From contig NZ_VANU01000001.1 of assembly GCF_005771535.1 (NCBI RefSeq), positions 248,001-312,000 on the forward strand: DNA of 64,000 nt, given 5' to 3'. This document shows positions 1 through 64,000 of the stretch, piece by piece (position 1 is the stretch's first letter; each line of letters begins with the position of its first letter). Origin of the DNA: Arcobacter arenosus (GTDB lineage: Bacteria; Campylobacterota; Campylobacteria; Campylobacterales; Arcobacteraceae). The notes under the pieces were generated by a model. It saw only the letters and a list, made by a program, of their open reading frames with translations, was not told the DNA's origin and ran no database searches. The translations under genes and the position numbers were made by a program.

Positions 1-392
1 TTTAGTCTAATAAAAAATTTATTTCCTTTTAAATGCCCCACTCTAACTTTATTGTTATGATAAGTTCTTTCTAAAATTTTAATATTATCATGTGCAAATT
101 TTTCTATATTTGCTTCACATTGTTTTGGAACTGAGATATGTTGCACTGTCATTGCATTTTTATCTTTTAAACCAGCATACCCAATATCCCTACTTTTACA
201 CCCAAGTTGCTCTGAAAAAATTTGAACTGCATCCCATGTCGTTAAATCTTTTTTTCTAAACTTTATAATTATATGGTCACCTTCACCTGAAAACTCATAT
301 AATGGAACTTCTGTAACAACAAAGTCTTCTTTACTTTGTTTAAAATGAACATCAATTTTTGAATGATTTAAATACCTTTGTAAATTTTTCAA
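1..392 (-). CDS. truD: tRNA pseudouridine synthase D, N-terminal part (runs off the left edge)
   Basis: Makes pseudouridine at position 13 of tRNAs in the cytoplasm. About 130 N-terminal codons are visible before the window edge. The family signature GYAGLKDKNAMTVQ is at residues 71-84 and contains the catalytic aspartate (Asp77). The only plausible start is a TTG at 392, preceded by an AAGGAAAA ribosome binding site at 401-408; no in-frame ATG exists nearby. The gene follows thiL with 15 nt between the thiL stop and the truD start, so the two are probably co-transcribed. It is incomplete only because of the window boundary. Confidence 0.93.
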   Translation of the reverse strand, partial: MKNLQRYLNHSKIDVHFKQSKEDFVVTEVPLYEFSGEGDHIIIKFRKKDLTTWDAVQIFSEQLGCKSRDIGYAGLKDKNAMTVQHISVPKQCEANIEKFAHDNIKILERTYHNNKVRVGHLKGNKFFIRL

Positions 393-407
393 ATTATATT
401 TTCCTTT

Positions 408-1232
408 TTAAAAATGGTGATTTTTACAATCACATCTAAATTTGCCTTTATTGGCTTTTGCAAAAATGTTTAAAATTACATCATGCTTTTTTGCTATCTC
501 TTCGATTTTATTAATATTTTTAGGTGAAAAAGAGAATAAAAGTTCATATTCTTCACCTGAACAAGCTATTTCTGGTGAAATATCATCAAAAAACTTGAAA
601 CCAACTTTACTTTGTTTAGACATTCTTTCAAGTTCAAAAAATAAACCATCAGAAATATCCATTGCAGCATTTACATATTTTGAAACTTCATAAAAGAAAT
701 CTGCTTTTAATTTAGGCTCATAAAACTTTGATTTTTTTGAAATTTTCTTTCCAGCTAAAAGTTTTTCTAAGTCCTTTTTACAAGTACCTAAATCTCCCGT
801 ATAGCAAATTAAATCATCTTTTTTAATTCCACTTCTTAATTTTGCATCATTTGTTTTTGAAATAATAGTAACACTAATATCAAGCTTTATATTTGAGATG
901 GTATCTCCACCAATTATCTCTATCCCATACTCTTCTGCAACTTCCAAAAAACCTTGAGACAATTCTTTTATATCTTTTTTAGAGTATTCTTTAGGAATTG
1001 CAACTGTAAGAAGTGCATATTTTGGAACTGCATTCATAGCAATGGCATCTGAAATATTTACTAACATTGCTTTTCTTGCAATTTGCTTTAAACTAAACCA
1101 GTTTTTTTTAAAATGAACATCTTCAAAAAAAGCATCATTGCTGTATACAATATTATCAACTAAAGCACCATCATCTCCTATAAAAGATGAGTTCTTATCA
1201 AATTGTTTTATAAAATAATCTTCTTTATTCAT
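408..1232 (-). CDS. thiL: Thiamine-monophosphate kinase
   Basis: Phosphorylates thiamine monophosphate to the active cofactor thiamine diphosphate. The PurM-like kinase motifs are all visible: GDDGAL at residues 19-24, SNDAFFEDVHF at 31-41, NISDAIAMNAVP at 59-70, GGDT at 108-111 and MDISDGL at 191-197. At 274 residues it is shorter than the usual ThiL of a little over 300, as is common in Campylobacterota. It starts with ATG at 1232 without a visible Shine-Dalgarno sequence (the preceding bases are CCCCA), and a -10-like TATGAT lies only 11 nt upstream. It is followed closely by truD on the same strand. Confidence 0.95.
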   Translation of the reverse strand: MNKEDYFIKQFDKNSSFIGDDGALVDNIVYSNDAFFEDVHFKKNWFSLKQIARKAMLVNISDAIAMNAVPKYALLTVAIPKEYSKKDIKELSQGFLEVAEEYGIEIIGGDTISNIKLDISVTIISKTNDAKLRSGIKKDDLICYTGDLGTCKKDLEKLLAGKKISKKSKFYEPKLKADFFYEVSKYVNAAMDISDGLFFELERMSKQSKVGFKFFDDISPEIACSGEEYELLFSFSPKNINKIEEIAKKHDVILNIFAKANKGKFRCDCKNHHF

Positions 1233-1243
1233 TGGGGAATGTT

Positions 1244-1249
1244 ATCATA
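1244..1249 (-). promoter_or_regulatory. Possible -10 box for thiL with a very short leader
   Basis: TATGAT on the minus strand ends 11 nt before the thiL ATG. A start site 6-8 nt downstream of this hexamer would leave a leader of only 3-5 nt, which fits the absence of a ribosome binding site. No -35 box is evident, as usual in Campylobacterota. Predicted by eye only. Confidence 0.4.
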
Positions 1250-1327
1250 ATGAAGCTTTTATTTCTGATATTTTTCTTAAAAACAATTTTAATAAAATAA
1301 TTATCTTATTAATTCAAGATTTTTCGG

Positions 1328-1333
1328 TATAAT
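1328..1333 (+). promoter_or_regulatory. -10 box upstream of the superoxide reductase gene
   Basis: A TATAAT hexamer in the context GGTATAATGCAC sits 28 nt before the ATG at 1361. A strong ribosome binding site (AAGGAG, 1349-1354) follows with 6 nt spacing. The upstream region is T/A-rich and lacks a -35, matching the usual promoter shape in this phylum. Confidence 0.65.
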
Positions 1334-1360
1334 GCACGCAATTTTATTAAGGAGAAATAT

Positions 1361-1747
1361 ATGCCAAAAATTAACAAATATGTTGACATCGATACTGTTG
1401 AGAGAGAAGCAAAAAAAGACTTAATTGATAGACACTCGCCATTTATTCACTGTGCTGAAACTGCAAAAAAAGGTGAACCATTTGAAGTAACTGTAAAAAT
1501 GGGTAATGAATATACTCACCCAGATGATTTTGATCACTATATTGAGTCTGTAACACTATTTAATGGTGATACTCAGTTAGCAAAAGCATCATATGTTCCA
1601 GGAACATTAGGAAATGTTAAAGCTCATAACACTACAACATTTACAATTATTCCAACTGGTAAAAAATTAAATTTAGTTGCTCATGGTTACTGTACAAAAC
1701 ATGGTATCTGGGAATCTACTCCAGTAGAAGTTTCTGTAGCTGAATAA
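1361..1747 (+). CDS. Superoxide reductase (neelaredoxin/desulfoferrodoxin type, class II)
   Basis: Reduces superoxide to hydrogen peroxide without making oxygen, an oxidative-stress defence typical of microaerophiles. The 128-residue protein has only the iron centre II domain. Candidate Fe ligands are visible in the usual order: His25, His53 and His59 in HPDDFDHYI, and Cys111 and His114 in HGYCTKHGIWES. The rubredoxin-like N-terminal domain of desulfoferrodoxin is absent. In most relatives the first motif is EKHVP; here it is DRHSP, so the Glu and Lys near the open iron site are replaced. It stands alone with its own promoter and a downstream hairpin. Confidence 0.9.
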   Translation: MPKINKYVDIDTVEREAKKDLIDRHSPFIHCAETAKKGEPFEVTVKMGNEYTHPDDFDHYIESVTLFNGDTQLAKASYVPGTLGNVKAHNTTTFTIIPTGKKLNLVAHGYCTKHGIWESTPVEVSVAE

Positions 1748-1773
1748 TCTATTTTTTTAATCTTAAAATACGA

Positions 1774-1801
1774 AAAGCTCTAAGATTTATTTTAGAGCTT
1801 T
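1774..1801. terminator. Hairpin after the superoxide reductase gene
   Basis: A 10-bp perfect stem (AAAGCTCTAA at 1774-1783 pairing with 1792-1801) with an 8-nt loop lies 26 nt beyond the stop codon. There is no clear U-run after it on the plus strand, so it may act as an RNA 3'-end stabiliser or a weak terminator. Confidence 0.55.
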
Positions 1802-1885
1802 CCATTAACTAAAATTATTTTATAATTTACTTTTTATTTACTTTTATATATTATTATGTTATTAATTTAACTTAAGGTTTCAGGT

Positions 1886-2044
1886 ATGAAATATTTATTA
1901 ATGACCCTGTTTTTTTTTATTTTATTGGTATTAACTTTTTATATTCCATTATTTTGGATGATAACTACAATAATTGTATCATTAGTGATAATTGAAATTT
2001 ATTATAATAAAAAAAGTGAAAAGATTTTAATGTGTGAAAAGTAA
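1886..2044 (+). CDS. Small two-helix membrane protein (52 residues)
   Basis: A short reading frame of 52 codons starts with ATG at 1886, preceded by an AAGG ribosome binding site at 1874-1877. The predicted product is very hydrophobic, with one segment at about residues 3-19 and a second at about 22-40 joined by a Pro-Leu turn, then a short basic tail (NKKSEK) that would stay in the cytoplasm. No known family is recognised. It lies between the superoxide reductase gene and the convergent ppnP. Composition and start signal support a real gene, but its size leaves some doubt. Confidence 0.55.
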   Translation: MKYLLMTLFFFILLVLTFYIPLFWMITTIIVSLVIIEIYYNKKSEKILMCEK

Positions 2045-2067
2045 AAGATAAAGTAATACTTTACCTC

Positions 2068-2391
2068 TTACTTTTTATATGATACTTTCTCAAAAGAACA
2101 ACAATAGTCAACCAAAGATGTAACTTTTAATTTATACTTTGAGTTTTGTGAAATTTCAATACTTGCAGGTGCAGTATACTCAACCCAATCTTCAGCTGGT
2201 AACATAACTTCAAGTGAACCAGAATTAATATCTATAGTAGATTTATTAACTGTATTTAACTCATACTCACCAGGTAACATAATTCCTAATGTTTTTTTAC
2301 TTCCATCTTCAAAAGTGATACCTCTACTCGTAATATTTCCGTTATAAAGAATACTAGCTTCCTTGGCAATAGAAACGTTTCTAAAATCCAT
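2068..2391 (-). CDS. ppnP: Pyrimidine/purine nucleoside phosphorylase (PpnP, DUF1255 cupin)
   Basis: Splits nucleosides with phosphate into the base and ribose-1-phosphate, a salvage activity known for the PpnP (YaiE) family. The 107-residue protein has the full family pattern: LGIMLPGEYELNT in the middle, then GSLEVMLP, a conserved Trp in EDWVEY, NSKYKLKV and the signature VDYCCSF near the C-terminus. This is the normal single-domain cupin length. It has its own start region with an AAAAGGGAAAA ribosome binding site and is divergent from recO, sharing about 108 bp of intergenic DNA. Confidence 0.9.
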   Translation of the reverse strand: MDFRNVSIAKEASILYNGNITSRGITFEDGSKKTLGIMLPGEYELNTVNKSTIDINSGSLEVMLPAEDWVEYTAPASIEISQNSKYKLKVTSLVDYCCSFEKVSYKK

Positions 2392-2466
2392 TTATTTTCC
2401 CTTTTAAAATGTTTGAATTATTTTAGCATAAAATTTATTTGAAGCAAGTTTCTATTTTAGATTTGA

Positions 2467-2472
2467 TATAAT
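2467..2472 (+). promoter_or_regulatory. -10 box upstream of recO
   Basis: TATAAT in the context GATATAATTTTTTT lies 27 nt before the recO ATG at 2500. A ribosome binding site AGAAAG follows. The same intergenic stretch must also hold the divergent ppnP promoter. Confidence 0.55.
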
Positions 2473-2499
2473 TTTTTTAAATTATTTATAGAAAGTGTT

Positions 2500-3117
2500 A
2501 TGCAAGGGTACATTATAGACATAAAATCGGTTAAAGATGATGATTTAATCGTTTCAATTTTGAGTGAAAATCATTTATTTACAACTTATAGATTTTATGG
2601 GGCAAGACACTCTAATATAAATATTGGTTATAAGATTGATTTCGAACTAGAATCAAATTTAAAAAGTACTATTCCACGACTAAAAGATGTTATACAATTA
2701 GGCTTTGAATGGATATTTGACAATGAAAAGCTATATTGTTGGCAAAGATTTATAAAACTTTTTTATCCTCACTTAAAAGACGTTGAAGAAATTGATATCT
2801 TTTATTTTAAACTATTAGACAAATTATCCCATCAAATGATAAAACAAAACCCAAAAAGAGCCATTTGTAAAAACTATTTAAAACTTTTAGAATATGAGGG
2901 TAGACTTCATACTGAATTAAATTGTTTTTTATGTGAAAAAGATATAAAAAAAGATATTTCACTTGTAAGAAGCTTCATGCCCGTACACTCTTCTTGTGCT
3001 TATAGTAGAAAATTCAAGATAAAAAAAATACGAGAACTTTTTAATGATATGACAACAATCTCCTTTGAAGATGAAGAGATAGATTATTTATGGAACATAA
3101 TACTTCAAGGTTTGTAA
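2500..3117 (+). CDS. recO: DNA repair protein RecO (epsilon type)
   Basis: RecO works with RecR to load RecA on SSB-coated single-stranded DNA during recombinational repair. The 205-residue protein matches the short epsilonproteobacterial form: an N-terminal OB-like part beginning MQGYIIDIKSVKDDDLIVSIL, a helical middle, and a C-terminal cysteine set (NCFLCEKDI at about 146-154 and HSSC at about 163-166) that probably binds zinc. The ATG at 2500 is preceded by AGAAAG. The next gene has its own promoter, so recO may be monocistronic. Confidence 0.85.
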   Translation: MQGYIIDIKSVKDDDLIVSILSENHLFTTYRFYGARHSNINIGYKIDFELESNLKSTIPRLKDVIQLGFEWIFDNEKLYCWQRFIKLFYPHLKDVEEIDIFYFKLLDKLSHQMIKQNPKRAICKNYLKLLEYEGRLHTELNCFLCEKDIKKDISLVRSFMPVHSSCAYSRKFKIKKIRELFNDMTTISFEDEEIDYLWNIILQGL

Positions 3118-3129
3118 GTTTTAAAGTTA

Positions 3130-3135
3130 TATAAT
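3130..3135 (+). promoter_or_regulatory. -10 box upstream of the degenerate GGDEF gene
   Basis: TATAAT in TTATATAATAAATT lies 26 nt before the ATG at 3162; an AGGA ribosome binding site is at 3152-3155. The hexamer begins 12 nt after the recO stop codon. Confidence 0.5.
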
Positions 3136-3161
3136 AAATTATCTTTTTTTTAGGATTCCCA

Positions 3162-5570
3162 ATGTTTATAATTAAAAAAAGCACTGCTTCAGAATTTTTA
3201 GATGTTGATTTAGAAGATTTTGTTGTTACAAGTTTACTTTCAAAGTATGATATAAAAACTAATACTACTTTCCTAGATAATGTAAATGATGATTATAATG
3301 CCTTAATAAATTATATTAATGAATTATATATTGATAATGAAAAAATTCCTAATGATATTGCCCATGAGATTACTTCAAATATTAATTTCAAAAAATATTT
3401 ACTTTCATATATTCAAAATAAAATGAAAAATATCCTTGATGACAGTACAACAATAGTTTTTAAAGAGATTATAATCATTATAAATTTGTTATCAATGGGA
3501 AAAAAGTTTGAAATCTTCGAAAGCTATAATTTTTATAACATGGAAATTCTTGGGAATTTATTTAGAGAATATGAAAAAGTGCTGAAAGATTTAAAAGACA
3601 AAGAGGATGAAGAAAATTTTGATTTAACATTTGAGTTGTATACAATTTTAATAGAAGTAATCAATGAATTATGTACCATAAACTCAATTGATATTTTAAG
3701 AAAAAAGACTATTAACCCTTTAGTTAATGTTATTAGTGAAACAATTAATATAGTAAAATTTAATCTAAATCTTGATGAAGATAAAATAAATACTTTAAAC
3801 AATATTTTAGGAAAACTTTTATTTTATTATTCTCACATCCCTTATATTGATACCTCAAATAAAAATTGTGAATATCTAATAGAAGAATTTACTTTTAATT
3901 TTGAAAAAATTTATGAAGGGTATGATTTATCAAAAAATACAAACTTTGCAAATGATGCAAATTGTGATGAATACTATTATATTTTTCTAAACTCTTCAAC
4001 TACTCTGTTATTAAATCTTTTATATAAACTTGAATTAACATATGAAGAGAATAGTTATAATAGTGTTGAAAAGTTTAAAGAAATCATCAACTTATATAAA
4101 CAAATAATTATCCATAAAAATGTCCCTGTATTTAATAGTTTAAATAGTTTTAAAGAAGAGCTTTTATCAAACTACAGCTATATCTATTTTAAAGATTATG
4201 AAACAAAAAATTATGAAGATATTATAAATGAATTTATAGAAAATTGTGACTTTAACAGTTCAAACATGCATATTATATATTCTTTAATACTATATTCATC
4301 AAATATTGATGATGATAAAATGTTTAAAATTTTAGAAATCCTTCTTGATTTTGAAAAGTTTAAAAATGACTATCATGAGTTTTATAAATTAAATATTTGT
4401 GATGTTATTATAAATAAATTCATCAATCAAAAATCAGATAAATTGGATTCAGAGATTATTAAAAAAATAATTGATTATATTGAAGAGAATAAAATTGCAT
4501 CACATCTTATGTCAATTTATTCAAAACTATATTTATCTTTATCACTATATTTTTCTTATTATTATGATTACGATTCTATCAAAAATTCATCTTTATACTA
4601 TTTTTATTATATAAGTATAAATGGAAAAGATTTATTGGAAAATGAATATGCAAAATTAAATAAAGATATTCTTTATAATCATGGAAAATCAAATATACAA
4701 AGAATGAATCTTGAAGGTGTTTTTATTTCAGATTCAAAGTATGTTGAGATTGGTCAAAAATTGATGAATGAATACTTTAAACAAGAAGAGATTAATCTAA
4801 AATATCAAATCAATCAAGATCTTTCAAATATTGTTACAAAGATTTTTAATGATGAGGGTTTAAATAACCAACTTTTAAATACATATATTGAGCAATTTAT
4901 CTCAAAAGATATCTTTTATGGACTTACATTTGTTGCTGTGGAGGGTTTATGTGAAAAAGATTGTATTCTGATAGATTTAGGTTATGAACGTTTAGAGATT
5001 CCATTAATTGAAGGATATAAACTAAAAATAGCTTATTCAAAAGTATATAAACATATTTTTGAAAATATTTATCAAAAAAACAAAGACTATATTAAACAAA
5101 ACATTATAAATTTGATAATTAGTTACATAAAAAGTATCCCTATATATCAAGATACAGTAACAACTCTTTATAATAAAAATAAACTACAGGCTGAACTTTT
5201 ACAAAAAGATGAAAATGAAGAGTTTATTTTAGTAGAGATTTATATCAATGACTTTATAGAGTTAAATAGTAAATTTCACTACAAAAAGGTTAATCAATTT
5301 TTTAAAGATTATGTACTAAAAATAAATGAGTTCATACCTTTATATAGATTTTATGGTCCTAGAATTGCCTTTATTTTAAATAAAAATGAAGACTATAAAC
5401 AATATATAGAAAAAATAAAAGAGTTAAATTTTATTACTAAAGATGGAGAGATAAAACCAAATTTAACAATTTCTGTATCATGGGGTTATAAAGATAATAT
5501 TATAGAGAAATCATTGCATTCTTTAGATCTTGCAATGAGTAATGAAGATAGATATAATGAGTTTAAATAA
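3162..5570 (+). CDS. Large helical protein with a degenerate C-terminal GGDEF domain
   Basis: The 802-residue product has no signal peptide or membrane segment. Residues 1 to about 660 are acidic, Asn/Tyr/Lys-rich and appear helical, without any family I recognise. The last 136 residues look like a GGDEF fold: TTLYNKNKLQ at 667-676 resembles the conserved LTGLYNR..L entry motif, and SLDLAMSNEDRYNEFK at the end resembles the usual ADKAMY..K...N. The active-site loop, however, reads YGPRI (731-735) instead of GG(D/E)EF, so cyclase activity is unlikely. It may sense nucleotides or act as a scaffold. It converges on an HDOD gene, another signalling-type protein. Confidence 0.6.
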   Translation: MFIIKKSTASEFLDVDLEDFVVTSLLSKYDIKTNTTFLDNVNDDYNALINYINELYIDNEKIPNDIAHEITSNINFKKYLLSYIQNKMKNILDDSTTIVFKEIIIIINLLSMGKKFEIFESYNFYNMEILGNLFREYEKVLKDLKDKEDEENFDLTFELYTILIEVINELCTINSIDILRKKTINPLVNVISETINIVKFNLNLDEDKINTLNNILGKLLFYYSHIPYIDTSNKNCEYLIEEFTFNFEKIYEGYDLSKNTNFANDANCDEYYYIFLNSSTTLLLNLLYKLELTYEENSYNSVEKFKEIINLYKQIIIHKNVPVFNSLNSFKEELLSNYSYIYFKDYETKNYEDIINEFIENCDFNSSNMHIIYSLILYSSNIDDDKMFKILEILLDFEKFKNDYHEFYKLNICDVIINKFINQKSDKLDSEIIKKIIDYIEENKIASHLMSIYSKLYLSLSLYFSYYYDYDSIKNSSLYYFYYISINGKDLLENEYAKLNKDILYNHGKSNIQRMNLEGVFISDSKYVEIGQKLMNEYFKQEEINLKYQINQDLSNIVTKIFNDEGLNNQLLNTYIEQFISKDIFYGLTFVAVEGLCEKDCILIDLGYERLEIPLIEGYKLKIAYSKVYKHIFENIYQKNKDYIKQNIINLIISYIKSIPIYQDTVTTLYNKNKLQAELLQKDENEEFILVEIYINDFIELNSKFHYKKVNQFFKDYVLKINEFIPLYRFYGPRIAFILNKNEDYKQYIEKIKELNFITKDGEIKPNLTISVSWGYKDNIIEKSLHSLDLAMSNEDRYNEFK

Positions 5571-5592
5571 TTAAGACAATATTGTCTTAATT
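5569..5592. terminator. Perfect 24-nt palindrome shared by two convergent genes
   Basis: AATTAAGACAAT followed directly by its exact reverse complement spans the 20-nt gap between the convergent genes and includes part of both stop codons (TAA at 5568-5570 on plus and 5591-5593 on minus). As RNA it can form a hairpin in either direction, which fits a compact bidirectional terminator. Confidence 0.65.
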
Positions 5593-6409
5593 ATTCATCT
5601 AATAATCTGTCTTGAATTTTTTCAATTGCCTTTTCTAGGCTTTTAACATCAAAATTATATTCTTTTGCTTTTTCAATACCTTTTTCAATATTTTCATCAC
5701 TAAAGGCATCTGTTACATTACAAATTATTTTAATCACTTCAAGAATTTGACTTCTTTCTAAGTATTCAGCTGGACATTTTTCAATATCATCAACATATTC
5801 AATTACATTAATAAGATTTTCACTTAATTTCCAATGCTTAAATATTTTTGCAGTAATTTCAGAAGTAGTCATACCAATAATCTCTTTTTCTAGAGAAGCA
5901 ACATCTTTACCACTTTTTATTGCAATATTAAATTCTTCAGTTTTACCTTCATTTTCAATAACATCAGCCAAAATAAATTTACCTGCTTCTTGTAATAAAG
6001 CTGGCAAAATTAATTCTTCTTTTAAATCAAATGATACTTTAGAAAGCCAAGTTGAAGTAAGAGTAGTTGCAAGATTTGAAGCTCTCATAAAGTCATCACT
6101 ATTAATTCCATATGCCGATAAATTTGTTTTTAAAAGATTTTGAACTGTTCCACCAATTGCAATAGAAATAGTGAAATTAATCCCTAAAAGGTTAATAGCC
6201 TTACTTGCTGTTTCAACTTTACTTCTAAATCCAAACATAGCTGAATTTGAAACTTTTAATAAAGTAGAAACAATAAGAGCATCTTTTTCTACAATTTTTA
6301 ATAGTTCAAAAGATTCTTTATCAGGCTTTTGCCTAAATTCTTCAATTTCAATTATTGTCTTAGGTAATGGAGGTAAAGACTCGATTTTTTCAATAATATA
6401 ATCACTCAC
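5591..6409 (-). CDS. HDOD domain protein
   Basis: HDOD domains are relatives of HD phosphohydrolases that have lost metal-binding residues and usually act in signalling. The 272-residue protein is nearly all HDOD domain: ESLPPLPKTIIEIEEF at about 9-24, then SNSAMFGFRSKVETASKAI, and a second helical half with LLQEAGKFILADVI and AKIFKHWKLSENL. No fused output domain is present. The ATG at 6409 follows a GAGGAGTACATTG-like start region on the minus strand. Partners cannot be inferred from the sequence beyond the convergent degenerate GGDEF protein. Confidence 0.85.
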   Translation of the reverse strand: MSDYIIEKIESLPPLPKTIIEIEEFRQKPDKESFELLKIVEKDALIVSTLLKVSNSAMFGFRSKVETASKAINLLGINFTISIAIGGTVQNLLKTNLSAYGINSDDFMRASNLATTLTSTWLSKVSFDLKEELILPALLQEAGKFILADVIENEGKTEEFNIAIKSGKDVASLEKEIIGMTTSEITAKIFKHWKLSENLINVIEYVDDIEKCPAEYLERSQILEVIKIICNVTDAFSDENIEKGIEKAKEYNFDVKSLEKAIEKIQDRLLDE

Positions 6410-6454
6410 AATGTACTCCTCTATGAAATTAGATAAATTATAACAAAATTTTAA

Positions 6455-7558
6455 TTAAGTGTTAAACCTAAAATGCATTACATCGCCATCCTGAACAATG
6501 TAATCTTTACCCTCAAGTCTTAGTTTACCTGCTTCTTTACATTTTGCTTCTCCACCTAGAGTAACAAAATCATTGTAAGAAATAACTTCTGCTTTAATAA
6601 AACCTTTTTCAAAATCGTTATGAATAACAGCAGCTGCTTGTGGAGCTTTTGTATTTTTTCTAATAGTCCATGCTCTAACTTCAATTTTTCCAGCAGTAAA
6701 ATATGATTGTAAACCTAATTTATCAAAAGCTTTATGAATGATTTGCTCAAGTCCAGACTCTTCAACACCTAAATCAGTTAATAATTCTTTTGCTTCGTCA
6801 TCATCCATACCAACTAATTCTTCTTCAATTTTCGCACAAAGTGTAATCACATCTGCATTTACAGAAGCTGCATGTTCTTTAAGTCTCTCAACATATTCAT
6901 TTGTACCATCCATTAAAGAATCTTCATCCATATTTGCACCATAGATTACATCTTTATTTGATAAAAATCTTAACTCTTTGTCCATTTGTAAAAATAATTC
7001 ATTCTCTTTATCTTCAAACGTTTTAACTGGCTGTAATTCTTCTAAATGTTTCATCAATGCTTCTGCTACAACTAACATAGCCGCTGCTTCTTTTGAACCT
7101 TTAGATTGTTTTTTAAGCTTTTCAATTTTCTTTTCGCATTGAGTTATATCTGCATAGATTAGTTCTGTTTCAATAATTTCAATATCTCTAATTGGATCAA
7201 CATCACCTTCTACGTGAGTAACATTTCCATCATCAAAACATCTAACCATATGTAAAATCACTTCTACTTCTCTAATATTAGATAAAAATTGATTCCCTAG
7301 TCCTTCACCCTTTGAAGCACCTCTTACTAATCCTGCAATATCAACAAAATCTATTGTTGAGTATTGAATTTTATTAGGAATAACAATTTTTGCTAATTCA
7401 TCTAATCTTTTATCAGGAACTGGAACAACTGCTTTATTTGGTTCAATTGTACAAAAAGGATAGTTTTGTGCCTCTGCATTTTGTGCTTTTGTTAAAGCAT
7501 TAAAAGTTGTTGATTTTCCTACGTTTGGTAATCCTACGATTCCTACACCTAAACCCAT
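6455..7558 (-). CDS. ychF: Ribosome-binding GTPase/ATPase YchF (OLA1 family)
   Basis: A universally conserved Obg-related P-loop NTPase that prefers ATP and associates with ribosomes; in bacteria it is linked to stress responses. The 367-residue length is normal. Visible parts are the P-loop GLPNVGKS (9-16), the G3-like DFVDIAGLVRGASKGEGLGN, a central coiled coil, and the C-terminal TGS domain ending DGDVMHFRFNT. It has its own -10 box (7589-7594) and an AAAGG ribosome binding site. Confidence 0.96.
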   Translation of the reverse strand: MGLGVGIVGLPNVGKSTTFNALTKAQNAEAQNYPFCTIEPNKAVVPVPDKRLDELAKIVIPNKIQYSTIDFVDIAGLVRGASKGEGLGNQFLSNIREVEVILHMVRCFDDGNVTHVEGDVDPIRDIEIIETELIYADITQCEKKIEKLKKQSKGSKEAAAMLVVAEALMKHLEELQPVKTFEDKENELFLQMDKELRFLSNKDVIYGANMDEDSLMDGTNEYVERLKEHAASVNADVITLCAKIEEELVGMDDDEAKELLTDLGVEESGLEQIIHKAFDKLGLQSYFTAGKIEVRAWTIRKNTKAPQAAAVIHNDFEKGFIKAEVISYNDFVTLGGEAKCKEAGKLRLEGKDYIVQDGDVMHFRFNT

Positions 7559-7588
7559 TTATGACCTTTATTTATATTTTAATTCGCG

Positions 7589-7594
7589 ATTATA
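7589..7594 (-). promoter_or_regulatory. -10 box upstream of ychF
   Basis: TATAAT on the minus strand in the context CAGTATAATCGCG lies 30 nt before the ychF ATG, with an AAAGG ribosome binding site between them. Confidence 0.6.
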
Positions 7595-7617
7595 CTGAAA
7601 ATTGATTTAAAAGCACC

Positions 7618-8295
7618 CTAATGACTTAAAATATAACCACTTCCATAAATACTTTGAATAATGTCAACAGGCAATTTTTTTCTTAATCTTTTTACTAAAT
7701 TCCTAATACTAGCATCATTAATTTCAGTTTCATTGTCCCATACATACTTTGAAATTTCATTAGGATTTATAATCTCATTTTTATTATTTAATAAAAGTTC
7801 AAAAAGTATTCTTTCATTTCTTGTTAAATCAATCATTTTATTTTTATGAAAAAATAACCTTTTTGAACAATCCCAATAAGTTGTTTTTGCAAAATGAATA
7901 AATTGATTATTCGGAGCATTTTCTTTAACTTTCTTTATAGAGTTTTCTAATACACTTTTAAATTTATTTCTATCAACGGGCTTAGTTAAATATTCCACTA
8001 AATTTAATTTTATAGCCTCAAATAAAAACTCTTTATCAGAATGAGCACTAAGTATAACTATAGGTATATTACTATCATTTTCTCTAATTTTTTTTGCAAG
8101 TTCTAAACCATTCATATTTGGCATATTAATATCAAGCAAAAGTACATTTGGCTTTTTATCTCTATAAATATCAAAGGCTTCTAAACCATCATTAGCCTCA
8201 TATATATAATCAAAATAATTTTCTAGATACAATACATAGTTCTCTCTAACGTCTTTATTGTCTTCTGCATACAGAATTGAATAATTTTTACTCAT
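7618..8295 (-). CDS. OmpR/PhoB-type response regulator
   Basis: The 225-residue protein has an N-terminal receiver with Glu11-Asp12 in the acidic pocket, phosphoacceptor Asp55 (LLLDINMP), Ser83 and Lys105 (LTKP), followed by a winged-helix DNA-binding domain at about 130-225 (RNERILFELLLNNKNEII, SIRNLVKRLRKKLP, IQSIYGSGYIL). It should bind DNA and control transcription. It lies 11 nt downstream of a sensor kinase gene on the same strand, almost surely its partner. The ribosome binding site is GGAGATAAA within the gap. Confidence 0.92.
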   Translation of the reverse strand: MSKNYSILYAEDNKDVRENYVLYLENYFDYIYEANDGLEAFDIYRDKKPNVLLLDINMPNMNGLELAKKIRENDSNIPIVILSAHSDKEFLFEAIKLNLVEYLTKPVDRNKFKSVLENSIKKVKENAPNNQFIHFAKTTYWDCSKRLFFHKNKMIDLTRNERILFELLLNNKNEIINPNEISKYVWDNETEINDASIRNLVKRLRKKLPVDIIQSIYGSGYILSH

Positions 8296-8306
8296 TTTAT
8301 CTCCGT

Positions 8307-10823
8307 TTAAATTATAATTTTGAATTTTGTTCCATCTTTTTTTTGTTCAACACTTAACGTACCATTCATAGAATTTTCTATAATCATTTTAGCCATATAA
8401 AGACCAGTTCCTGTCCCTTTATTTTTATATTTTGTTGTAAAATAAGGTTCAAAAATTCTATCAATTAACTTATCATCTATCCCTCCGGCATTATCTTCTA
8501 TTGTAAGCATATTATCAATACAAATATCTATTCTTCGGTCTTTAATCCCATTTAAAATAAAAGCATCCTTCGAATTATGCAATATGGCAATTACTGTTTG
8601 AATATATTCACCTTTATAACCATTGATCTTTTTATCATTTAAAATTTTTGTGTTTATTTGGATATTAGATTTTTCATAATCAAATTTTATTATTCTTAAC
8701 ACATGCTCTATAGTTTTAGATAAAATAAACTCTTTCTTTTCTTTTGAGGGGTAAAAAAATGTTCTAAAACTATCAATAGTATCAGACATATATTTTGTTT
8801 GTGACTCAATTTGAGTAAGTGTATTTTCTAGTTTTTTATCTTCAATTTTATATTTGGAAAATATAGAATCAATTACTGCAACATTTGAATTTATTACATT
8901 TAAAGGTTCTCTCCATTGATGGGCAATGTTATTTAACATCTCTCCCATACTAGCAAGCTTCATTTGCTGAAAAAGGATTTTATCTTTTTCTCTATTTTTT
9001 TTTACTTCTTCATTAACTTTTATTTTAAGTTGTTTATTTGATTTATGTAAAACATATTGTTTATAAAAAAAAGCCAAAATGATTATAAAGATAATAAAAA
9101 AGATATTAATTAAATACTCTTTTTTTATTATTGTTTCTTCTTTAACATAAGCCCATTTATTTTTAATATCTCTTTTTTCTCTATCACTGAAACTTAAAAT
9201 TGCTTTATTTAAAATTGAATGTAAAATATAATCATCTTTTACAACACCTATACTTCCATCTTTTAAGTCACTTAATCTTTTCATAATCTTTAATTCATGG
9301 GTAAAATATTTTTGTATATTGTATGAGATGATATCTGAAACACCTAAAAAGCCATAAATTTCATCTTTTCTTATTAGTTCCAATGCATTTTCAACTGTTC
9401 CATTAATCTCTACAAAATTAAGGTTTGGAAATCTTTTTTTAATAAGAGTATTAATTTTTTCTGTATCTTTTAATAAACCTAAATGTTTATCTTCTAATTG
9501 AGAAATATCTAATAAATATGGTTGACTAATTTTTGTGGCTAATACTAAGTATCCATTATAGTAAGGTACTGTTGGTTTTAAAAAGCTATAAGCATTTGGG
9601 TCAGTTAAAATTAAAGGTTTTAAATCCACCTTTTTCTTTTTTAGTAAAGTGTCACACTCTTCTGGCGTTAAAGTTAGAATCCCTTGGATTTTTTTATTGA
9701 TTTTTTTTTCAATCATCTTAAAAAAATCTATAGAAATACCTTTAAATTCCCCATTTTTATAAAAAACCATAGGTTCAATGCCTTTACTTACACAAAAAGT
9801 AATCTTATCTTTTTTTTCTAAATATTCTATTTCTTTTTTATTAAAAACTATTGACTTATCATCTATAAAAAATCTTTCATTTGACAAGAAGTCTATATGA
9901 AGATTATTTATATCTTTTAAGGTAAGTTTTTTATCAATTAAAAAATAGCTGCTAATAATCTGATTAATTTTTGTAAAATTAAACTTTCCAAAAGTTCCAT
10001 CATTGATACCAGATAATTCTTTTAAACTATTTGCCTCAAATAGGTATTTACTATAACTAAATCCTTGAGTATTGTATTTTTCTAAAATTAACTTTATTGT
10101 TTCATCTATGTGAGTAAAAGCGTATTGCCAACCTTTCATAGTTGCATTAAAAAAAGATTTCACTCTTTTAGGGTTATTTTTTTCATTTTTTATTGAAGTA
10201 AAGAGAATATCTCCATAAAAATTCATTCCTAAAGAGGAGCTTTTTAAATACTCATACTCAATCCCCTCTTCTTTTAATCTATAAGGTTCATTTGATATAT
10301 AAGCATTAAAAATATCAACCTTTTTATTTATTAAATCCTGAACATCATATGAGCTGGGAATCACTTTTATATTTTTTTCATTTATATTAAATTTATTTAA
10401 AAACAATTTTGCAAAGGCATTCTCTTTATTATTTAAATCTAACATTATTCTTTTATTTTTAAAATCATTAACGGATTTTATATTTGAACTTTTCAAAAAT
10501 AAGAAAGTAAAAGGAGTTTCTTGTAAAATAGGCATGATTAATGATAGTTTTTCACCATGCATTACTGAATTAATTAATGATGAATCAGAGATACCAAAAG
10601 AGTTTTCTTCATTCAAAATTTTATCAATATTAATAGGATTATTAGAGCTTGGTTCAATAATATTAACATCTAGTCCTTCTTCTTCAAAAAACCCTTTCTC
10701 TTTTGCAATATAAAATCCTGCAAATTGAAATTGATGTTTCCATTTTAAGTAAAGATTTACTTTATCTAAATTTTTAGAAAATGATAAAGTTGTTAAAACT
10801 ATTAATATAACTATATACTTCAT
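8307..10823 (-). CDS. Membrane sensor histidine kinase with NMT1-like and SBP_bac_3 periplasmic domains
   Basis: The 838-residue kinase begins with a signal peptide (about 1-16) and a first periplasmic domain at about 20-245 resembling NMT1/THI5/SsuA binding proteins (LYLKWKHQFQFAGFYIAKEKG). A second domain at about 330-550 resembles family-3 solute-binding proteins (ITFCVSKGIEPMVFY). A single membrane helix (about 572-590), an H-box with His635 (MGEMLNNIAHQWREPL) and an HATPase with DNAGG (777-781) and GTGTGL (803-808) follow. The ligand is unknown; NMT1-like folds bind pyrimidine precursors, sulfonates or other small molecules. It precedes its response regulator. The -10 box lies 7 nt from the ATG and no ribosome binding site is visible. 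Confidence 0.9.
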   Translation of the reverse strand: MKYIVILIVLTTLSFSKNLDKVNLYLKWKHQFQFAGFYIAKEKGFFEEEGLDVNIIEPSSNNPINIDKILNEENSFGISDSSLINSVMHGEKLSLIMPILQETPFTFLFLKSSNIKSVNDFKNKRIMLDLNNKENAFAKLFLNKFNINEKNIKVIPSSYDVQDLINKKVDIFNAYISNEPYRLKEEGIEYEYLKSSSLGMNFYGDILFTSIKNEKNNPKRVKSFFNATMKGWQYAFTHIDETIKLILEKYNTQGFSYSKYLFEANSLKELSGINDGTFGKFNFTKINQIISSYFLIDKKLTLKDINNLHIDFLSNERFFIDDKSIVFNKKEIEYLEKKDKITFCVSKGIEPMVFYKNGEFKGISIDFFKMIEKKINKKIQGILTLTPEECDTLLKKKKVDLKPLILTDPNAYSFLKPTVPYYNGYLVLATKISQPYLLDISQLEDKHLGLLKDTEKINTLIKKRFPNLNFVEINGTVENALELIRKDEIYGFLGVSDIISYNIQKYFTHELKIMKRLSDLKDGSIGVVKDDYILHSILNKAILSFSDREKRDIKNKWAYVKEETIIKKEYLINIFFIIFIIILAFFYKQYVLHKSNKQLKIKVNEEVKKNREKDKILFQQMKLASMGEMLNNIAHQWREPLNVINSNVAVIDSIFSKYKIEDKKLENTLTQIESQTKYMSDTIDSFRTFFYPSKEKKEFILSKTIEHVLRIIKFDYEKSNIQINTKILNDKKINGYKGEYIQTVIAILHNSKDAFILNGIKDRRIDICIDNMLTIEDNAGGIDDKLIDRIFEPYFTTKYKNKGTGTGLYMAKMIIENSMNGTLSVEQKKDGTKFKIII

Positions 10824-10830
10824 TGTACAT

Positions 10831-10836
10831 ATTATA
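10831..10836 (-). promoter_or_regulatory. -10 box of the NMT1/SBP kinase, 7 nt from the start codon
   Basis: TATAAT on the minus strand in GTGATATAATATGTACA is followed after 7 nt by the ATG at 10823. A normal start site would fall at or next to the ATG, predicting a leaderless mRNA. No AAGG-like sequence precedes the ATG. Confidence 0.55.
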
Positions 10837-10882
10837 TCACAAATAATTTAATAAAAAAGATTCTTATTTTATATTTTTTTAT

Positions 10883-10903
10883 AAGTAGGGATAAACCCTA
10901 CTT
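10883..10903. terminator. Hairpin after hldA
   Basis: AAGTAGGG (10883-10890) pairs perfectly with CCCTACTT (10896-10903) across a 5-nt loop. It sits just beyond the hldA stop codon on the minus strand. No U-run follows on that strand, so termination strength is uncertain. Confidence 0.5.
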
Positions 10904-10904
10904 C

Positions 10905-11900
10905 TTAGTTAAGTTTACAGCTTAAATTTCTCTCGATAATTTTTCTATCAAGATATGTTTGATCAGATTGTATCTCGTCAATTGAAACTGTAGAAGTTCC
11001 AGCTTTTCTTAAAACAACTCCAGTTGCTAAGTTAGCAAATTCAACTGAACTAATAATATCATTGTTTCCTGCAAGGGCATAACCCATTGAAGCTAATAGA
11101 GTATCACCTGAACCTGTTACATCAAAAACCTCTAAAGGAACAGTTGGTAAAACTGATAATTTATTATTTTCATTTAAAACTGCAACACCCTCTTCTGATA
11201 GAGTAACAATTGCTTCTTTTGTTTCAAATTTATTTTTTATCTCTTTTAAAGCATCTAAAAGTCTATCATCATTATCAATATCGATTCCAGTAACTTTTGA
11301 AGCCTCGTCTTTATTCGGAATAATTAAATATGCACCTTGATATTTTGAATAATCATCTCCATATGGGTCAACAATTGTTTTTACATCATGTTTATTTGCA
11401 TATTGAATAATTTTTTGTGTAAAGTCTCTTGTTAGAACACCTTTACCATAATCTGCTAATAAAATTGCATCATATGCTTTAATCTTTTCTTGAAGTTTCG
11501 AATAAAGTTTTTTAACATTATCAAAAGAGATATTGTTTTTACTTTCATGATCAAATCTAAAAATTTGTTTACCATTTGACATAATTCTAGTTTTTCTTGA
11601 AGTTTTTCTTCCCTTTTGTTCTAAAATAAAAGATTTTGTTTCAAGTTGGTCAAGTAAATGTTTTAATTCTTTACCATTTTGACCATCACCAGTTACTGAC
11701 ATAACTGAAACTTTTGCACCTAAAGAGGCTAAATTTCTAACAACATTTCCAGCTCCACCTAAAACATCAATCTCCTCTTTAATATCAAGAACAGGAACAG
11801 GTGCATCTAAAGCAATTCTATCACAACTACCAATTAAATAAGCATCTATCATCAAATCACCAATTACTAATATCTTTGGCTTTACATCAGTTTTAATCAT
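10905..11900 (-). CDS. hldA: D-glycero-beta-D-manno-heptose-7-phosphate kinase (HldA, kinase domain only)
   Basis: A PfkB/ribokinase-type kinase that adds phosphate to C1 of heptose-7-phosphate on the way to ADP-heptose for the lipopolysaccharide inner core. Visible are VIGDLMIDAYLIGSCDRI at the N-terminus, the substrate loop LGGAGNVVRNL, and the catalytic DVTGSGDTLLA near the C-terminus. At 331 residues it contains only the kinase half of the fused HldE enzyme; the adenylyltransferase half is absent here and must be encoded elsewhere. It follows pepA by 23 nt on the same strand. Confidence 0.9.
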   Translation of the reverse strand: MIKTDVKPKILVIGDLMIDAYLIGSCDRIALDAPVPVLDIKEEIDVLGGAGNVVRNLASLGAKVSVMSVTGDGQNGKELKHLLDQLETKSFILEQKGRKTSRKTRIMSNGKQIFRFDHESKNNISFDNVKKLYSKLQEKIKAYDAILLADYGKGVLTRDFTQKIIQYANKHDVKTIVDPYGDDYSKYQGAYLIIPNKDEASKVTGIDIDNDDRLLDALKEIKNKFETKEAIVTLSEEGVAVLNENNKLSVLPTVPLEVFDVTGSGDTLLASMGYALAGNNDIISSVEFANLATGVVLRKAGTSTVSIDEIQSDQTYLDRKIIERNLSCKLN

Positions 11901-11923
11901 ATCTTTTCCTATAAGTAAATTTT

Positions 11924-13330
11924 TTAGTCAATATTTTTCAAAAATTCTAGAGTCATTCTAACTCCAGCCCCACTTGCACCATGTGGATTATAACCCCATG
12001 CTTTTTCTACAAATGCAGGTCCAGCAATATCATGGTGAATCCATTTGTCTTTATTCTCTTCATATATAAAATTGTCTAAAAATAATCCAGCTGTTATTGC
12101 TCCACCATATCTTGTGTTTGCGATATTTGAAATATCTGCAATTTCTGATTTTAAAGTTTTTCTTAAAAATCTGTTAAAAGGTAAAGTTGTTGCATATTCA
12201 CCTGCTTCTAAAGCATTTGCAACAATTGATCTTTTTAGTTCAATATTTCTTCCCATTATTCCAGATGTATATTCACCAACACCAACAACGCAAGCTCCTG
12301 TTAAAGTTGCATAATCAAAGATATAGTCTATATCTTCAATCTCATCTTGGGCATAACATAAACAATCAGCAAGAACTAATCTACCCTCTGCATCAGTGTT
12401 TCTAACTTCAATAGTTTTACCATTTTTAGCTACTAAAACATCATCCGGTTTATAAGCATCTCCACCAATCATATTTTCTACTGCACCTATAATTCCATGA
12501 ACTTCAACATCAAGTCCTAATTTTGCAACAGCATTCATTATACCTAAAACAGCACTTCCACCACTTTTATCAGACTTCATCGTAACCATAAAATCTGCTG
12601 GTTTAAGTGATAATCCACCAGAATCATATGTTAACCCCTTACCAACTAAGACAACTTTTTTCTTAGGGTTTTCTGGTTTATAAGTTAAATGTATTAATTT
12701 TGATTCATGTATAGAAGCACGACCTACAGAAAGCATCGCAAACATTCCATTTTTTTCCAAATACTCTTCACCCTCAATTCTAAAATCAAGATTATTCTCT
12801 TTAGCAATTTTTTTTGCCGTATCAGCCATAACTTTTGGATAAAAATCTGCTGGTGTAGTATTTACAATATTTCTAGTTTTATTAACAGATTTTGCAATAA
12901 TTTTCGAATCATCAAACTCTTTTTGCATCTCTTTTGTGATTTTAGGTACACAAATATTTAATTCTTGTTTTTTTACTTTTTTCTTTTCTGATTTATATTC
13001 ACAAAATTTATATGAACCTAAAATAGCACCTTCAACTAGAGCTTTTAAATTTAAATCATCTAATTTTATTTTTGCACTTTCAAATTTTGTAGATTGGAAT
13101 TTTTTAATAGCACATGAAATAGCAATTGCAATACTATCATAATCATTATCTTCACACCCTACATAAATTCTTCCAACTTCAGGAAGTAAGATAACACTTT
13201 CATCTTTTTCTTCAAACCCTAAAAGGTCTAAAAGTTCTTTGTCTTTTGTATTTTCAATATCATCAGTTATATATATTTCAATTTCAGATTCTTCTTTTTC
13301 AAAACTATTTTCTACTAAATTAACCTTCAA
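11924..13330 (-). CDS. pepA: Leucyl (cytosol) aminopeptidase, M17 family
   Basis: Removes N-terminal residues from peptides, using two metal ions. The signature NTDAEGRLVLAD and the upstream KSDKSGGSA and VLVGKGLTYDSGGLSLKPA motifs are present in the C-terminal catalytic half; the first ~150 residues form the usual N-terminal domain. The 468-residue length is normal. The start is a TTG at 13330, inside the 3' end of the DedA gene (11-nt overlap), with a strong AAGGAG 7 nt upstream inside that gene. Translational coupling with dedA is likely. Confidence 0.94.
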   Translation of the reverse strand: MKVNLVENSFEKEESEIEIYITDDIENTKDKELLDLLGFEEKDESVILLPEVGRIYVGCEDNDYDSIAIAISCAIKKFQSTKFESAKIKLDDLNLKALVEGAILGSYKFCEYKSEKKKVKKQELNICVPKITKEMQKEFDDSKIIAKSVNKTRNIVNTTPADFYPKVMADTAKKIAKENNLDFRIEGEEYLEKNGMFAMLSVGRASIHESKLIHLTYKPENPKKKVVLVGKGLTYDSGGLSLKPADFMVTMKSDKSGGSAVLGIMNAVAKLGLDVEVHGIIGAVENMIGGDAYKPDDVLVAKNGKTIEVRNTDAEGRLVLADCLCYAQDEIEDIDYIFDYATLTGACVVGVGEYTSGIMGRNIELKRSIVANALEAGEYATTLPFNRFLRKTLKSEIADISNIANTRYGGAITAGLFLDNFIYEENKDKWIHHDIAGPAFVEKAWGYNPHGASGAGVRMTLEFLKNID

Positions 13331-14006
13331 AGTTTTTCTCCTTTTTCTTAGTTACACTATGGAAATAATAAATTATACTTCCACCAATAATTATTCCAAA
13401 TGGTGCTGCGTAATACCAATGTTCTTTTACCCATTTCAATACTACTAAAATCTCTTCACCAAAATACCATGCTGGTACAATAGTAATTGCAGCCCACACC
13501 CACGCACTAATTAAATTAATAAAAGCAAACATTTTTGCACTATATCTTGTAAGACCAATTGAGATAGGGATAATTGTTCTCATCCCATACATATATCTTT
13601 GAATAAAAATAATTGGCCAACCATATTTTACTAAAAGTAAGTGTGCTAAGGCAAATTTTCTTCTTTGCCCTTTAAATTTTTTATGTACATAAGATTTATT
13701 AAATCTTCCTGTATAAAAGTATATCTGATCACCAGCAAAACCACCTAATCCAGCAACAAAAACTGCTAAATAAAGGTTCATATCACCTGTATGAGATAAA
13801 AGTCCAGCCATAATAAGACCAGCTTCACCCTCTAGGATACTCCATGCAAAAAGTATTATATATCCATAGGTTTTTAGTAAATATATAAATTTGTTTTCTA
13901 AACCTTCTACAGGAGCTTGATATAAATTGTAACCTAAAAAGATTACAAATAATGCTACAACTAAAAAGAGTATCTTTCCTGAATTATTTTGTAATTTTTC
14001 TAACAT
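13320..14006 (-). CDS. DedA family inner-membrane protein
   Basis: DedA (VTT/SNARE-associated) proteins are needed for membrane homeostasis and have been linked to undecaprenyl-phosphate or lipid flipping. The 228-residue protein has the hallmark pattern: an E in SILEGEAGLIMAG, GGFAGDQIYFYTGR, then RYMYGMRTIIPISIG with the conserved arginine. Several hydrophobic segments are visible, including one near residues 12-30 and one at the C-terminus. It overlaps pepA by 11 nt and follows trpB by 8 nt. Confidence 0.9.
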   Translation of the reverse strand: MLEKLQNNSGKILFLVVALFVIFLGYNLYQAPVEGLENKFIYLLKTYGYIILFAWSILEGEAGLIMAGLLSHTGDMNLYLAVFVAGLGGFAGDQIYFYTGRFNKSYVHKKFKGQRRKFALAHLLLVKYGWPIIFIQRYMYGMRTIIPISIGLTRYSAKMFAFINLISAWVWAAITIVPAWYFGEEILVVLKWVKEHWYYAAPFGIIIGGSIIYYFHSVTKKKEKNFEG

Positions 14007-14014
14007 TAGAACTC

Positions 14015-15229
14015 TTAATCAAAATGCAATAGGTCTTTTGCTTGAACCATATCTTTATCGCCACGCCCTGAAAGATTAATAATTACTAATTTATCTTTTA
14101 ATTTATCTTTTGCTTTCTTTAAATATGCTATTGCGTGGGCACTTTCAAAGGCAGGGATAATCCCCTCTTTTTGAGATAACCATACAAAAGCATCTATAGC
14201 TTCTTTATCTGTTACAGAATCATATTCAACAGTCTTATTATCTTTATGAAAAGAGTGTTCTGGTCCAATCCCTGGATAATCAAGTCCAGCACTAATAGAG
14301 TGTGCTTCTAAAACTTGACCATTTTCATCTTGAAGTAAATAAGAGCATTGACCATGTAAAATTCCAGGACTTCCTTTTTCTAAAGAACAACCATGTTTAT
14401 CGGTATCAAGTCCTAATCCACCAGCTTCAATACCTACACAAGTTGTTTCTTTATCTTCTAAGAAATGTGAAAACATACCAATTGCATTAGATCCACCACC
14501 AATACAAGCAACAACATAGTCTGGTAATCTACCCTCTTTTTTTAAGATTTGAGCCCTTGCTTCGTATCCTATAATTGCTTGGAAGTCTCTAACCATAACG
14601 GGATAAGGATGGGGACCTGCTACTGTTCCAATTATATAAAATGTATCTCTTGCATTTGTAACCCAGTATCTAATTGCATCATTCATAGCATCTTTTAATG
14701 TTTTACTTCCCGATTCAACTGCAATTACTTTTGCACCAAGTAGTTTCATTCTAAATACGTTTAATTCTTGTCTAGCAACATCTTTTGCACCCATAAATAC
14801 AGTACATTCAAGACCAAGTAAAGCAGCAATAGTTGCAGTTGCAACACCATGTTGACCTGCTCCTGTTTCAGCAATTACCTTTTTCTTTCCAAGTTTTTTT
14901 GCAAGTAATCCTTGAGCAATAACATTATTTACTTTATGAGCTCCCGTATGGTTTAAGTCTTCTCTTTTTAAATAAACTTTTGCACCAATCTCTTCACTTA
15001 TATTTTTAGCAAAATATAGGGGATTTTCTCTTCCCACATAATCTTTTAAATATCCATCAACCTCTTTCCAGAAATCTTCATCATGTCTATATTTTTCATA
15101 CTCAATTTCAAGCTCTTTTAAAATAGGCATTAATGTCTCAGGGACATATCTTCCCCCAAAAATTCCAAAATGTCCATTAGCATCTGGATCAAATGTTGAT
15201 GTTTTTGGTATATAAAAATCTTTTTTCAT
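14015..15229 (-). CDS. trpB: Tryptophan synthase beta subunit
   Basis: Condenses indole with serine to form tryptophan, using PLP. The PLP lysine is Lys99 in [15 protein letters not shown], and the phosphate-binding GGGSNAIG loop is present. The 404-residue length is normal for classical TrpB1. TrpA is not adjacent; apt lies upstream and dedA downstream, so the trp genes are scattered, and trpE appears separately at 27.1 kb. The start is ATG with AAAGAG upstream. Confidence 0.95.
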
Positions 15230-15242
15230 TTATAATCTCTTT

Positions 15243-15785
15243 TTAAATATCTATTATTGTATATACTGGTGCATGTTCTTCTAATCTTTTTACACCATTT
15301 AAAAAAGTAAGGTTAATTAAGAAACAAGTTTCAACTAAATTTGCTTTTACATCTTTAATTAATTTTGCAGAAGCATTTGCAGTTCCACCTGTTGCTATTA
15401 AATCATCAATTAATAATACCCTTGCATTATCAATTGGAAAGGCATCTAAATGAATCTCAACCTCATCAAAACCATATTCTAGTTCATACTTTTCACAAAC
15501 TGTTGTTGAAGGTAGTTTACCCTTCTTTCTAACTGGAACAAAACCTATATTAAGTCTATCAGCTAAAGCAGCTCCAAAAATAAAACCTCTAGAATCAATA
15601 CCTGCAACATAATCTAAATCATAACTCTTATATCTTTCTTCTAAGTGGTTCATTAAGGTTTGGAAAGCAACTTTATTATTTAATAAAGTAGTAATATCTT
15701 TAAATACAATCCCCTCTTTTGGGAAATCTTTTACATCTCTAATTGAGTTGTTAATTAATTCTTTATCAGCTTGACTTAAAATCAT
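15243..15785 (-). CDS. apt: Adenine phosphoribosyltransferase
   Basis: Converts adenine and PRPP to AMP in purine salvage. The PRPP-binding motif [16 protein letters not shown] is clear, as are DSRGFIFG and the flexible-loop KKGKLPSTT. The 180-residue length is normal. It is the first gene of a minus-strand run apt-trpB-dedA-pepA-hldA with gaps of 8-23 nt and one overlap, so these are likely one transcript. Confidence 0.95.
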
Positions 15786-15885
15786 ACTATATCTCTTTTC
15801 TTTGTAATATTCTGTAAGGTGATTATTTTATCGAATAAATTATTATGTTTGTATAATAGATTTGTCTTTAAAAAGGTTTTTAAGT

Positions 15886-15913
15886 AAAGAGTATAGCTAA
15901 AACTATACTCTTT
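15886..15913. terminator. Hairpin after the pseudopilin gene
   Basis: An 11-bp perfect stem (AAAGAGTATAG, 15886-15896, with 15903-15913) and 6-nt loop lies directly downstream of the pseudopilin stop codon at 15918 on the minus strand. Its position between the pseudopilin and apt genes suggests a terminator separating them. Confidence 0.6.
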
Positions 15914-15917
15914 AGTT

Positions 15918-16310
15918 TTAGATTAGATTAATTTCTGTACCATCAGTGACTCCTAAGTTAGAAAGTTTAGAACAAATATCTTCATTAGTATCAATATTAA
16001 TCGTTATTTTTTCATTTGCAATAGTTAATTTTGCACATCCATTTCCATTTTTTGATGTCATTATTAACTTTGTATTATCAAGAGTCCAATTTGCAGTATT
16101 TAACTGAACAGCATCTGAAATATCAGAGATACTTCTTTTTGTCAAATAATAAGTTTGAATAGAAGTAGTAGCTGTTGCTAAATCCCTTTGAATAGTTGAA
16201 GCAACTGCATCATCTCTTGTATCTAAATATTTAGGTATTGCAAAAGATGCGATTATTCCAATAACAACAATGGCGAAGATTAGTTCCAAAAGAGAGAAAC
16301 CTTTTTTCAT
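15918..16310 (-). CDS. Type IV pilin / type II secretion pseudopilin-like protein
   Basis: The 130-residue protein begins with a class III signal, MKKGFSLLELIFAIVVIG, with cleavage expected after Gly4 and the conserved Glu9. A single hydrophobic helix of about 20 residues follows, then a small globular domain with two cysteines (about residues 92 and 113) that could form a disulfide. Such proteins are processed by a prepilin peptidase and assembled in pili or secretion pseudopili. No other pilus or secretion gene is nearby. A hairpin follows the gene. Confidence 0.85.
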   Translation of the reverse strand: MKKGFSLLELIFAIVVIGIIASFAIPKYLDTRDDAVASTIQRDLATATTSIQTYYLTKRSISDISDAVQLNTANWTLDNTKLIMTSKNGNGCAKLTIANEKITINIDTNEDICSKLSNLGVTDGTEINLI

Positions 16311-16393
16311 AATATATCCTTTAAAAAGTAAATTTTTAAATTATATATTTAGGTTTCTTAAATAAAGATAATAAAATAATATATTTTTATATT

Positions 16394-17833
16394 TTATAAT
16401 ATTTCAGGAACATCTATTTGTGTCTCTTTCCCTGAATCTGAAATTGATTCAAAAACCACTTCTATTGGGGCTTCATTTGGATTATCTTTGTTTACAAATC
16501 TTGTAAATTGTTTTTGGAAATCAAGTTTTACAGTTCCAATTGGACCATTTCTTTGTTTTCCAATTATTATTTCTGCCTCTTCGACTGGTTTATTAACAAA
16601 CTTAGATTTATACTCTTCCCCTTTATCTTGAGCCTCTTTTTCTTTTTTGGCTTCTTCCCTTTCTTTATAAACATCATCCCTATAAACAAACATAATAATA
16701 TCGGCATCTTGCTCAATTGCTCCAGATTCTCTAAGGTCAGAAAGCATTGGTCTTTTATCAGGTCTATTTTCAAGTCCCCTATTAAGCTGAGAAAGTGCAA
16801 TAATTGGGATTTTCATCTCCCTTGCAAGCATTTTAAGACCCCTTGAAATATCAGAAACTTCTTGGTGTCTATCTTTATTTCCAGTACCTTGCATTAGTTG
16901 AAGATAATCGATAATTACCATTGAGATATTATTCGCTTCATTTTGTGCAAGTTTTCTAACCCTTGCTCTTAATTGGTTAATATTAATACTACCACCATCA
17001 TCAACAAATAGTTTCTTTTGATTTAAATCCTCAAAAGCATTTGTTAAATCAGTCCATTGTTTATCATCCATATCCCCTTTTCTAAGGTTTTGTAATGGAA
17101 TTGATGTTTTAGCGGCAAGCATCCTTAACATTAATTGTTCTGCAGGCATCTCTAAAGAGAAAAAGATAACACCATTTCCCGCTTCAACATTTGCTAATGC
17201 CATATTTAATACAAGTGCTGTTTTACCCATTGCAGGTCTTGCTGCTAAGATAATTAAATCCCCTTCATTAAACCCTGTTGTTCTTTTATCTAAATCAAAA
17301 AAACCTGTTGTTCTACCTGTAAGGTGTTGATTTCCTAGTTTTTTCATCTTCTCAATATAAGAAAGAGTATCAGCAGTAATTGTCTCCATATGCTTTAATT
17401 CTGAAGTTGCACTATCAGTTGAGATTTTATAAAGTTCGCTTTGAACAACATCTAAAGCATCATTTGCACTTGTTTCCTCTTCAAGGGAAACTTTTTTAAT
17501 AGTGGTTGCTAGAGTTGTAAGTTCTCTTTTTACAGAAGCATCTTTAATCTCTCTTACATATGCTAAAGTATTTGTTATTGGATTTGCAGATAAAATCTCA
17601 AGTAAAATTGAATCATCAACCTCTTTTGAATCAACTCTTTTTCTAATAAACTCTTCATCAATTGGCATTGCCAAATCGTGTAGTTTTATCATCACTGCAA
17701 AAATCTTTTGATGAGCAGGTAGATAAAAATCTTTTGGTTTTAAAACACCTAATACATCTTCTAACTCTTCAGGATTAAAAAGAATTGAACTTAAAACTGC
17801 TCTTTCAATATTTATACTATATACACTATCCAT
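16394..17833 (-). CDS. dnaB: Replicative DNA helicase
   Basis: The hexameric helicase that unwinds DNA at the replication fork. The N-terminal domain is at about 1-110, and the RecA-like domain has Walker A ARPAMGKTA at 198-206, Walker B MVIIDYLQLMQG, and SDLRESGAIEQDADIIMFV. The 479-residue length is normal and no intein is present. A -10 box (TATAAT, minus strand, 17860-17865) and a GGAG ribosome binding site precede the ATG. Confidence 0.97.
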   Translation of the reverse strand: MDSVYSINIERAVLSSILFNPEELEDVLGVLKPKDFYLPAHQKIFAVMIKLHDLAMPIDEEFIRKRVDSKEVDDSILLEILSANPITNTLAYVREIKDASVKRELTTLATTIKKVSLEEETSANDALDVVQSELYKISTDSATSELKHMETITADTLSYIEKMKKLGNQHLTGRTTGFFDLDKRTTGFNEGDLIILAARPAMGKTALVLNMALANVEAGNGVIFFSLEMPAEQLMLRMLAAKTSIPLQNLRKGDMDDKQWTDLTNAFEDLNQKKLFVDDGGSININQLRARVRKLAQNEANNISMVIIDYLQLMQGTGNKDRHQEVSDISRGLKMLAREMKIPIIALSQLNRGLENRPDKRPMLSDLRESGAIEQDADIIMFVYRDDVYKEREEAKKEKEAQDKGEEYKSKFVNKPVEEAEIIIGKQRNGPIGTVKLDFQKQFTRFVNKDNPNEAPIEVVFESISDSGKETQIDVPEIL

Positions 17834-17859
17834 TAAATCTCCATTTTTATAAGCTAAAG

Positions 17860-17865
17860 ATTATA
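17860..17865 (-). promoter_or_regulatory. -10 box upstream of dnaB
   Basis: TATAAT on the minus strand in AGCTATAATCTTTAG lies 26 nt upstream of the dnaB ATG at 17833, with GGAG between. Confidence 0.55.
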
Positions 17866-17941
17866 GCTAAAGAGTCATTATCTTCAAGTTAATTTTAGAT
17901 GCTTTGCTTTAGAATAAAAAACTTAATTTATAAGGTAAAAA

Positions 17942-19051
17942 ATGAACAATCAATATGAACTTTCTACAAAATGTCTAATAATAGGAGGAGGCCCTGCTGG
18001 ATCAACCTTAGCTAGAAAGTTATCAAAAAATAGTATTGAAAATATTTTAGTAGAAAAAAATCTCAATTATGACAAACCTTGTGGAGGAGGAGTAAAATCG
18101 ATTGTATTTGAGGAGTTTGATTTACCAAAAGAGTTTGAAAATAAAAAAATCAATATATGTAAACTTCATTCACCAAAATATAGTGTTAAAGTTGATATTT
18201 CAAATACACCAATTTCAATTGTATTAAGACAAGAATTTGATAAAAAAAATAGAGAATTAGCAAAAGAAGCTGGAACAATTTTAATAGAAGGAAGATATAA
18301 AAAAGCAGAAAAAACAGGAAACTATTATTTAGTAAAAATAGAAACAAAAAATAAAACTCTAATTATAAAAACAGAATATTTAATAGGTGCAGATGGTGTT
18401 AAATCAAGTGTAAGAAAAGATTTATTTAATTCAACAGTAAATGCAATATTAACAAACTACTGTAATATCCCAAATAAGGATATTGATTTTTGTGAATTTT
18501 ATTTTGGTAAAAACTATGCCCCAAATGAATACGCTTGGGTATTCCCCCACGGAAATAAACTCTCTATTGGTGCAGGATTAAAAGAAGGAACAAATGCAAA
18601 AAAACTTTTTCCAATATTCAAAAAAAAGATTATTAAAAATGATGAAACAAAGGTAAATGGTTTTTTCATACCAATTTGGGAAAAGGATGATATATTTTTT
18701 AAAAATAACGTTTTTTTACTTGGTGATGCTGCTGGACAAGTTTTACCATTTACATATGAAGGTATCTATTATGCAATAAAATCTGCTGATATTTTAGCCA
18801 ATGCCATAATAAAAGAAGACCCCTATTTTTATGAAAAAGAATGGAATAAAAAATTTCGTAAAAGATTTGATTTTTTCAAAACAATGCAAAAAATATTTTT
18901 AAGTTTCGATTTTATGACGAATAAATTAATTAAATTTTTTCAAAATAAAAAACTGCAAAGACGAGGATTGGCATATTGGGAGGGGACAGCTAAACCTTTA
19001 ACTTCAGGTCAAGCTGCTCTAAAACTTTTTAAATATCTTTTTAAAAATTAA
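17942..19051 (+). CDS. Geranylgeranyl reductase-like FAD-dependent oxidoreductase
   Basis: The 369-residue flavoprotein has an N-terminal dinucleotide-binding motif GGGPAGS (15-21), then [12 protein letters not shown], a middle [12 protein letters not shown] motif, and [19 protein letters not shown], which together are typical of the geranylgeranyl reductase/digeranylgeranylglycerophospholipid reductase family. In bacteria lacking chlorophyll the substrate is usually unknown; isoprenoid reduction is plausible. It converges with ispG, an isoprenoid-precursor gene, with a 4-nt overlap. The ribosome binding site is AAGG before the ATG. Confidence 0.75.
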
Positions 19052-20115
19052 TCCTCTTTTTTAGCTTCTGCCTCAACCTCTTCTAAAAATCTATCAAGAA
19101 GTTGTTCTGTTGGAAGCTTTGCAATTGTCTCACCTTTTTTAATAATAAGACCTACACCTTTTCCATAAGCAATAGCAACATCTGCAGCTTTAGCTTCACC
19201 TAAAGCATTTACAACGCATCCCATAACTGATACATTTAGAGGTTTTTTAATATGTTTTGTTTTTTCTTCAACTTGGGCAACTGCACTTACTAAATCAGCT
19301 TCAATTCTTCCACAAGTTGGGCAAGAGATTATATTCAGTCCCTCTTTAGTAAGACCCGCATCTTTTAATATTGCGCGTCCTACTTCAATCTCCTTTTCAA
19401 GCTCACCAGTAATAGAGATTCTCATAGTATCTCCAATACCATCAAGTAGTAAACTACCTAATGCTATTGAAGATTTAATAGTTGAGTGAAAAATAGTTCC
19501 CGCTTCAGTTACACCTAAATGGAATGGATAATTATTCATTGGTCTTAACATTCTATAAGCTTCAACTGTTCTTTGAACATCACTAGCTTTCAATGAAACT
19601 TTAATATCGTCAAAACCTAAATCTTCTAAATATTTAATATTATAATCAGCACTCTCAACCATACCTTTTGGAGTTTGACCATATTTATTTTCAAACTGTG
19701 CCTCAAGGGAACCACAATTAACCCCTATTCTAATAGGAAGATTTCTTTCTTTACAAGCTTTTACTACCTCTGCAACTCTTTGTTTATTTCCTATATTTCC
19801 TGGATTAATTCTAATACAATCAACAACTTGGGCAGCAATAAGTGCTAATTTATGATTGAAATGAATATCTGCTACTAAAGGTAATGAAGTTTGCTCTTTA
19901 ATCGATTTTAATGCATCAGCTGCTTCTTGATCAGGAACAGCAACTCTTACAATATCAGCTCCAGCAAAATGTAATCTTCTGATTTGCTCTACTGTAGCTT
20001 CTATATCTGATGTTTTACTATAAGTCATAGATTGTACTGAAATTGGTGCATCTCCACCAATTGCAACATCACCTACATATATTTTTTTTGTTGGATATCG
20101 TTTTACATTATTCAT
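19048..20115 (-). CDS. ispG: 4-hydroxy-3-methylbut-2-en-1-yl diphosphate synthase (IspG/GcpE)
   Basis: Catalyses the penultimate MEP-pathway step with a 4Fe-4S cluster. The N-terminal TIM-barrel ([27 protein letters not shown]) and the C-terminal cluster cysteines (SCPTCGR and [13 protein letters not shown]) are visible. The 355-residue length is normal for the short two-domain form. The ATG at 20115 lacks a Shine-Dalgarno sequence, and a TAGAAT box ends 9 nt upstream, suggesting a leaderless or nearly leaderless mRNA. Confidence 0.96.
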
Positions 20116-20124
20116 AATGTGCGA

Positions 20125-20130
20125 ATTCTA
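20125..20130 (-). promoter_or_regulatory. -10 box of ispG, 9 nt from the start codon
   Basis: TAGAAT on the minus strand, preceded by a T-run and GC (TTTTTTTGCTAGAAT), ends 9 nt before the ispG ATG. The start site would fall within about 3 nt of the ATG. Confidence 0.5.
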
Positions 20131-20236
20131 GCAAAAAAATATTAATTATTAGTAAAGTTTTTGCAATTAATTTGTTATAAATATTTTTCTGCAAGTAAAT
20201 TGACGTTATTTTATTTAAAAATTACATAACTTATCC

Positions 20237-20242
20237 TATAAT
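20237..20242 (+). promoter_or_regulatory. -10 box upstream of the 696-residue kinase
   Basis: TATAAT in TATCCTATAATTAGTT lies 30 nt before the ATG at 20273. Confidence 0.5.
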
Positions 20243-20272
20243 TAGTTACTTGAGGGATGTGGGATAATAGGG

Positions 20273-22363
20273 ATGAATTTAAAAACATTTATAAAATTAT
20301 TTTCTTTTGTATTAGTTTCTGTTCTAATATACATGATTACTGATTTTTATATTCAAAAAGAACAAAATAATAAACTGCTTCAAAAATATTATACAAGTTC
20401 TGAATATATTAAAAAAAATCTTTTAACTTTAATATCAGATAAAAAAAATGCAACCTTGTCTATTGCCCTATCTTTTATAGATAATAAAGAGATAATAAAT
20501 TCAATACTCACAAAAAATAAACTAAATCTAGATTTAAATAAATACTCTTTAGAACTAAGAAAATACACAAAGTTTAAAAATGTATGGTTTCAAATTTTAG
20601 ATAAAGAGGGAAATAGTTTTTATAGAAGCTGGAGTGATCATAAAAGTGATTCACTAAAATTTAGACCTGATGTCAAAAAAATTTTAAAAACAAAAAAAAT
20701 ACAAACTTCAATTAGTGTTGGAAGATATGATATGTCCTTTAAATCAATGGTTCCAATACTAAAAGACAATGAGTTAATTGGTATCTTTGAAGTGATAACT
20801 CACTTTAATTCTATTTCCAAAATGTTAGAAAAACAAAAAATTGATTCTTTAATTTTAGCTGATAAAAAATACAAAAATAAAATCAAATATCCATTTACAA
20901 AAAAATTTATGGGTGATTATTATATTGCAAATTTCAATGCAAAAGAGTATTTAATAGATTTAGTAAAAAAAGAGAGTATTGAAAAAATACTTGAAATAAA
21001 AGATTATAAAATAATTAATGAAAACTATCTTGTTACACAACAAGTTATAGAGTTTGAAAACGAAATAATAGGTTATATAATACTAACAAAGAATTTAAAA
21101 GATATTGATGTCAGTTCTATTGTAGATGCAAAGAAAAGTTCTATTAAAAACTTAATTTTATTTATCATATTAATAGGTATCATATTTTTAGCTATTAATT
21201 ATTATTTGTATTTAAGACAGATTCAAATAGAGAAAAAAAGAGTACAAACTATTTTAGATTCCCAAAAAAATATTATTGTAATAACCAATGGAATAAAAAT
21301 ACAAAATGCCAATGCACAATTAATTGAATTCTTTGATGAGTTTAAAAGCCTAGATGAATTCAAAGAAAAATATGATTGTATTTGTGAAAGATTTATTGAA
21401 ATGAATGATGACAACTACTTAATTGATAAAGATTATGATGGTAGAAACTGGGCTGAACACATTCTTAGTAATAATGATAAAAAATTTAAAGCAGCAATAA
21501 AAAAAGCTGATAAGATTTACCATTTTACTTTAAATGTAAATCTTACGGATATAAAAGAAGATATACCTTATATTATTGTAACTTTAACAGATATAACAAA
21601 CGAAATTGAAAATAATAAAATATTAATTGAAAAAGATAGAATATTATTACAACAAAATAAAATGGCTTCAATGGGAGAGATGTTAAATAATATAGCCCAC
21701 CAATGGAGACAACCATTAAGTTCAATCTCAAGTTTAGCAAGTGGATTAAGAATAAAAGGAGAATTAAAACTTGTAGAAGAAAATGATATAAATTATACTT
21801 GTGAAAAGATTTTAAATAATACAAATTATCTATCTCAAACAATAGAAGATTTTAGAAATTTTTTTAAAGAGAAAAAAGATCAAGAAGAGTTTGGATTAAA
21901 AAAATCTATTGATGAGAGTTTAAATCTTTTAAAAGATAGGTTAATAGCATTAAGTATAACTACAGTAATTAAAATTGATGAGAAGATAAAGCTTTACAGT
22001 TTTAAAAGTGAATTTCAACAAGCTTTATTAAATATAATTAATAATTCTATTGATGCTTTTATAAAAAATAATTCAAAAGAAAAAATCATTTTTATTACTT
22101 TTAATAAAGATACTTTGAGGATAAAAGATACAGCAGGAGGAGTTGATGAAAAAATTATTGAAAAAATCTTTGAACCATATTTTACAACTAAACACCAATC
22201 ACAAGGAACTGGTATAGGTCTGTATATGACACAAGAAATCTTGGTAAAACATATGAATTGTAAATTATCAATTTCTAATAAAAATTTTACTTATAAAGAT
22301 AAAAAATTAAAAGGTTTAGCTTTTGATATATCCTTTGATTTAAAAACATTAAAAACTTCGTAA
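20273..22363 (+). CDS. Orphan membrane sensor histidine kinase
   Basis: The 696-residue kinase has an N-terminal membrane anchor (about 7-24), a periplasmic region with a Cache-like segment (KNVWFQILDKEGNSFYRSW), a second membrane helix at about 290-310, and a cytoplasmic PAS-like region. The H-box MGEMLNNIAHQWRQPL puts the phospho-histidine at His476. The HATPase domain has the N-box NIINNSIDAF, a G1 box DTAGG and GTGIGL. No response regulator is adjacent: ispG is divergent and cvpA follows with its own promoter. The ligand cannot be told from sequence. Confidence 0.87.
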   Translation: MNLKTFIKLFSFVLVSVLIYMITDFYIQKEQNNKLLQKYYTSSEYIKKNLLTLISDKKNATLSIALSFIDNKEIINSILTKNKLNLDLNKYSLELRKYTKFKNVWFQILDKEGNSFYRSWSDHKSDSLKFRPDVKKILKTKKIQTSISVGRYDMSFKSMVPILKDNELIGIFEVITHFNSISKMLEKQKIDSLILADKKYKNKIKYPFTKKFMGDYYIANFNAKEYLIDLVKKESIEKILEIKDYKIINENYLVTQQVIEFENEIIGYIILTKNLKDIDVSSIVDAKKSSIKNLILFIILIGIIFLAINYYLYLRQIQIEKKRVQTILDSQKNIIVITNGIKIQNANAQLIEFFDEFKSLDEFKEKYDCICERFIEMNDDNYLIDKDYDGRNWAEHILSNNDKKFKAAIKKADKIYHFTLNVNLTDIKEDIPYIIVTLTDITNEIENNKILIEKDRILLQQNKMASMGEMLNNIAHQWRQPLSSISSLASGLRIKGELKLVEENDINYTCEKILNNTNYLSQTIEDFRNFFKEKKDQEEFGLKKSIDESLNLLKDRLIALSITTVIKIDEKIKLYSFKSEFQQALLNIINNSIDAFIKNNSKEKIIFITFNKDTLRIKDTAGGVDEKIIEKIFEPYFTTKHQSQGTGIGLYMTQEILVKHMNCKLSISNKNFTYKDKKLKGLAFDISFDLKTLKTS

Positions 22364-22397
22364 AAGGCTATTAAACTTTTATTTGGAAAATCTTAGC

Positions 22398-22403
22398 TAT
22401 AAT
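22398..22403 (+). promoter_or_regulatory. -10 box upstream of cvpA
   Basis: TATAAT in TTAGCTATAATTGCGCC lies 28 nt before the ATG at 22431; the ribosome binding site AAGAAGGG follows. Confidence 0.6.
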
Positions 22404-22430
22404 TGCGCCATATTATAAAGAAGGGTATGT

Positions 22431-23198
22431 ATGCAAAATTTTACAGTTTTTGACATAGTTATCGTTAGTATCACAGTATTACTTGGACTTAAAGGCCTTT
22501 TAAGAGGATTTATTAAAGAGATTTTTGGTTTAGTAGGAATTATTGGTGGTATTTTTATTGCTTCAAGATTAGCAGGAGATATTGGTAATGCTATAGCTCC
22601 ACTTTTAGCTTTAGAGAATCAAGCAACAATTAAACTTATAGGTTTTGTTATAGGACTTGTAGGATTTTGGGCGATTATTTATATTTTAGGAATTATTTTA
22701 AGTAAAATATTCCAAGCAAGTGGATTAGGTTTATTTGATAGAATTTTAGGATTTTTCTTTGGTAGTGCAAAAATATTTTTAATTTTTTCAGTAATTGTTT
22801 ATGCTTTATATCAAGTTAATTCATTTAAAGATTTAATGGATACAAAAGTTGGGAAATCTGTTACTTTCCCATTTTTACTTAGCACTGGTGGATTTATTGT
22901 TAAATTAGATGCTAATGATTTTATGAAAAAAGTAGAAGAAAAAATCACTCCAAAAAAAGAAAATGAAGTGATTGAAGAGGATGATGATTTATTAAAACAA
23001 AAATCTATTAAAGAAGAGTTAAGCGATACAGTAAAAGGTATGAAAGAAGCTACAATTAAATCTTCTGAAGAGGTTGTTGATGCAGTTAAAAAAACTGTAA
23101 ATAAAAAAGTTGATGAGATAGCAAAAGAGATTAAAAATAATCCTTTACCAGAATCAACACCAACACAAGAAGATACAAATACAGAAAAAACAGAATAA
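22431..23198 (+). CDS. CvpA family inner-membrane protein
   Basis: CvpA proteins are four-helix inner-membrane proteins named for a role in colicin V export and later tied to envelope stress and bile tolerance. Residues 1 to about 150 contain the conserved core (FDIVIVSITVLLGLKGLLRG at the N-terminus, then GLFDRILGFFFGS). The C-terminal ~100 residues form an acidic/basic, helix-prone tail (KEELSDTVKGMKEATIKSS) that is probably a coiled coil and is longer than in E. coli CvpA. lysS follows by 23 nt, suggesting one operon. Confidence 0.85.
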   Translation: MQNFTVFDIVIVSITVLLGLKGLLRGFIKEIFGLVGIIGGIFIASRLAGDIGNAIAPLLALENQATIKLIGFVIGLVGFWAIIYILGIILSKIFQASGLGLFDRILGFFFGSAKIFLIFSVIVYALYQVNSFKDLMDTKVGKSVTFPFLLSTGGFIVKLDANDFMKKVEEKITPKKENEVIEEDDDLLKQKSIKEELSDTVKGMKEATIKSSEEVVDAVKKTVNKKVDEIAKEIKNNPLPESTPTQEDTNTEKTE

Positions 23199-23221
23199 TA
23201 AAAAAATAAAGGAATTTAAGA

Positions 23222-24748
23222 TTGTTTGAAAACAAATATATACAACAAAGAATAGAAAAAGCAAACACTTTAAGAGAAAAAGGGATAAATCCTTATGCAA
23301 ATGATAGTGCAAGAAATACTACAATTGCAAAATATTTGAATGTAAATACTGACCTATTTCAAACTGAAGAAAAAAGAGATGAACATAGACATTATATAGT
23401 AGCTGGTAGAATTAAATTTTTTAGACTTATGGGTAAAGCTAGTTTTTTAAAGATTGAAGATGAAAGTGGAATCTTACAAATTTATGTGGCTAGAGATAAT
23501 TTACCTGAAGGTTTTTATAATGAAACTTTTAAAAAGAACATTGAAGTTGGTGATATAATTGAAGTGGGAGGATACCCTTTTATTACAGGAAAAGGTGAAT
23601 TATCTTTACACGTTGATAGTTTAAAAGTTTTAACAAAAGCTATCTCTCCACTTCCAGAGAAATTTCATGGAATCACAGATAAAGAGTTAAGATATAGACA
23701 AAGATATTTAGATTTAATTATGAATTCTCAAGTTAGAAAAACTTTTCATATTAGATCTAGAGTAATTAGTTTAACAAGAAGATTTTTTGAAAACAAAGGT
23801 TTCTTAGAGGTTGAAACTCCTATGATGCATCCAATTGCAGGTGGAGCGAATGCTAAACCATTTGTAACTCATCATAATGCTTTAGGTGTTGATAGATTTT
23901 TAAGAATTGCACCCGAACTTTATCTAAAAAGACTTATAGTTGGTGGATTTGAAGCAGTATTTGAAATCAATAGAAACTTTAGAAATGAAGGTATGGATGC
24001 AACACATAACCCAGAGTTTACATCTATCGAATTTTATTGGGCATATAAAACCTATAAAGATTTAATTGAACTTACTAAAGAGTATTTTGACTTTTTATTT
24101 GAGCATTTAGATTTACCAACAAAACTTCCATATGGTGATTTAGAGATTGATTTTACAAAATTTTCTGAAATTCCATTAATTGAATCACTTACAGCAATTG
24201 GTGGTGTTCCAGCTGACATTACAGAAGATAAAGAGAAAATCATAGCATTTATGAAAGAGAAAAATCTTGAAGTAAATGAAAATATGAACTTAGGACAATT
24301 ACAAGGTGAGCTTTTTGATGAATATGTTGAAGCTAAATTAATTAACCCAACATTTATCACTGAGTACCCTGTTGAGATTTCACCACTAGCAAGAAGAAGT
24401 GATGAAAAACCTCATTTAACAGATAGATTTGAGTTATTTATTGCAGGTAAAGAGATTGCAAATGCCTTTAGTGAGTTAAATGACCCACTTGACCAACTTG
24501 AAAGATTTGAAGGTCAAATTGCTGCAAAAGATGCAGGTGATGATGAAGCACATGAGATGGATGAAGATTTTGTAAATGCTTTATCTTATGGTATGGCTCC
24601 AACAGCAGGACAAGGTATTGGTATAGATAGATTGGTTATGATGTTAACAAACCAACACAGTATTAGAGATGTACTTCTTTTCCCAGCAATGAAACCAATT
24701 GCTAAAGAGATAGATTTACATGAAGAAAATGAAGAAGGAAATGAATAA
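23222..24748 (+). CDS. lysS: Lysyl-tRNA synthetase, class II
   Basis: Charges tRNA-Lys with lysine. The OB-fold anticodon-binding domain is at about 55-165 and the class II catalytic core follows, with motif 2 [20 protein letters not shown] and motif 3 [17 protein letters not shown]. The 508-residue length is normal. The start is a TTG at 23222, 8 nt after an AAAGGA ribosome binding site. It lies between cvpA and glyA on the same strand. Confidence 0.97.
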
Positions 24749-24807
24749 TTTCATTTCTTAAAAAAATAAAAATAAAATAAATAAACAAACATAGGAGAGA
24801 CAATTAT

Positions 24808-26070
24808 ATGAGTTATATTTCAAATGCTACTTTAGAACAAGCAGACAAAGAGATTTTTGATTTAGTTGAGGCAGAATTAGGAAGACAAACTGACCACTTA
24901 GAGATGATTGCAAGTGAGAACTTTACAAGTCCAGCAGTTATGCAAACAATGGGTTCTGTATTTACAAACAAATATGCTGAGGGTTATCCATATAAAAGAT
25001 ATTATGGTGGATGCGAATTTGCTGATAAAGCTGAACAATTAGCTATTGATAGAGCTTGTGAAATTTTTGGATGTAAATTTGCAAACGTTCAACCTCACGC
25101 AGGAAGCCAAGCAAATGGTGCAGTATATGCAGCTTTAATAAATGCAGGTGATAAAATCTTAGGTATGGATTTATCTCATGGTGGTCACTTAACACATGGT
25201 TCGAAACCATCATTTTCAGGTAAAAACTACCAAGCATTTTATTATGGTGTTGAATTAGATGGTAGAATTAATTATGATAAAGTAATGGAAATTGCAAAAA
25301 TCACTCAACCAAAAATTATTGTTTGTGGTGCAAGTGCTTATGCAAGAGAGATTGATTTCTCAAAATTTAGAGAGATTGCTGATGCAGTTGGTGCTATTTT
25401 ATTTGCTGATATTGCTCACATCGCTGGACTTGTTGCAGCAGGTGAACATATGTCTCCATTCCCTTATGCAGACGTTGTTACAACTACAACACACAAAACA
25501 TTAAGAGGTCCAAGAGGTGGACTTATTTTAACAAATGATGAAGAGATTGCTAAAAAAATCAATTCAGCTATTTTCCCAGGTTTACAAGGTGGACCATTAG
25601 TTCACGTTATGGCTGCAAAAGCAGTTGCATTTAAAGAGGTTTTAGCACCTGAATGGAAAGAATATGCAAAACAAGTTAAAGCAAATGCAAAAGTATTAGC
25701 TGAAGTTTTAATGTCAAGAGGATATGACATTGTAAGTGATGGTACAGATAATCACTTAGTACTAGTATCATTCTTAAATAAAGATTTTTCAGGTAAAGAT
25801 GCAGATGCGGCATTAGGAAATGCAGGTATTACTGTAAATAAAAATACAGTTCCAGGGGAAACAAGAAGTCCTTTTGTAACATCAGGTATTAGAATTGGAT
25901 CTCCAGCATTAACAGCAAGAGGGATGAAAGAAGAAGAGTTTACATTTATTGCAAATAAAATTTGTGATGTATTAGATGATATCAATAATACAGACTTACA
26001 GGCTCAAATCAAACAAGAATTAAAAGAATTAGCAAGAGATTTTGTAATTTACAATCAATCTACTTATTAA
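24808..26070 (+). CDS. glyA: Serine hydroxymethyltransferase
   Basis: Interconverts serine and glycine while charging tetrahydrofolate with a one-carbon unit. The PLP lysine is in [16 protein letters not shown], and the N-terminal [13 protein letters not shown] and YPYKRYYGG motifs are intact. The 420-residue length is normal. A GGAGAG ribosome binding site precedes the ATG, and a hairpin follows the gene. Confidence 0.97.
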
Positions 26071-26145
26071 GATTTTAGTTTAGTTTCCTTTATAATAAGG
26101 ATAATCTTTAAAGCATTTTGCTTTTCGTAGGATTTTATAATTCTA

Positions 26146-26165
26146 AGCTCCTTTTTTAAGGAGCT
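26146..26165. terminator. Hairpin between glyA and the SPOR gene
   Basis: AGCTCCTT (26146-26153) pairs exactly with AAGGAGCT (26158-26165) over a TTTT loop. It lies 75 nt after glyA and 19 nt before the next ATG. There is no trailing U-run, so it may be a leader element that could also mask the AAGGAG-like sequence rather than a terminator. Confidence 0.45.
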
Positions 26166-26184
26166 AGTAAAAAGGGTATAAGTT

Positions 26185-27132
26185 ATGGAAATAAAAGGCG
26201 AAGATTTTATAAAAAAAGTTCAGTTACAACAAGAAAAAAATGAGATTGAACAAAGGTTAAATGAGATAAATGATGCGGAGTCTGCTTATGAAAACAATAA
26301 TGATACTCCAAGACAAGCCCCTCATCAACCTGGTCAAATAAACACTTCAAGACTTGATAGAGAGATTGAGATTCAAGAAGAAAAAGAGTATTCAGATATT
26401 ATGTTAGGTCAAGGAAAATCTAATGAACAAAATAAGAAAAAATATCTTGTTTTAGGACTAGTCTTAGTAATTTTATTTTTATTAACTGTTATAATAATTC
26501 GTCTTTTAACAAATGACTCACCAAATGAAAATGATAGTTTTACTAAAGAGTCAACTCAAAACTCACAAGAATCTGTTCAAAATGAAAATATAGAAGAGCA
26601 GTACCAAAAAATCATAAATGAAAAACTAAAAAATATAAAAGAAGAAAATCAAAAAGCACAAGCAATTGATGAAAAAGTTGAAGAGAACCTTGACCTTAAA
26701 AAAATTGAGGAAAAAGAGTTAGTAGTTGAACCAACTACACCTGAAACTAAACCTGATGTTTTTGAAGTAAAAAAAGAAGAACAAATTGTAGTTCCAGAGA
26801 AAAAACAACCTGAACCAAAACCTGTAGTAAAAAAACCTGAACCAAAAAAAGTTGTAAAACAAGTAGCTTCTACAACTTCGTCAACAATTACAACTAAACC
26901 AAAGGGAACTTTTGTTCAAATTGGAGCATTTTCAAAAATGCCAAGTGTAAAATATTTAAACAATATTAAAGCAAAAGGTTATTCATATAAAATTTATAAA
27001 GTCTCTATCAATGGGAAAATGTTCCATAAAGTTTTAATTGGACCATATAATAGTAGAGGACAAGCAAAATTAGCAACTGATGATATTAAGAAAAATCTTA
27101 ATGTTTCAGGGGCATTTATTTTGACATTCTAA
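26185..27132 (+). CDS. SPOR-domain envelope protein
   Basis: The 315-residue protein has a cytoplasmic, coiled-coil-prone N-terminus (about 1-85), one membrane helix (about 88-108), a charged Glu/Lys/Pro-rich linker with KPEPK-type repeats (about 190-240), and a C-terminal SPOR domain beginning GTFVQIGAFSKMPSVKYL. SPOR domains bind denuded septal peptidoglycan, so the protein probably works at the division site. It precedes trpE by 16 nt, though no functional link is obvious. Confidence 0.85.
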   Translation: MEIKGEDFIKKVQLQQEKNEIEQRLNEINDAESAYENNNDTPRQAPHQPGQINTSRLDREIEIQEEKEYSDIMLGQGKSNEQNKKKYLVLGLVLVILFLLTVIIIRLLTNDSPNENDSFTKESTQNSQESVQNENIEEQYQKIINEKLKNIKEENQKAQAIDEKVEENLDLKKIEEKELVVEPTTPETKPDVFEVKKEEQIVVPEKKQPEPKPVVKKPEPKKVVKQVASTTSSTITTKPKGTFVQIGAFSKMPSVKYLNNIKAKGYSYKIYKVSINGKMFHKVLIGPYNSRGQAKLATDDIKKNLNVSGAFILTF

Positions 27133-27148
27133 TAAGGTATTTAATTTA

Positions 27149-28558
27149 ATGCAATTTTATTCAAAAGAACTTTTTCTAGATCAATTCACACCAGTTTCGA
27201 TCTATGAAAAAGTTAAAAAATTATACAAAGATGAAATTACTTTTCTTTTTGAAAGTACAATAAACTCAAGTGATGGAAACTACTCTTTTATTGTAATTGG
27301 AGATAGAGAACGAGTTTGGTATGAAAACAACACATGTTTTTACAAAAATGAAAAAGGTGAAGTTTCAGAAGTTGAATCAAACCCTTTAAAGTTTCTACAA
27401 AAATATTATAAAAATTTTGATAAAGAGTTTTATAAACAAAAAGCTTTAGAGTTAGGAATTGGTTTAGTTGATGGTTTTATAGGTAATGTTGGTTATGACA
27501 TTGGTAAAGAGTTTGAGCCAAAATTAAAAGAATCAATGAACAATTTAGAAGACCAATTAAATATGCCTGATTTAGACTTAATTAGACCAAATATCATCTT
27601 AGGATTTTCCCATAAGACATCAAAATTGATTATGGTTACTTCAGTTGAATCATTTAAAAATGACCTAAAAAAAATTGAAGAAGAGCTTTTTAAACCATAT
27701 GAATTTACACCACTTAAAAAAGCAGAAATTATTGACGAGGGTAAATTTAACTATTCAAAAGAAAAATTCTTTGAAATGGTAGAAGAATCTAAAAAGATGA
27801 TTAGATCTGGAGATGTTTTCCAAATTCTAATGTCAAATAGATTTATCCAAAAAGCAAAGGTTGATCACCTTAGTTTTTATAGAGCATTAAGAAGTAAAAA
27901 CCCAAGTCCTTATCTATTTTTACTTGAATATGAAGATTTTACAATTGCAGGAAGTTCTCCTGAGGTTATGATTAAGCTTGTAGATGGACACCTACTTTTA
28001 AGACCTATTGCAGGTACTAGAAAAAGAGGAAAAAATATAGATAGAGACTTAGAGCTTGAAGAAGAGATGTTATCTGATGTAAAAGAAAAAGCAGAACATC
28101 TAATGTTAGTTGACCTTGGTAGAAATGATGTAGGGAGAGTTGCACGTCCAGGAACAGTAAAAGTAACTGATTTAATGAGAGTAGAAAAATACTCACATGT
28201 TATGCATATGGTATCTGATGTAGAAGCAATAATTGATGATAAATACGATATGTTTGACCTTTTTGCAGCAACTTTTACAGCAGGAACAATGACAGGAGCT
28301 CCAAAAATTAGGGCAATGGAATTAATTGCACAATTTGAAGGGATTAAAAGAAATTTTTATTCGGGAAGTATTGCTTATTTTGGTTTTGATGGAAATATGG
28401 ATTCTGCAATTACAATTAGAACATCATTAATTAAAGAAGATGAGATTATTTTCCAAGCAGGAGCTGGAGTTGTTGCAGATTCTATTCCTGAACTTGAATA
28501 TTTAGAAGTTCAAAATAAACTTGCTGCAAATATCTCAACATTAAAAGATTTATCATAA
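27149..28558 (+). CDS. trpE: Anthranilate synthase component I
   Basis: Makes anthranilate from chorismate, the first committed tryptophan step. The N-terminal FLFESTINSSDGNYSFIVIG resembles the TrpE feedback motif region (LLES...GRYSFIG), and the catalytic domain has IAGSSPEVMIKL, RPIAGTRKRG, DLGRNDVGRVA, TAGTMTGAPKIRAME and GAGVVADSIPE. The 469-residue length fits TrpE; PabB is the main alternative, but the N-terminal ESxxxxxGxYSFI pattern favours TrpE. No glutamine amidotransferase subunit is adjacent, so trpG must lie elsewhere. Confidence 0.88.
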   Translation: MQFYSKELFLDQFTPVSIYEKVKKLYKDEITFLFESTINSSDGNYSFIVIGDRERVWYENNTCFYKNEKGEVSEVESNPLKFLQKYYKNFDKEFYKQKALELGIGLVDGFIGNVGYDIGKEFEPKLKESMNNLEDQLNMPDLDLIRPNIILGFSHKTSKLIMVTSVESFKNDLKKIEEELFKPYEFTPLKKAEIIDEGKFNYSKEKFFEMVEESKKMIRSGDVFQILMSNRFIQKAKVDHLSFYRALRSKNPSPYLFLLEYEDFTIAGSSPEVMIKLVDGHLLLRPIAGTRKRGKNIDRDLELEEEMLSDVKEKAEHLMLVDLGRNDVGRVARPGTVKVTDLMRVEKYSHVMHMVSDVEAIIDDKYDMFDLFAATFTAGTMTGAPKIRAMELIAQFEGIKRNFYSGSIAYFGFDGNMDSAITIRTSLIKEDEIIFQAGAGVVADSIPELEYLEVQNKLAANISTLKDLS

Positions 28559-28567
28559 AGGATTACT

Positions 28568-29344
28568 TTGTTACTTGGAGTAAATATTGACCACATTGCT
28601 GTATTAAGAGAAGCTAGAAAAATCAATGACCCAAATCCTATGGATGCTTTGGGAATTTGTAAAATTGCCGGTGCAGATCAAATAACAATACACTTAAGAG
28701 AAGATAGACGGCATATCAACGATGATGATGCAAAAAACATCTGTAAACTTTCCCCTTTACCTGTAAATTTAGAGTGCGCAATTGATGAAGATATAATTGA
28801 TATTGTTTGTGAATTAAAACCACATAGAGCAACGCTTGTTCCAGAAAAAAGGGAAGAAGTTACAACTGAAGGTGGACTTGATTTAGAAGCAGGATATTCA
28901 AAAATCAAAAAAGCTGTAAAAAAACTTCATGACAATGATATAGAGGTATCTTTATTTATTGACCCAGATAAAAAGATGATAGAGTTATCAAAAGATTTAA
29001 AAGTTGAATGGGTAGAGCTTCATACGGGAACATTTGCAAATTTATATGCAATGCTTTATGGAAACCTTTCAAACTCTCAACATAGTATCAAAGAGTTAGA
29101 AATAAGTAGAGAAGAGTTAAAAGAGCTACTTCATAATAGTAAAAAAGAGATAAAAAAATCTGCTTTAAAAGCTGTTGATTTAGGTTTAAAAGTAGCTGCA
29201 GGACATGGATTAAATTACCAAAATGTTACAGAAATCTCAAAATTAAAAACAATAGATGAATTAAATATAGGTCAAAGTATTATAGCTAGATCAGTTTTTA
29301 CAGGACTTGAAAAAGCTATAAAAGATATGAAAGAACTATTATGA
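28568..29344 (+). CDS. pdxJ: Pyridoxine 5'-phosphate synthase
   Basis: Joins 1-deoxyxylulose-5-phosphate with the aminoketone made by PdxA to form pyridoxine phosphate. LLGVNIDHIAVLREAR at the start, ITIHLREDRRHI, and the GLKVAAGHGLNYQN motif near the end define PdxJ. The 258-residue length is normal for the epsilon form. The start is TTG at 28568, preceded by AAAGGA, 9 nt after trpE. It overlaps pdxA by 4 nt (ATGA), so the two vitamin B6 enzymes are translationally coupled. Confidence 0.96.
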   Translation: MLLGVNIDHIAVLREARKINDPNPMDALGICKIAGADQITIHLREDRRHINDDDAKNICKLSPLPVNLECAIDEDIIDIVCELKPHRATLVPEKREEVTTEGGLDLEAGYSKIKKAVKKLHDNDIEVSLFIDPDKKMIELSKDLKVEWVELHTGTFANLYAMLYGNLSNSQHSIKELEISREELKELLHNSKKEIKKSALKAVDLGLKVAAGHGLNYQNVTEISKLKTIDELNIGQSIIARSVFTGLEKAIKDMKELL

Positions 29345-30291
29345 GTAAAACAATGGAAGAGAAACCTTTAATAGCAGTTTCAGTTGGTGATTTAAATGGG
29401 ATTGGTATTGAAATTGCTTTAAAAGCCCATGAAAAAATCTCTAAATACTGTAAACCTCTATATTGCATAAATAAAAAGATGTTAAAAGAAGCTGCGAATC
29501 TTTTAAAGCTAGAGATTCCTGATGATTTTGATATCTTTAGTGTAAAGGGTGAATTTGAGATAAAACCAGGTCAAGTATCTAAAAGAAGTGGTAAATTTTC
29601 ATATGATTCTTTTACGGAAGCTATTAACTTAGCAAATAAGAAAAAAGTTAAAGCAATAGTAACTCTTCCAATTAATAAAGAATCTTGGAATAAAGCAAAT
29701 ATAAAATATAAAGGTCATACAGAAGTTTTAAGGGACTTTTTTGGTGAAGATGCCATTATGATGTTAGGTTGTAAAAAATTATTTGTAGGACTTTTTACTG
29801 AACATATCCCTTTAAAAAAAGTTGCAAAATCAATTGAAGAAAAAAAGCTAACTAATTTTTTAATTGACTTTTATAATAATGTAAACTCTCCAAATATTGG
29901 TGTATTAGCACTAAATCCCCATGCAAGTGATAATGGTGTTTTAGGTAATGAAGAGGTTGAGATTTTCAAAGCTATTAAAAATGCAAATAAAGCTTTAGAT
30001 AAAAAGATATTTAAAGGACCACTAGTACCTGATACTGCATTTTCTCCAATGTCAAGGAAAAACTTTAAATATTTTGTAGCTATGTACCATGACCAAGGAT
30101 TAGCTCCGTTAAAGGCATTATATTTTGATCAAAGTATAAATGTAAGTCTAAATCTTCCAATTATTAGAACATCGGTTGATCATGGAACTGCTTTTGATAT
30201 TGCATATAAAAATGATAGAAAATTAAACTATAAAAGTTATATTAATGCGGTTAAAGAAGCGGTAAATCTACAGGAAAATAAACTATCATGA
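29341..30291 (+). CDS. pdxA: 4-hydroxythreonine-4-phosphate dehydrogenase
   Basis: Oxidises 4-hydroxythreonine phosphate to the aminoketone used by PdxJ. The protein shows VSVGDLNGIGIEIALKA at the N-terminus, the metal-binding histidine in YKGHTEVLRDFFG, and FVAMYHDQGLAPLKAL and RTSVDHGTAFDIAYK near the end. The 316-residue length is normal. It overlaps pdxJ by 4 nt and the next gene by 4 nt. Confidence 0.96.
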   Translation: MSKTMEEKPLIAVSVGDLNGIGIEIALKAHEKISKYCKPLYCINKKMLKEAANLLKLEIPDDFDIFSVKGEFEIKPGQVSKRSGKFSYDSFTEAINLANKKKVKAIVTLPINKESWNKANIKYKGHTEVLRDFFGEDAIMMLGCKKLFVGLFTEHIPLKKVAKSIEEKKLTNFLIDFYNNVNSPNIGVLALNPHASDNGVLGNEEVEIFKAIKNANKALDKKIFKGPLVPDTAFSPMSRKNFKYFVAMYHDQGLAPLKALYFDQSINVSLNLPIIRTSVDHGTAFDIAYKNDRKLNYKSYINAVKEAVNLQENKLS

Positions 30292-31355
30292 CAAGCCTTG
30301 AGTTTTGTCATGAATTAGAATTTTCAAAAATAAATTTTATTGAAAGAAAAATAAGAATTACCCACCCAAAAACTATCCTTTCTGGCCCTCCTAAATCTGG
30401 AAAAAGTTTTTTAATTTTCGATTATTTATCAAACTTTGATTCTAAAGAATATATTTATATAGACTTTAATGATACAAGAAATACTTACCAAGAGATTGAA
30501 GAAAATCTAGAAGAGTTTGTAATAAGAAATAATATAAAAGTTATAGTTTTAGAAAACTTTGATTTTCAATTTAAAATTCCATATTGTGATAGTGTAATTA
30601 TTACAACTAAACAAGCAAGAAAAGAAAAAGGATTCAAAAACCTTTTTTTAAACCCTTTAGATTTTGAGGAATACTTACTTCATGATAAAAAAAATCAAAA
30701 TATCACACACTTATTTAACAATTTCTTGAGATATGGGAATTTACCTGAAACTCTTCAAACCCCTGATTATAAAATCTATGAATCTTTACAAAACTTAATA
30801 AAACTAATAAATAAAGATGAAACTTGTGAAGAGATTTTAAAAATCTTAGTATTTAATATGGATGAAAAAAAATCATTAAATCAGATTTTTTTAACTTTAA
30901 AAGAAAAAATTAAAATTTCAAAAGATAAATTTTATGAAGAGTGTAAAAGATTAGAAAATGAAAAGATAATATATTTTCTTCCAAAATTTATGCAAGAAAA
31001 GGCTGTTAAAAAAATATATACCTATAACTGTGCCCTATTTTCAAGTATTACACATAAAAAGAAATTTAAAAATGAACTTACTAATCTAATCTTTTTAGAA
31101 CTATTAAATCGATACAAAAAGCTTTATTATCTGGACTATATAGACTTTTATATACCAGATGAAAATATTGCAATTGTTTCTATTCCTTTTTTTAATTCAA
31201 CAATAATGCAAAGTCAATTAAAAAGGATAAAAAAAGTTGCAAATGAACATGAAATAAAAGAATTATACGTAATTACAGTATCAAATAATGAGCATTTTTT
31301 TATTCAAAATTTAGAAGTAACAGTCTTACCTTTTTATGAATGGGCATTAAGCTAA
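30288..31355 (+). CDS. AAA_14-like P-loop ATPase in the pdx operon
   Basis: The 355-residue protein has Walker A ILSGPPKSGKS (30-40) and a Walker B-like VIVLENFDF, followed by LNPLDFEEYLLHD and NNFLRYGNLP, a pattern seen in AAA_14/DUF4143-type ATPases (LSPLSFxEFL...YLxxGGLP). The C-terminal half appears winged-helix plus nuclease-like fold but lacks motifs I can name. It overlaps pdxA by 4 nt (ATGA), so it is made with the vitamin B6 enzymes. Substrate and partners are unknown. It has no membrane segment. Confidence 0.7.
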   Translation: MTSLEFCHELEFSKINFIERKIRITHPKTILSGPPKSGKSFLIFDYLSNFDSKEYIYIDFNDTRNTYQEIEENLEEFVIRNNIKVIVLENFDFQFKIPYCDSVIITTKQARKEKGFKNLFLNPLDFEEYLLHDKKNQNITHLFNNFLRYGNLPETLQTPDYKIYESLQNLIKLINKDETCEEILKILVFNMDEKKSLNQIFLTLKEKIKISKDKFYEECKRLENEKIIYFLPKFMQEKAVKKIYTYNCALFSSITHKKKFKNELTNLIFLELLNRYKKLYYLDYIDFYIPDENIAIVSIPFFNSTIMQSQLKRIKKVANEHEIKELYVITVSNNEHFFIQNLEVTVLPFYEWALS

Positions 31356-31415
31356 TTCAATTTAACGATTTTTTTAGGATATTTTAGATAAACTCGCACA
31401 ATTTATAGTAGTTAA

Positions 31416-32168
<753 letters not shown>

Positions 32169-32178
32169 AAATAATTAA

Positions 32179-32197
32179 GGTTCCCCTTTTGGGAACC
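32179..32197. terminator. Hairpin between pyrH and rpoZ
   Basis: GGTTCCC (32179-32185) pairs with GGGAACC (32191-32197) over a CTTTT loop. It has no U-run and lies only 19 nt before the rpoZ start, so it may act as a processing or stability element between two co-transcribed genes. Confidence 0.45.
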
Positions 32198-32215
32198 AAT
32201 AAAAGGAAATAGTAA

Positions 32216-32431
32216 ATGAGATTAGAAGAAAGAATGTCACAAGCTTTAAAAAAAGTTAACAACGATAGATATATTTTAGCTATTGCTGTTGGACAAAGAG
32301 CTGACGAATTAAGTAAAGGTGCAAAACCACTTTTAGATAAAAATACTCAGAATATGAAATATACTGATATTGCAATTGACGAGATTGCAAGTGGACTTTT
32401 AAAAATTGAAGGGCTTGTAGATAAAGAATAG
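32216..32431 (+). CDS. rpoZ: DNA-directed RNA polymerase omega subunit
   Basis: The small RNA polymerase subunit that helps fold beta-prime and is part of the ppGpp-binding site in some bacteria. MRLEERMSQALKKVNNDRYILAIAVGQRADEL is typical for the epsilon form, and 71 residues is normal. It lies between pyrH and spoT and is followed by a good intrinsic terminator. Confidence 0.93.
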   Translation: MRLEERMSQALKKVNNDRYILAIAVGQRADELSKGAKPLLDKNTQNMKYTDIAIDEIASGLLKIEGLVDKE

Positions 32432-32461
32432 TTATAAAGATTAAATCTTTTATAACTTTTT
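32430..32461 (+). terminator. Rho-independent terminator after rpoZ
   Basis: A stem of about 12 bp with one bulged base (AGTTATAAAGAT at 32430-32441 with 32445-32457), a 3-nt loop and a following T-run (32457-32461) starts within the rpoZ stop codon. This is the best-formed intrinsic terminator in the window, and it separates rpoZ from spoT. Confidence 0.7.
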
Positions 32462-32465
32462 GATT

Positions 32466-32471
32466 TACAAT
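32466..32471 (+). promoter_or_regulatory. Possible -10 box of spoT, 5 nt from the start codon
   Basis: TACAAT in CTTTTTGATTTACAAT ends 5 nt before the spoT ATG at 32477. No Shine-Dalgarno is present. Placed just after the rpoZ terminator, it would give a leaderless spoT mRNA. The hexamer is one base off TATAAT, so this is tentative. Confidence 0.35.
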
Positions 32472-32476
32472 AATTT

Positions 32477-34615
32477 ATGGATCCATTTATTCTAAAAATT
32501 CAAAGTATCAATAATTTAAAAGATGCTATTGAACTACTTTATTCAGAAACTAAAATTACTCAAAAGTTACAAGAGATTCTTGACTTTGCTATTGAAGCCC
32601 ATGAGGGTCAATTTAGAAAAAGTGGAGAGCCTTATGTAACGCATCCTATTTTAGTTGCTTGTGTGGCTGCACGTTTTTCAAACGAAGAGGATATCATAGC
32701 AACTGCACTATTACATGATGTAGTAGAGGATACAAAATTTAACCTTGAGTTCATCAAAGAAAAATGGGGTGAAGATATTGCCCATATGGTTGATGGACTT
32801 ACTAAAATTGATGAGATTAGAGAACATGAACTTGTTCCTTCAAACTCAAATACAAAACTAATATCATCAGCTTTAACTTTTAGAAAAATGCTTATTGCTT
32901 CAATTGATGATGTTAGAGTTTTAGTTGTAAAATTATGTGATAGACTTCATAATATGCTTACACTTGGTTCTTTACCACAAAATAAGCAGCTTAGAATTGC
33001 TGAAGAAACTATGGTTGTTTATGTACCAATTGCACATAGACTTGGTATCTCTACAATAAAAAATACCTTAGAAGATTTAGCTTTTACATATATTTATCCA
33101 AATGAATTTACTAAAATAGATAATTTTATAAAAGAGCATGAACATGCTATTCAATTAACTTTCAATAAGTTTATCTCTTCAACTAAGAAGCTTTTAGAGA
33201 AAAATGGCTTTGATTTAAGTAAAATCCAAATAAATAGTAGAATAAAACACTATTACTCAATATACCTAAAGATGCAAAGAAAAGGTGTAACAATTGATGA
33301 AGTTTTAGACCTACTTGCAATAAGAATTTTAGTTGAAGATGATATTGATTGTTATAAGGTTTTAGGTCATTTACATATGGAATATAAACCTTTAATTTCA
33401 AGATTTAAAGATTATGTAGCAACTCCTAAAGAGAATGGGTATAGAACAATCCATACTACAGTTTTTTATAATTCAAAAATATATGAAGTTCAAATTAGAA
33501 CTTATGAGATGAATAAAGTTGCTGAATATGGTGTTGCTGCTCACTGGAAATACAAAATTGGTGAAGCTCAACAACCAAATTTAAATTGGCTTGAATCATT
33601 AGAATATTCTAACGATAATATTGAAGAATTTTATCATGATACAAAAGCTGACCTTTATTCTGAGGAGATTACAGTTTATTCTCCGCAAGGTGATACTTTT
33701 AACTTGCCAAGGGGTGCTACAGCTTATGATTTCGCATATGCTGTTCACACTGATGTTGGTAAAAATGCAGTTGAATGTAATATTAATAAAATTAAAAAAC
33801 CCCTTTTAACTGAATTACATAGTTCAGATATAGTTTCTATTAAAACTGTAGACTATGCAATTCCAAGATGTTCTTGGATTGATTTAGTTAAAACTAATAG
33901 AGCAAAAAAACAAATTAGAGCTTTATGTTCACAAAGATTAAAAGAGATAGATGAATTAACAGGAAGAAATATCATAAATTCTGTTTTTAAAACTATAATT
34001 CCTGATGTTGTAAGCAGATACAAAGTAGATTCACTATATAAAGTACCACATATTCTTGATTACTTTAAACATGTAAAACATGAGATTGAAAAAAATATCA
34101 TTAGTGGGCAAGGTTTTGTAGCAAGATTTAAAATTTACACTAGTAAAATTAAAAAATTAAAATTTGACAATATGATTATATATTCAAATTTTAGTATTAA
34201 TTCTGTATCATTTGACCACTGCTGTCATCCAAAATTCAATGATGAAATTGTTGCTTTTAAAGAGGGTAACAAAGCTGTGATTCACCACAAGATGTGTGAT
34301 AAAGCTTACAAAAAAATCATGAGTAATGAAGAGATGCTTTATTGTCAATGGACAAAAGATACATTGTATCAATATAAAATGGTTGTTAGCCTACCAAATA
34401 CAAAAGGTGAATTAGCAAAACTATTAATGCATATGAGTCAGTATGAGGGTTATATATTAAAAATAGATTATGGTAGAGAAAAACATTCATATAGACAATA
34501 TTGTGATATTGAATTTGAAATGAACAATTCTAACGTTGAAGAGGTTAGAAAAATTATAGAGAAAAAAGCAAAAGTGATTGAATTTTTTTCTAAAAACGAT
34601 GCATATAAATCATAA
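32477..34615 (+). CDS. spoT: Bifunctional (p)ppGpp synthetase/hydrolase (RelA/SpoT homologue)
   Basis: Makes and degrades the stringent-response alarmone. The hydrolase HD domain has His41 (AHEGQFRKSG), His80-Asp81 (LLHDVVEDT) and CDRLHNM; the synthetase domain has RFKDYVATPKENGYRTIHT; the TGS domain starts ITVYSPQGDTFNLPRGATAYDFAY; and a C-terminal region with CCHP and an ACT-like end follows. All catalytic motifs are intact, so both activities are expected. At 712 residues it is the usual single RSH of Campylobacterota. tyrS follows by 11 nt. Confidence 0.95.
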   Translation: MDPFILKIQSINNLKDAIELLYSETKITQKLQEILDFAIEAHEGQFRKSGEPYVTHPILVACVAARFSNEEDIIATALLHDVVEDTKFNLEFIKEKWGEDIAHMVDGLTKIDEIREHELVPSNSNTKLISSALTFRKMLIASIDDVRVLVVKLCDRLHNMLTLGSLPQNKQLRIAEETMVVYVPIAHRLGISTIKNTLEDLAFTYIYPNEFTKIDNFIKEHEHAIQLTFNKFISSTKKLLEKNGFDLSKIQINSRIKHYYSIYLKMQRKGVTIDEVLDLLAIRILVEDDIDCYKVLGHLHMEYKPLISRFKDYVATPKENGYRTIHTTVFYNSKIYEVQIRTYEMNKVAEYGVAAHWKYKIGEAQQPNLNWLESLEYSNDNIEEFYHDTKADLYSEEITVYSPQGDTFNLPRGATAYDFAYAVHTDVGKNAVECNINKIKKPLLTELHSSDIVSIKTVDYAIPRCSWIDLVKTNRAKKQIRALCSQRLKEIDELTGRNIINSVFKTIIPDVVSRYKVDSLYKVPHILDYFKHVKHEIEKNIISGQGFVARFKIYTSKIKKLKFDNMIIYSNFSINSVSFDHCCHPKFNDEIVAFKEGNKAVIHHKMCDKAYKKIMSNEEMLYCQWTKDTLYQYKMVVSLPNTKGELAKLLMHMSQYEGYILKIDYGREKHSYRQYCDIEFEMNNSNVEEVRKIIEKKAKVIEFFSKNDAYKS

Positions 34616-34626
34616 AAAGAGGATAA

Positions 34627-35835
34627 ATGGAAGAGAAGATTAAAGAAGCCCTAGCTGAAATTCAAAGAGGAACAGCTGAAATAATTGATATAGAAGGTAT
34701 TGAAAAATTACTAAAAAACTATTATGAAAACGGTGAGAACTTCTATGTTAAAGCAGGATTTGACCCTACTGCACCAGACTTACACCTAGGACATACTGTA
34801 TTAATTCAAAAGCTTGCAACATTCCAAAAATTTGGAGGAATTGTACAATTTTTAATTGGAGATTTTACGGCAACAATTGGAGATCCAACAGGAAAAAGTG
34901 AAACAAGAAAAGTTTTAAGTGAAGAGGATGTTTTAGAAAATGCACAATCTTATAAAGAACAAGTTTTTAAAATTCTAGATCCAGAAAAAACAGAAGTGAA
35001 ATTTAATTCAAAATGGTTAAAAGAGCTTGGAACTGGTGGATTAATATCACTTGCGTCAAACTTAACAGTTGCAAGAATGCTTGAAAGAGATGATTTTGCT
35101 AAAAGATATGCTTCAAATACACCAATTGCAGTAAGCGAGTTTACTTATCCTTTACTTCAAGGTTATGATTCAGTTGCAATGGGTACAGATATTGAACTTG
35201 GTGGAACTGATCAAAAGTTTAACTTACTTATGGGAAGAACTTTACAAAAAGCATACAATACAGGTAAACAACAAGCTGTATTAATGATGCCAATTTTAGA
35301 AGGTTTAGATGGTGTTCAAAAGATGTCTAAATCTTTAGGAAATTATATTGGTGTAACAGATAATCCAAACGATATGTTTGGGAAAACTTTATCAATTTCA
35401 GATGAATTAATGTGGAGATATTATGAACTATTATCTTCTAAATCACTAAAAGAGATTGAAGATTTAAAAACTGGTGTGGAAAATGGTTCTTTACACCCTA
35501 AAAAAGTAAAAGAAGAACTTGCAATGGAGATTGTTGAAAGATTTCATGGTGAGGGACAAGGGGAAATTGCAAAAGCTGAATTTGAAAAAATATTTGCTAA
35601 AAAAGATATCCCTACAGATATGCCTGAATATGAAATGACAGCAGGAATTTGGCTTTGTCAGGCATTAGTTGATGCAAAACTTGTTAATTCAACTTCACAA
35701 GCAAGACGTGATGTAAAAGCAAATGCAGTTAGTATAAATCAAGAAAAAGTAACAGATGAAAAACTAAATTTAGAAGTTGGAGAGTATATTTTACAAAAGG
35801 GTAAAAAAAGTTTCGCTAAGATAATAATAAAATAA
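34627..35835 (+). CDS. tyrS: Tyrosyl-tRNA synthetase
   Basis: Charges tRNA-Tyr. The class I HIGH motif is HLGH (53-56) in [12 protein letters not shown], and KMSKS is in [14 protein letters not shown]; the C-terminal S4 domain ([19 protein letters not shown]) is present. The 402-residue length matches the TyrRS type with an S4 tail. It lies 11 nt after spoT, with AAGAGGA as ribosome binding site. Confidence 0.97.
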
Positions 35836-35851
35836 AATAAGGCCAATAATT

Positions 35852-36931
35852 TTGAAAATAGGAAAATATGAAATCAAACATCCAATAATTCAAGGTGGAA
35901 TGGGTGTAGGAATTAGCTGGGATCAATTAGCAGGTAGTGTTAGTAAAGAAGGTGGCCTAGGAGTTATCTCTGGAGTTGGAACTGGTTATTATAAAAACTT
36001 AAGTGAAAATGTTAACATAATTACTAAAAAAGATAAACCAAAAGATGTGGCAAACTTTTATAGTAAAGATGCACTAAAAGAGATTTTTAACAATGCTAGA
36101 AAACTTTGTGGTGATGCCCCATTAGCTTGTAACGTACTTTATGCAATTAATGATTATGGTAGAGTTGTTCAAGATGCCTGTGAAGCAGGAGCAGATATTA
36201 TAATTACAGGTGCTGGATTACCTACAAATATGCCTGAATTTACAAAAGATTATCCAGATGTTGCATTAGTTCCAATTGTATCTTCTGCAAGAGCATTAAA
36301 ACTTATTTGTAAAAAATGGCAAAGATATAACAAAATTCCTGATGCAATCATTGTTGAAGGTCCTTTAAGCGGTGGTCATCAAGGGTTTAAATATGAAGAT
36401 TGCTTTAAAGAAGAGTTCCAATTAGAAAATATTATTCCTCCAGTTATCGAAGAAGCAAAAAAATGGGGAGATATTCCAATTATTGCTGCAGGTGGAGTAT
36501 GGGATAAAAAAGATATTGACAAATTTATGGATATGGGTTGTGCGGGTGTTCAAATGGCTACTAGATTTATTGGTACCTTTGAATGTGATGCAGATGAAAA
36601 ATTCAAAAATGTTCTTCTAAATGCAAATGATGATGATATTAAACTTATGAAATCTCCAGTTGGCTTACCAGCAAGGGGAGTTAGAACTAATCTTCAATGG
36701 TCAATAGAAAATAATACTGCACCAAAAGTTCAATGTATTTCAAACTGTGTAGCTCCATGTAATAGAGGAGTTGAGGCAAAAGCAGTTGGATATTGTATTG
36801 CAGATAGACTTGGAGCAGCTTATCTTGGAGATGAAGATACTGGATTATTCTTTTCAGGTTCAAATGGATACAAGATTGACAAAATTATTTCTGTACATGA
36901 ATTAATGGAAAAACTAACTAAAGGAGAATAA
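35852..36931 (+). CDS. NAD(P)H-dependent flavin oxidoreductase (nitronate monooxygenase family)
   Basis: A FMN-binding TIM-barrel protein related to nitronate monooxygenase and FabK. HPIIQGGMGVGISWDQLAGSV at the start, the GGLGVISGVG loop, VEGPLSGGHQGF with the conserved histidine, and PIIAAGGVWDKKDI followed by GVQMATRFIGTFEC are visible. The 359-residue length is normal. The start is TTG at 35852 with AAGG upstream. Whether it detoxifies nitronates or reduces another substrate cannot be told. It immediately precedes the amidase gene. Confidence 0.85.
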   Translation: MKIGKYEIKHPIIQGGMGVGISWDQLAGSVSKEGGLGVISGVGTGYYKNLSENVNIITKKDKPKDVANFYSKDALKEIFNNARKLCGDAPLACNVLYAINDYGRVVQDACEAGADIIITGAGLPTNMPEFTKDYPDVALVPIVSSARALKLICKKWQRYNKIPDAIIVEGPLSGGHQGFKYEDCFKEEFQLENIIPPVIEEAKKWGDIPIIAAGGVWDKKDIDKFMDMGCAGVQMATRFIGTFECDADEKFKNVLLNANDDDIKLMKSPVGLPARGVRTNLQWSIENNTAPKVQCISNCVAPCNRGVEAKAVGYCIADRLGAAYLGDEDTGLFFSGSNGYKIDKIISVHELMEKLTKGE

Positions 36932-36932
36932 A

Positions 36933-38357
36933 ATTTTTAAAAAATTTATTCTTCTACTATTTCTTATTACTACTATAATATACGCTTCTGATAATCTAAG
37001 GGAAGAGTATAATTCAGCAAGAATAGCTTATTTAAAAGCTGTTCTTAATAATAATCAAGACAAAGAGATACAAAGTTTACAAACCCTTATAAATACGGGA
37101 AAAAAACTAAACCTTAATGTAAATAAATATGAAAAAGAATTAAAAAAATATAATGGTTCTTTGGTTAAGAGTATAAGAATTGAACCTATTAAAATTGAAA
37201 ATTCTAAAAAAATTGAACCTATTAAAATCGAACCTATTAAAGTTGATAAAAAAATTAAACCCATTAAAAATGTAAAAATATCTAAGCACAATGTTAATAA
37301 CTCAATATATTCAATTAAATCTGTAGTTGACGAAAACAATCAAATTATTATAACTTTTAACACAAATGTCACTAAAGATTATGTGAAGTTTTATGAAAAA
37401 AAGATAAAAAATGGTACACAAGATATTTATGAATTAAAGGGTAATTTTAAAGATGCATTTCCAACTAAATTAAAAATTGATGGTGTAAAACAAATAGTTA
37501 TTAAACAAGAAGATAAAAACACTTTAAAGATTTTATTTGAAGATAGAAAAAATTTAAAAACTGTTTATCATGTAAATAAAGACACTATCAAAATTACAGT
37601 ACTTGGTCTAGATAAAAGTTCTACTAAAAAACCTATTGCTAAAATAGCGAAAGAGAAAAAGATATATCTTCCAGGAAAAGGGAAAATTGTTGTTTTAGAT
37701 GCTGGACATGGAGGGAAGGACTCTGGTGCAGTTGGTGGAAAAAATAAATATGAAAAAGTGGTTGTTTTTAAAATAACAAAATACTTAGAATCATACTTAA
37801 AACAAAGAGGATACAAAGTATACCTTACTAGAAACTCTGATAGATTTATTAAAGTAAATAATAGAACAATACTAGCAAATAAAAAGAAAGCTGATATATT
37901 TATCTCAATTCATGCTAATGCTGTTCCAAAATCAAAAGCAAGAGAGATGGAAGGTGTTGAGACATTTTTCCTAAGTCCTGCAAGAAGTGAAAGGGCTAAA
38001 AGAGTTGCAGCATTAGAAAATAAATCTGATGTTAGAAATATGAGTGGTTCTACAAAACAAGCCTTCTTGGAATCATTAAACAGACCAAGAATAACAGCAT
38101 CCCATAAACTTTCAATTGATATTCAAAGAAACATGCTTTATAGTGCAAGAAAAATATATAAAGATGTAGTTGATAGTGGTGTTAGAGAAGGTCCATTTTG
38201 GGTACTTGTTGGAGCTCAAATGCCATCAGTTTTAATCGAAGTTGGATATATAACTCACCCAAAAGAGGGGAAAAGACTATTTTATTCTAAATATCAAAAA
38301 GGTTTAGCTTTAGGTATTGCTAATGGAATCGATGCTTATTTCGCAAAAAATCCTTAA
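36933..38357 (+). CDS. N-acetylmuramoyl-L-alanine amidase with AMIN domain, probable ATT start
   Basis: Cleaves the amide bond between peptidoglycan glycan and stem peptide in the periplasm. The zinc-dependent Amidase_3 domain has VVLDAGHGGKDSGAVG, SIHANAV and SVLIEVGYITHP; an AMIN-like domain (SIYSIKSVVDENNQIIITFN) precedes it, after an Ile-Glu-Pro-Ile-Lys repeat linker. Frames beginning at the first usual start (TTG, 37161) would lack the export signal. In-frame codons upstream encode FKKFILLLFLITTIIYA, a good signal peptide, after an AAGGAG ribosome binding site at 36921-36926 and an ATT at 36933, the only workable start. That gives 474 residues. The 3' end overlaps the convergent Nudix gene by 38 bp. 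Confidence 0.85.
   Translation: MFKKFILLLFLITTIIYASDNLREEYNSARIAYLKAVLNNNQDKEIQSLQTLINTGKKLNLNVNKYEKELKKYNGSLVKSIRIEPIKIENSKKIEPIKIEPIKVDKKIKPIKNVKISKHNVNNSIYSIKSVVDENNQIIITFNTNVTKDYVKFYEKKIKNGTQDIYELKGNFKDAFPTKLKIDGVKQIVIKQEDKNTLKILFEDRKNLKTVYHVNKDTIKITVLGLDKSSTKKPIAKIAKEKKIYLPGKGKIVVLDAGHGGKDSGAVGGKNKYEKVVVFKITKYLESYLKQRGYKVYLTRNSDRFIKVNNRTILANKKKADIFISIHANAVPKSKAREMEGVETFFLSPARSERAKRVAALENKSDVRNMSGSTKQAFLESLNRPRITASHKLSIDIQRNMLYSARKIYKDVVDSGVREGPFWVLVGAQMPSVLIEVGYITHPKEGKRLFYSKYQKGLALGIANGIDAYFAKNP
37179..37248 (+). repeat. Short tandem-like repeats coding for the amidase linker
   Basis: Three near-identical units of about 17-20 nt (ATTGAACCTATTAAAATTGA type, near 37179, 37213 and 37231) encode repeated Ile-Glu-Pro-Ile-Lys segments between the signal region and the AMIN domain. 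All keep the reading frame. Such a stretch could change length by slippage. Confidence 0.7.
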
Positions 38358-38763
38358 CCTCTTTAATTAATTTTTTTTGTTTCTTTTTGATTCTAGGTAA
38401 GTCTTCAATATCGAAAAACTTTACCTTAGAATTTTCCCAAGATAAAAGATATTTATATAAAGTATCATTATAAAAGAAGCTATCAATATTTAAAACATTT
38501 TTTGAGTTAATAAGCCAAACTCCAATATCTTTAGATTCATTCTTTTGGGAAAAATACTCCTCAAAATCATCTATATCAACTCTTATAGATGATTCCTCAA
38601 AAAACTCCCTTTTAGCACATTCTTTTGCGGTTTCATTCTTATCTTGAACACCCTTTAAACAGCCCCATTTGTCATAACTTTTTACTGATTTGCAAAGTAA
38701 TATTTTAATTTTCCCATCTTTTATTTTATAAGGGATTACACCATAAGCATACTCTTTAGGCAT
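38320..38763 (-). CDS. Nudix hydrolase
   Basis: Nudix enzymes cleave a nucleoside diphosphate linked to another group; the substrate here is unknown (bis-nucleotide tetraphosphates would be typical for this small type). The Nudix box is GVQDKNETAKECAKREFFEESSI, where the usual Gly after EE is Ser, but all catalytic Glu residues are present. The 147-residue length is normal. It overlaps the LptF/G-type gene by 8 nt upstream and the 3' end of the convergent amidase by 38 nt. Confidence 0.85.
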   Translation of the reverse strand: MPKEYAYGVIPYKIKDGKIKILLCKSVKSYDKWGCLKGVQDKNETAKECAKREFFEESSIRVDIDDFEEYFSQKNESKDIGVWLINSKNVLNIDSFFYNDTLYKYLLSWENSKVKFFDIEDLPRIKKKQKKLIKEVKDFLRNKHRFH

Positions 38764-39829
38764 CTATACCAACTCTTTTTTTATAAATTATAAATGAAAT
38801 AACAAACCATAATAAAAGTGGAACAAGTAAAGAAAATTCTGGTTTTATTACTCCACTATTTGAAAATTTGTGTAACATAAAAAATATTCCCCAAATAACT
38901 AAGGTTCCAAATACAGAAAAAGAAGTAAAGGTTCCTAAATTAAAAAATCTTCTATTTAAAGAACTAAAAGCAAATATCATCATCATTAAAGGGATAATAA
39001 AAAAAGGAATAAAAGTTTCATAATATATTGCAGCTCTAATCTTATCAGTATTAACACCCTGCTCACTTAATAAAGTTAATGCTGAAATAGCATCAAGTAT
39101 AGAAAAATTTGATTTTGATTCATACACATTATCTAAAATTTTAGGCTTAAACCCTTCAAGTGTATTTAAAAATTTTTCATATCTAACCTCTAATTTAGAA
39201 GTTTGAAAATCTAAATCTTTTGGCTTTTTTACAATTTTTGCATCTATTATATACCATTTATCATTTTGGAAAATTGCTTTTTTAGCAATTATTGTTTCAA
39301 CGATATCATCATCAACAACTTTATATATATGAATATTTTGAGCTTCTTTCTTCAAAGGATATAGATTTTCAAAATATATAAAATTGTCATTATATTTTAA
39401 AAAAATATCTGATTTCATACTACTGAAGTAATTTCCATCTAAAATCTTATTTTTTTGTTCATAAGAATAGGCAACAGGTGTCATTTGAAGCATTATCTGC
39501 ATAAGTATTAATGAAAAAGCACTAAGTATAACTGGAATATAAATTTTAAGTCTTTTAGCTCCCAATGAACTAAAAGCAACCAATTCATTATTTCTAATAA
39601 AAATTACCAAGGTTACTACCCATGCAAAAACTAAAGACAAGGGGAGTGTTAAGAAAAGTGAAAATAACGTGTTATACATTAAATACAAAAATTGCAAGTT
39701 TGCAGAATCTGGAAGATTCTTAGAGTTTTGTAAAAAATCCATACCTACAAAAAATAGTTCTAGGGAAATTAAAACAATAAAAAAGTGTAATAGGTATTTT
39801 TTTAAAATATATTTTGTTAATATGCTCAT
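38756..39829 (-). CDS. LptF/LptG family lipopolysaccharide export permease
   Basis: Part of the LptBFG ABC transporter that extracts lipopolysaccharide from the inner membrane. The 357-residue protein has the YjgP/YjgQ layout: two or three N-terminal helices (YILKKYLLHFFIVLISLELF; NTLFSLFLTLPLSLVFAWVV), FIRNNELVAFSSLGAKRLKI, a periplasmic beta-jellyroll region (about 130-260), then three C-terminal helices. I cannot decide between LptF and LptG. It sits 1 nt from pth and overlaps the Nudix gene by 8 nt. Confidence 0.88.
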   Translation of the reverse strand: MSILTKYILKKYLLHFFIVLISLELFFVGMDFLQNSKNLPDSANLQFLYLMYNTLFSLFLTLPLSLVFAWVVTLVIFIRNNELVAFSSLGAKRLKIYIPVILSAFSLILMQIMLQMTPVAYSYEQKNKILDGNYFSSMKSDIFLKYNDNFIYFENLYPLKKEAQNIHIYKVVDDDIVETIIAKKAIFQNDKWYIIDAKIVKKPKDLDFQTSKLEVRYEKFLNTLEGFKPKILDNVYESKSNFSILDAISALTLLSEQGVNTDKIRAAIYYETFIPFFIIPLMMMIFAFSSLNRRFFNLGTFTSFSVFGTLVIWGIFFMLHKFSNSGVIKPEFSLLVPLLLWFVISFIIYKKRVGIDA

Positions 39830-39830
39830 A

Positions 39831-40382
39831 TTATTTTAATGTAAATTTTGATTTTACTACATCAATATCTTCAACTTTTAGTGCGTCTATTGCTTTTATA
39901 GTATGAGAGATTATATCTTCTAATTTATTTAATTCTTCTTTTGAAAAGTTTGATAATACATAATTTGCCACTTGTGTCTTATCTTGCGGCTTACCAATTC
40001 CAATTCTTACCCTAATATAATCTTTACCAATATAAGAATCAATTGATCTTAAACCATTATGACCGCCATGACCACCACCAATTTTAAATTTAACACTTCC
40101 AAAAGGTAAATCTAAATCATCATGAATAACTATAATATTTTCATTTTCTAATTTATAATATTCTTTGATTGAATGAACAGCCTCTCCTGAGTGGTTCATA
40201 TAAGTTTTAGGTTTTGAATAAAGATTGTAACCTGATTTAAAAAGGTCTGATTTGAAGTTTGATTTATTTATGTTTGAAGTTGTTAGATTTTTAGTTATCT
40301 CATCGATAACTAAAAATCCTATGTTGTGTCTAGTTAATTGATACTTATCACCAATATTACCAAGACCTACAATTAAATGCAT
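39831..40382 (-). CDS. pth: Peptidyl-tRNA hydrolase
   Basis: Recycles peptidyl-tRNAs released from ribosomes. The motifs GLGNIGDKYQLTRHNIGF (catalytic His19), KPKTYMNHSGE and HDDLDLPFGSVKFK are present in the usual order, and 183 residues is normal. It follows rplY by 12 nt; rplY-pth is a common pairing in bacteria and both serve translation. Confidence 0.97.
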   Translation of the reverse strand: MHLIVGLGNIGDKYQLTRHNIGFLVIDEITKNLTTSNINKSNFKSDLFKSGYNLYSKPKTYMNHSGEAVHSIKEYYKLENENIIVIHDDLDLPFGSVKFKIGGGHGGHNGLRSIDSYIGKDYIRVRIGIGKPQDKTQVANYVLSNFSKEELNKLEDIISHTIKAIDALKVEDIDVVKSKFTLK

Positions 40383-40394
40383 TAAAAAACCTAA

Positions 40395-40931
40395 TTACTT
40401 AGCTTTAATAACACCTACAACTGGAACTCTTGGGTCTAAGAAACATTGTACACCTTCTGGCATAGTTAAGTCTCTAACTAAGATATTGTCACCAGTATCA
40501 AGATCAGCAATTTGTAAATGGAAAGACTCTGGTAAGTTTTCAATTGTACATTTAACTGGAACTCTTTTTTTGTGGAATACAAAAAGACCTTTGTTTTTAA
40601 GACCTTTTGGAGTACCTTCAACTGTTACTGGAACTTTATAAGAAGTTCTAACACCTGGTTGAGCAATCATTAAATCAACATGTAATAAATCAGAAGTGAT
40701 TGGACATTTTTGATACTCTTGTACTACAACTTTAACTGTGTTTTCACCAACTTTTACATCAAATGCAATAGTTGTTTTATTTCTTAAAAATTTAATGAAT
40801 TCATTCTTTTTGAATGCAGCATTAATATTTTCTAAACCTTTTCCATAGATATTTGCAATTAAGTAACCATCTTTTCTTAAAGATTTAGTTTCTTGTTTTG
40901 TCATACTATCTCTTACGATACCCTCTAACAT
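40395..40931 (-). CDS. rplY: 50S ribosomal protein L25 (Ctc form)
   Basis: Binds 5S rRNA in the large subunit. [21 protein letters not shown] then [11 protein letters not shown] define the L25 domain (about 1-95), and a TL5/Ctc C-terminal beta domain follows ([18 protein letters not shown]), giving the usual 178 residues for the long form. It has an AAAGGAATGTT start region and a TAAAAT box on the minus strand about 40 nt upstream. Confidence 0.96.
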
Positions 40932-41009
40932 AACATTCCTTTGTTTTAAATTTTGGACTGCGATTTTACTAAAAGTTTTATAAAAGTTAGTTTAATGAAA
41001 GTATAAGTT

Positions 41010-41390
41010 TTATTTTTTATTTAATCTTTTTATATAAAAAAATAAAGAATCAAGTTCCTCTTTCGTTAAAAAATATGTTGGCATAACCTTTGAATCTGTT
41101 TTGTCAGCAGTCATTTTATCGATAAATACTTCATAACTTACATTATTGATTGCAGGTGCAATTATAGATTTTTCTACTAACTTTTTTGTTTTTTTATCTT
41201 TCTCTTTATATTTTGCAATTATAACTGGTTTGTCACCTTTTTTATGGCAAGAAATACACCCTACTCCCCTTGGATTTTCATAAAGCATAGCTCCATATTC
41301 AAATCTTGTAATAAATGAATTATCAAGGGTATTTTTAGTTGCAGAAAATAATAAACTTGATAAAAATATAACTGATAAAATTAGTCTCAA
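41010..41390 (-). CDS. Small periplasmic c-type cytochrome
   Basis: The 126-residue protein has a signal peptide (RLILSVIFLSSLLFSA) and one heme-binding CISCH motif (GVGCISCHKKG, about residues 41-51). The distal Met ligand could be the one in KVMPTYFLTKEE, about 17 residues from the C-terminus. A single-heme electron carrier is expected; its partner is unknown. The start is TTG at 41390, preceded by AGAGG. It lies upstream of rplY on the same strand and is divergent from folD, with overlapping -10 boxes. Confidence 0.88.
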   Translation of the reverse strand: MRLILSVIFLSSLLFSATKNTLDNSFITRFEYGAMLYENPRGVGCISCHKKGDKPVIIAKYKEKDKKTKKLVEKSIIAPAINNVSYEVFIDKMTADKTDSKVMPTYFLTKEELDSLFFYIKRLNKK

Positions 41391-41433
41391 TTGTAACCTC
41401 TAAGATGTAATGCTATATTAAAAATTTTTTGGA

Positions 41434-41440
41434 TATTATA
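41434..41440. promoter_or_regulatory. Overlapping divergent -10 boxes for folD and the cytochrome gene
   Basis: The minus strand reads TATAAT (41440 to 41435) 45 nt from the cytochrome TTG, and the plus strand reads TATTAT (41434 to 41439) 39 nt from the folD ATG. The two hexamers share five positions, so polymerase could occupy only one direction at a time. Confidence 0.4.
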
Positions 41441-41477
41441 TCAACCTAAATTTAAATACATATGAGGCTATAAGAGT

Positions 41478-42338
41478 ATGACTATATTAGATGGTAAAGC
41501 ATTATCGGACAAGATTAAAGAAGAAGTAAAAGTTGAAGTTGAACAACTTCAAAAAGAAAAACATATAACTCCTGGTTTAGCAGTAATATTAGTTGGAAAT
41601 GATGCAGCAAGTGCTACTTATGTAGGGATGAAAGCAAAAGCGTGTAAAAATGCTGGTATTTATTCAGTAGTTCATGAAATGCCAGATACAATTTCACAAG
41701 ATGAAATATTAGATATTATTGACAGAATGAATGAAAACCCAAACCTTGATGGAATTTTAGTACAACTTCCATTACCTCCACAAGTTGATACTACAACAAT
41801 TCTTGAAGCAATTGACCCACAAAAAGATGTTGATGGTTTCCACCCATACAATGTTGGAAGAATGGTTTCAAACCTTGATGCATTTTTACCTGCAACTCCA
41901 TTTGGTGTTATGAGAATGTTAGAAGAGTACAATATAGATTTAGTTGGGAAAAATGTTTGTATTATTGGAGCATCTGACATTGTTGGTAAACCAATGGCAG
42001 CACTAATGATAAATGCAAAAGCAACAGTTGAAGTTTGTAATTCAAAAACAAAAGATTTAAAAGCTCATACTTTAAATGCAGATATACTAATTGTAGCAGC
42101 TGGAAGAGTTAACCTTGTAACAGAAGATATGGTAAAAGAGGGAGCTATTGTAGTTGATGTAGGAATTAACAGACTAGAAACAGGAAAACTAGTTGGTGAT
42201 GTTGATTTTGAAGGATGTAAAGAGAAGTGTTCATATATTACTCCAGTTCCAGGTGGAGTTGGACCAATGACTATTGCAATGCTTCTAAAAAATACAGTTA
42301 AAGCGGCTAAACTAAGAGAAGATAGAGAAAGTAAATAG
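41478..42338 (+). CDS. folD: Methylene-tetrahydrofolate dehydrogenase/cyclohydrolase
   Basis: Interconverts 5,10-methylene- and 10-formyl-tetrahydrofolate. YVGMKAKACKNAGI contains the catalytic lysine, QLPLPPQVD and DVDGFHPYNVGRM follow, and the NADP-binding region has VGKPMAALMI and TPVPGGVGPMTIAML. The 286-residue length is normal. lepB begins directly at the next base after the stop codon, then rpiB, giving a folD-lepB-rpiB operon. Confidence 0.97.
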   Translation: MTILDGKALSDKIKEEVKVEVEQLQKEKHITPGLAVILVGNDAASATYVGMKAKACKNAGIYSVVHEMPDTISQDEILDIIDRMNENPNLDGILVQLPLPPQVDTTTILEAIDPQKDVDGFHPYNVGRMVSNLDAFLPATPFGVMRMLEEYNIDLVGKNVCIIGASDIVGKPMAALMINAKATVEVCNSKTKDLKAHTLNADILIVAAGRVNLVTEDMVKEGAIVVDVGINRLETGKLVGDVDFEGCKEKCSYITPVPGGVGPMTIAMLLKNTVKAAKLREDRESK

Positions 42339-43124
42339 ATGTTAGGCAAAATATACAAGTGGTCTAGCTCTTGGACAGGTACAGTTGTAATTGTTCTAGC
42401 AATTATATTCTTTATAGCTCAAGCTTTTGTAATCCCTAGTGGAAGTATGAAAAATACTTTACTAATTGGGGATATGCTTTTTGTAAAGAAATTTTCTTAT
42501 GGAATACCAACACCAAGAATACCATGGCTTGAAGTTAAAGTTTTACCAGACTTTAATGATAATGGTCATTTAATAGAGGGGGATAAACCTCAAAGGGGTG
42601 ATATTGTTGTATTTAGATATCCAGGAAATGAAGCAATTCACTATGTAAAAAGGTGTGTTGCAGTAGGTGGGGATATTGTTGCACTTAAAGATAAACACCT
42701 ACTTCTTCACCCAAATGAAGGTAATGAGTTTGTAAAAGAAAATTACAAAGGTTATCAAACAATAGAAGCTGATGGAAAACTATTTGTAGTAGATCCATAT
42801 AGAAAAGATCATCCAGGAATCCATAATGACCCATCAGTTACAAAGAATGGTTTAAATCCATACCAACTATTTGATTTAATGCCTGTTCTTATTCCTGAGG
42901 GTGAATTTTTTATGATGGGTGATAATAGAGATCACTCTAATGACTCTAGATTTTGGGGTACAGTTCCTTATAAATTTATTGTAGGTAAACCTTGGTTTAT
43001 ATATTTTTCTTGGGATGAGAATAAAGAGATTAGATGGGACAGAGTTTTTAGAACACCTGAATCAATAGAACAAGAGATGATGGGGAAAGAGATAGAAATA
43101 AATCATAAAGAGGGAATTTATTAA
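42339..43124 (+). CDS. lepB: Signal peptidase I
   Basis: Removes signal peptides from exported proteins at the periplasmic face of the membrane. A single membrane anchor (about 13-31) is followed by the Ser36 nucleophile in IPSGSMKNTL, the Lys104 general base in HYVKRCVAVGGD, and the GDNRDHSNDSRFWG box. The 261-residue length is typical for Campylobacterota. It starts immediately after folD and overlaps rpiB by 1 nt. Confidence 0.96.
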   Translation: MLGKIYKWSSSWTGTVVIVLAIIFFIAQAFVIPSGSMKNTLLIGDMLFVKKFSYGIPTPRIPWLEVKVLPDFNDNGHLIEGDKPQRGDIVVFRYPGNEAIHYVKRCVAVGGDIVALKDKHLLLHPNEGNEFVKENYKGYQTIEADGKLFVVDPYRKDHPGIHNDPSVTKNGLNPYQLFDLMPVLIPEGEFFMMGDNRDHSNDSRFWGTVPYKFIVGKPWFIYFSWDENKEIRWDRVFRTPESIEQEMMGKEIEINHKEGIY

Positions 43125-43573
43125 TGAAGTATTTTATAGCAGCAGACCATGCAGGTATTGATATTAAAGCATATGTAAAAGAGTTATTTGAAGCAAGAGG
43201 TCATGAAGTTGAAGATTTAGGACCTTATTCAAAAGATAGAGTTGATTATCCAGATTTTGCAGCAAAAGTTTGTAAAGAAGTTTTAGCAAATGAAGGAAGC
43301 AAAGGTATTTTAATTTGTGGTTCAGGGATTGGGATGAGTATGGCTGCAAATAAATTTGATGGTATTAGAGCAGCTCTTTGTCACAATGAATATAGTGCAA
43401 AAATGGCTAGAGAACACAATGATGCAAATGTAATTTGTATGGGTGAAAGAGTTTCTGGTTATGGGATGGTTGAAGCTATAGTTGATGCTTGGTGTAATTC
43501 ATCTTTTGAAGGTGGAAGACACGAAGGTAGAGTTGAAAAAATCAATAATCTTTTTGGAAGCTGTAGAGTTTAA
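43124..43573 (+). CDS. rpiB: Ribose-5-phosphate isomerase B
   Basis: Interconverts ribose-5-phosphate and ribulose-5-phosphate. AADHAGIDIKAYVKE at the N-terminus and the Cys65 in ILICGSGIGMSMAANKF are the RpiB signature, and 149 residues is the normal length. Its ATG overlaps the lepB stop (TAATG), so translation is coupled. Confidence 0.95.
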   Translation: MKYFIAADHAGIDIKAYVKELFEARGHEVEDLGPYSKDRVDYPDFAAKVCKEVLANEGSKGILICGSGIGMSMAANKFDGIRAALCHNEYSAKMAREHNDANVICMGERVSGYGMVEAIVDAWCNSSFEGGRHEGRVEKINNLFGSCRV

Positions 43574-43585
43574 AGAATAGAAAGT

Positions 43586-44008
43586 TTATCTTTCTATTCT
43601 CATTAAAACTCCATCTTCATTTTCATAAAAATCTTTTAGTATTTTAACTTTTTTAAATTGGAACTTTTCATATAAATTTATAGCTTTTTGATTTGATAAT
43701 CTAACCTCAAGTTGCATTGCTTTTTTAGGCATTTTTTCAAAACTATATTCTAAAAGCTTTTTTCCTAAACCATTTTCTTGAAAACTTGTAGAGATACATA
43801 AAGAGTAAAGCCTAAAATAGTTTTTTCTTTCTAACCAAAGAATATAACCTATGATTGATTGATTTTCTTCAACTATAAATATTGTATTATTTTTCAAGTG
43901 ATAATAAAAACTACTTAAAGAAATAGCCATACTATCACCTTTAAAAACTTCATTTTCTAAACTAAAAAGTTTTTTTACATCCTTTTTAGTTGCTTTTGAT
44001 ATTTTCAT
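43586..44008 (-). CDS. GNAT family N-acetyltransferase (RimI-like)
   Basis: The 140-residue protein has a GNAT fold: an N-terminal KISKATKKDVKKLFSLE start, the acetyl-CoA loop ISTSFQENGLGKKLL, and a C-terminal VRLSNQKAINLYEKFQFKKV resembling RimI-type enzymes that acetylate protein N-termini. The target is unknown. It overlaps the DUF2156 gene upstream by 4 nt (ATGA), so the two are coupled, and it converges on rpiB. Confidence 0.82.
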   Translation of the reverse strand: MKISKATKKDVKKLFSLENEVFKGDSMAISLSSFYYHLKNNTIFIVEENQSIIGYILWLERKNYFRLYSLCISTSFQENGLGKKLLEYSFEKMPKKAMQLEVRLSNQKAINLYEKFQFKKVKILKDFYENEDGVLMRIER

Positions 44009-44985
44009 TTTTGATAAATTGTATATTTTGGAACAAGTTTATTAGGTCTATATGACATTTTTACTTTTTTTAGATTCTCAAAGCCCATATCATCACCAAC
44101 ATTTACATACTCTATTGCATATTTCTCTTTTAATATTTTCGTAAATTCTCTAAAAATAAATTGAGCACAACCAAGTACCTCAAAATCTGTTTTTTCAATA
44201 ATTACACTTGCTGTTGTATCATTAATTTTTTCACCAACAGTAAAACCTTTTATCTCATCATCTATATAAATTACTAGACCAATCACATCAAGGTTTTCAT
44301 AGTTGTTAAATAATCTTTTTATTGCAAATCTTTCAAAATAGATACCATCAAGGAAAACTTCAATCTCCTCTTTTGGCATATATGTTGTTCTATCTTTAAC
44401 CCATTTATTAAAAAGTTGAATAACATCATCACCATGTTTAGATTTTTCTAGAATCTCAATTTTATGATTTGGATAAATCTTTTTAAACTTATTTATCTCA
44501 TTTCTTTTTGATTTATATGAATCACCCTTTAAATCAATTAAATCTTCAGCTTTATATATATAATCAACAAGTTTTTTTTCAATAAGGAAGTCTTTTAACA
44601 TCTCATATATTAAAGTACCCTCTTCTAGATAATCAACAAAACCTTCTAATATATCCTCATGAACATATTCGATTTTTGAATAATTTCTATTACTATTATG
44701 AACATTCATTATTTCAAAACACTTTAAAATAGCTTCATATGTTTTTTCTTTTTTCCCTATTGGAGGTAAAAGCATTGTTAACTCACCAGAGTTTAAAATA
44801 AAAAGACAAAAAGTATCATTTACAATTGAATAAAATCCAGTTGCAGTTGAAAGCCAGATATAGTTTCCAGCAAATGTATAATCACTTAAATCTACACTAA
44901 TCTCTTTTAAATAATTATCCATAATCTCTTTTGCATTTAAATCAAAATGTTTTAATGTATAGTTGCCAATTGTTAGTATTGACAT
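44005..44985 (-). CDS. DUF2156 domain protein (soluble, MprF C-terminal-like)
   Basis: The 326-residue protein is a stand-alone DUF2156, which has a double GNAT-like fold related to the aminoacyl-phosphatidylglycerol synthase domain of MprF. DLIDLKGDSYKSKRNEINKF near residues 148-167 and NVGDDMGFENLKKVKMSYRP near the end match this family. No membrane flippase domain is present. The activity of such stand-alone proteins is not established; an aminoacyl or acyl transfer is plausible. A GNAT gene overlaps its 3' end by 4 nt. Confidence 0.75.
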   Translation of the reverse strand: MSILTIGNYTLKHFDLNAKEIMDNYLKEISVDLSDYTFAGNYIWLSTATGFYSIVNDTFCLFILNSGELTMLLPPIGKKEKTYEAILKCFEIMNVHNSNRNYSKIEYVHEDILEGFVDYLEEGTLIYEMLKDFLIEKKLVDYIYKAEDLIDLKGDSYKSKRNEINKFKKIYPNHKIEILEKSKHGDDVIQLFNKWVKDRTTYMPKEEIEVFLDGIYFERFAIKRLFNNYENLDVIGLVIYIDDEIKGFTVGEKINDTTASVIIEKTDFEVLGCAQFIFREFTKILKEKYAIEYVNVGDDMGFENLKKVKMSYRPNKLVPKYTIYQK

Positions 44986-45130
44986 TGAGGTTTTCCTTAT
45001 ATTAATTTTTTGGAATTATACATCTAATTTTTCAATTTGCATCAAATAATTAAAAAACTTTTTCAAAAAGATTCTAAGTACCAATTTATCATTATTATGG
45101 GATAATCTCTAAAACAAAAAAAGAGATAAA

Positions 45131-45232
45131 ATGTATGAAGATTGGGTAGCGTATACAGTAACACTTGTAGTTGTAGCACTTATGCTACTTGGTAAAAAAC
45201 TTATGTTTTTTTCTGACGATAAAAAGAATTAA
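45131..45232 (+). CDS. Single-span membrane microprotein (33 residues)
   Basis: A 33-codon frame with ATG at 45131 and an AAAGAGAT ribosome binding site encodes a short N-terminus with Asp and Trp, a hydrophobic stretch at about residues 8-20 (YTVTLVVVALMLL) and a charged tail (GKKLMFF, SDDKKN). It starts 18 nt after a GATAAT box and ends 2 nt before the HD-domain gene, so it is probably the first gene of a two-gene unit. No family is recognised. Confidence 0.6.
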   Translation: MYEDWVAYTVTLVVVALMLLGKKLMFFSDDKKN

Positions 45233-45234
45233 AA

Positions 45235-46464
45235 ATGATAAATCCTAAAATTATAGACTATATTTTTTCATCTGCATCTATTCAAAGATGGAATGATTAT
45301 CCAAGAATGGTTGAGTTAGTTGAACTTGATAAACAAGCTCACAAATTAATTATTGCATATTTTATTGCAAAATTTGAAAAAGATGTTGATTATAATTACT
45401 TAATAGAAGCTGCAATTTTTGAATTTTTAAGACGTGTGGTTGTAACTGACATTAGACCTGATGTATTTAGAAATGCTTTACAAAAAAGAGCTAAAGAGAT
45501 TAATTCTTGGGTAGTAGCCAATTTAGAAAAATCTTTAGGTGAAATAAACAATGGTATTTTCCTACAAAAATTTGAAGAGTATTTAAATAATCCAAATATC
45601 TATAAAAAAGAAAGATTTATTTTAAAAGCAGCATCTTATCTTTCAACTAGATGGGAATTTTCTATTGTATATCAAACTTCTACATTCCTTTCAGATATTG
45701 AAGAGGTTAAAAAAAGCGTTGAAGAAGAGATTGAGGATTATTATGAATTAATAGGTGTAAGAAAAATTGCATTAAATAAAAAACTTGCAAAAGTTGTTGA
45801 TTTAAGTGGTAGATTAAGATTTCAAAAAAGATGGGCACAAACACCAAGAATTCCAGAAACTTCAGTATTAGGTCATATGCTAACAGTTGCTATATTTGCT
45901 TATTTTTATTCAATTGAAATTAATGCATGTCCAAAAAGAATTGAAAACAACTTCTTCACTTCACTTTTTCATGATTTACCTGAAGCTTTAACAAGGGATA
46001 TTATAACCCCTGTAAAATATTCAGTTGATGATTTATCAGATATTATTGCTGAGTATGAAATTAAAAAAATCCAAGATGCAATTTTGCCAAATATTCCAGA
46101 GTTTATGCACGATGAGTTTTGTTATATTTTAGGAATGTATAAAGATTCAAAGGATGAATTTGCAAATAGAATTTATCAAAATGGAGAGATTAACCTTGTA
46201 GATGATGTTTCAAAATATAATATGGATAAATACAATGCAATTGATGGAGAGGCATTAAAACAATGTGATAAACTATCTGCTTTTGTAGAAGCATCTTTAT
46301 CTATTTCCCATGGAATTAAATCAAAAGAATTAATAAATGGTAAAAAACAAATTATGAAAGGGCTAAAGGAGATAAATGGCATCAATTTTCATGCAATAGC
46401 AACAAAAATTGATGAAGAGTTTTGTACCACTGGCCAAACTCAAGTTAGAATGGATTTTGATTAA
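45235..46464 (+). CDS. HD domain phosphohydrolase (YfbR-like HD_3 region)
   Basis: The 409-residue cytoplasmic protein carries an HD domain in its second half: RWAQTPRIPETSVLGHML, then LFHDLPEALTRDIITPVK with the His-Asp pair, which resembles the HD_3/YfbR dNMP phosphatase type. The N-terminal ~190 residues have no clear match. YfbR-type enzymes hydrolyse nucleoside monophosphates, but the added N-terminal part makes the substrate uncertain. It begins 2 nt after the 33-residue membrane peptide gene. Confidence 0.75.
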   Translation: MINPKIIDYIFSSASIQRWNDYPRMVELVELDKQAHKLIIAYFIAKFEKDVDYNYLIEAAIFEFLRRVVVTDIRPDVFRNALQKRAKEINSWVVANLEKSLGEINNGIFLQKFEEYLNNPNIYKKERFILKAASYLSTRWEFSIVYQTSTFLSDIEEVKKSVEEEIEDYYELIGVRKIALNKKLAKVVDLSGRLRFQKRWAQTPRIPETSVLGHMLTVAIFAYFYSIEINACPKRIENNFFTSLFHDLPEALTRDIITPVKYSVDDLSDIIAEYEIKKIQDAILPNIPEFMHDEFCYILGMYKDSKDEFANRIYQNGEINLVDDVSKYNMDKYNAIDGEALKQCDKLSAFVEASLSISHGIKSKELINGKKQIMKGLKEINGINFHAIATKIDEEFCTTGQTQVRMDFD

Positions 46465-46485
46465 AACTCCATTCTAATTTTGAGT

Positions 46486-46695
46486 TTATTGATGCTCTTT
46501 TTCATATAGATTTACTGCTTTTTTTAATGCCTCTTCTTTTGTTTTAGCACAGCCTCTAAAAGCACCCTCATGGGAAAACACTTCTGCACAATGAAAATTT
46601 CCCTCATCATAATCTATAACATGAATATCTTCATTATATTTAGACAATTCTTTAATATCATCTTTTTTTATAGGTTCTAAATGTTCACTAGTCAT
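46486..46695 (-). CDS. Small hypothetical protein (69 residues)
   Basis: A 69-residue acidic protein with no recognised family. It has two cysteines (NFHCAEVFS, RGCAKTK) and a C-terminal helix (TKEEALKKAVNLYEK); the GCAKTKEEALKKA part loosely recalls the end of HicB-like or dsRBD-type folds, but no toxin gene is beside it. The ATG at 46695 has a strong AGGAGG ribosome binding site. A perfect palindrome sits 27 nt upstream of the ATG, next to a TATTAT box, suggesting regulated expression. Confidence 0.6.
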   Translation of the reverse strand: MTSEHLEPIKKDDIKELSKYNEDIHVIDYDEGNFHCAEVFSHEGAFRGCAKTKEEALKKAVNLYEKEHQ

Positions 46696-46721
46696 AATAA
46701 ACCTCCTTTTATCTATAATAT

Positions 46722-46736
46722 ATTACTATTAGTAAT
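46722..46736. promoter_or_regulatory. Palindrome upstream of the 69-residue gene (candidate operator)
   Basis: ATTACTA (46722-46728), a central T, and TAGTAAT (46730-46736) form a perfect 7+1+7 palindrome. On the minus strand a TATTAT -10-like box overlaps its edge, placing the palindrome where a repressor could block polymerase. No regulator gene is adjacent. Confidence 0.45.
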
Positions 46737-46882
46737 CTTATAGTATTTATAAATTTTAAATCTAATTTTATAAATAATCTATTTTTATAAAGTGTAATCA
46801 TTATGTTTCCAAGTTTTAATAATATTTCATTACAACTTAGATTTTTTAATATAAGTTTTAGCCCTCTAGCGTACATATTTTC

Positions 46883-46903
46883 AAGGGAGTTTTATACTCC
46901 CTT
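46883..46903. terminator. Hairpin after the TonB-dependent receptor gene
   Basis: AAGGGAGT (46883-46890) pairs with ACTCCCTT (46896-46903) over a TTTAT loop, 23 nt past the stop codon of the minus-strand receptor gene. The only other nearby gene ending here is none on plus, so it probably serves the receptor. The region 46696-46882 otherwise shows only AT-rich sequence and the palindrome. Confidence 0.6.
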
Positions 46904-46925
46904 AACTATTTCGAATCAATTTTAA

Positions 46926-48896
46926 CTAAAAAGTATATTTTAAATTTATATAAAAATATCTTCCTGGGTCATTTAAAAGTTCAGTATCACCACTTCCAAT
47001 ATATGTAATATCATTGTACGTATTTGTTGATGTATATGTTTTATCTAATATATTATCAATCCCCAATGTTACATCAAAATTTCTACTTATATTATGGTTA
47101 TATTTAGTATTTAAAACTGCATAGCCACCTAAATCTTGCTCACCAGCTGTTGAATCATAAGAGCTCCACCCTTTTGATGCAATTAATTGAGTTGTTAATA
47201 TACTTGGTCCAAAATCATAACTTAACGATAGATTTGCTTTTAATGGAGGAATCTCGGCTAAATCTTTATCTGCATAATTACCATCTTTTTTACCTTTTAA
47301 ATAAGATAAGCCATAATCTAGTATCATATCTTCAGTTATTAAATAAAATCCAGAAACTTCTGCACCATAAATTGATGCGTCAATGTTTTCAAATCCACTT
47401 GCATTGTAAATATAATCTTCTAATTTTGAATAGAAAAATTTTGTTTTTATAAATAAATCACCAAAGCTTTTTTCAAAACCTAAATCAATCTCATAGTTTT
47501 TTGTATCTTCAAGATTATTATTTGTTGCCCCATAATATAACTCTCTAGCATCTGGAACTCTTGATGATTTACCTACACCAGCAAAGATTCTTGTTTCATT
47601 ATCTAAATTATAAACTGCGAAAATATTTCCATTTAATGCATTATATTTTCTATTTGTTTTTGCACTATCTACATTATCAATATTAGTATCATCATATCTA
47701 ATTCCAGCTTCTATATCTAATGCACCAAAGCTTTTTTCCAATGTTGTAAATAATGCTTTATTTTTAGTGTCTGTAGAAGATAAAGAAGTACTAGTTACTG
47801 TTGTAACACCTCCTGTTGTAGATAACATCTGCCCTTTCCAATTTCTTACACTAGTATCTAAACCGTAAGTTAAAACAGAATCTGCAATATCCATTGAGTT
47901 TTTAATTCTAGAACCCCAAATTGAAGAGTTCATATGGTTAGTTACAACAGTTCCACTATTTGCTACAACTCTAAAAGCAGTATCCATTGGATGGTCAACT
48001 TTTGAGTAATAATATTCAACATTTAATTCTTTAGAATAGTTTCCAAGATTTCTCTTTGTATACGAAAGAGTATAAATATCTGAATCATCATAAGCAGCAT
48101 CCATTGGAGTATTTGGATATAAAACATTATCACTTCTATTTAAATTTAATGATAAATTTAATTCTGAACTATCATCAATATTAACTATAGCTTTTGTTAA
48201 TAATGTTTTTTTCTCATAAGCTTCTGCATCTTGGTAAGAAGAAGAATATAATCTTCCACTTACCATAGGATTTAAACTAGCTGCTATACCATTTGCAACT
48301 TGTTGCTCATAAAAATCATTTCCATTTCCATCTTCATATTGATCAGATTTTTCCATTGAAGCTGATAATAATAACTTAATATAATCATTTCCTCCACTTA
48401 CAGTAAAAGAACCTTTTTTATATCCAAAACTTCCCATGTTTAAATTTATATCTCCAGAAAATTCTTTTGTTGGTTTTTTTGTTTCAACTTTTACTAAACC
48501 ACTTAATGTTCCAAAATTTTCAACATCATATGGCCCTTCAATCACTGTAACTTTTTCAATATTATTTGTTAAAACATGAGAAGTAGCTGGATCCATTCTA
48601 TTTGGACATGCTCCATATATTTTTGAATCATCAACTAATATATTAATATTATCTTTTTTTGCACCTCTTAAAATAATATCATTTGCAATACCGCTTCTTC
48701 TTACAAGGGATACTGATGGGATATTTTTAACTAATGATTCAGCTAAATCAGCAGATTTAATCTCTTCTTTACTTACATCCTTTACAATTGTTGTATTGAT
48801 TTTTTCCTGCGTAACTTGAATCTCATCAATATTTACAACATTTTCTGCAAAAAGCATGCTTATAGTTGTAAGAGAAAGTATAATACTTTTTTTCAT
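46926..48896 (-). CDS. TonB-dependent outer membrane receptor, OprC/NosA-like (copper)
   Basis: The 656-residue outer membrane beta-barrel has a signal peptide (about 1-17), a TonB-box-like VNIDEIQVT, a plug domain (about 35-140) and a barrel ending in YFYINLKYTF with the terminal Phe expected for outer membrane proteins. The plug has GACPNRMDPATSHV, the mark of the OprC/NosA copper-receptor family; its Cys97 and Met101 form a CxxxM pair, and His302-Pro-Met304 (HxM) in the barrel fits the known CxxxM-HxM copper site of OprC. It likely imports copper. A -10 box (48935-48940, minus) precedes it. Confidence 0.87.
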   Translation of the reverse strand: MKKSIILSLTTISMLFAENVVNIDEIQVTQEKINTTIVKDVSKEEIKSADLAESLVKNIPSVSLVRRSGIANDIILRGAKKDNINILVDDSKIYGACPNRMDPATSHVLTNNIEKVTVIEGPYDVENFGTLSGLVKVETKKPTKEFSGDINLNMGSFGYKKGSFTVSGGNDYIKLLLSASMEKSDQYEDGNGNDFYEQQVANGIAASLNPMVSGRLYSSSYQDAEAYEKKTLLTKAIVNIDDSSELNLSLNLNRSDNVLYPNTPMDAAYDDSDIYTLSYTKRNLGNYSKELNVEYYYSKVDHPMDTAFRVVANSGTVVTNHMNSSIWGSRIKNSMDIADSVLTYGLDTSVRNWKGQMLSTTGGVTTVTSTSLSSTDTKNKALFTTLEKSFGALDIEAGIRYDDTNIDNVDSAKTNRKYNALNGNIFAVYNLDNETRIFAGVGKSSRVPDARELYYGATNNNLEDTKNYEIDLGFEKSFGDLFIKTKFFYSKLEDYIYNASGFENIDASIYGAEVSGFYLITEDMILDYGLSYLKGKKDGNYADKDLAEIPPLKANLSLSYDFGPSILTTQLIASKGWSSYDSTAGEQDLGGYAVLNTKYNHNISRNFDVTLGIDNILDKTYTSTNTYNDITYIGSGDTELLNDPGRYFYINLKYTF

Positions 48897-48934
48897 TTTT
48901 TTCCTTATTAAAATATTTTATAATATGATTTTGC

Positions 48935-48940
48935 ATTATA
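48935..48940 (-). promoter_or_regulatory. -10 box upstream of the TonB-dependent receptor
   Basis: TATAAT on the minus strand in GAAAATATAATGCAAA lies 38 nt before the receptor ATG at 48896, with an AAGGAAAA ribosome binding site between them. Confidence 0.55.
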
Positions 48941-49005
48941 TTTTCACTTAGTTAATTTACTGTTAACTTTCAATTTCATTACTTTTGAATCGATATTTAA
49001 CAAGT

Positions 49006-49034
49006 AAACATATACTCTCAACAAAAGTATGTTT
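49006..49034. promoter_or_regulatory. Imperfect inverted repeat between receptor and kinase genes
   Basis: AAACATATACT (49006-49016) and AGTATGTTT (49026-49034) form an inverted repeat with a two-base bulge, followed on the plus strand by a T-run to 49038. It lies between divergent promoters and so may be an operator; its shape also resembles an intrinsic terminator, though no plus-strand gene ends upstream. Confidence 0.4.
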
Positions 49035-49072
49035 TTTTGATATTTTTCTTTTACATTTATTATATTTCTAGT

Positions 49073-49078
49073 TATAAT
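49073..49078 (+). promoter_or_regulatory. -10 box upstream of the 652-residue kinase
   Basis: TATAAT in TCTAGTTATAATAAAA lies 40 nt before the kinase ATG at 49119; TTTAGG precedes the start codon as ribosome binding site. Confidence 0.5.
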
Positions 49079-49118
49079 AAAATTACATAGAAATATAATT
49101 TGAACTTTAGGCTATACA

Positions 49119-51077
49119 ATGAAAAAGAATACTTATAAATCAAAAAGATTTTTAATACCAATACTTTCCCTTGTGCTAATATCAATAATATTAATTGCCT
49201 CAATAACATCATATATCTCTATTAATATTTTTAAAACTCATATGCAAGAGGAAATTAATAGAATAAAAAAAGAGTATACACAAGAGCATAAAAAAAGGGT
49301 ATATCGAAATGTTAAGTTTGTAAATAGCTCCATAGAATTCAATATTTCAAAAATAGAGGAAAAATTAAAAGCTTCATTAAAAGAAAAAATAGAAACTGCC
49401 TTACATATAGCAACTTTTACATATAACACCTATAAAGGTTCTCATAATAAAGAGGAGTTAAAAGAAAAAATAGCTAATGCCCTTTCTGCAATAAAGTTTT
49501 ATGATAATAGAGGTTATTACTTCATGTATGATAATAAAACTAAGATTATCTTTGGACACCCAATGAAAAAGTTTATCGGAAAAGATATGACTAATTTTAA
49601 AGATGCTAAAGGTAGAAATTTAATGGAGACTGATGCAAAAATATTAGAAAAAAATAAAATTGGATTTAATAAAATATATTTTACTAAACCTAAGGATGAA
49701 AATAGGCAATTTCCTAAAATAACTTGTATAACAATATTCAAACCACTAAATATAGTTTTAGGTATTGGAGAATATCTTGATGTTATTGAAAATCAAACAA
49801 AAAAGCATGTACTAGAAAGATTTTCCCAAGATAACTTCAATAATGGAGACAAATATATTGTTATATTAGATTTACATGATATAAATGGAGGAGAAGAATT
49901 TGCAACAGTTTTATTAAATTCAAATAAAAAAGATCTTATAGGGAAAAAAGTTTCAGATAAAGTTGTAGATATAAAAGGAAATAGGTTTAGAAAAGATTTT
50001 TTAGACTTAATTAAAGAAAAAGGTGAAGGCTTTACTCAATATTGGTATAAGAAACCATCTACAAATGAACCTGCATTAAAAGTCTCTTATGTTTATTTAC
50101 AAAAAGACTGGAATTGGATTATATTAAGTGGTTTTTATTATGAGGATTTAGAGGAACAAATTTCTATCATGAAAAAATCAATATTAACACATACAAATAA
50201 TACAATTAATAAAACACTGATTTGGGTTTCTATTCTATGTTTAATAGCAATTTTTACTGCAATCTATTTATCTTTTAAAATTGATAATACTATAAAAGAA
50301 TACACAAATAAAATAATTGAACATGAAGATAATAAAAGAAAACAACAAAATTTACTTATACAGCAAAGTAAAATGGCTGCAATGGGAGAGATGTTAGCTA
50401 ATATAGCCCATCAGTGGAGACAACCTTTATCAGCAATTTCTACTGCTGCAACTGGAGTTAAATTACAAAAAGAGATAAATTGTTTAACAGACAAAGATTT
50501 TGATTCAGCTTTAACATCTATTAATAGTTCTGCACAATATTTATCCCACACAATTGATGATTTTAGAAACTTTTTTAATCCTAATAATAGCAAGGTTCAA
50601 GAGTTTAATATTACTAAAACATTTAATAAAATACTAAGTATTTTGTCTGCACAATTTATAGCAAAAAAGATTGAAATAATAAAAAATATTGAAAATATTA
50701 AGTTAAGTTCCATTGAAAATGAATTAATGCAAGTTTTAATAAATATCCTGAATAATTCTAGAGATGTCTTAGAAAAGATTGAGGATCAGAAAAGATTAAT
50801 TTTTATTGATTCTTATAAAAATCAAAAGAATTTAATAATTGAAATAAAAGATAATGCAAAGGGCATTTCAGAAGAAATAATAGATAGAATTTTTGAACCA
50901 TATTTTACTACTAAACATAAATCCCAAGGAACAGGAATAGGTTTATATATGAGTAAATCAATAATAGAAAAGCATTTAAATGGAACTATAACAGTTACAA
51001 ATACTACATATACTTATGAAAATACTAAATACAAAGGAGCTAAATTTACTATAGAAATTCCAATTGAAAAAGTATAA
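49119..51077 (+). CDS. Cache-domain sensor histidine kinase (orphan)
   Basis: The 652-residue kinase has a first membrane helix at about 13-36, a periplasmic region with two Cache-like segments (KFYDNRGYYFMYDNKTKIIFGHP and a second around YIVILDLHD and QYWYKKPS), and a second helix at about 366-385. The H-box MGEMLANIAHQWRQPL gives His431 as the phosphorylation site, and the HATPase domain has NILNNSRDVLE and GTGIGL; its G1 box reads DNAKG instead of DNAGG. No regulator is adjacent. It diverges from the copper-receptor gene, so a role in copper sensing is possible but unproven. Calcium-channel/chemotaxis-type Cache domains usually bind small organic ligands. Confidence 0.87.
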   Translation: MKKNTYKSKRFLIPILSLVLISIILIASITSYISINIFKTHMQEEINRIKKEYTQEHKKRVYRNVKFVNSSIEFNISKIEEKLKASLKEKIETALHIATFTYNTYKGSHNKEELKEKIANALSAIKFYDNRGYYFMYDNKTKIIFGHPMKKFIGKDMTNFKDAKGRNLMETDAKILEKNKIGFNKIYFTKPKDENRQFPKITCITIFKPLNIVLGIGEYLDVIENQTKKHVLERFSQDNFNNGDKYIVILDLHDINGGEEFATVLLNSNKKDLIGKKVSDKVVDIKGNRFRKDFLDLIKEKGEGFTQYWYKKPSTNEPALKVSYVYLQKDWNWIILSGFYYEDLEEQISIMKKSILTHTNNTINKTLIWVSILCLIAIFTAIYLSFKIDNTIKEYTNKIIEHEDNKRKQQNLLIQQSKMAAMGEMLANIAHQWRQPLSAISTAATGVKLQKEINCLTDKDFDSALTSINSSAQYLSHTIDDFRNFFNPNNSKVQEFNITKTFNKILSILSAQFIAKKIEIIKNIENIKLSSIENELMQVLINILNNSRDVLEKIEDQKRLIFIDSYKNQKNLIIEIKDNAKGISEEIIDRIFEPYFTTKHKSQGTGIGLYMSKSIIEKHLNGTITVTNTTYTYENTKYKGAKFTIEIPIEKV

Positions 51078-51158
51078 GGTTTTTAAAAAATTAAACTATA
51101 ATGGTTTTAAACAAAATATCGGTAAAATCCTAATAAATTTAGATATGGATTATAATTA

Positions 51159-51452
51159 ATGGCAAAAATCACTTTAGATATTGATGATAAAAACTTACCA
51201 ACTGTTTTAAATATTTTAGAAAATTTAAAAACTGGTCTTATTAAAAATATTGATTTAAATAAAAAAACAAATATTAAACCTGTTTCATCATCTATAAATA
51301 ACAATGAAAATAAAAGATATATGTCAAAAGACACTTATAAACAAAAACTTCAACAACAAAAAGTTTTAGAAGATCAATTTTTAGCAAGACCTACTTCGAG
51401 TAATAAATATTTATCAAAAGAAGAATTCAAACAAAAACTAAAAGGAAAATAA
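51159..51452 (+). CDS. Small unknown protein with a duplicated C-terminal motif
   Basis: A 97-residue basic protein without signal or membrane segment. The N-terminal third (KITLDIDDKNLPTVLNILENL) looks like beta-alpha; the rest is low-complexity and ends in two similar units, RYMSKDTYKQKLQ and KYLSKEEFKQKLK, each possibly a short helical binding motif. No family is recognised. It ends 1 nt before the next gene, with which it is surely co-transcribed, and follows the orphan kinase by 81 nt. Confidence 0.65.
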   Translation: MAKITLDIDDKNLPTVLNILENLKTGLIKNIDLNKKTNIKPVSSSINNNENKRYMSKDTYKQKLQQQKVLEDQFLARPTSSNKYLSKEEFKQKLKGK

Positions 51453-51453
51453 T

Positions 51454-51864
51454 ATGCAATTTGTTTTAGTAATCCTAATAGCTATAGTATTAGTAGCTTT
51501 TTTAATTTATAAAATGAATAATAAATTTGAAACAAAAGAGATAGCAATTTTAGTTTTAGTTATTATAGTAACCATAGCTGTGGCTAACTTTACAATAAAA
51601 AATCAAGAGGAAAAAGTTCCTAATCTTTTTGTAACAAAATATGAAACAGAAAAGAATAGTCAAATAGAAAAGTTTACCTTTGAAAGATTAAACAATAAAA
51701 CTGTTTCTTCAAATACTGAGTTTATTTATAACTTTGATTACATTGTAAAAAAAGATGGTAAAGAGTTTGTATGTAGTGCAAAAGGTGTAAAAATAAAGAA
51801 AATTCAAGATGAATATGTATTTGAAAATTTTGATACATTAAATGAAAAGTGTGATAAAAAATAA
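51454..51864 (+). CDS. Unknown membrane protein with two helices and a soluble domain
   Basis: The 136-residue protein has two hydrophobic helices (about 2-19 and 30-47), then a soluble part (about 50-136) with two cysteines (EFVCSAKG, NEKCDKK) that could pair in the periplasm. The second helix would place this part outside if the first runs inward. No family is recognised. It directly follows the 97-residue gene (1-nt gap), making a two-gene unit beside the sensor kinase. Confidence 0.65.
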   Translation: MQFVLVILIAIVLVAFLIYKMNNKFETKEIAILVLVIIVTIAVANFTIKNQEEKVPNLFVTKYETEKNSQIEKFTFERLNNKTVSSNTEFIYNFDYIVKKDGKEFVCSAKGVKIKKIQDEYVFENFDTLNEKCDKK

Positions 51865-51913
51865 GTAATCTAAAAGCAAATAAACCTTTTAAAAAGGTCT
51901 ATTTGCAAAAGAG

Positions 51914-52198
51914 TTATGCTCCACCACCTATATCAGCATTAATTTCACCGTGTGGTTCATCGTGAGGTATAGATTCACAAAGTTCTTCAGCTTTATGTAA
52001 AGCTTCAATTACCTCTTCAATATTGCTATATGGAATTTCAATTAAACCAGTGACTTTTCCACATTCAACTCTATCTATTCTAACTACAGGACTACTGTGG
52101 TCACCATAGGGTTTTTCAATATGTGATATATTGACTTTATCCTCTCTAAAGTGTTGTGCCAAGGTTACGGTCTTGACTTTTATAACTTCTTTACCCAT
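51914..52198 (-). CDS. Small hypothetical protein (94 residues)
   Basis: An unknown protein of about 94 residues. The best start is ATG at 52198 (MGKEVIKVKTVTL), preceded by AAGGAG with 5 nt spacing; a longer frame from TTG at 52216 would place this ribosome binding site inside the gene. The C-terminal half has a beta-alpha unit (GLIEIPYSNIEEVIEALHKAEEL) and a His/Asp/Glu-rich tail ending GGGA that could bind metal. It lies downstream of nth on the same strand, with a 44-nt gap. Confidence 0.6.
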   Translation of the reverse strand: MGKEVIKVKTVTLAQHFREDKVNISHIEKPYGDHSSPVVRIDRVECGKVTGLIEIPYSNIEEVIEALHKAEELCESIPHDEPHGEINADIGGGA

Positions 52199-52242
52199 AA
52201 CAACTCCTTCAATCAATTCTTCATTATATCATAATTTAAAAA

Positions 52243-52896
52243 TTATTGAGGCTTAAAAGATTTTTGCGTTTTACAAACATGGGGGAATAAACATTTATCA
52301 CATTCTGGACTTAATGCCTTACAAGTATATCTTCCAAACAATACCATAGCTTGATGAAAAATATGTAAATCATCTTTTAATTTTTTCACTAACTCAGCTT
52401 CAGTTTTTTCAACTGTTTTTTCATATGAAAGTCCTAATCTATGAGAAACTCTAAAAACATGAGTATCAACTGCCATTAGATTTGCACCCTCAAACTCTAT
52501 CATAAATACATTTGCAGTTTTATTTCCAACTCCTGCAAGTTTTATAAGTTCTTTTTGATTATGGGGGATTTTTCCATCAAAATCAGCTATTACACTTTGA
52601 GCCATTTTGATAATATTTTTTGATTTGTTGTTAAAAAAAGAACAAGTTTTTAATAATTCTTTTACATCTTCAAGATTAGCATCAGCTAATTCATAAACAC
52701 TTGGATATTTTTCAAAAAGTGCAGGAGTTATTATATTTACTCTTTTATCAGTACATTGGGCTGAAAGTATAATTGCAATTAATAACTCATAATCATTTCT
52801 ATAATTTAATTCAGTAACAGCATCATTAAAATTTTCTAAAAAGGCCTCTTTTATAACTTGTATATCTTCTTTTGTAGCTTTTTTAAGTCTTGGCAA
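52243..52896 (-). CDS. nth: Endonuclease III
   Basis: A DNA glycosylase/AP lyase that removes oxidised pyrimidines. The helix-hairpin-helix LAGVGNKTANVF carries the catalytic Lys126, VDTHVFRV carries Asp144, and the 4Fe-4S cysteines are Cys192, Cys199, Cys202 and Cys208 in the normal C-x6-C-x2-C-x5-C spacing. The 217-residue length is typical. It follows uvrB by 9 nt, grouping two repair genes. Confidence 0.97.
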   Translation of the reverse strand: MPRLKKATKEDIQVIKEAFLENFNDAVTELNYRNDYELLIAIILSAQCTDKRVNIITPALFEKYPSVYELADANLEDVKELLKTCSFFNNKSKNIIKMAQSVIADFDGKIPHNQKELIKLAGVGNKTANVFMIEFEGANLMAVDTHVFRVSHRLGLSYEKTVEKTEAELVKKLKDDLHIFHQAMVLFGRYTCKALSPECDKCLFPHVCKTQKSFKPQ

Positions 52897-52905
52897 ATTA
52901 ATCCT

Positions 52906-54879
52906 TTACGCTTTTTTTATTTTTTCTATCTGGTCTCGTAATCTAATAGCTTCTTCAAAGTTTAAGTCTTTAGCAGCTTTTGTCATAGCTTTATTTAATT
53001 CAATTAAAATCTTCTTTCTCTCACTTGCTGGAATTTTATTCATTTTTTCCCTCTTCCAGGCAACATCATCGTACTGTTCCATTTTTAGATTTTCATCTAA
53101 TGCTCTTGTTGTTGTTTTTGGTGTTATTCCATGCTCTTTATTATATGCTTCTTGTATAGCTCTTCTTTCATTGGTTAAATCAATTGCATACTGCATAGAA
53201 TCTGTGATTTTCTTTGCAAATAAAATAACCCTACCATTTTGATTTCTTGCAGCCCTTCCCATTGTTTGAACAAGTGATGTTCTACTTCTTAAAAAACCTT
53301 CCTTATCTGCATCTAAAATAGCTACAAGTGAAGTTTCTGGAATATCAAGACCTTCCCTTAATAAATTTATTCCAACTAAAACATCGAACTCACCTTGTCT
53401 TAATTCCCTAATAATTTGATTTCTTTCAATTGCATCAATATCAGAGTGCATATATTTAACTTTTATCCCTAAATCTGAATAATAAGAACTTAACTCCTCT
53501 GCCATTTTTTTTGTTAGAACAGTTACTAATACTCTCTCATTTTTTTCAATTACTTTTTTTATTTCATCATGTAATTTTTCTACTTGATATTCAGAATCCA
53601 TTATCTCAATAACTGGATCTAAAAGTCCAGTTGGTCTAATAATCTGCTTTGCTACAACTTCACTTTTCTCTAATTCTAAATCTGCTGGGGTTGCACTAAC
53701 AAATAAAAAGTTTGGAGCTTTATTAATAAATTCATCAAATTTTAAAGGTCTATTATCTAAAGCACTTGGTAATCTAAATCCATATTCAACTAAAACCTCT
53801 TTTCTACTTCTATCTGCTGCATACATTCCTCTAAATTGAGGTAAAGAAACATGTGATTCATCAACTATAAGTAAAAAGTCTTTTCCCATTTGTTCAAAAT
53901 AATTCATAAGTGAGTATGGCGTTTCCCCTGGCTTTTGACCAGTTAAATGTCTTGCGTAGTTTTCAATCCCCTTACACATTCCAGTACCTTCAATCATCTC
54001 AAGGTCAAATTCTACCCTTTGTTTTAATCTTTGGTACTCTACTCTTTTATCCTCTTTTTCAAAAAATTGAAGTCTTTCATCAAGTTCCTCTTCAATATTT
54101 TTAACAGCAGTTGCCAATCTATCATTTGAAACAACAAATGGGTTTACAGAATAGATAATTACCTCTTCTAACTCTTTAGTTTTTTCATTGGTTAAATACT
54201 CGTGTTTAGTAATAGACTCAACCTCATCACCAAAAAATTCAACTCTAATATATTCATCTTCATAATAAGCAGGGAAGATATCAATAACATCTCCATTTAC
54301 CCTAAAATCTGCTCTATCAAAAAAAGAATCATTTCTTTTATAACCCATCTCCACAAGTTTTAATAAAAACTCTCTTTGAGAGTATTCAAACCCTACTTCT
54401 ATTCTTTGAACCATGGCCTTATACTCTTCTGGATTACCTAAACCATAATTTGCAGAAACAGAAGCAATAACAATTACATCATCAAAACTAAGAAGTGAAG
54501 CCGTTGCACTAAGTCTTAATCTTTCAAGTTCAGCATTTATTGATGAATCTTTTTCAATAAATAAATCAGTTCTAGGAATATATGCTTCAGGCTGATAATA
54601 ATCATAATAAGAGATAAAATATTCTACATGGTTATTTGGGAAAAATGATTTAAATTCACTATATAGCTGTGCAGCCAAGGTTTTATTATGGGTCATAATA
54701 AGTGTTGGCATTTGGGTTTTTTCTATAACTTTTGCCATGGTATAAGTTTTACCAGAGCCTGTTACACCTTCAAGGGTTGTATACTTATTTCCACTTAGGA
54801 TTGAATCACTTATTTGCTTTATTGCATTAGGTTGATCACCAGCTGGTTCATATTGGGTTTTTACTTTAAATTTACTCAT
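52906..54879 (-). CDS. uvrB: Excinuclease ABC subunit B
   Basis: The damage-verifying helicase-like subunit of nucleotide excision repair. Walker A is GVTGSGKT (38-45), the beta-hairpin region [15 protein letters not shown] is intact, as are [20 protein letters not shown] and the C-terminal UvrC-binding UVR motif ([16 protein letters not shown]). The 657-residue length is normal. The -10 box ends 6 nt from the ATG and no Shine-Dalgarno is present, so its mRNA is probably leaderless. Confidence 0.97.
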
Positions 54880-54885
54880 GACAGG

Positions 54886-54891
54886 ATTATA
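54886..54891 (-). promoter_or_regulatory. -10 box of uvrB, 6 nt from the start codon
   Basis: TATAAT on the minus strand in CTTGGATATAATCCTGTC is followed after 6 nt by the uvrB ATG at 54879. The transcript would begin at or right beside the ATG. This is the clearest leaderless arrangement in the window. Confidence 0.6.
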
Positions 54892-54948
54892 TCCAAGATT
54901 GAATTATGAGTTGTTCAAACTTTTTTTATAATTCTTTACCATAAGTAT

Positions 54949-57900
54949 TTACTTTTTTGTAAAAACTATTGAAAAACAAGCCCCAATATAATCTTTACCT
55001 TCATGTTTAAAACTTTCATTGTGAACTTTGACTGTTTGTTCATGTCTTTCTCTAATAATCTTATCTACAATTGATAATCCAAGACCTGTACCAATAGATT
55101 TATGTTTTGTTGTAAAATATGGTTCAAAAATTCTTTGAATAATATCCTTAGAGATTCCTCCACCATTATCACAAATTCTTAGTTCTAAAGAGTTTTCATC
55201 TATTTTTTTTGTAGTTATAAAAATTAATCTATCACCATTATTTACATTTTGAATCAATGCATCTTTTGCATTATTCATAATATTAATTAATACTTGTTCT
55301 AATTCACTTTTATTACCATTTATACTCAGATTATCATCTATATTTGTAACTATTTTAATAAAATTATCTGAAATTGAAGGTTTTGTTAAACTTAGTGATT
55401 TTTTAACTACACTTAAAATATCTATTTCACTAAACTCATTCGTACCTTTAATAAAGTTTTTAAAGTCATCAATTGTTTCAGATAAATAATTAGCTTGATT
55501 TAAAATTGTGTCTGAAAAATTTTTTACATCATCTAAAGAGATTTTTTCTTCATATTCAGATTTAATTCTAAGTCCTGATGCACTACTTGTAATTACACTT
55601 AAAGGTTGTCTCCATTGGTGGGCAATATTCCCTATCATTTCACCCATTGAAGCTAATTTCATATGATTTTCAAGTAGTTTTAAAGATGTTACATCTTTTG
55701 TAACAATAAGAACTCTTTTTTTATCTGGAAGTAATGAAGCAGTCATATTTACATTAACTCTATTCTCATTTTTATCCACATAAACTGTTTCAAGATTTTT
55801 AACATATCCATCTTTTAACACATTTTTTAACATATTATTCAATAATTCTTTTTGCTCTACAATAACAATTTCATCTAATAATTTAGTTTTTAATTCATCA
55901 TCAGAATAATTTAACATTTTTAAATAAGCATCATTATATTTTTTGAATTTTGTTTTTAAATCTATTATTGCTATTCCATCTTTTGAAGTTTCAAATATAG
56001 TTTCAAACTCTTTTTTTTGTTTTTTTAAAATGCTTAAAAAATATAAAGCCACAATCAAGATTAAAGTAAACCCTCCTATAATCTTATAAATAAGTTCATA
56101 GTTTGTACTCTCTTTTATAATTTGTGGTTGAATCCACTTTGAATGAATTGTTTTTTTCTCCTCTTGTGTTATAGCATCAAAGGTTTTATTAATAATTGAT
56201 AATAATAAAGGATATTCATTTTGAATAAGATATTTATGTTCAAAGTTAAAATCAGCAACTCCACTTATTTTTAAATTTTTTAAATGAAGTTCACTTAAAT
56301 AGTACAAAGATGTTGCAATATGACCTATAAAAGCATCAGCTTCCTTAGCTTCAACTTTTAATAAAGCTTCCGGGATATTTTCTGTTTCAATTATTTTTAT
56401 TTTTGGGTGTTTTTCAACTAAATAGTTATAGCTAGTATAGTATTTTGGAACTGCGATTGTTTTTGAATCTAACTCATTTAAATTCTGAATATATTTAATA
56501 TTCTCCCCTGTAACAATTGCCATAGGATATTTACTATAAGTATTACTAACTAAACCTAATTTTACCTCTTGGGGACTTGTTCCTATTCCTGGGACTAAAT
56601 CTATTTTTTTATCTTTAAACATATTTAATACTTCTGACCATGAAGAAGCTGGAATATATTTAAATTTTATTCCTGTTTTTTTAGAAACTAATTTAAGATA
56701 ATCTCCCATAATTCCATTCATAGTATTATTTTCGATTATAGATAGAGGCTTCCAATTTACTTCACTATAAGTTATTTCAGGGTGTTTTTTTATAAACGCT
56801 TTTTCATCTTTTGTAAAAACTAAAGTATTTTGTGAATCTATTTCTTCTTTTTTTCCATAGTTTTCTAAAATCCATTTTTGTTTTAACTGAGTAATTTTAG
56901 AATAAGGAATAGAGGCTAAAGTCTTTTTTATAATAGAAGCTAAGATTTTTTGTTCAACTCTAATACCAAATCTTAAATCTTCATTTTTAATATTATCATT
57001 TGAAAATATCCCTACAACTTTAATCCCTTTTATCATAAGATTTTCTAGTCTATAAACACTCATTGTTCTACTTAATACAACATCAACAATACCATCCCTT
57101 AAACCATAAAACTTATCATTATTTGTATCAAATTGAACTATTTCAAAATCTTTTTCATCTTTTAAAGCACCAATTAAATATGAGCCTTTAACTATTCCTA
57201 CTTTTTTACCCTTTAAAGATTTTAATCCACTATAAGTACCAAAATCATCTCTAGCAAATACACCAATTGGAATCTCATAATAAGGTTTTGTATAAAGGGT
57301 AAAAGGTAATCTCTCTTCTCTATATGATAACTCTGAAATTATATCAATCTCATTGTTTTCAAATTTTCCATAAACTTGTGGCCAAGTTCCACCAACTTTT
57401 TCAAAAGTTAAACCACTTTTTTTAGCAATTATTTCGATTAACTCTTGGGTAAAACCTATTTTTTCACCATTATATGAGAAACTAAAAGGGATATATGTAT
57501 CAATAGAACCTATTTTAACAGGATTATTTTTTGTATTATTGATAAAATTTCGCTCCTCCATTGAAAAAAGCTTAACTATATTATCAATATTTTCATTTCC
57601 AAGAATCCATTTATTTGCCAAAAAAGAGAAGTATTTATTCTCTATTTGCTTTAATGATTTATTTAAAATTGATTTTAATAGAGGTTTATTTTTATTTACT
57701 GCAAATCTTAAATCCTCTTTTTTAATATTGATATACTCATCAATTGCTTTTACATCAACTAAAGATTGTGATTTTATTGCTTTTGTTCCTGTTGAGTATG
57801 AAGATAAAAAATAATCTATTTGACCCGTTACTAAAGCCTTTGCCTTATCTTCACTAGAAGAAAATTCTATAATTACAACTCCATGTTTTGCCAATTCATC

Positions 57901-58350
57901 CTTATAAAATATATTCTTAGTAACACCAACTTTTTTACCTTTCAAACTTGTATTATCGATATAACTTTTATCATTTTTAAGTCCAAATATATAAATTGGG
58001 ATTTCATAATAAGCATTTGTAAAAAGGGAATAACTTTCTCTTTCTTTAGTAAAAGAGATATCTGATATCATATCAACTTCTTGCTCTTTAAAAGAGCTTA
58101 GTGTTTTGGACCATTTTGCATTTTTTACATCAAAGGTTAAGCCACTTATTTCAGAAATTTTATTTAATAAATCAACACTAAAACCTTTGTGTTTTCCATT
58201 CTCAACATAACTAAAGGGACGAAAATTATTTATCATTGCAATTTTAATATTTGGATTATTTTTAATCCAACTTTTTTCTTCTTTTGTGAATAAATCATTT
58301 GAGAATGATGAAATAGCTAAAAAAAAGAATACTAGTAGTATTTTTAACAT
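54949..58350 (-). CDS. Sensor histidine kinase with three tandem SBP_bac_3 domains and a PAS domain
   Basis: About 1133 residues from the ATG at 58350 (AAGG ribosome binding site, 9 nt spacing; a TTG 9 nt further upstream is less likely). It has a signal peptide (LKILLVFFFLAISSFS), three successive family-3 solute-binding domains at about 20-250, 265-500 and 515-755 (each opening like NPNIKIAMINNFRPFSY, NPVKIGSIDTYIPFSF and HPEITYSEVNWKPLSI), one membrane helix (about 768-790), a PAS domain (about 795-890), the H-box with His911 (MGEMIGNIAHQWRQPL), and an HATPase domain (CDNGGGIS, GTGLGL). Ligands may be amino acids or similar. No response regulator is adjacent. Confidence 0.9.
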   Translation of the reverse strand: MLKILLVFFFLAISSFSNDLFTKEEKSWIKNNPNIKIAMINNFRPFSYVENGKHKGFSVDLLNKISEISGLTFDVKNAKWSKTLSSFKEQEVDMISDISFTKERESYSLFTNAYYEIPIYIFGLKNDKSYIDNTSLKGKKVGVTKNIFYKDELAKHGVVIIEFSSSEDKAKALVTGQIDYFLSSYSTGTKAIKSQSLVDVKAIDEYINIKKEDLRFAVNKNKPLLKSILNKSLKQIENKYFSFLANKWILGNENIDNIVKLFSMEERNFINNTKNNPVKIGSIDTYIPFSFSYNGEKIGFTQELIEIIAKKSGLTFEKVGGTWPQVYGKFENNEIDIISELSYREERLPFTLYTKPYYEIPIGVFARDDFGTYSGLKSLKGKKVGIVKGSYLIGALKDEKDFEIVQFDTNNDKFYGLRDGIVDVVLSRTMSVYRLENLMIKGIKVVGIFSNDNIKNEDLRFGIRVEQKILASIIKKTLASIPYSKITQLKQKWILENYGKKEEIDSQNTLVFTKDEKAFIKKHPEITYSEVNWKPLSIIENNTMNGIMGDYLKLVSKKTGIKFKYIPASSWSEVLNMFKDKKIDLVPGIGTSPQEVKLGLVSNTYSKYPMAIVTGENIKYIQNLNELDSKTIAVPKYYTSYNYLVEKHPKIKIIETENIPEALLKVEAKEADAFIGHIATSLYYLSELHLKNLKISGVADFNFEHKYLIQNEYPLLLSIINKTFDAITQEEKKTIHSKWIQPQIIKESTNYELIYKIIGGFTLILIVALYFLSILKKQKKEFETIFETSKDGIAIIDLKTKFKKYNDAYLKMLNYSDDELKTKLLDEIVIVEQKELLNNMLKNVLKDGYVKNLETVYVDKNENRVNVNMTASLLPDKKRVLIVTKDVTSLKLLENHMKLASMGEMIGNIAHQWRQPLSVITSSASGLRIKSEYEEKISLDDVKNFSDTILNQANYLSETIDDFKNFIKGTNEFSEIDILSVVKKSLSLTKPSISDNFIKIVTNIDDNLSINGNKSELEQVLINIMNNAKDALIQNVNNGDRLIFITTKKIDENSLELRICDNGGGISKDIIQRIFEPYFTTKHKSIGTGLGLSIVDKIIRERHEQTVKVHNESFKHEGKDYIGACFSIVFTKK

Positions 58351-58439
58351 ACAAAACAACCTTAAATTCTATAGTTTTGTATTATATATTATATTAGTTT
58401 ACTAAGAAGTAAAAAAGTTATATTCTTATAAAAGTTAAT

Positions 58440-58467
58440 AAAATTGTAGATTTTTTTCTACAATTTT
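58440..58467. terminator. Hairpin overlapping the ppk2 stop codon
   Basis: AAAATTGTAGA (58440-58450) pairs with 58457-58467 over a T6 loop, an 11-bp perfect stem. It includes the ppk2 stop codon region on the minus strand and would terminate that transcript before the triple-SBP kinase. Confidence 0.6.
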
Positions 58468-59354
58468 ATATTTATTTTCTTTGCGTTATCATCCATGATT
58501 TCTAGTTCTTTTTCTGCACTAATAACAATTTCAGGATCAACTTGAAAGTTTATTCTTTCATCTCTTCCTTCATAATCAACACTGTTTAAGATTGTTTTTA
58601 TTGCATTATATCTAGCTACGAATTTGTCATCACTTCTTATAATTATCCAAGGGGATTTTTCAGTATTTGTTTCTTTTAGCATTCTATATTTTTTTTCTGT
58701 AAACTCAAGCCATCTTTCTTGCATTTGAAGGTCAATCTCACTAAGTTTCCACTGTTTTAAAGGGTTTTCTTCCCTCTCTTCAAATCTTCTTGCTTGCTCA
58801 TCTTTTGTTACAGAAAAATAAATTTTTAAAAAATGGATTCCGTGTTCACTTAAATCATCTTCAAATCTTGTAACAGTTTTCATAAAAGTTTCATATTGAT
58901 TTTCTGTACAAAACCCAAAAACTGGCTCGACCATAGCTCTGTTGTACCAAGATCTATCAAAAATAACTATCTCACCTGCTTTAGGAAACTGTTCAACATA
59001 TCTTTGAAAATACCATTGTGTCATTTGTGTACTTGAAGGTTTTCCCAAAGCAACAACTCTATAATGTTTTTCATTCATATATCTAGTGATTCTTCTAATA
59101 GCACCACCTTTTCCTGAAGCATCTCTACCTTCAACTAATATAATCATTTTTTCATTTTTCTTTTCAAGATGTTCTTGTAATTTAATAAGTTCAATTTGTA
59201 AAGTTCTTAAAGCTTCTTCTTGAGATCTATATTCATATTTTTTATGAAGTTCTCTTAAAAAAGTCTCATCAGCCTTTGAACCAATTTTTTCAATAAAATC
59301 TTCATAACTTAAAATATCTTCTATTTCACGTTCATATAATTTATCTATTTTCAT
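58458..59354 (-). CDS. ppk2: Polyphosphate kinase 2
   Basis: PPK2 enzymes transfer phosphate between polyphosphate and nucleotides. Walker A GRDASGKGG is at 76-84, Walker B and lid FDRSWYNRAMVEPVFGF and RRFEEREENPLKQWKLSEID are intact. The 298-residue single-domain length fits class I PPK2, which prefers nucleoside diphosphates (GDP or ADP). The ATG at 59354 is chosen because GGAAATAGAA precedes it with suitable spacing; a TTG at 59366 would add 4 residues. It stands as a single gene. Confidence 0.94.
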   Translation of the reverse strand: MKIDKLYEREIEDILSYEDFIEKIGSKADETFLRELHKKYEYRSQEEALRTLQIELIKLQEHLEKKNEKMIILVEGRDASGKGGAIRRITRYMNEKHYRVVALGKPSSTQMTQWYFQRYVEQFPKAGEIVIFDRSWYNRAMVEPVFGFCTENQYETFMKTVTRFEDDLSEHGIHFLKIYFSVTKDEQARRFEEREENPLKQWKLSEIDLQMQERWLEFTEKKYRMLKETNTEKSPWIIIRSDDKFVARYNAIKTILNSVDYEGRDERINFQVDPEIVISAEKELEIMDDNAKKINIKL

Positions 59355-59403
59355 TTCTATTTCCAATATTCTTTAAAAATTTGAGGATTTTATCATAACA
59401 AAG

Positions 59404-60099
59404 TTACAATTGAGTTGTAATAAATTTTCCATCAAATATTGTATATTTTTTGTTACAACACAAAGATGGGATATTTACATAAAGCTTATTTTTTTCTTCA
59501 TAATGTTTTCCTTGATGGAAATGCCCTTCTACTACAATATCACTGTTGTAATATGATAATCTTTTTTTGGCAAAAGAATCAAAATCTTTCATCTTTGAAC
59601 AAATACTTTTTTTAATTAATTTATTATAAATTTTTTTTGAAAGCCAATAATTAAAATCTATAAAATTTAAAAAAATTAAAAGTGCAGAGTTTCTTATGAT
59701 TTTACAATAGATGTCATAACCCTTTGGAGTATAAATATCACCATGGGCTAAGGCAATTGTTTTATTTTCATATTTTGCAAAAATTGGCTGAGATTCTCTT
59801 TTATAAACTTTTAGTTTTGGAAAAAGCTTTTGAAGATTATAATCGTGATTTCCCTCTAAATAAATAATTTCAATATTATGTGACAATTCATTAATAATAT
59901 CAATAAGCTTTTGATTTATTTTTACGAAATATCTACTCTCACCAGATATAAAATCAAACATATCTCCCATTAAAAAAAGTTGAGAAGTTTCTATCTCTTT
60001 TTTTTTCAGTTTTTCTAAAAAAGATAAAAACTCTACATTTACTTCACTAAAATGGGAATCGGCTACAAATATAGCCCCTTTTTTTAGATTAAGGCACAT
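59404..60099 (-). CDS. Metallophosphoesterase, LpxH-like (UDP-2,3-diacylglucosamine hydrolase family)
   Basis: The 231-residue protein has all calcineurin-type motifs: DSH (about 14-16), GDMFD, EGNHDYN, ALAHGDIY and VVEGHFHQG. This order and the MFDFI after GD match LpxH-like enzymes that cleave UDP-2,3-diacylglucosamine in lipid A synthesis, but other phosphoesterases look similar. It overlaps the 3' end of argC by 11 nt, so it belongs to the greA-argC operon and may be translationally coupled. Confidence 0.75.
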   Translation of the reverse strand: MCLNLKKGAIFVADSHFSEVNVEFLSFLEKLKKKEIETSQLFLMGDMFDFISGESRYFVKINQKLIDIINELSHNIEIIYLEGNHDYNLQKLFPKLKVYKRESQPIFAKYENKTIALAHGDIYTPKGYDIYCKIIRNSALLIFLNFIDFNYWLSKKIYNKLIKKSICSKMKDFDSFAKKRLSYYNSDIVVEGHFHQGKHYEEKNKLYVNIPSLCCNKKYTIFDGKFITTQL

Positions 60100-61093
60100 A
60101 TGCTATTTTTGGTATTCCCTCATACTCTTCAAAACCACAAATTAAGTTTGCATTAACAACCGCTTGAGAAGAAGCTCCTCTTAATAAATTATCAATTGAA
60201 GAATTTACAAACAATGCCTTACCATTTCTTGATACATATAAATCACAAAAATTTGTACCAGCAGTTGATTTTAAATCTACTGGTGTATTTCTTAATCTAA
60301 TAAATTCACTGTCTTTATATCTATCTTCTAAGATTTTTTCAACATCAATTTCATCTTTAAGCGTTGCAAAAACTGATACTAACATACCCCTTGTAATTGG
60401 CAACAAATGTGGTACAAAATTTATTTGAAACTCTTTATTAGTTAGTTTTTGAATTTTCTCTTCAATCTCTGGCATATGTCTATGATTAAATGGATTATAA
60501 GCATGGCAATTTTCGTTTAAGTGTCCAAAATGAGTAACCTCTTTTAAACCTTTTCCTGCTCCACTCATACCAGTTTTTGCATCAATGAATATTTGAGATC
60601 CCTCTTCTATATAATCTATAAAAGGTAAAAGTGCTAAAAGTGCTGCTGTTGGGAAACATCCAGGATTTGCAACAAGTTTTGCATTTTTTAAATCTTCACT
60701 ATAATATTCAGGTAATCCATAAACTGAATCTTTTATATGCTCTTTATCTTCATGGGGACAATAATGTTTTTCATATGTTTCTAATTCAAGTCTATAATCA
60801 GCACTTAAATCAACTACTTTTACACCTAAATCTAATAACTCTTTTGCAAAAAACATTGCAGTTTTATGGGGAAGTGCTAAAAAAGCTAAATCAGCTGCTT
60901 TAGCAACCTCTTTAGCATCTGCTTTTTGAACTTCAACATCTATAACATCTTTTAAACAAGGGTGTAAATCTTGAACATTTTCTTCACCTGTTGAATTTGC
61001 AATATATGTAATATTAAACTTTGGATGATTAATTAAAATTTTTATTAATTCTAAACCAGTATATCCACTAGCTCCAATAATAGCTACATTCAT
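60089..61093 (-). CDS. argC: N-acetyl-gamma-glutamyl-phosphate reductase
   Basis: Reduces N-acetylglutamyl phosphate to the semialdehyde in arginine synthesis. The NADP motif GASGYTGLELIKIL is at 7-20 and the catalytic Cys146 is in ANPGCFPTAAL. The 334-residue length is normal. It overlaps greA by 1 nt (TAATG) at its start and the LpxH-like gene by 11 nt at its end. argH at the right window edge is another arginine gene. Confidence 0.96.
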   Translation of the reverse strand: MNVAIIGASGYTGLELIKILINHPKFNITYIANSTGEENVQDLHPCLKDVIDVEVQKADAKEVAKAADLAFLALPHKTAMFFAKELLDLGVKVVDLSADYRLELETYEKHYCPHEDKEHIKDSVYGLPEYYSEDLKNAKLVANPGCFPTAALLALLPFIDYIEEGSQIFIDAKTGMSGAGKGLKEVTHFGHLNENCHAYNPFNHRHMPEIEEKIQKLTNKEFQINFVPHLLPITRGMLVSVFATLKDEIDVEKILEDRYKDSEFIRLRNTPVDLKSTAGTNFCDLYVSRNGKALFVNSSIDNLLRGASSQAVVNANLICGFEEYEGIPKIAYVP

Positions 61094-61578
61094 TATAAAT
61101 CAAGCTCCTTATAAGTTACATTTAAAATTTCAAAAGTTTTTTTACCACCAGGTAAAGTTGCTTCAACTTCATCACCCTCTTCTTTTCCTAAAAGTTGTTT
61201 TGCAAGTGGTGAATTAAACGAAATCAAACCATTATCAGCATTTGATTCAACTCCACCAACAATTGCGTATATAAACTCTTCTTCAGTATCAACATCTAAA
61301 AGTTCAACAGTTGAACCAAAACTTATTCTATCGTGTGGTAAACTTTCTGGGTCAATTATTACAGCCTTACTTATAATAGATCCTAACTCTGCTATTTGTG
61401 CATCAATTAATGCAAGTTTATCTTTTGCAGCATGATATTCAGCGTTCTCTTTTAAATCTCCCAATTGTCTTGCTTCATCCAAAGCAATTACAGTTTCAGG
61501 TCTTTCAGTATTTTTTAAAAACTCTAATTCAGAAGTAATTTTTTCATATCCAACTCGCGTCATTGGTTCTTTATCCAT
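61093..61578 (-). CDS. greA: Transcription elongation factor GreA
   Basis: Rescues backtracked RNA polymerase by stimulating transcript cleavage. The N-terminal coiled coil (LEFLKNTERPETVIALDEAR, then GDLKENAEYHAAKDK with the catalytic acidic tip) and the C-terminal FKBP-like domain (SFNSPLAKQLLGKEEGDE) are intact; 161 residues is normal. It has an AGGAGG ribosome binding site and a -10 box that overlaps the divergent promoter of the TcdA-like gene. Confidence 0.96.
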   Translation of the reverse strand: MDKEPMTRVGYEKITSELEFLKNTERPETVIALDEARQLGDLKENAEYHAAKDKLALIDAQIAELGSIISKAVIIDPESLPHDRISFGSTVELLDVDTEEEFIYAIVGGVESNADNGLISFNSPLAKQLLGKEEGDEVEATLPGGKKTFEILNVTYKELDL

Positions 61579-61617
61579 GAACGCCTCCTATATAATATTT
61601 TATTTCGTTTAATTGGA

Positions 61618-61624
61618 TATAATA
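61618..61624. promoter_or_regulatory. Overlapping divergent -10 boxes for greA and the TcdA-like gene
   Basis: Plus strand TATAAT (61618-61623) lies 39 nt from the ATG at 61663; minus strand TATTAT (61624 to 61619) lies 40 nt from the greA ATG at 61578. They share five positions in a near-palindromic GGATATAATACC. Confidence 0.45.
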
Positions 61625-61662
61625 CCTAAATTTTAATAAATAAAAAGTACAAAAGAGTAGAT

Positions 61663-62313
61663 ATGCAACAATATGATAGAACCCTTAAACTATTCGGGGA
61701 AGAAAATTTTAAAAAATTTCAAAATACTAAATTAATATTATTAGGTGTTGGAGGAGTTGGAAGCTTTGCCTTAGATTCATTATACAATACGGGAATTACT
61801 GATATTACCATTGTAGACTTTGACACGTACGAAGAGTCAAACATGAATAGACAACTTGGAAGTCATGGAAATATTGGAAGAATTAAAGTTGAGTCATTAA
61901 AAGAAAGGTACCCAAATATAACTGCAATTCATGCAAAAATTACTCCAGAATGGATTGATAATTTTGATTTTTCACAATATGATTATATATTAGATGCCAT
62001 TGATGATGTAAAACCAAAGGTACATTTAATCAAGAAATTTTACACAAAAGTGATTAGCACAAGTGGAAGTGCAAAAAGGTTAGATCCAAGTAAAATCGAA
62101 TATAAATCAATTTGGGATACATATAATGACCCATTTATTAAAAAAATAAGATATGAATTAAAAAAACAAGGTTTTAAAAGAAAGTTCAAGGTTGTCTTTT
62201 CAAGCGAAGACCCTAACTGCCTAGAAAAAGGAAGTTTTGAAGCAGTAACTGGTTCTTTTGGCTTTATGATGGCATCTGTTACAATAAGAAAGATTATTAA
62301 CAAAAACAAATAA
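61663..62313 (+). CDS. ThiF/E1-like ATP-dependent enzyme, TcdA (CsdL/YgdL) family
   Basis: The TcdA family dehydrates threonylcarbamoyladenosine in tRNA to its cyclic form. The 216-residue protein starts YDRTLKLFGEENFKKFQNTK, has the nucleotide loop GVGGVGS (28-34), DFDTYEESNMNRQ and DAIDDVKPKVHLI, and C-terminal SFEAVTGSFGFMMASVTI. It is shorter than the E. coli enzyme, lacking part of the C-terminal extension, so another E1-like role is possible. It is divergent from greA. Confidence 0.82.
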   Translation: MQQYDRTLKLFGEENFKKFQNTKLILLGVGGVGSFALDSLYNTGITDITIVDFDTYEESNMNRQLGSHGNIGRIKVESLKERYPNITAIHAKITPEWIDNFDFSQYDYILDAIDDVKPKVHLIKKFYTKVISTSGSAKRLDPSKIEYKSIWDTYNDPFIKKIRYELKKQGFKRKFKVVFSSEDPNCLEKGSFEAVTGSFGFMMASVTIRKIINKNK

Positions 62314-62350
62314 AATAATTTTTTAAAGTTAAGTATAAGAAAAAAAGCAT

Positions 62351-62356
62351 TATAAT
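62351..62356 (+). promoter_or_regulatory. -10 box upstream of cheV
   Basis: TATAAT in AAGCATTATAATTTAT lies 28 nt before the cheV ATG at 62384; AAAAAGGG serves as ribosome binding site. Confidence 0.55.
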
Positions 62357-62383
62357 TTATATAAAACCAAAAAAAGGGTCTTC

Positions 62384-63286
62384 ATGAACGGTATTAATAG
62401 TGTTGAGCAAATGACTCAAGGCCACTTGAGAAATGTACAGCAATTAGCTGTTTTTTACACTGGACACAACAATATTTACGCAATTAATATTGCAAAAGTA
62501 AAAGCTTTTATTATCACTGAAGAGTGTACTATAAATGATACTCCAAAGGATACAGCTGTAATTGCAGGAATTGCGACTATTAGAGGAGAGCCTGTAACAT
62601 TAATTAATTTAGATGCATGGCTTGGATTACCACATTTAGATACTAAAGACTATAAATTAATTATATATTGTGAATTCAATCATAAAAAAGTAGGTTTTTT
62701 AATCAAAGATATGTTGGATATTGTTGAAAAAACAACAGATGAATTAAGACACTCAGAAGAGACTAATTCTAAAATTACATATACAACTTATGTTAAAGTT
62801 CATGATAAAGATGAATTATGTACAGTATTTAATGCAGAGCAACTTCTAAAAGACTTAGGTTGGGTTGATGATGGAGAAGATACTTTAAATAAATATGTTG
62901 ATGCACCTTTTAAAACAGATAAATTAGTTTTAGCAGCAGAAGATTCAGGTGTTGCTAGAGAAGTATTAACTAAATTTTTCAAAAAAGCGAATATACATTT
63001 TGAAATGTATGTAAATGGAGCTCAATTAATTCAAAGAATTGAAGAGGTTGGAGCTGAGAAGATAGCTTTAGTTATTACAGATATTGAAATGCCAGAAACA
63101 GATGGTTTCCAAGTTGCCTCATTTATTAAATCTAGTAATAAATATGCACATATTCCTGTTGTAGTTAATTCATCTATGACAACTGATGCAGTTAGAAATA
63201 AAATGAATCAAATTGGTGTTGATGGATTTATTGGTAAAACTGATATTCAAGCACTTTATGCGGCTACAAAACAATTCTTATCTTAA
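62384..63286 (+). CDS. cheV: Chemotaxis coupling protein CheV
   Basis: Links chemoreceptors to the CheA kinase and adapts signalling through its own receiver. The N-terminal CheW domain (about 18-160) includes IATIRGEPVTLINLDAWLG; the C-terminal receiver (about 180-300) has Glu186-Asp187, phosphoacceptor Asp233 in ITDIEMP, and Lys285 (IGKTD). The 300-residue length is normal. No other chemotaxis gene is in the window. A plus-strand promoter precedes it. Confidence 0.94.
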   Translation: MNGINSVEQMTQGHLRNVQQLAVFYTGHNNIYAINIAKVKAFIITEECTINDTPKDTAVIAGIATIRGEPVTLINLDAWLGLPHLDTKDYKLIIYCEFNHKKVGFLIKDMLDIVEKTTDELRHSEETNSKITYTTYVKVHDKDELCTVFNAEQLLKDLGWVDDGEDTLNKYVDAPFKTDKLVLAAEDSGVAREVLTKFFKKANIHFEMYVNGAQLIQRIEEVGAEKIALVITDIEMPETDGFQVASFIKSSNKYAHIPVVVNSSMTTDAVRNKMNQIGVDGFIGKTDIQALYAATKQFLS

Positions 63287-63345
63287 ACTATAAATATAAA
63301 AATAGATGAAATTTTCATCTATTTTTATTCTTTCTTTTAAATTTA

Positions 63346-64000
63346 TTAATTATTTAACCATTCTTCAAAAACTTTAATTTGCTCAACCGTTTGAAGTGTA
63401 GATGTTCCACCAAAAGAGTTTCTTGCATTCATTGAATTTCTTAAATCTAAATACATAACAAGTTCTTCACTTACATCTTTTAATTGTTCATTTGCATTTC
63501 TAATCTCATCTATTGTAAGTTCACTTATATCTTTATTTAAAGAGTTAGCATATGCAACTACATCTTTTGTTATATAATAAGCTGTTCTAAATGGCATATT
63601 TTGTTTTTGAACTAAAAAGTCTGCTAAATCTGTTGCAGTTAAATGTCCAATTTTACATGCATTTTCCATTTTATCTACATTTACAATCATAGTTCTAATA
63701 ACTTCTGTTAAGATTGAAAGTGAGATTTCAATTGTTTTAACTGAATCAAAAACTCCCTCTTTATCTTCTTGAGTATCTTTGTTATAAGCTAATGGTAAAC
63801 CTTTCATTACAGTTAGAAGTGAAATTAAATTTCCATAAACTCTACCTGTTTTCCCTCTAAGTAATTCAGGTACATCAGGATTTTTCTTTTGTGGCATTAT
63901 TGAGCTTGTTGTAGCATATTCATCACTCATTCTAACAAATTGGAACTCATATGATGACCAAGTTACTAACTCTTCAGAGATTCTAGAAATATGCATCATA
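63346..64000 (-). CDS. argH: Argininosuccinate lyase, C-terminal part (runs off the right edge)
   Basis: Splits argininosuccinate into arginine and fumarate. The visible 217 C-terminal residues include the fumarase-superfamily signature [21 protein letters not shown] and end normally at a stop at 63346. The N-terminal half lies beyond the window. It is convergent with cheV, 59 nt apart, with no clear terminator hairpin between. Confidence 0.95.

Follow-up and report, generated by a model that had tools for sequence, protein, structure and literature searches.

The 64,000-nucleotide stretch of the Arcobacter arenosus genome that we analysed (the window; source genome, 3.13 Mb in 18 contigs) holds, on its forward strand, an open reading frame (ORF) for a nitronate monooxygenase-like protein and, directly behind it, a gene for an N-acetylmuramoyl-L-alanine amidase. 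The features of this locus are:

35831–36931, forward strand: upstream ORF, nitronate monooxygenase-like (PF03060), with its stop TAA at 36929–36931
36921–36926, forward strand: Shine-Dalgarno site AAGGAG, inside the end of the upstream ORF; AAGGAG-type sites also occur in the near-cognate relatives
36922–36955, forward strand: predicted RNA hairpin (arms 36922–36932 and 36945–36955), with the Shine-Dalgarno site buried and the ATT in the apical part
36933–36935, forward strand: ATT, putative start codon of the amidase, without a canonical start nearby and conserved in relatives
36933–36986, forward strand: predicted signal peptide (I/fM)FKKFILLLFLITTIIYA, with cleavage after YA judged by eye
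36933–38357, forward strand: amidase coding sequence, 474 codons plus stop, with the Amidase_3 domain at residues 253–467
37161–37163, forward strand: TTG, the first canonical in-frame start codon, at codon index 81 from the opening of the frame; not read as the start

The upstream ORF matches PF03060 with 283.2 bits, and the amidase matches Amidase_3 (PF01520) with 159.1 bits against a cut-off of 27, over residues 253–467, which span the catalytic domain. The translation of the amidase contains the motifs DAGHGG, SIHANA and LIEVGY, candidates for its zinc-binding and catalytic His/Glu places.

The amidase frame is open from 36918, after a TAA at 36915–36917, through 38357. The original prediction for this DNA had pointed to an ideal AAGGAG ahead of the amidase and to the lack of any in-frame ATG, GTG or TTG until 37161. 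Both points hold: a 6-nt spacer, AATAAA, separates AAGGAG from the ATT, and the TTG at 37161 is the first canonical codon. The final sense codons of the upstream ORF, GGA GAA (Gly-Glu), overlap the Shine-Dalgarno site, and its stop lies 1 nt from the ATT. The N-terminus was described slightly wrongly: the lysine pair and the hydrophobic stretch are present, but the pair does not directly follow the ATT, being encoded at 36939–36944 after an intervening TTT (codons after the ATT: TTT AAA AAA TTT ATT CTT CTA). With the predicted cleavage marked by an arrow, the encoded N-terminus reads (I/fM)FKKFILLLFLITTIIYA↓SDN, a predicted signal peptide that automatic annotation is likely prone to miss.

The start codon across the Arcobacteraceae

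Among 150 genomes searched, our own included, the amidase was found in 145, and the loci of 144 were read by eye. For the Arcobacteraceae, 85 of 91 genomes were read, again including our own; outside this count are G019 (a run of N), G031 and G046 (contig end) and G018 (weak match), and the amidase search gave no match in G008 and G036. The comparison with relatives that the original prediction had suggested bears out its proposed ATT start: 59 of the 85 readable family genomes share the ATT at this position, ATC and ATA occur in one each, and TTG (14), ATG (8) or GTG (2) stands at or adjoining the place in other genera. The 61 rows with near-cognate codons (ATT, ATC or ATA; hereafter ATH) are spread over 12 genera, including genus g1 with ATT in 15 of 15 genomes read (genus total, 16). 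G087 has TTG, and G080, counted as ATT, reads ATT then TTG. ATT is not indispensable, as 24 of the 85 family genomes do with a canonical codon there or close by. On the sequences compared, an accidental or erroneous ATT is excluded by the relatives, and a sequencing error, which had been named as a possible refutation, is ruled out for practical purposes by the recurrence of ATT in 59 genomes.

Three alternatives would place initiation elsewhere. In one, translation would begin at a downstream canonical codon (TTG 37161, or the relatives' ATG at RM-YLKAV) and yield a form without a signal peptide. Canonical codons do exist, and a gene finder restricted to ATG, GTG and TTG must choose one of them; their position, however, is not conserved (index 81 here; 37, 29, 27 or none in the first 120 codons in congeners), and several families repeat the pattern of a Shine-Dalgarno site followed by a hydrophobic, signal-like N-terminus. 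We therefore regard a downstream start as very improbable, and the TTG at 37161, whose position is not conserved among relatives, as ruled out for practical purposes.

Another possibility is that the amidase is fused to the upstream protein through frameshifting or stop readthrough, in keeping with the 14-nt overlap of the stop-to-stop frames in the window (36918–36931). The relative frame of the two genes is not fixed, however. In 61 of 61 rows the near-cognate start follows the upstream stop after 0, 1 or 2 nt, and the two are in frame in L016 and L021; because the frame differs between genomes, no single recoding event serves all of them, leaving fusion with almost no probability. In the 24 canonical rows, the upstream stop precedes the start by 1–11 nt, except in one row where it follows the start by 11 nt.

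Lastly, initiation might occur at some other upstream non-AUG codon (AAA, AAT or AAG), with ATT as an ordinary second or third codon, and the window does offer five open codons before the ATT. The codon before the start nevertheless varies among relatives (AAA, GTT, GAA, GCC, ACC, CCC and others) and is an in-frame stop, TAA, in L016 and L021, so we consider this highly improbable. The distance from the Shine-Dalgarno site to the ATT varies among family genomes between 5, 6 and 7 nt. We conclude with little doubt, on comparative grounds, that the ATT at 36933 is the start codon of the amidase.

Near-cognate starts in other families

In family f4, sampled in one genus with 17 of 18 genomes read (G157 has no match), the start is ATA in 15 of 17 (14 tabulated plus L179) and ATT in two, and isoleucine codons elsewhere in the 16 tabulated amidase genes are ATC 192, ATT 98 and ATA 96 (of 386). 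Family f18, with 21 of 22 genomes read and L211 at a contig end, gives ATT 9, ATA 7 and ATC 3 in 19 tabulated rows; L207 has no canonical codon near the place and L204 is canonical. The genomes G093, G107, G112, G124, G128, G138 and G141 (f4 and f18) were each counted once. Nine loci are less clear because canonical codons stand close by: GTG or ATG lies 1–5 codons upstream of the ATH in L180, L183, L187, L188, L206 and L209, and TTG or GTG 4–5 codons downstream in L191, L208 and L216. In L186, a near-twin of L183, the upstream ATG of L183 is ACG and the ATA is kept.

The commonest arrangement in f4 and f18 is GGAGARTAR (upstream Gly-Glu-stop), then 0–4 nt, then ATH. In five loci, the start overlaps the upstream stop, as ATAA (L202, L205) or ATTAA (L198, L200, L206). 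An uncounted inspection by eye gave ATG, GTG or TTG there or close by in most other sampled families; family f7 gives a mixed picture, and the one genome of f11 has ATA.

Probable selection on the start codon

We mapped the start codon onto a tree built from the upstream protein of all 85 rows by a quick method that left 22 forks open. The near-cognate versus canonical state changes 4 times on this tree, against a mean of 21.3 in shuffles, and the individual start codon states change 10 times over all 85 rows. One 62-row clade comprises 60 of the 61 near-cognate rows and two canonical rows; the 61st, G034, falls outside it on a long branch. If only the 61 near-cognate rows are considered, 2 parsimony changes suffice for the start codon, a figure conditional on that choice of rows. 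By comparison, three amidase isoleucine columns that are complete in the same 61 rows (57–58 Ile) require 22, 17 and 19 changes, four further isoleucine columns (33–54 rows) require 14, 7, 10 and 2, the last being the 33-row column, and 23 conserved amidase columns of any residue average 16.3, with two columns at 1. With 2 changes against 17–22, the start codon is held far tighter than most codons of the amidase.

These counts bear on a different alternative, in which translation does begin at AUU but the codon regulates nothing: with tight coupling and a strong Shine-Dalgarno site its identity would hardly matter, and the ATT would be a tolerated relic. The canonical codons in 24 of 85 family genomes and the presence of ATA, ATT and ATC together in f18 fit such tolerance. 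Neutrality, however, predicts recurrent one-base change to ATG, and the two canonical rows of the 62-row clade are both TTG, none ATG; among the near-cognate rows just two changes of the start codon are needed; and f4 has ATA in 15 of 17 rows, although ATA makes up just 96 of the 386 isoleucine codons in 16 genes. We judge the relic unlikely and consider it quite likely, from these comparisons, that the ATT has been selected for, not just tolerated.

A predicted closed RNA fold around the start

The predicted hairpin of the window has a folding energy of −9.5 kcal/mol and z −3.1 against dinucleotide shuffles. Rows in the fold tests are related and not independent. In a 68-nt segment compared with synonymous recodings, the 61 near-cognate rows average z −1.22 and the six canonical rows with a script-recognised Shine-Dalgarno site average −1.85. 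The tightness of those six does not carry over, because by the 52-nt method all 24 canonical rows average only −0.25, against −1.57 for the 61 near-cognate rows. For these 52 nt around the start, all 12 near-cognate genera, five of which are a single row, have a negative median z against synonymous versions; genus medians run from −0.23 (g13) and −0.32 (g9), two genera with almost no excess stability, to −3.21, with a median of medians of −1.97. Ordinary genes of the source genome with a Shine-Dalgarno site (n = 300) average +0.26, with 4.3% below −1.9, and the 65 of them with hydrophobic N-termini average +0.44. RNAalifold found no consensus fold in a 35-row alignment of start regions, so that the feature kept would be a closed state, not one exact hairpin.

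Other genes with near-cognate starts in the same genome

We compared the amidase with other ORFs in two scans of the source genome. The first covered about 840 kb (the window together with 40 20-kb pieces, with 24 kb of overlap and possible double counts). Across its 642 ORFs of at least 150 codons, the first canonical start has a median index of 4 and a 99th percentile of 38; the amidase, at 81, is the largest and the sole ORF at 77 or more. A strict motif list leaves it as the only one of the 642 that combines an index of at least 25 with a preceding ATH or CTG at Shine-Dalgarno spacing. The second scan covered 61 pieces (1.264 Mb, of which 1.24 Mb distinct; 40% of the genome) and 1128 ORFs of at least 110 codons. 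Here 23 ORFs have an index of at least 40 and four lack a canonical codon in the first 90, so in this set of shorter ORFs the amidase is not extreme by index alone. A looser filter passed 14 ORFs, the amidase included, several of which are evidently not genes.

Three further genes of the source genome have widely kept ATH starts, as judged by eye. First, all 21 full-length loci of an ABC permease (PF00528) have ATT, ATC or ATA at the corresponding position, three of them with TTG close upstream (30 loci matched; nine weaker partial matches, L309–L317, were left out). Second, for an HI0933-like flavoprotein (PF03486), 23 of 30 loci show an ATH and lack any canonical codon ahead of the Rossmann motif, and the other seven offer an ATG or TTG. 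Third, an AEC-type transporter (PF03547) has ATC, ATA or ATT in 28 of 30 loci and ATG in two, with TTG 11 codons upstream in three. In this third gene, the congeners L417 and L418 have ATG and ATA, respectively, at the same position, good evidence that translation starts where the ATH stands.

Other candidates fell away. A TsaB-like gene has ATA in the source genome but ATG or TTG in 29 of 29 relatives read, and an S24-like gene has ATA in only 3 of 15 loci (L428–L442) and ATG or GTG in 12. The gene infC, as a possible parallel ATT gene, has TTG in 30 of 30 loci read, among 41 genomes with a match, with an ATG also within the first 26 codons of the frame in 22; the textbook loop in which IF3 controls its own AUU start is thus not seen in the loci read.

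Given three more cases in 40% of the genome, ATH starts may characterise a class of genes. We put forward tentatively, at somewhat below even chances, that Arcobacteraceae (and, as regards the amidase, two or more further families of Campylobacterales) have a translational regulon defined solely by the start codon: unrelated genes starting with AUU, AUA or AUC (the four named and probably others), selected, jointly tuned by IF3 and coupled to an upstream stop where that stop is close.

Proposed mechanism

A weak start kept in about 60 related species suggests deliberate use to restrain production of the enzyme, and we propose the following. Ribosomes ending the nitronate monooxygenase-like ORF would halt on its UAA, 1 nt ahead of the AUU, and in doing so would open the local hairpin that otherwise masks the Shine-Dalgarno site. 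AAGGAG would then be within reach of the terminating ribosome's 16S rRNA, and a fraction of ribosomes would restart at the AUU, read as fMet by the ordinary initiator tRNA. Since AUU would be a poor match for the initiator anticodon, the kind of pairing that initiation factor IF3 rejects, only a small, IF3-tuned share of ribosomes would proceed. The outcome would be a wall-cutting amidase that is scarce and bound to its operon.

A special initiator tRNA was considered and rejected: the search pattern also permitted AAU, GAU and UAU, yet both initiator-type anticodon arms found in the genome carry CAU. Published work supplies precedents. IF3 represses non-canonical start codons (PMC5472188), further precedents for its rejection of near-cognate codons are given elsewhere (PMC9410913, PMC13009471), and AUU or AUA lowers the output of S. 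aureus reporters (PMC13009471). In E. coli re-initiation, extra IF3 inhibits, less so with a Shine-Dalgarno site (PMC2268962). In C. jejuni, overexpression of AmiA raised dipeptides slightly, and a deletion mutant turned coccoid only in part (PMC6767375).

What the sequences show is the lack of a canonical start, purifying selection on ATT or ATH as a codon, the geometry of stop and start, and an exceptionally tight predicted fold. A benefit of low amidase output would fit the conservation of the codon, the geometry of coupling and the tight fold; fMet, IF3 sensitivity and re-initiation at the AUU are inferred as well. Coupled and IF3-limited initiation as proposed has, in our estimate, moderately better than even prospects. 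The reading as a whole, a weak, selected, upstream-coupled AUU initiation that holds the amidase low, is likely the best explanation.

Comparison with known systems

Non-canonical starts have so far been characterised in very few bacterial genes (PMC5472188). Methods that allow just ATG, GTG and TTG cannot call such starts, and their use is therefore probably undercounted. For instance, the published C. jejuni start-site map has peaks called at ATG, GTG and TTG only (PMC11955535), so near-cognate starts would not have been called. A literature search, with subscription papers mostly outside its scope, found no paper on non-canonical starts in Arcobacteraceae, Campylobacter or Epsilonproteobacteria. 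That a near-cognate start recurs in about 60 species of one family, and in further families too, suggests that selection can favour a 'bad' start codon, and these relatives offer a ready panel for asking whether IF3 level, coupling and start codon jointly set the dose of a cell-wall hydrolase.

Three features of IF3-limited near-cognate starts of the infC, pcnB and sigR kind are present in the amidase: the lack of a canonical start at the N-terminus, a near-cognate codon conserved in relatives and a normal Shine-Dalgarno spacing. With pcnB of E. coli it shares the AUU start, although the gene is unrelated. The AUU of pcnB reportedly serves to limit expression, going by the title of Binns and Masters 2002.

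The likeness to infC lies in the near-cognate ATH start: the gene for IF3 starts with AUU in E. coli, ATC in Streptomyces and AUA in S. aureus, and its start is repressed by IF3 (PMC5472188, PMC13009471). It differs in that infC controls itself via IF3, whereas the present gene encodes a wall amidase and infC has TTG in the loci read. According to a third source, infC and pcnB are the only two AUU genes of E. coli (PMC9410913).

As with sigR of Streptomyces, whose GTC start is repressed by IF3, a rare start is kept, in sigR across one genus: GTC in 32 of 34 species and GTT in two, misannotated in genomes (PMC5472188). Unlike the amidase, sigR has GTC and not ATH, and there is reportedly no evidence of it in other actinobacterial genera; the IF3 effect was measured for sigR (PMC5472188) and is proposed for the amidase. 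The amidase also resembles cvfC1 (AUU) and ccpN (AUA) of S. aureus, which have output lower than with AUG and, as here, a conserved ATH start with a strong Shine-Dalgarno site (PMC13009471). These are other genes in another phylum, and the amidase adds a stop 0–2 nt before the start and a tight fold. The amidase thus joins the known near-cognate weak starts, and what is unusual is its phylogenetic depth and, for the family, its company.

ATT, ATC or ATA at the start of other genes

In the lines below, L numbers are loci of the window's own genome (G000; contigs C1 and C2) or of its relatives.

L262:217-1005 (G000:C1:320217): ABC transporter permease gene, PF00528; relatives L288-L308
L386:7645-8586 (G000:C2:167648), minus strand: AEC-type transporter gene, PF03547; relatives L398-L427
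L276:11422-12570 (G000:C1:611425), minus strand: HI0933-like flavoprotein gene, PF03486; relatives L318-L347

The permease gene has its first canonical start (ATG, GTG or TTG) only at codon index 44, counted from the opening of the reading frame; by eye, ATT, ATC or ATA follows soon after the upstream stop in all 21 full-length loci, with a TTG nearby in 3. For the AEC-type transporter, the start is ATC, ATA or ATT in 28 of 30 loci, and L417 carries ATG at the position where its congener L418 has ATA. In the flavoprotein gene, one of these codons lies immediately 5′ of the Rossmann motif, without a canonical codon, in 23/30 loci, and ATG or TTG is on offer in the other seven.

At the amidase itself, the start region reads ATT TTG in L071 (G080) and GGT TTG in L074 (G087), possibly a switch from ATT to TTG caught midway between these sister genomes.

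Private or sporadic ATA

L287:7037-7492 (G000:C1:827040), minus strand: gene that we take to be TsaB-like; Pfam search without a match; relatives L349-L377
L388:9509-9952 (G000:C2:209593): S24-like peptidase gene, PF00717

The TsaB-like gene has ATA after AGGAG in the window's own genome only, whereas all 29 relatives examined have ATG or TTG close to the corresponding place; its ATA therefore points either to an error in the sequence or to a loss confined to this genome. The S24-like peptidase starts with ATA in the own genome and in L429 and L433, and with ATG or GTG in the remaining 12 loci examined.

Comparison with infC

In contrast to the AUU start of Escherichia coli infC (IF3), the infC genes of L145-L174 have TTG as start in 30/30 loci among the matches listed, followed by AGT in most; an in-frame ATG is also present within 26 codons in 22.
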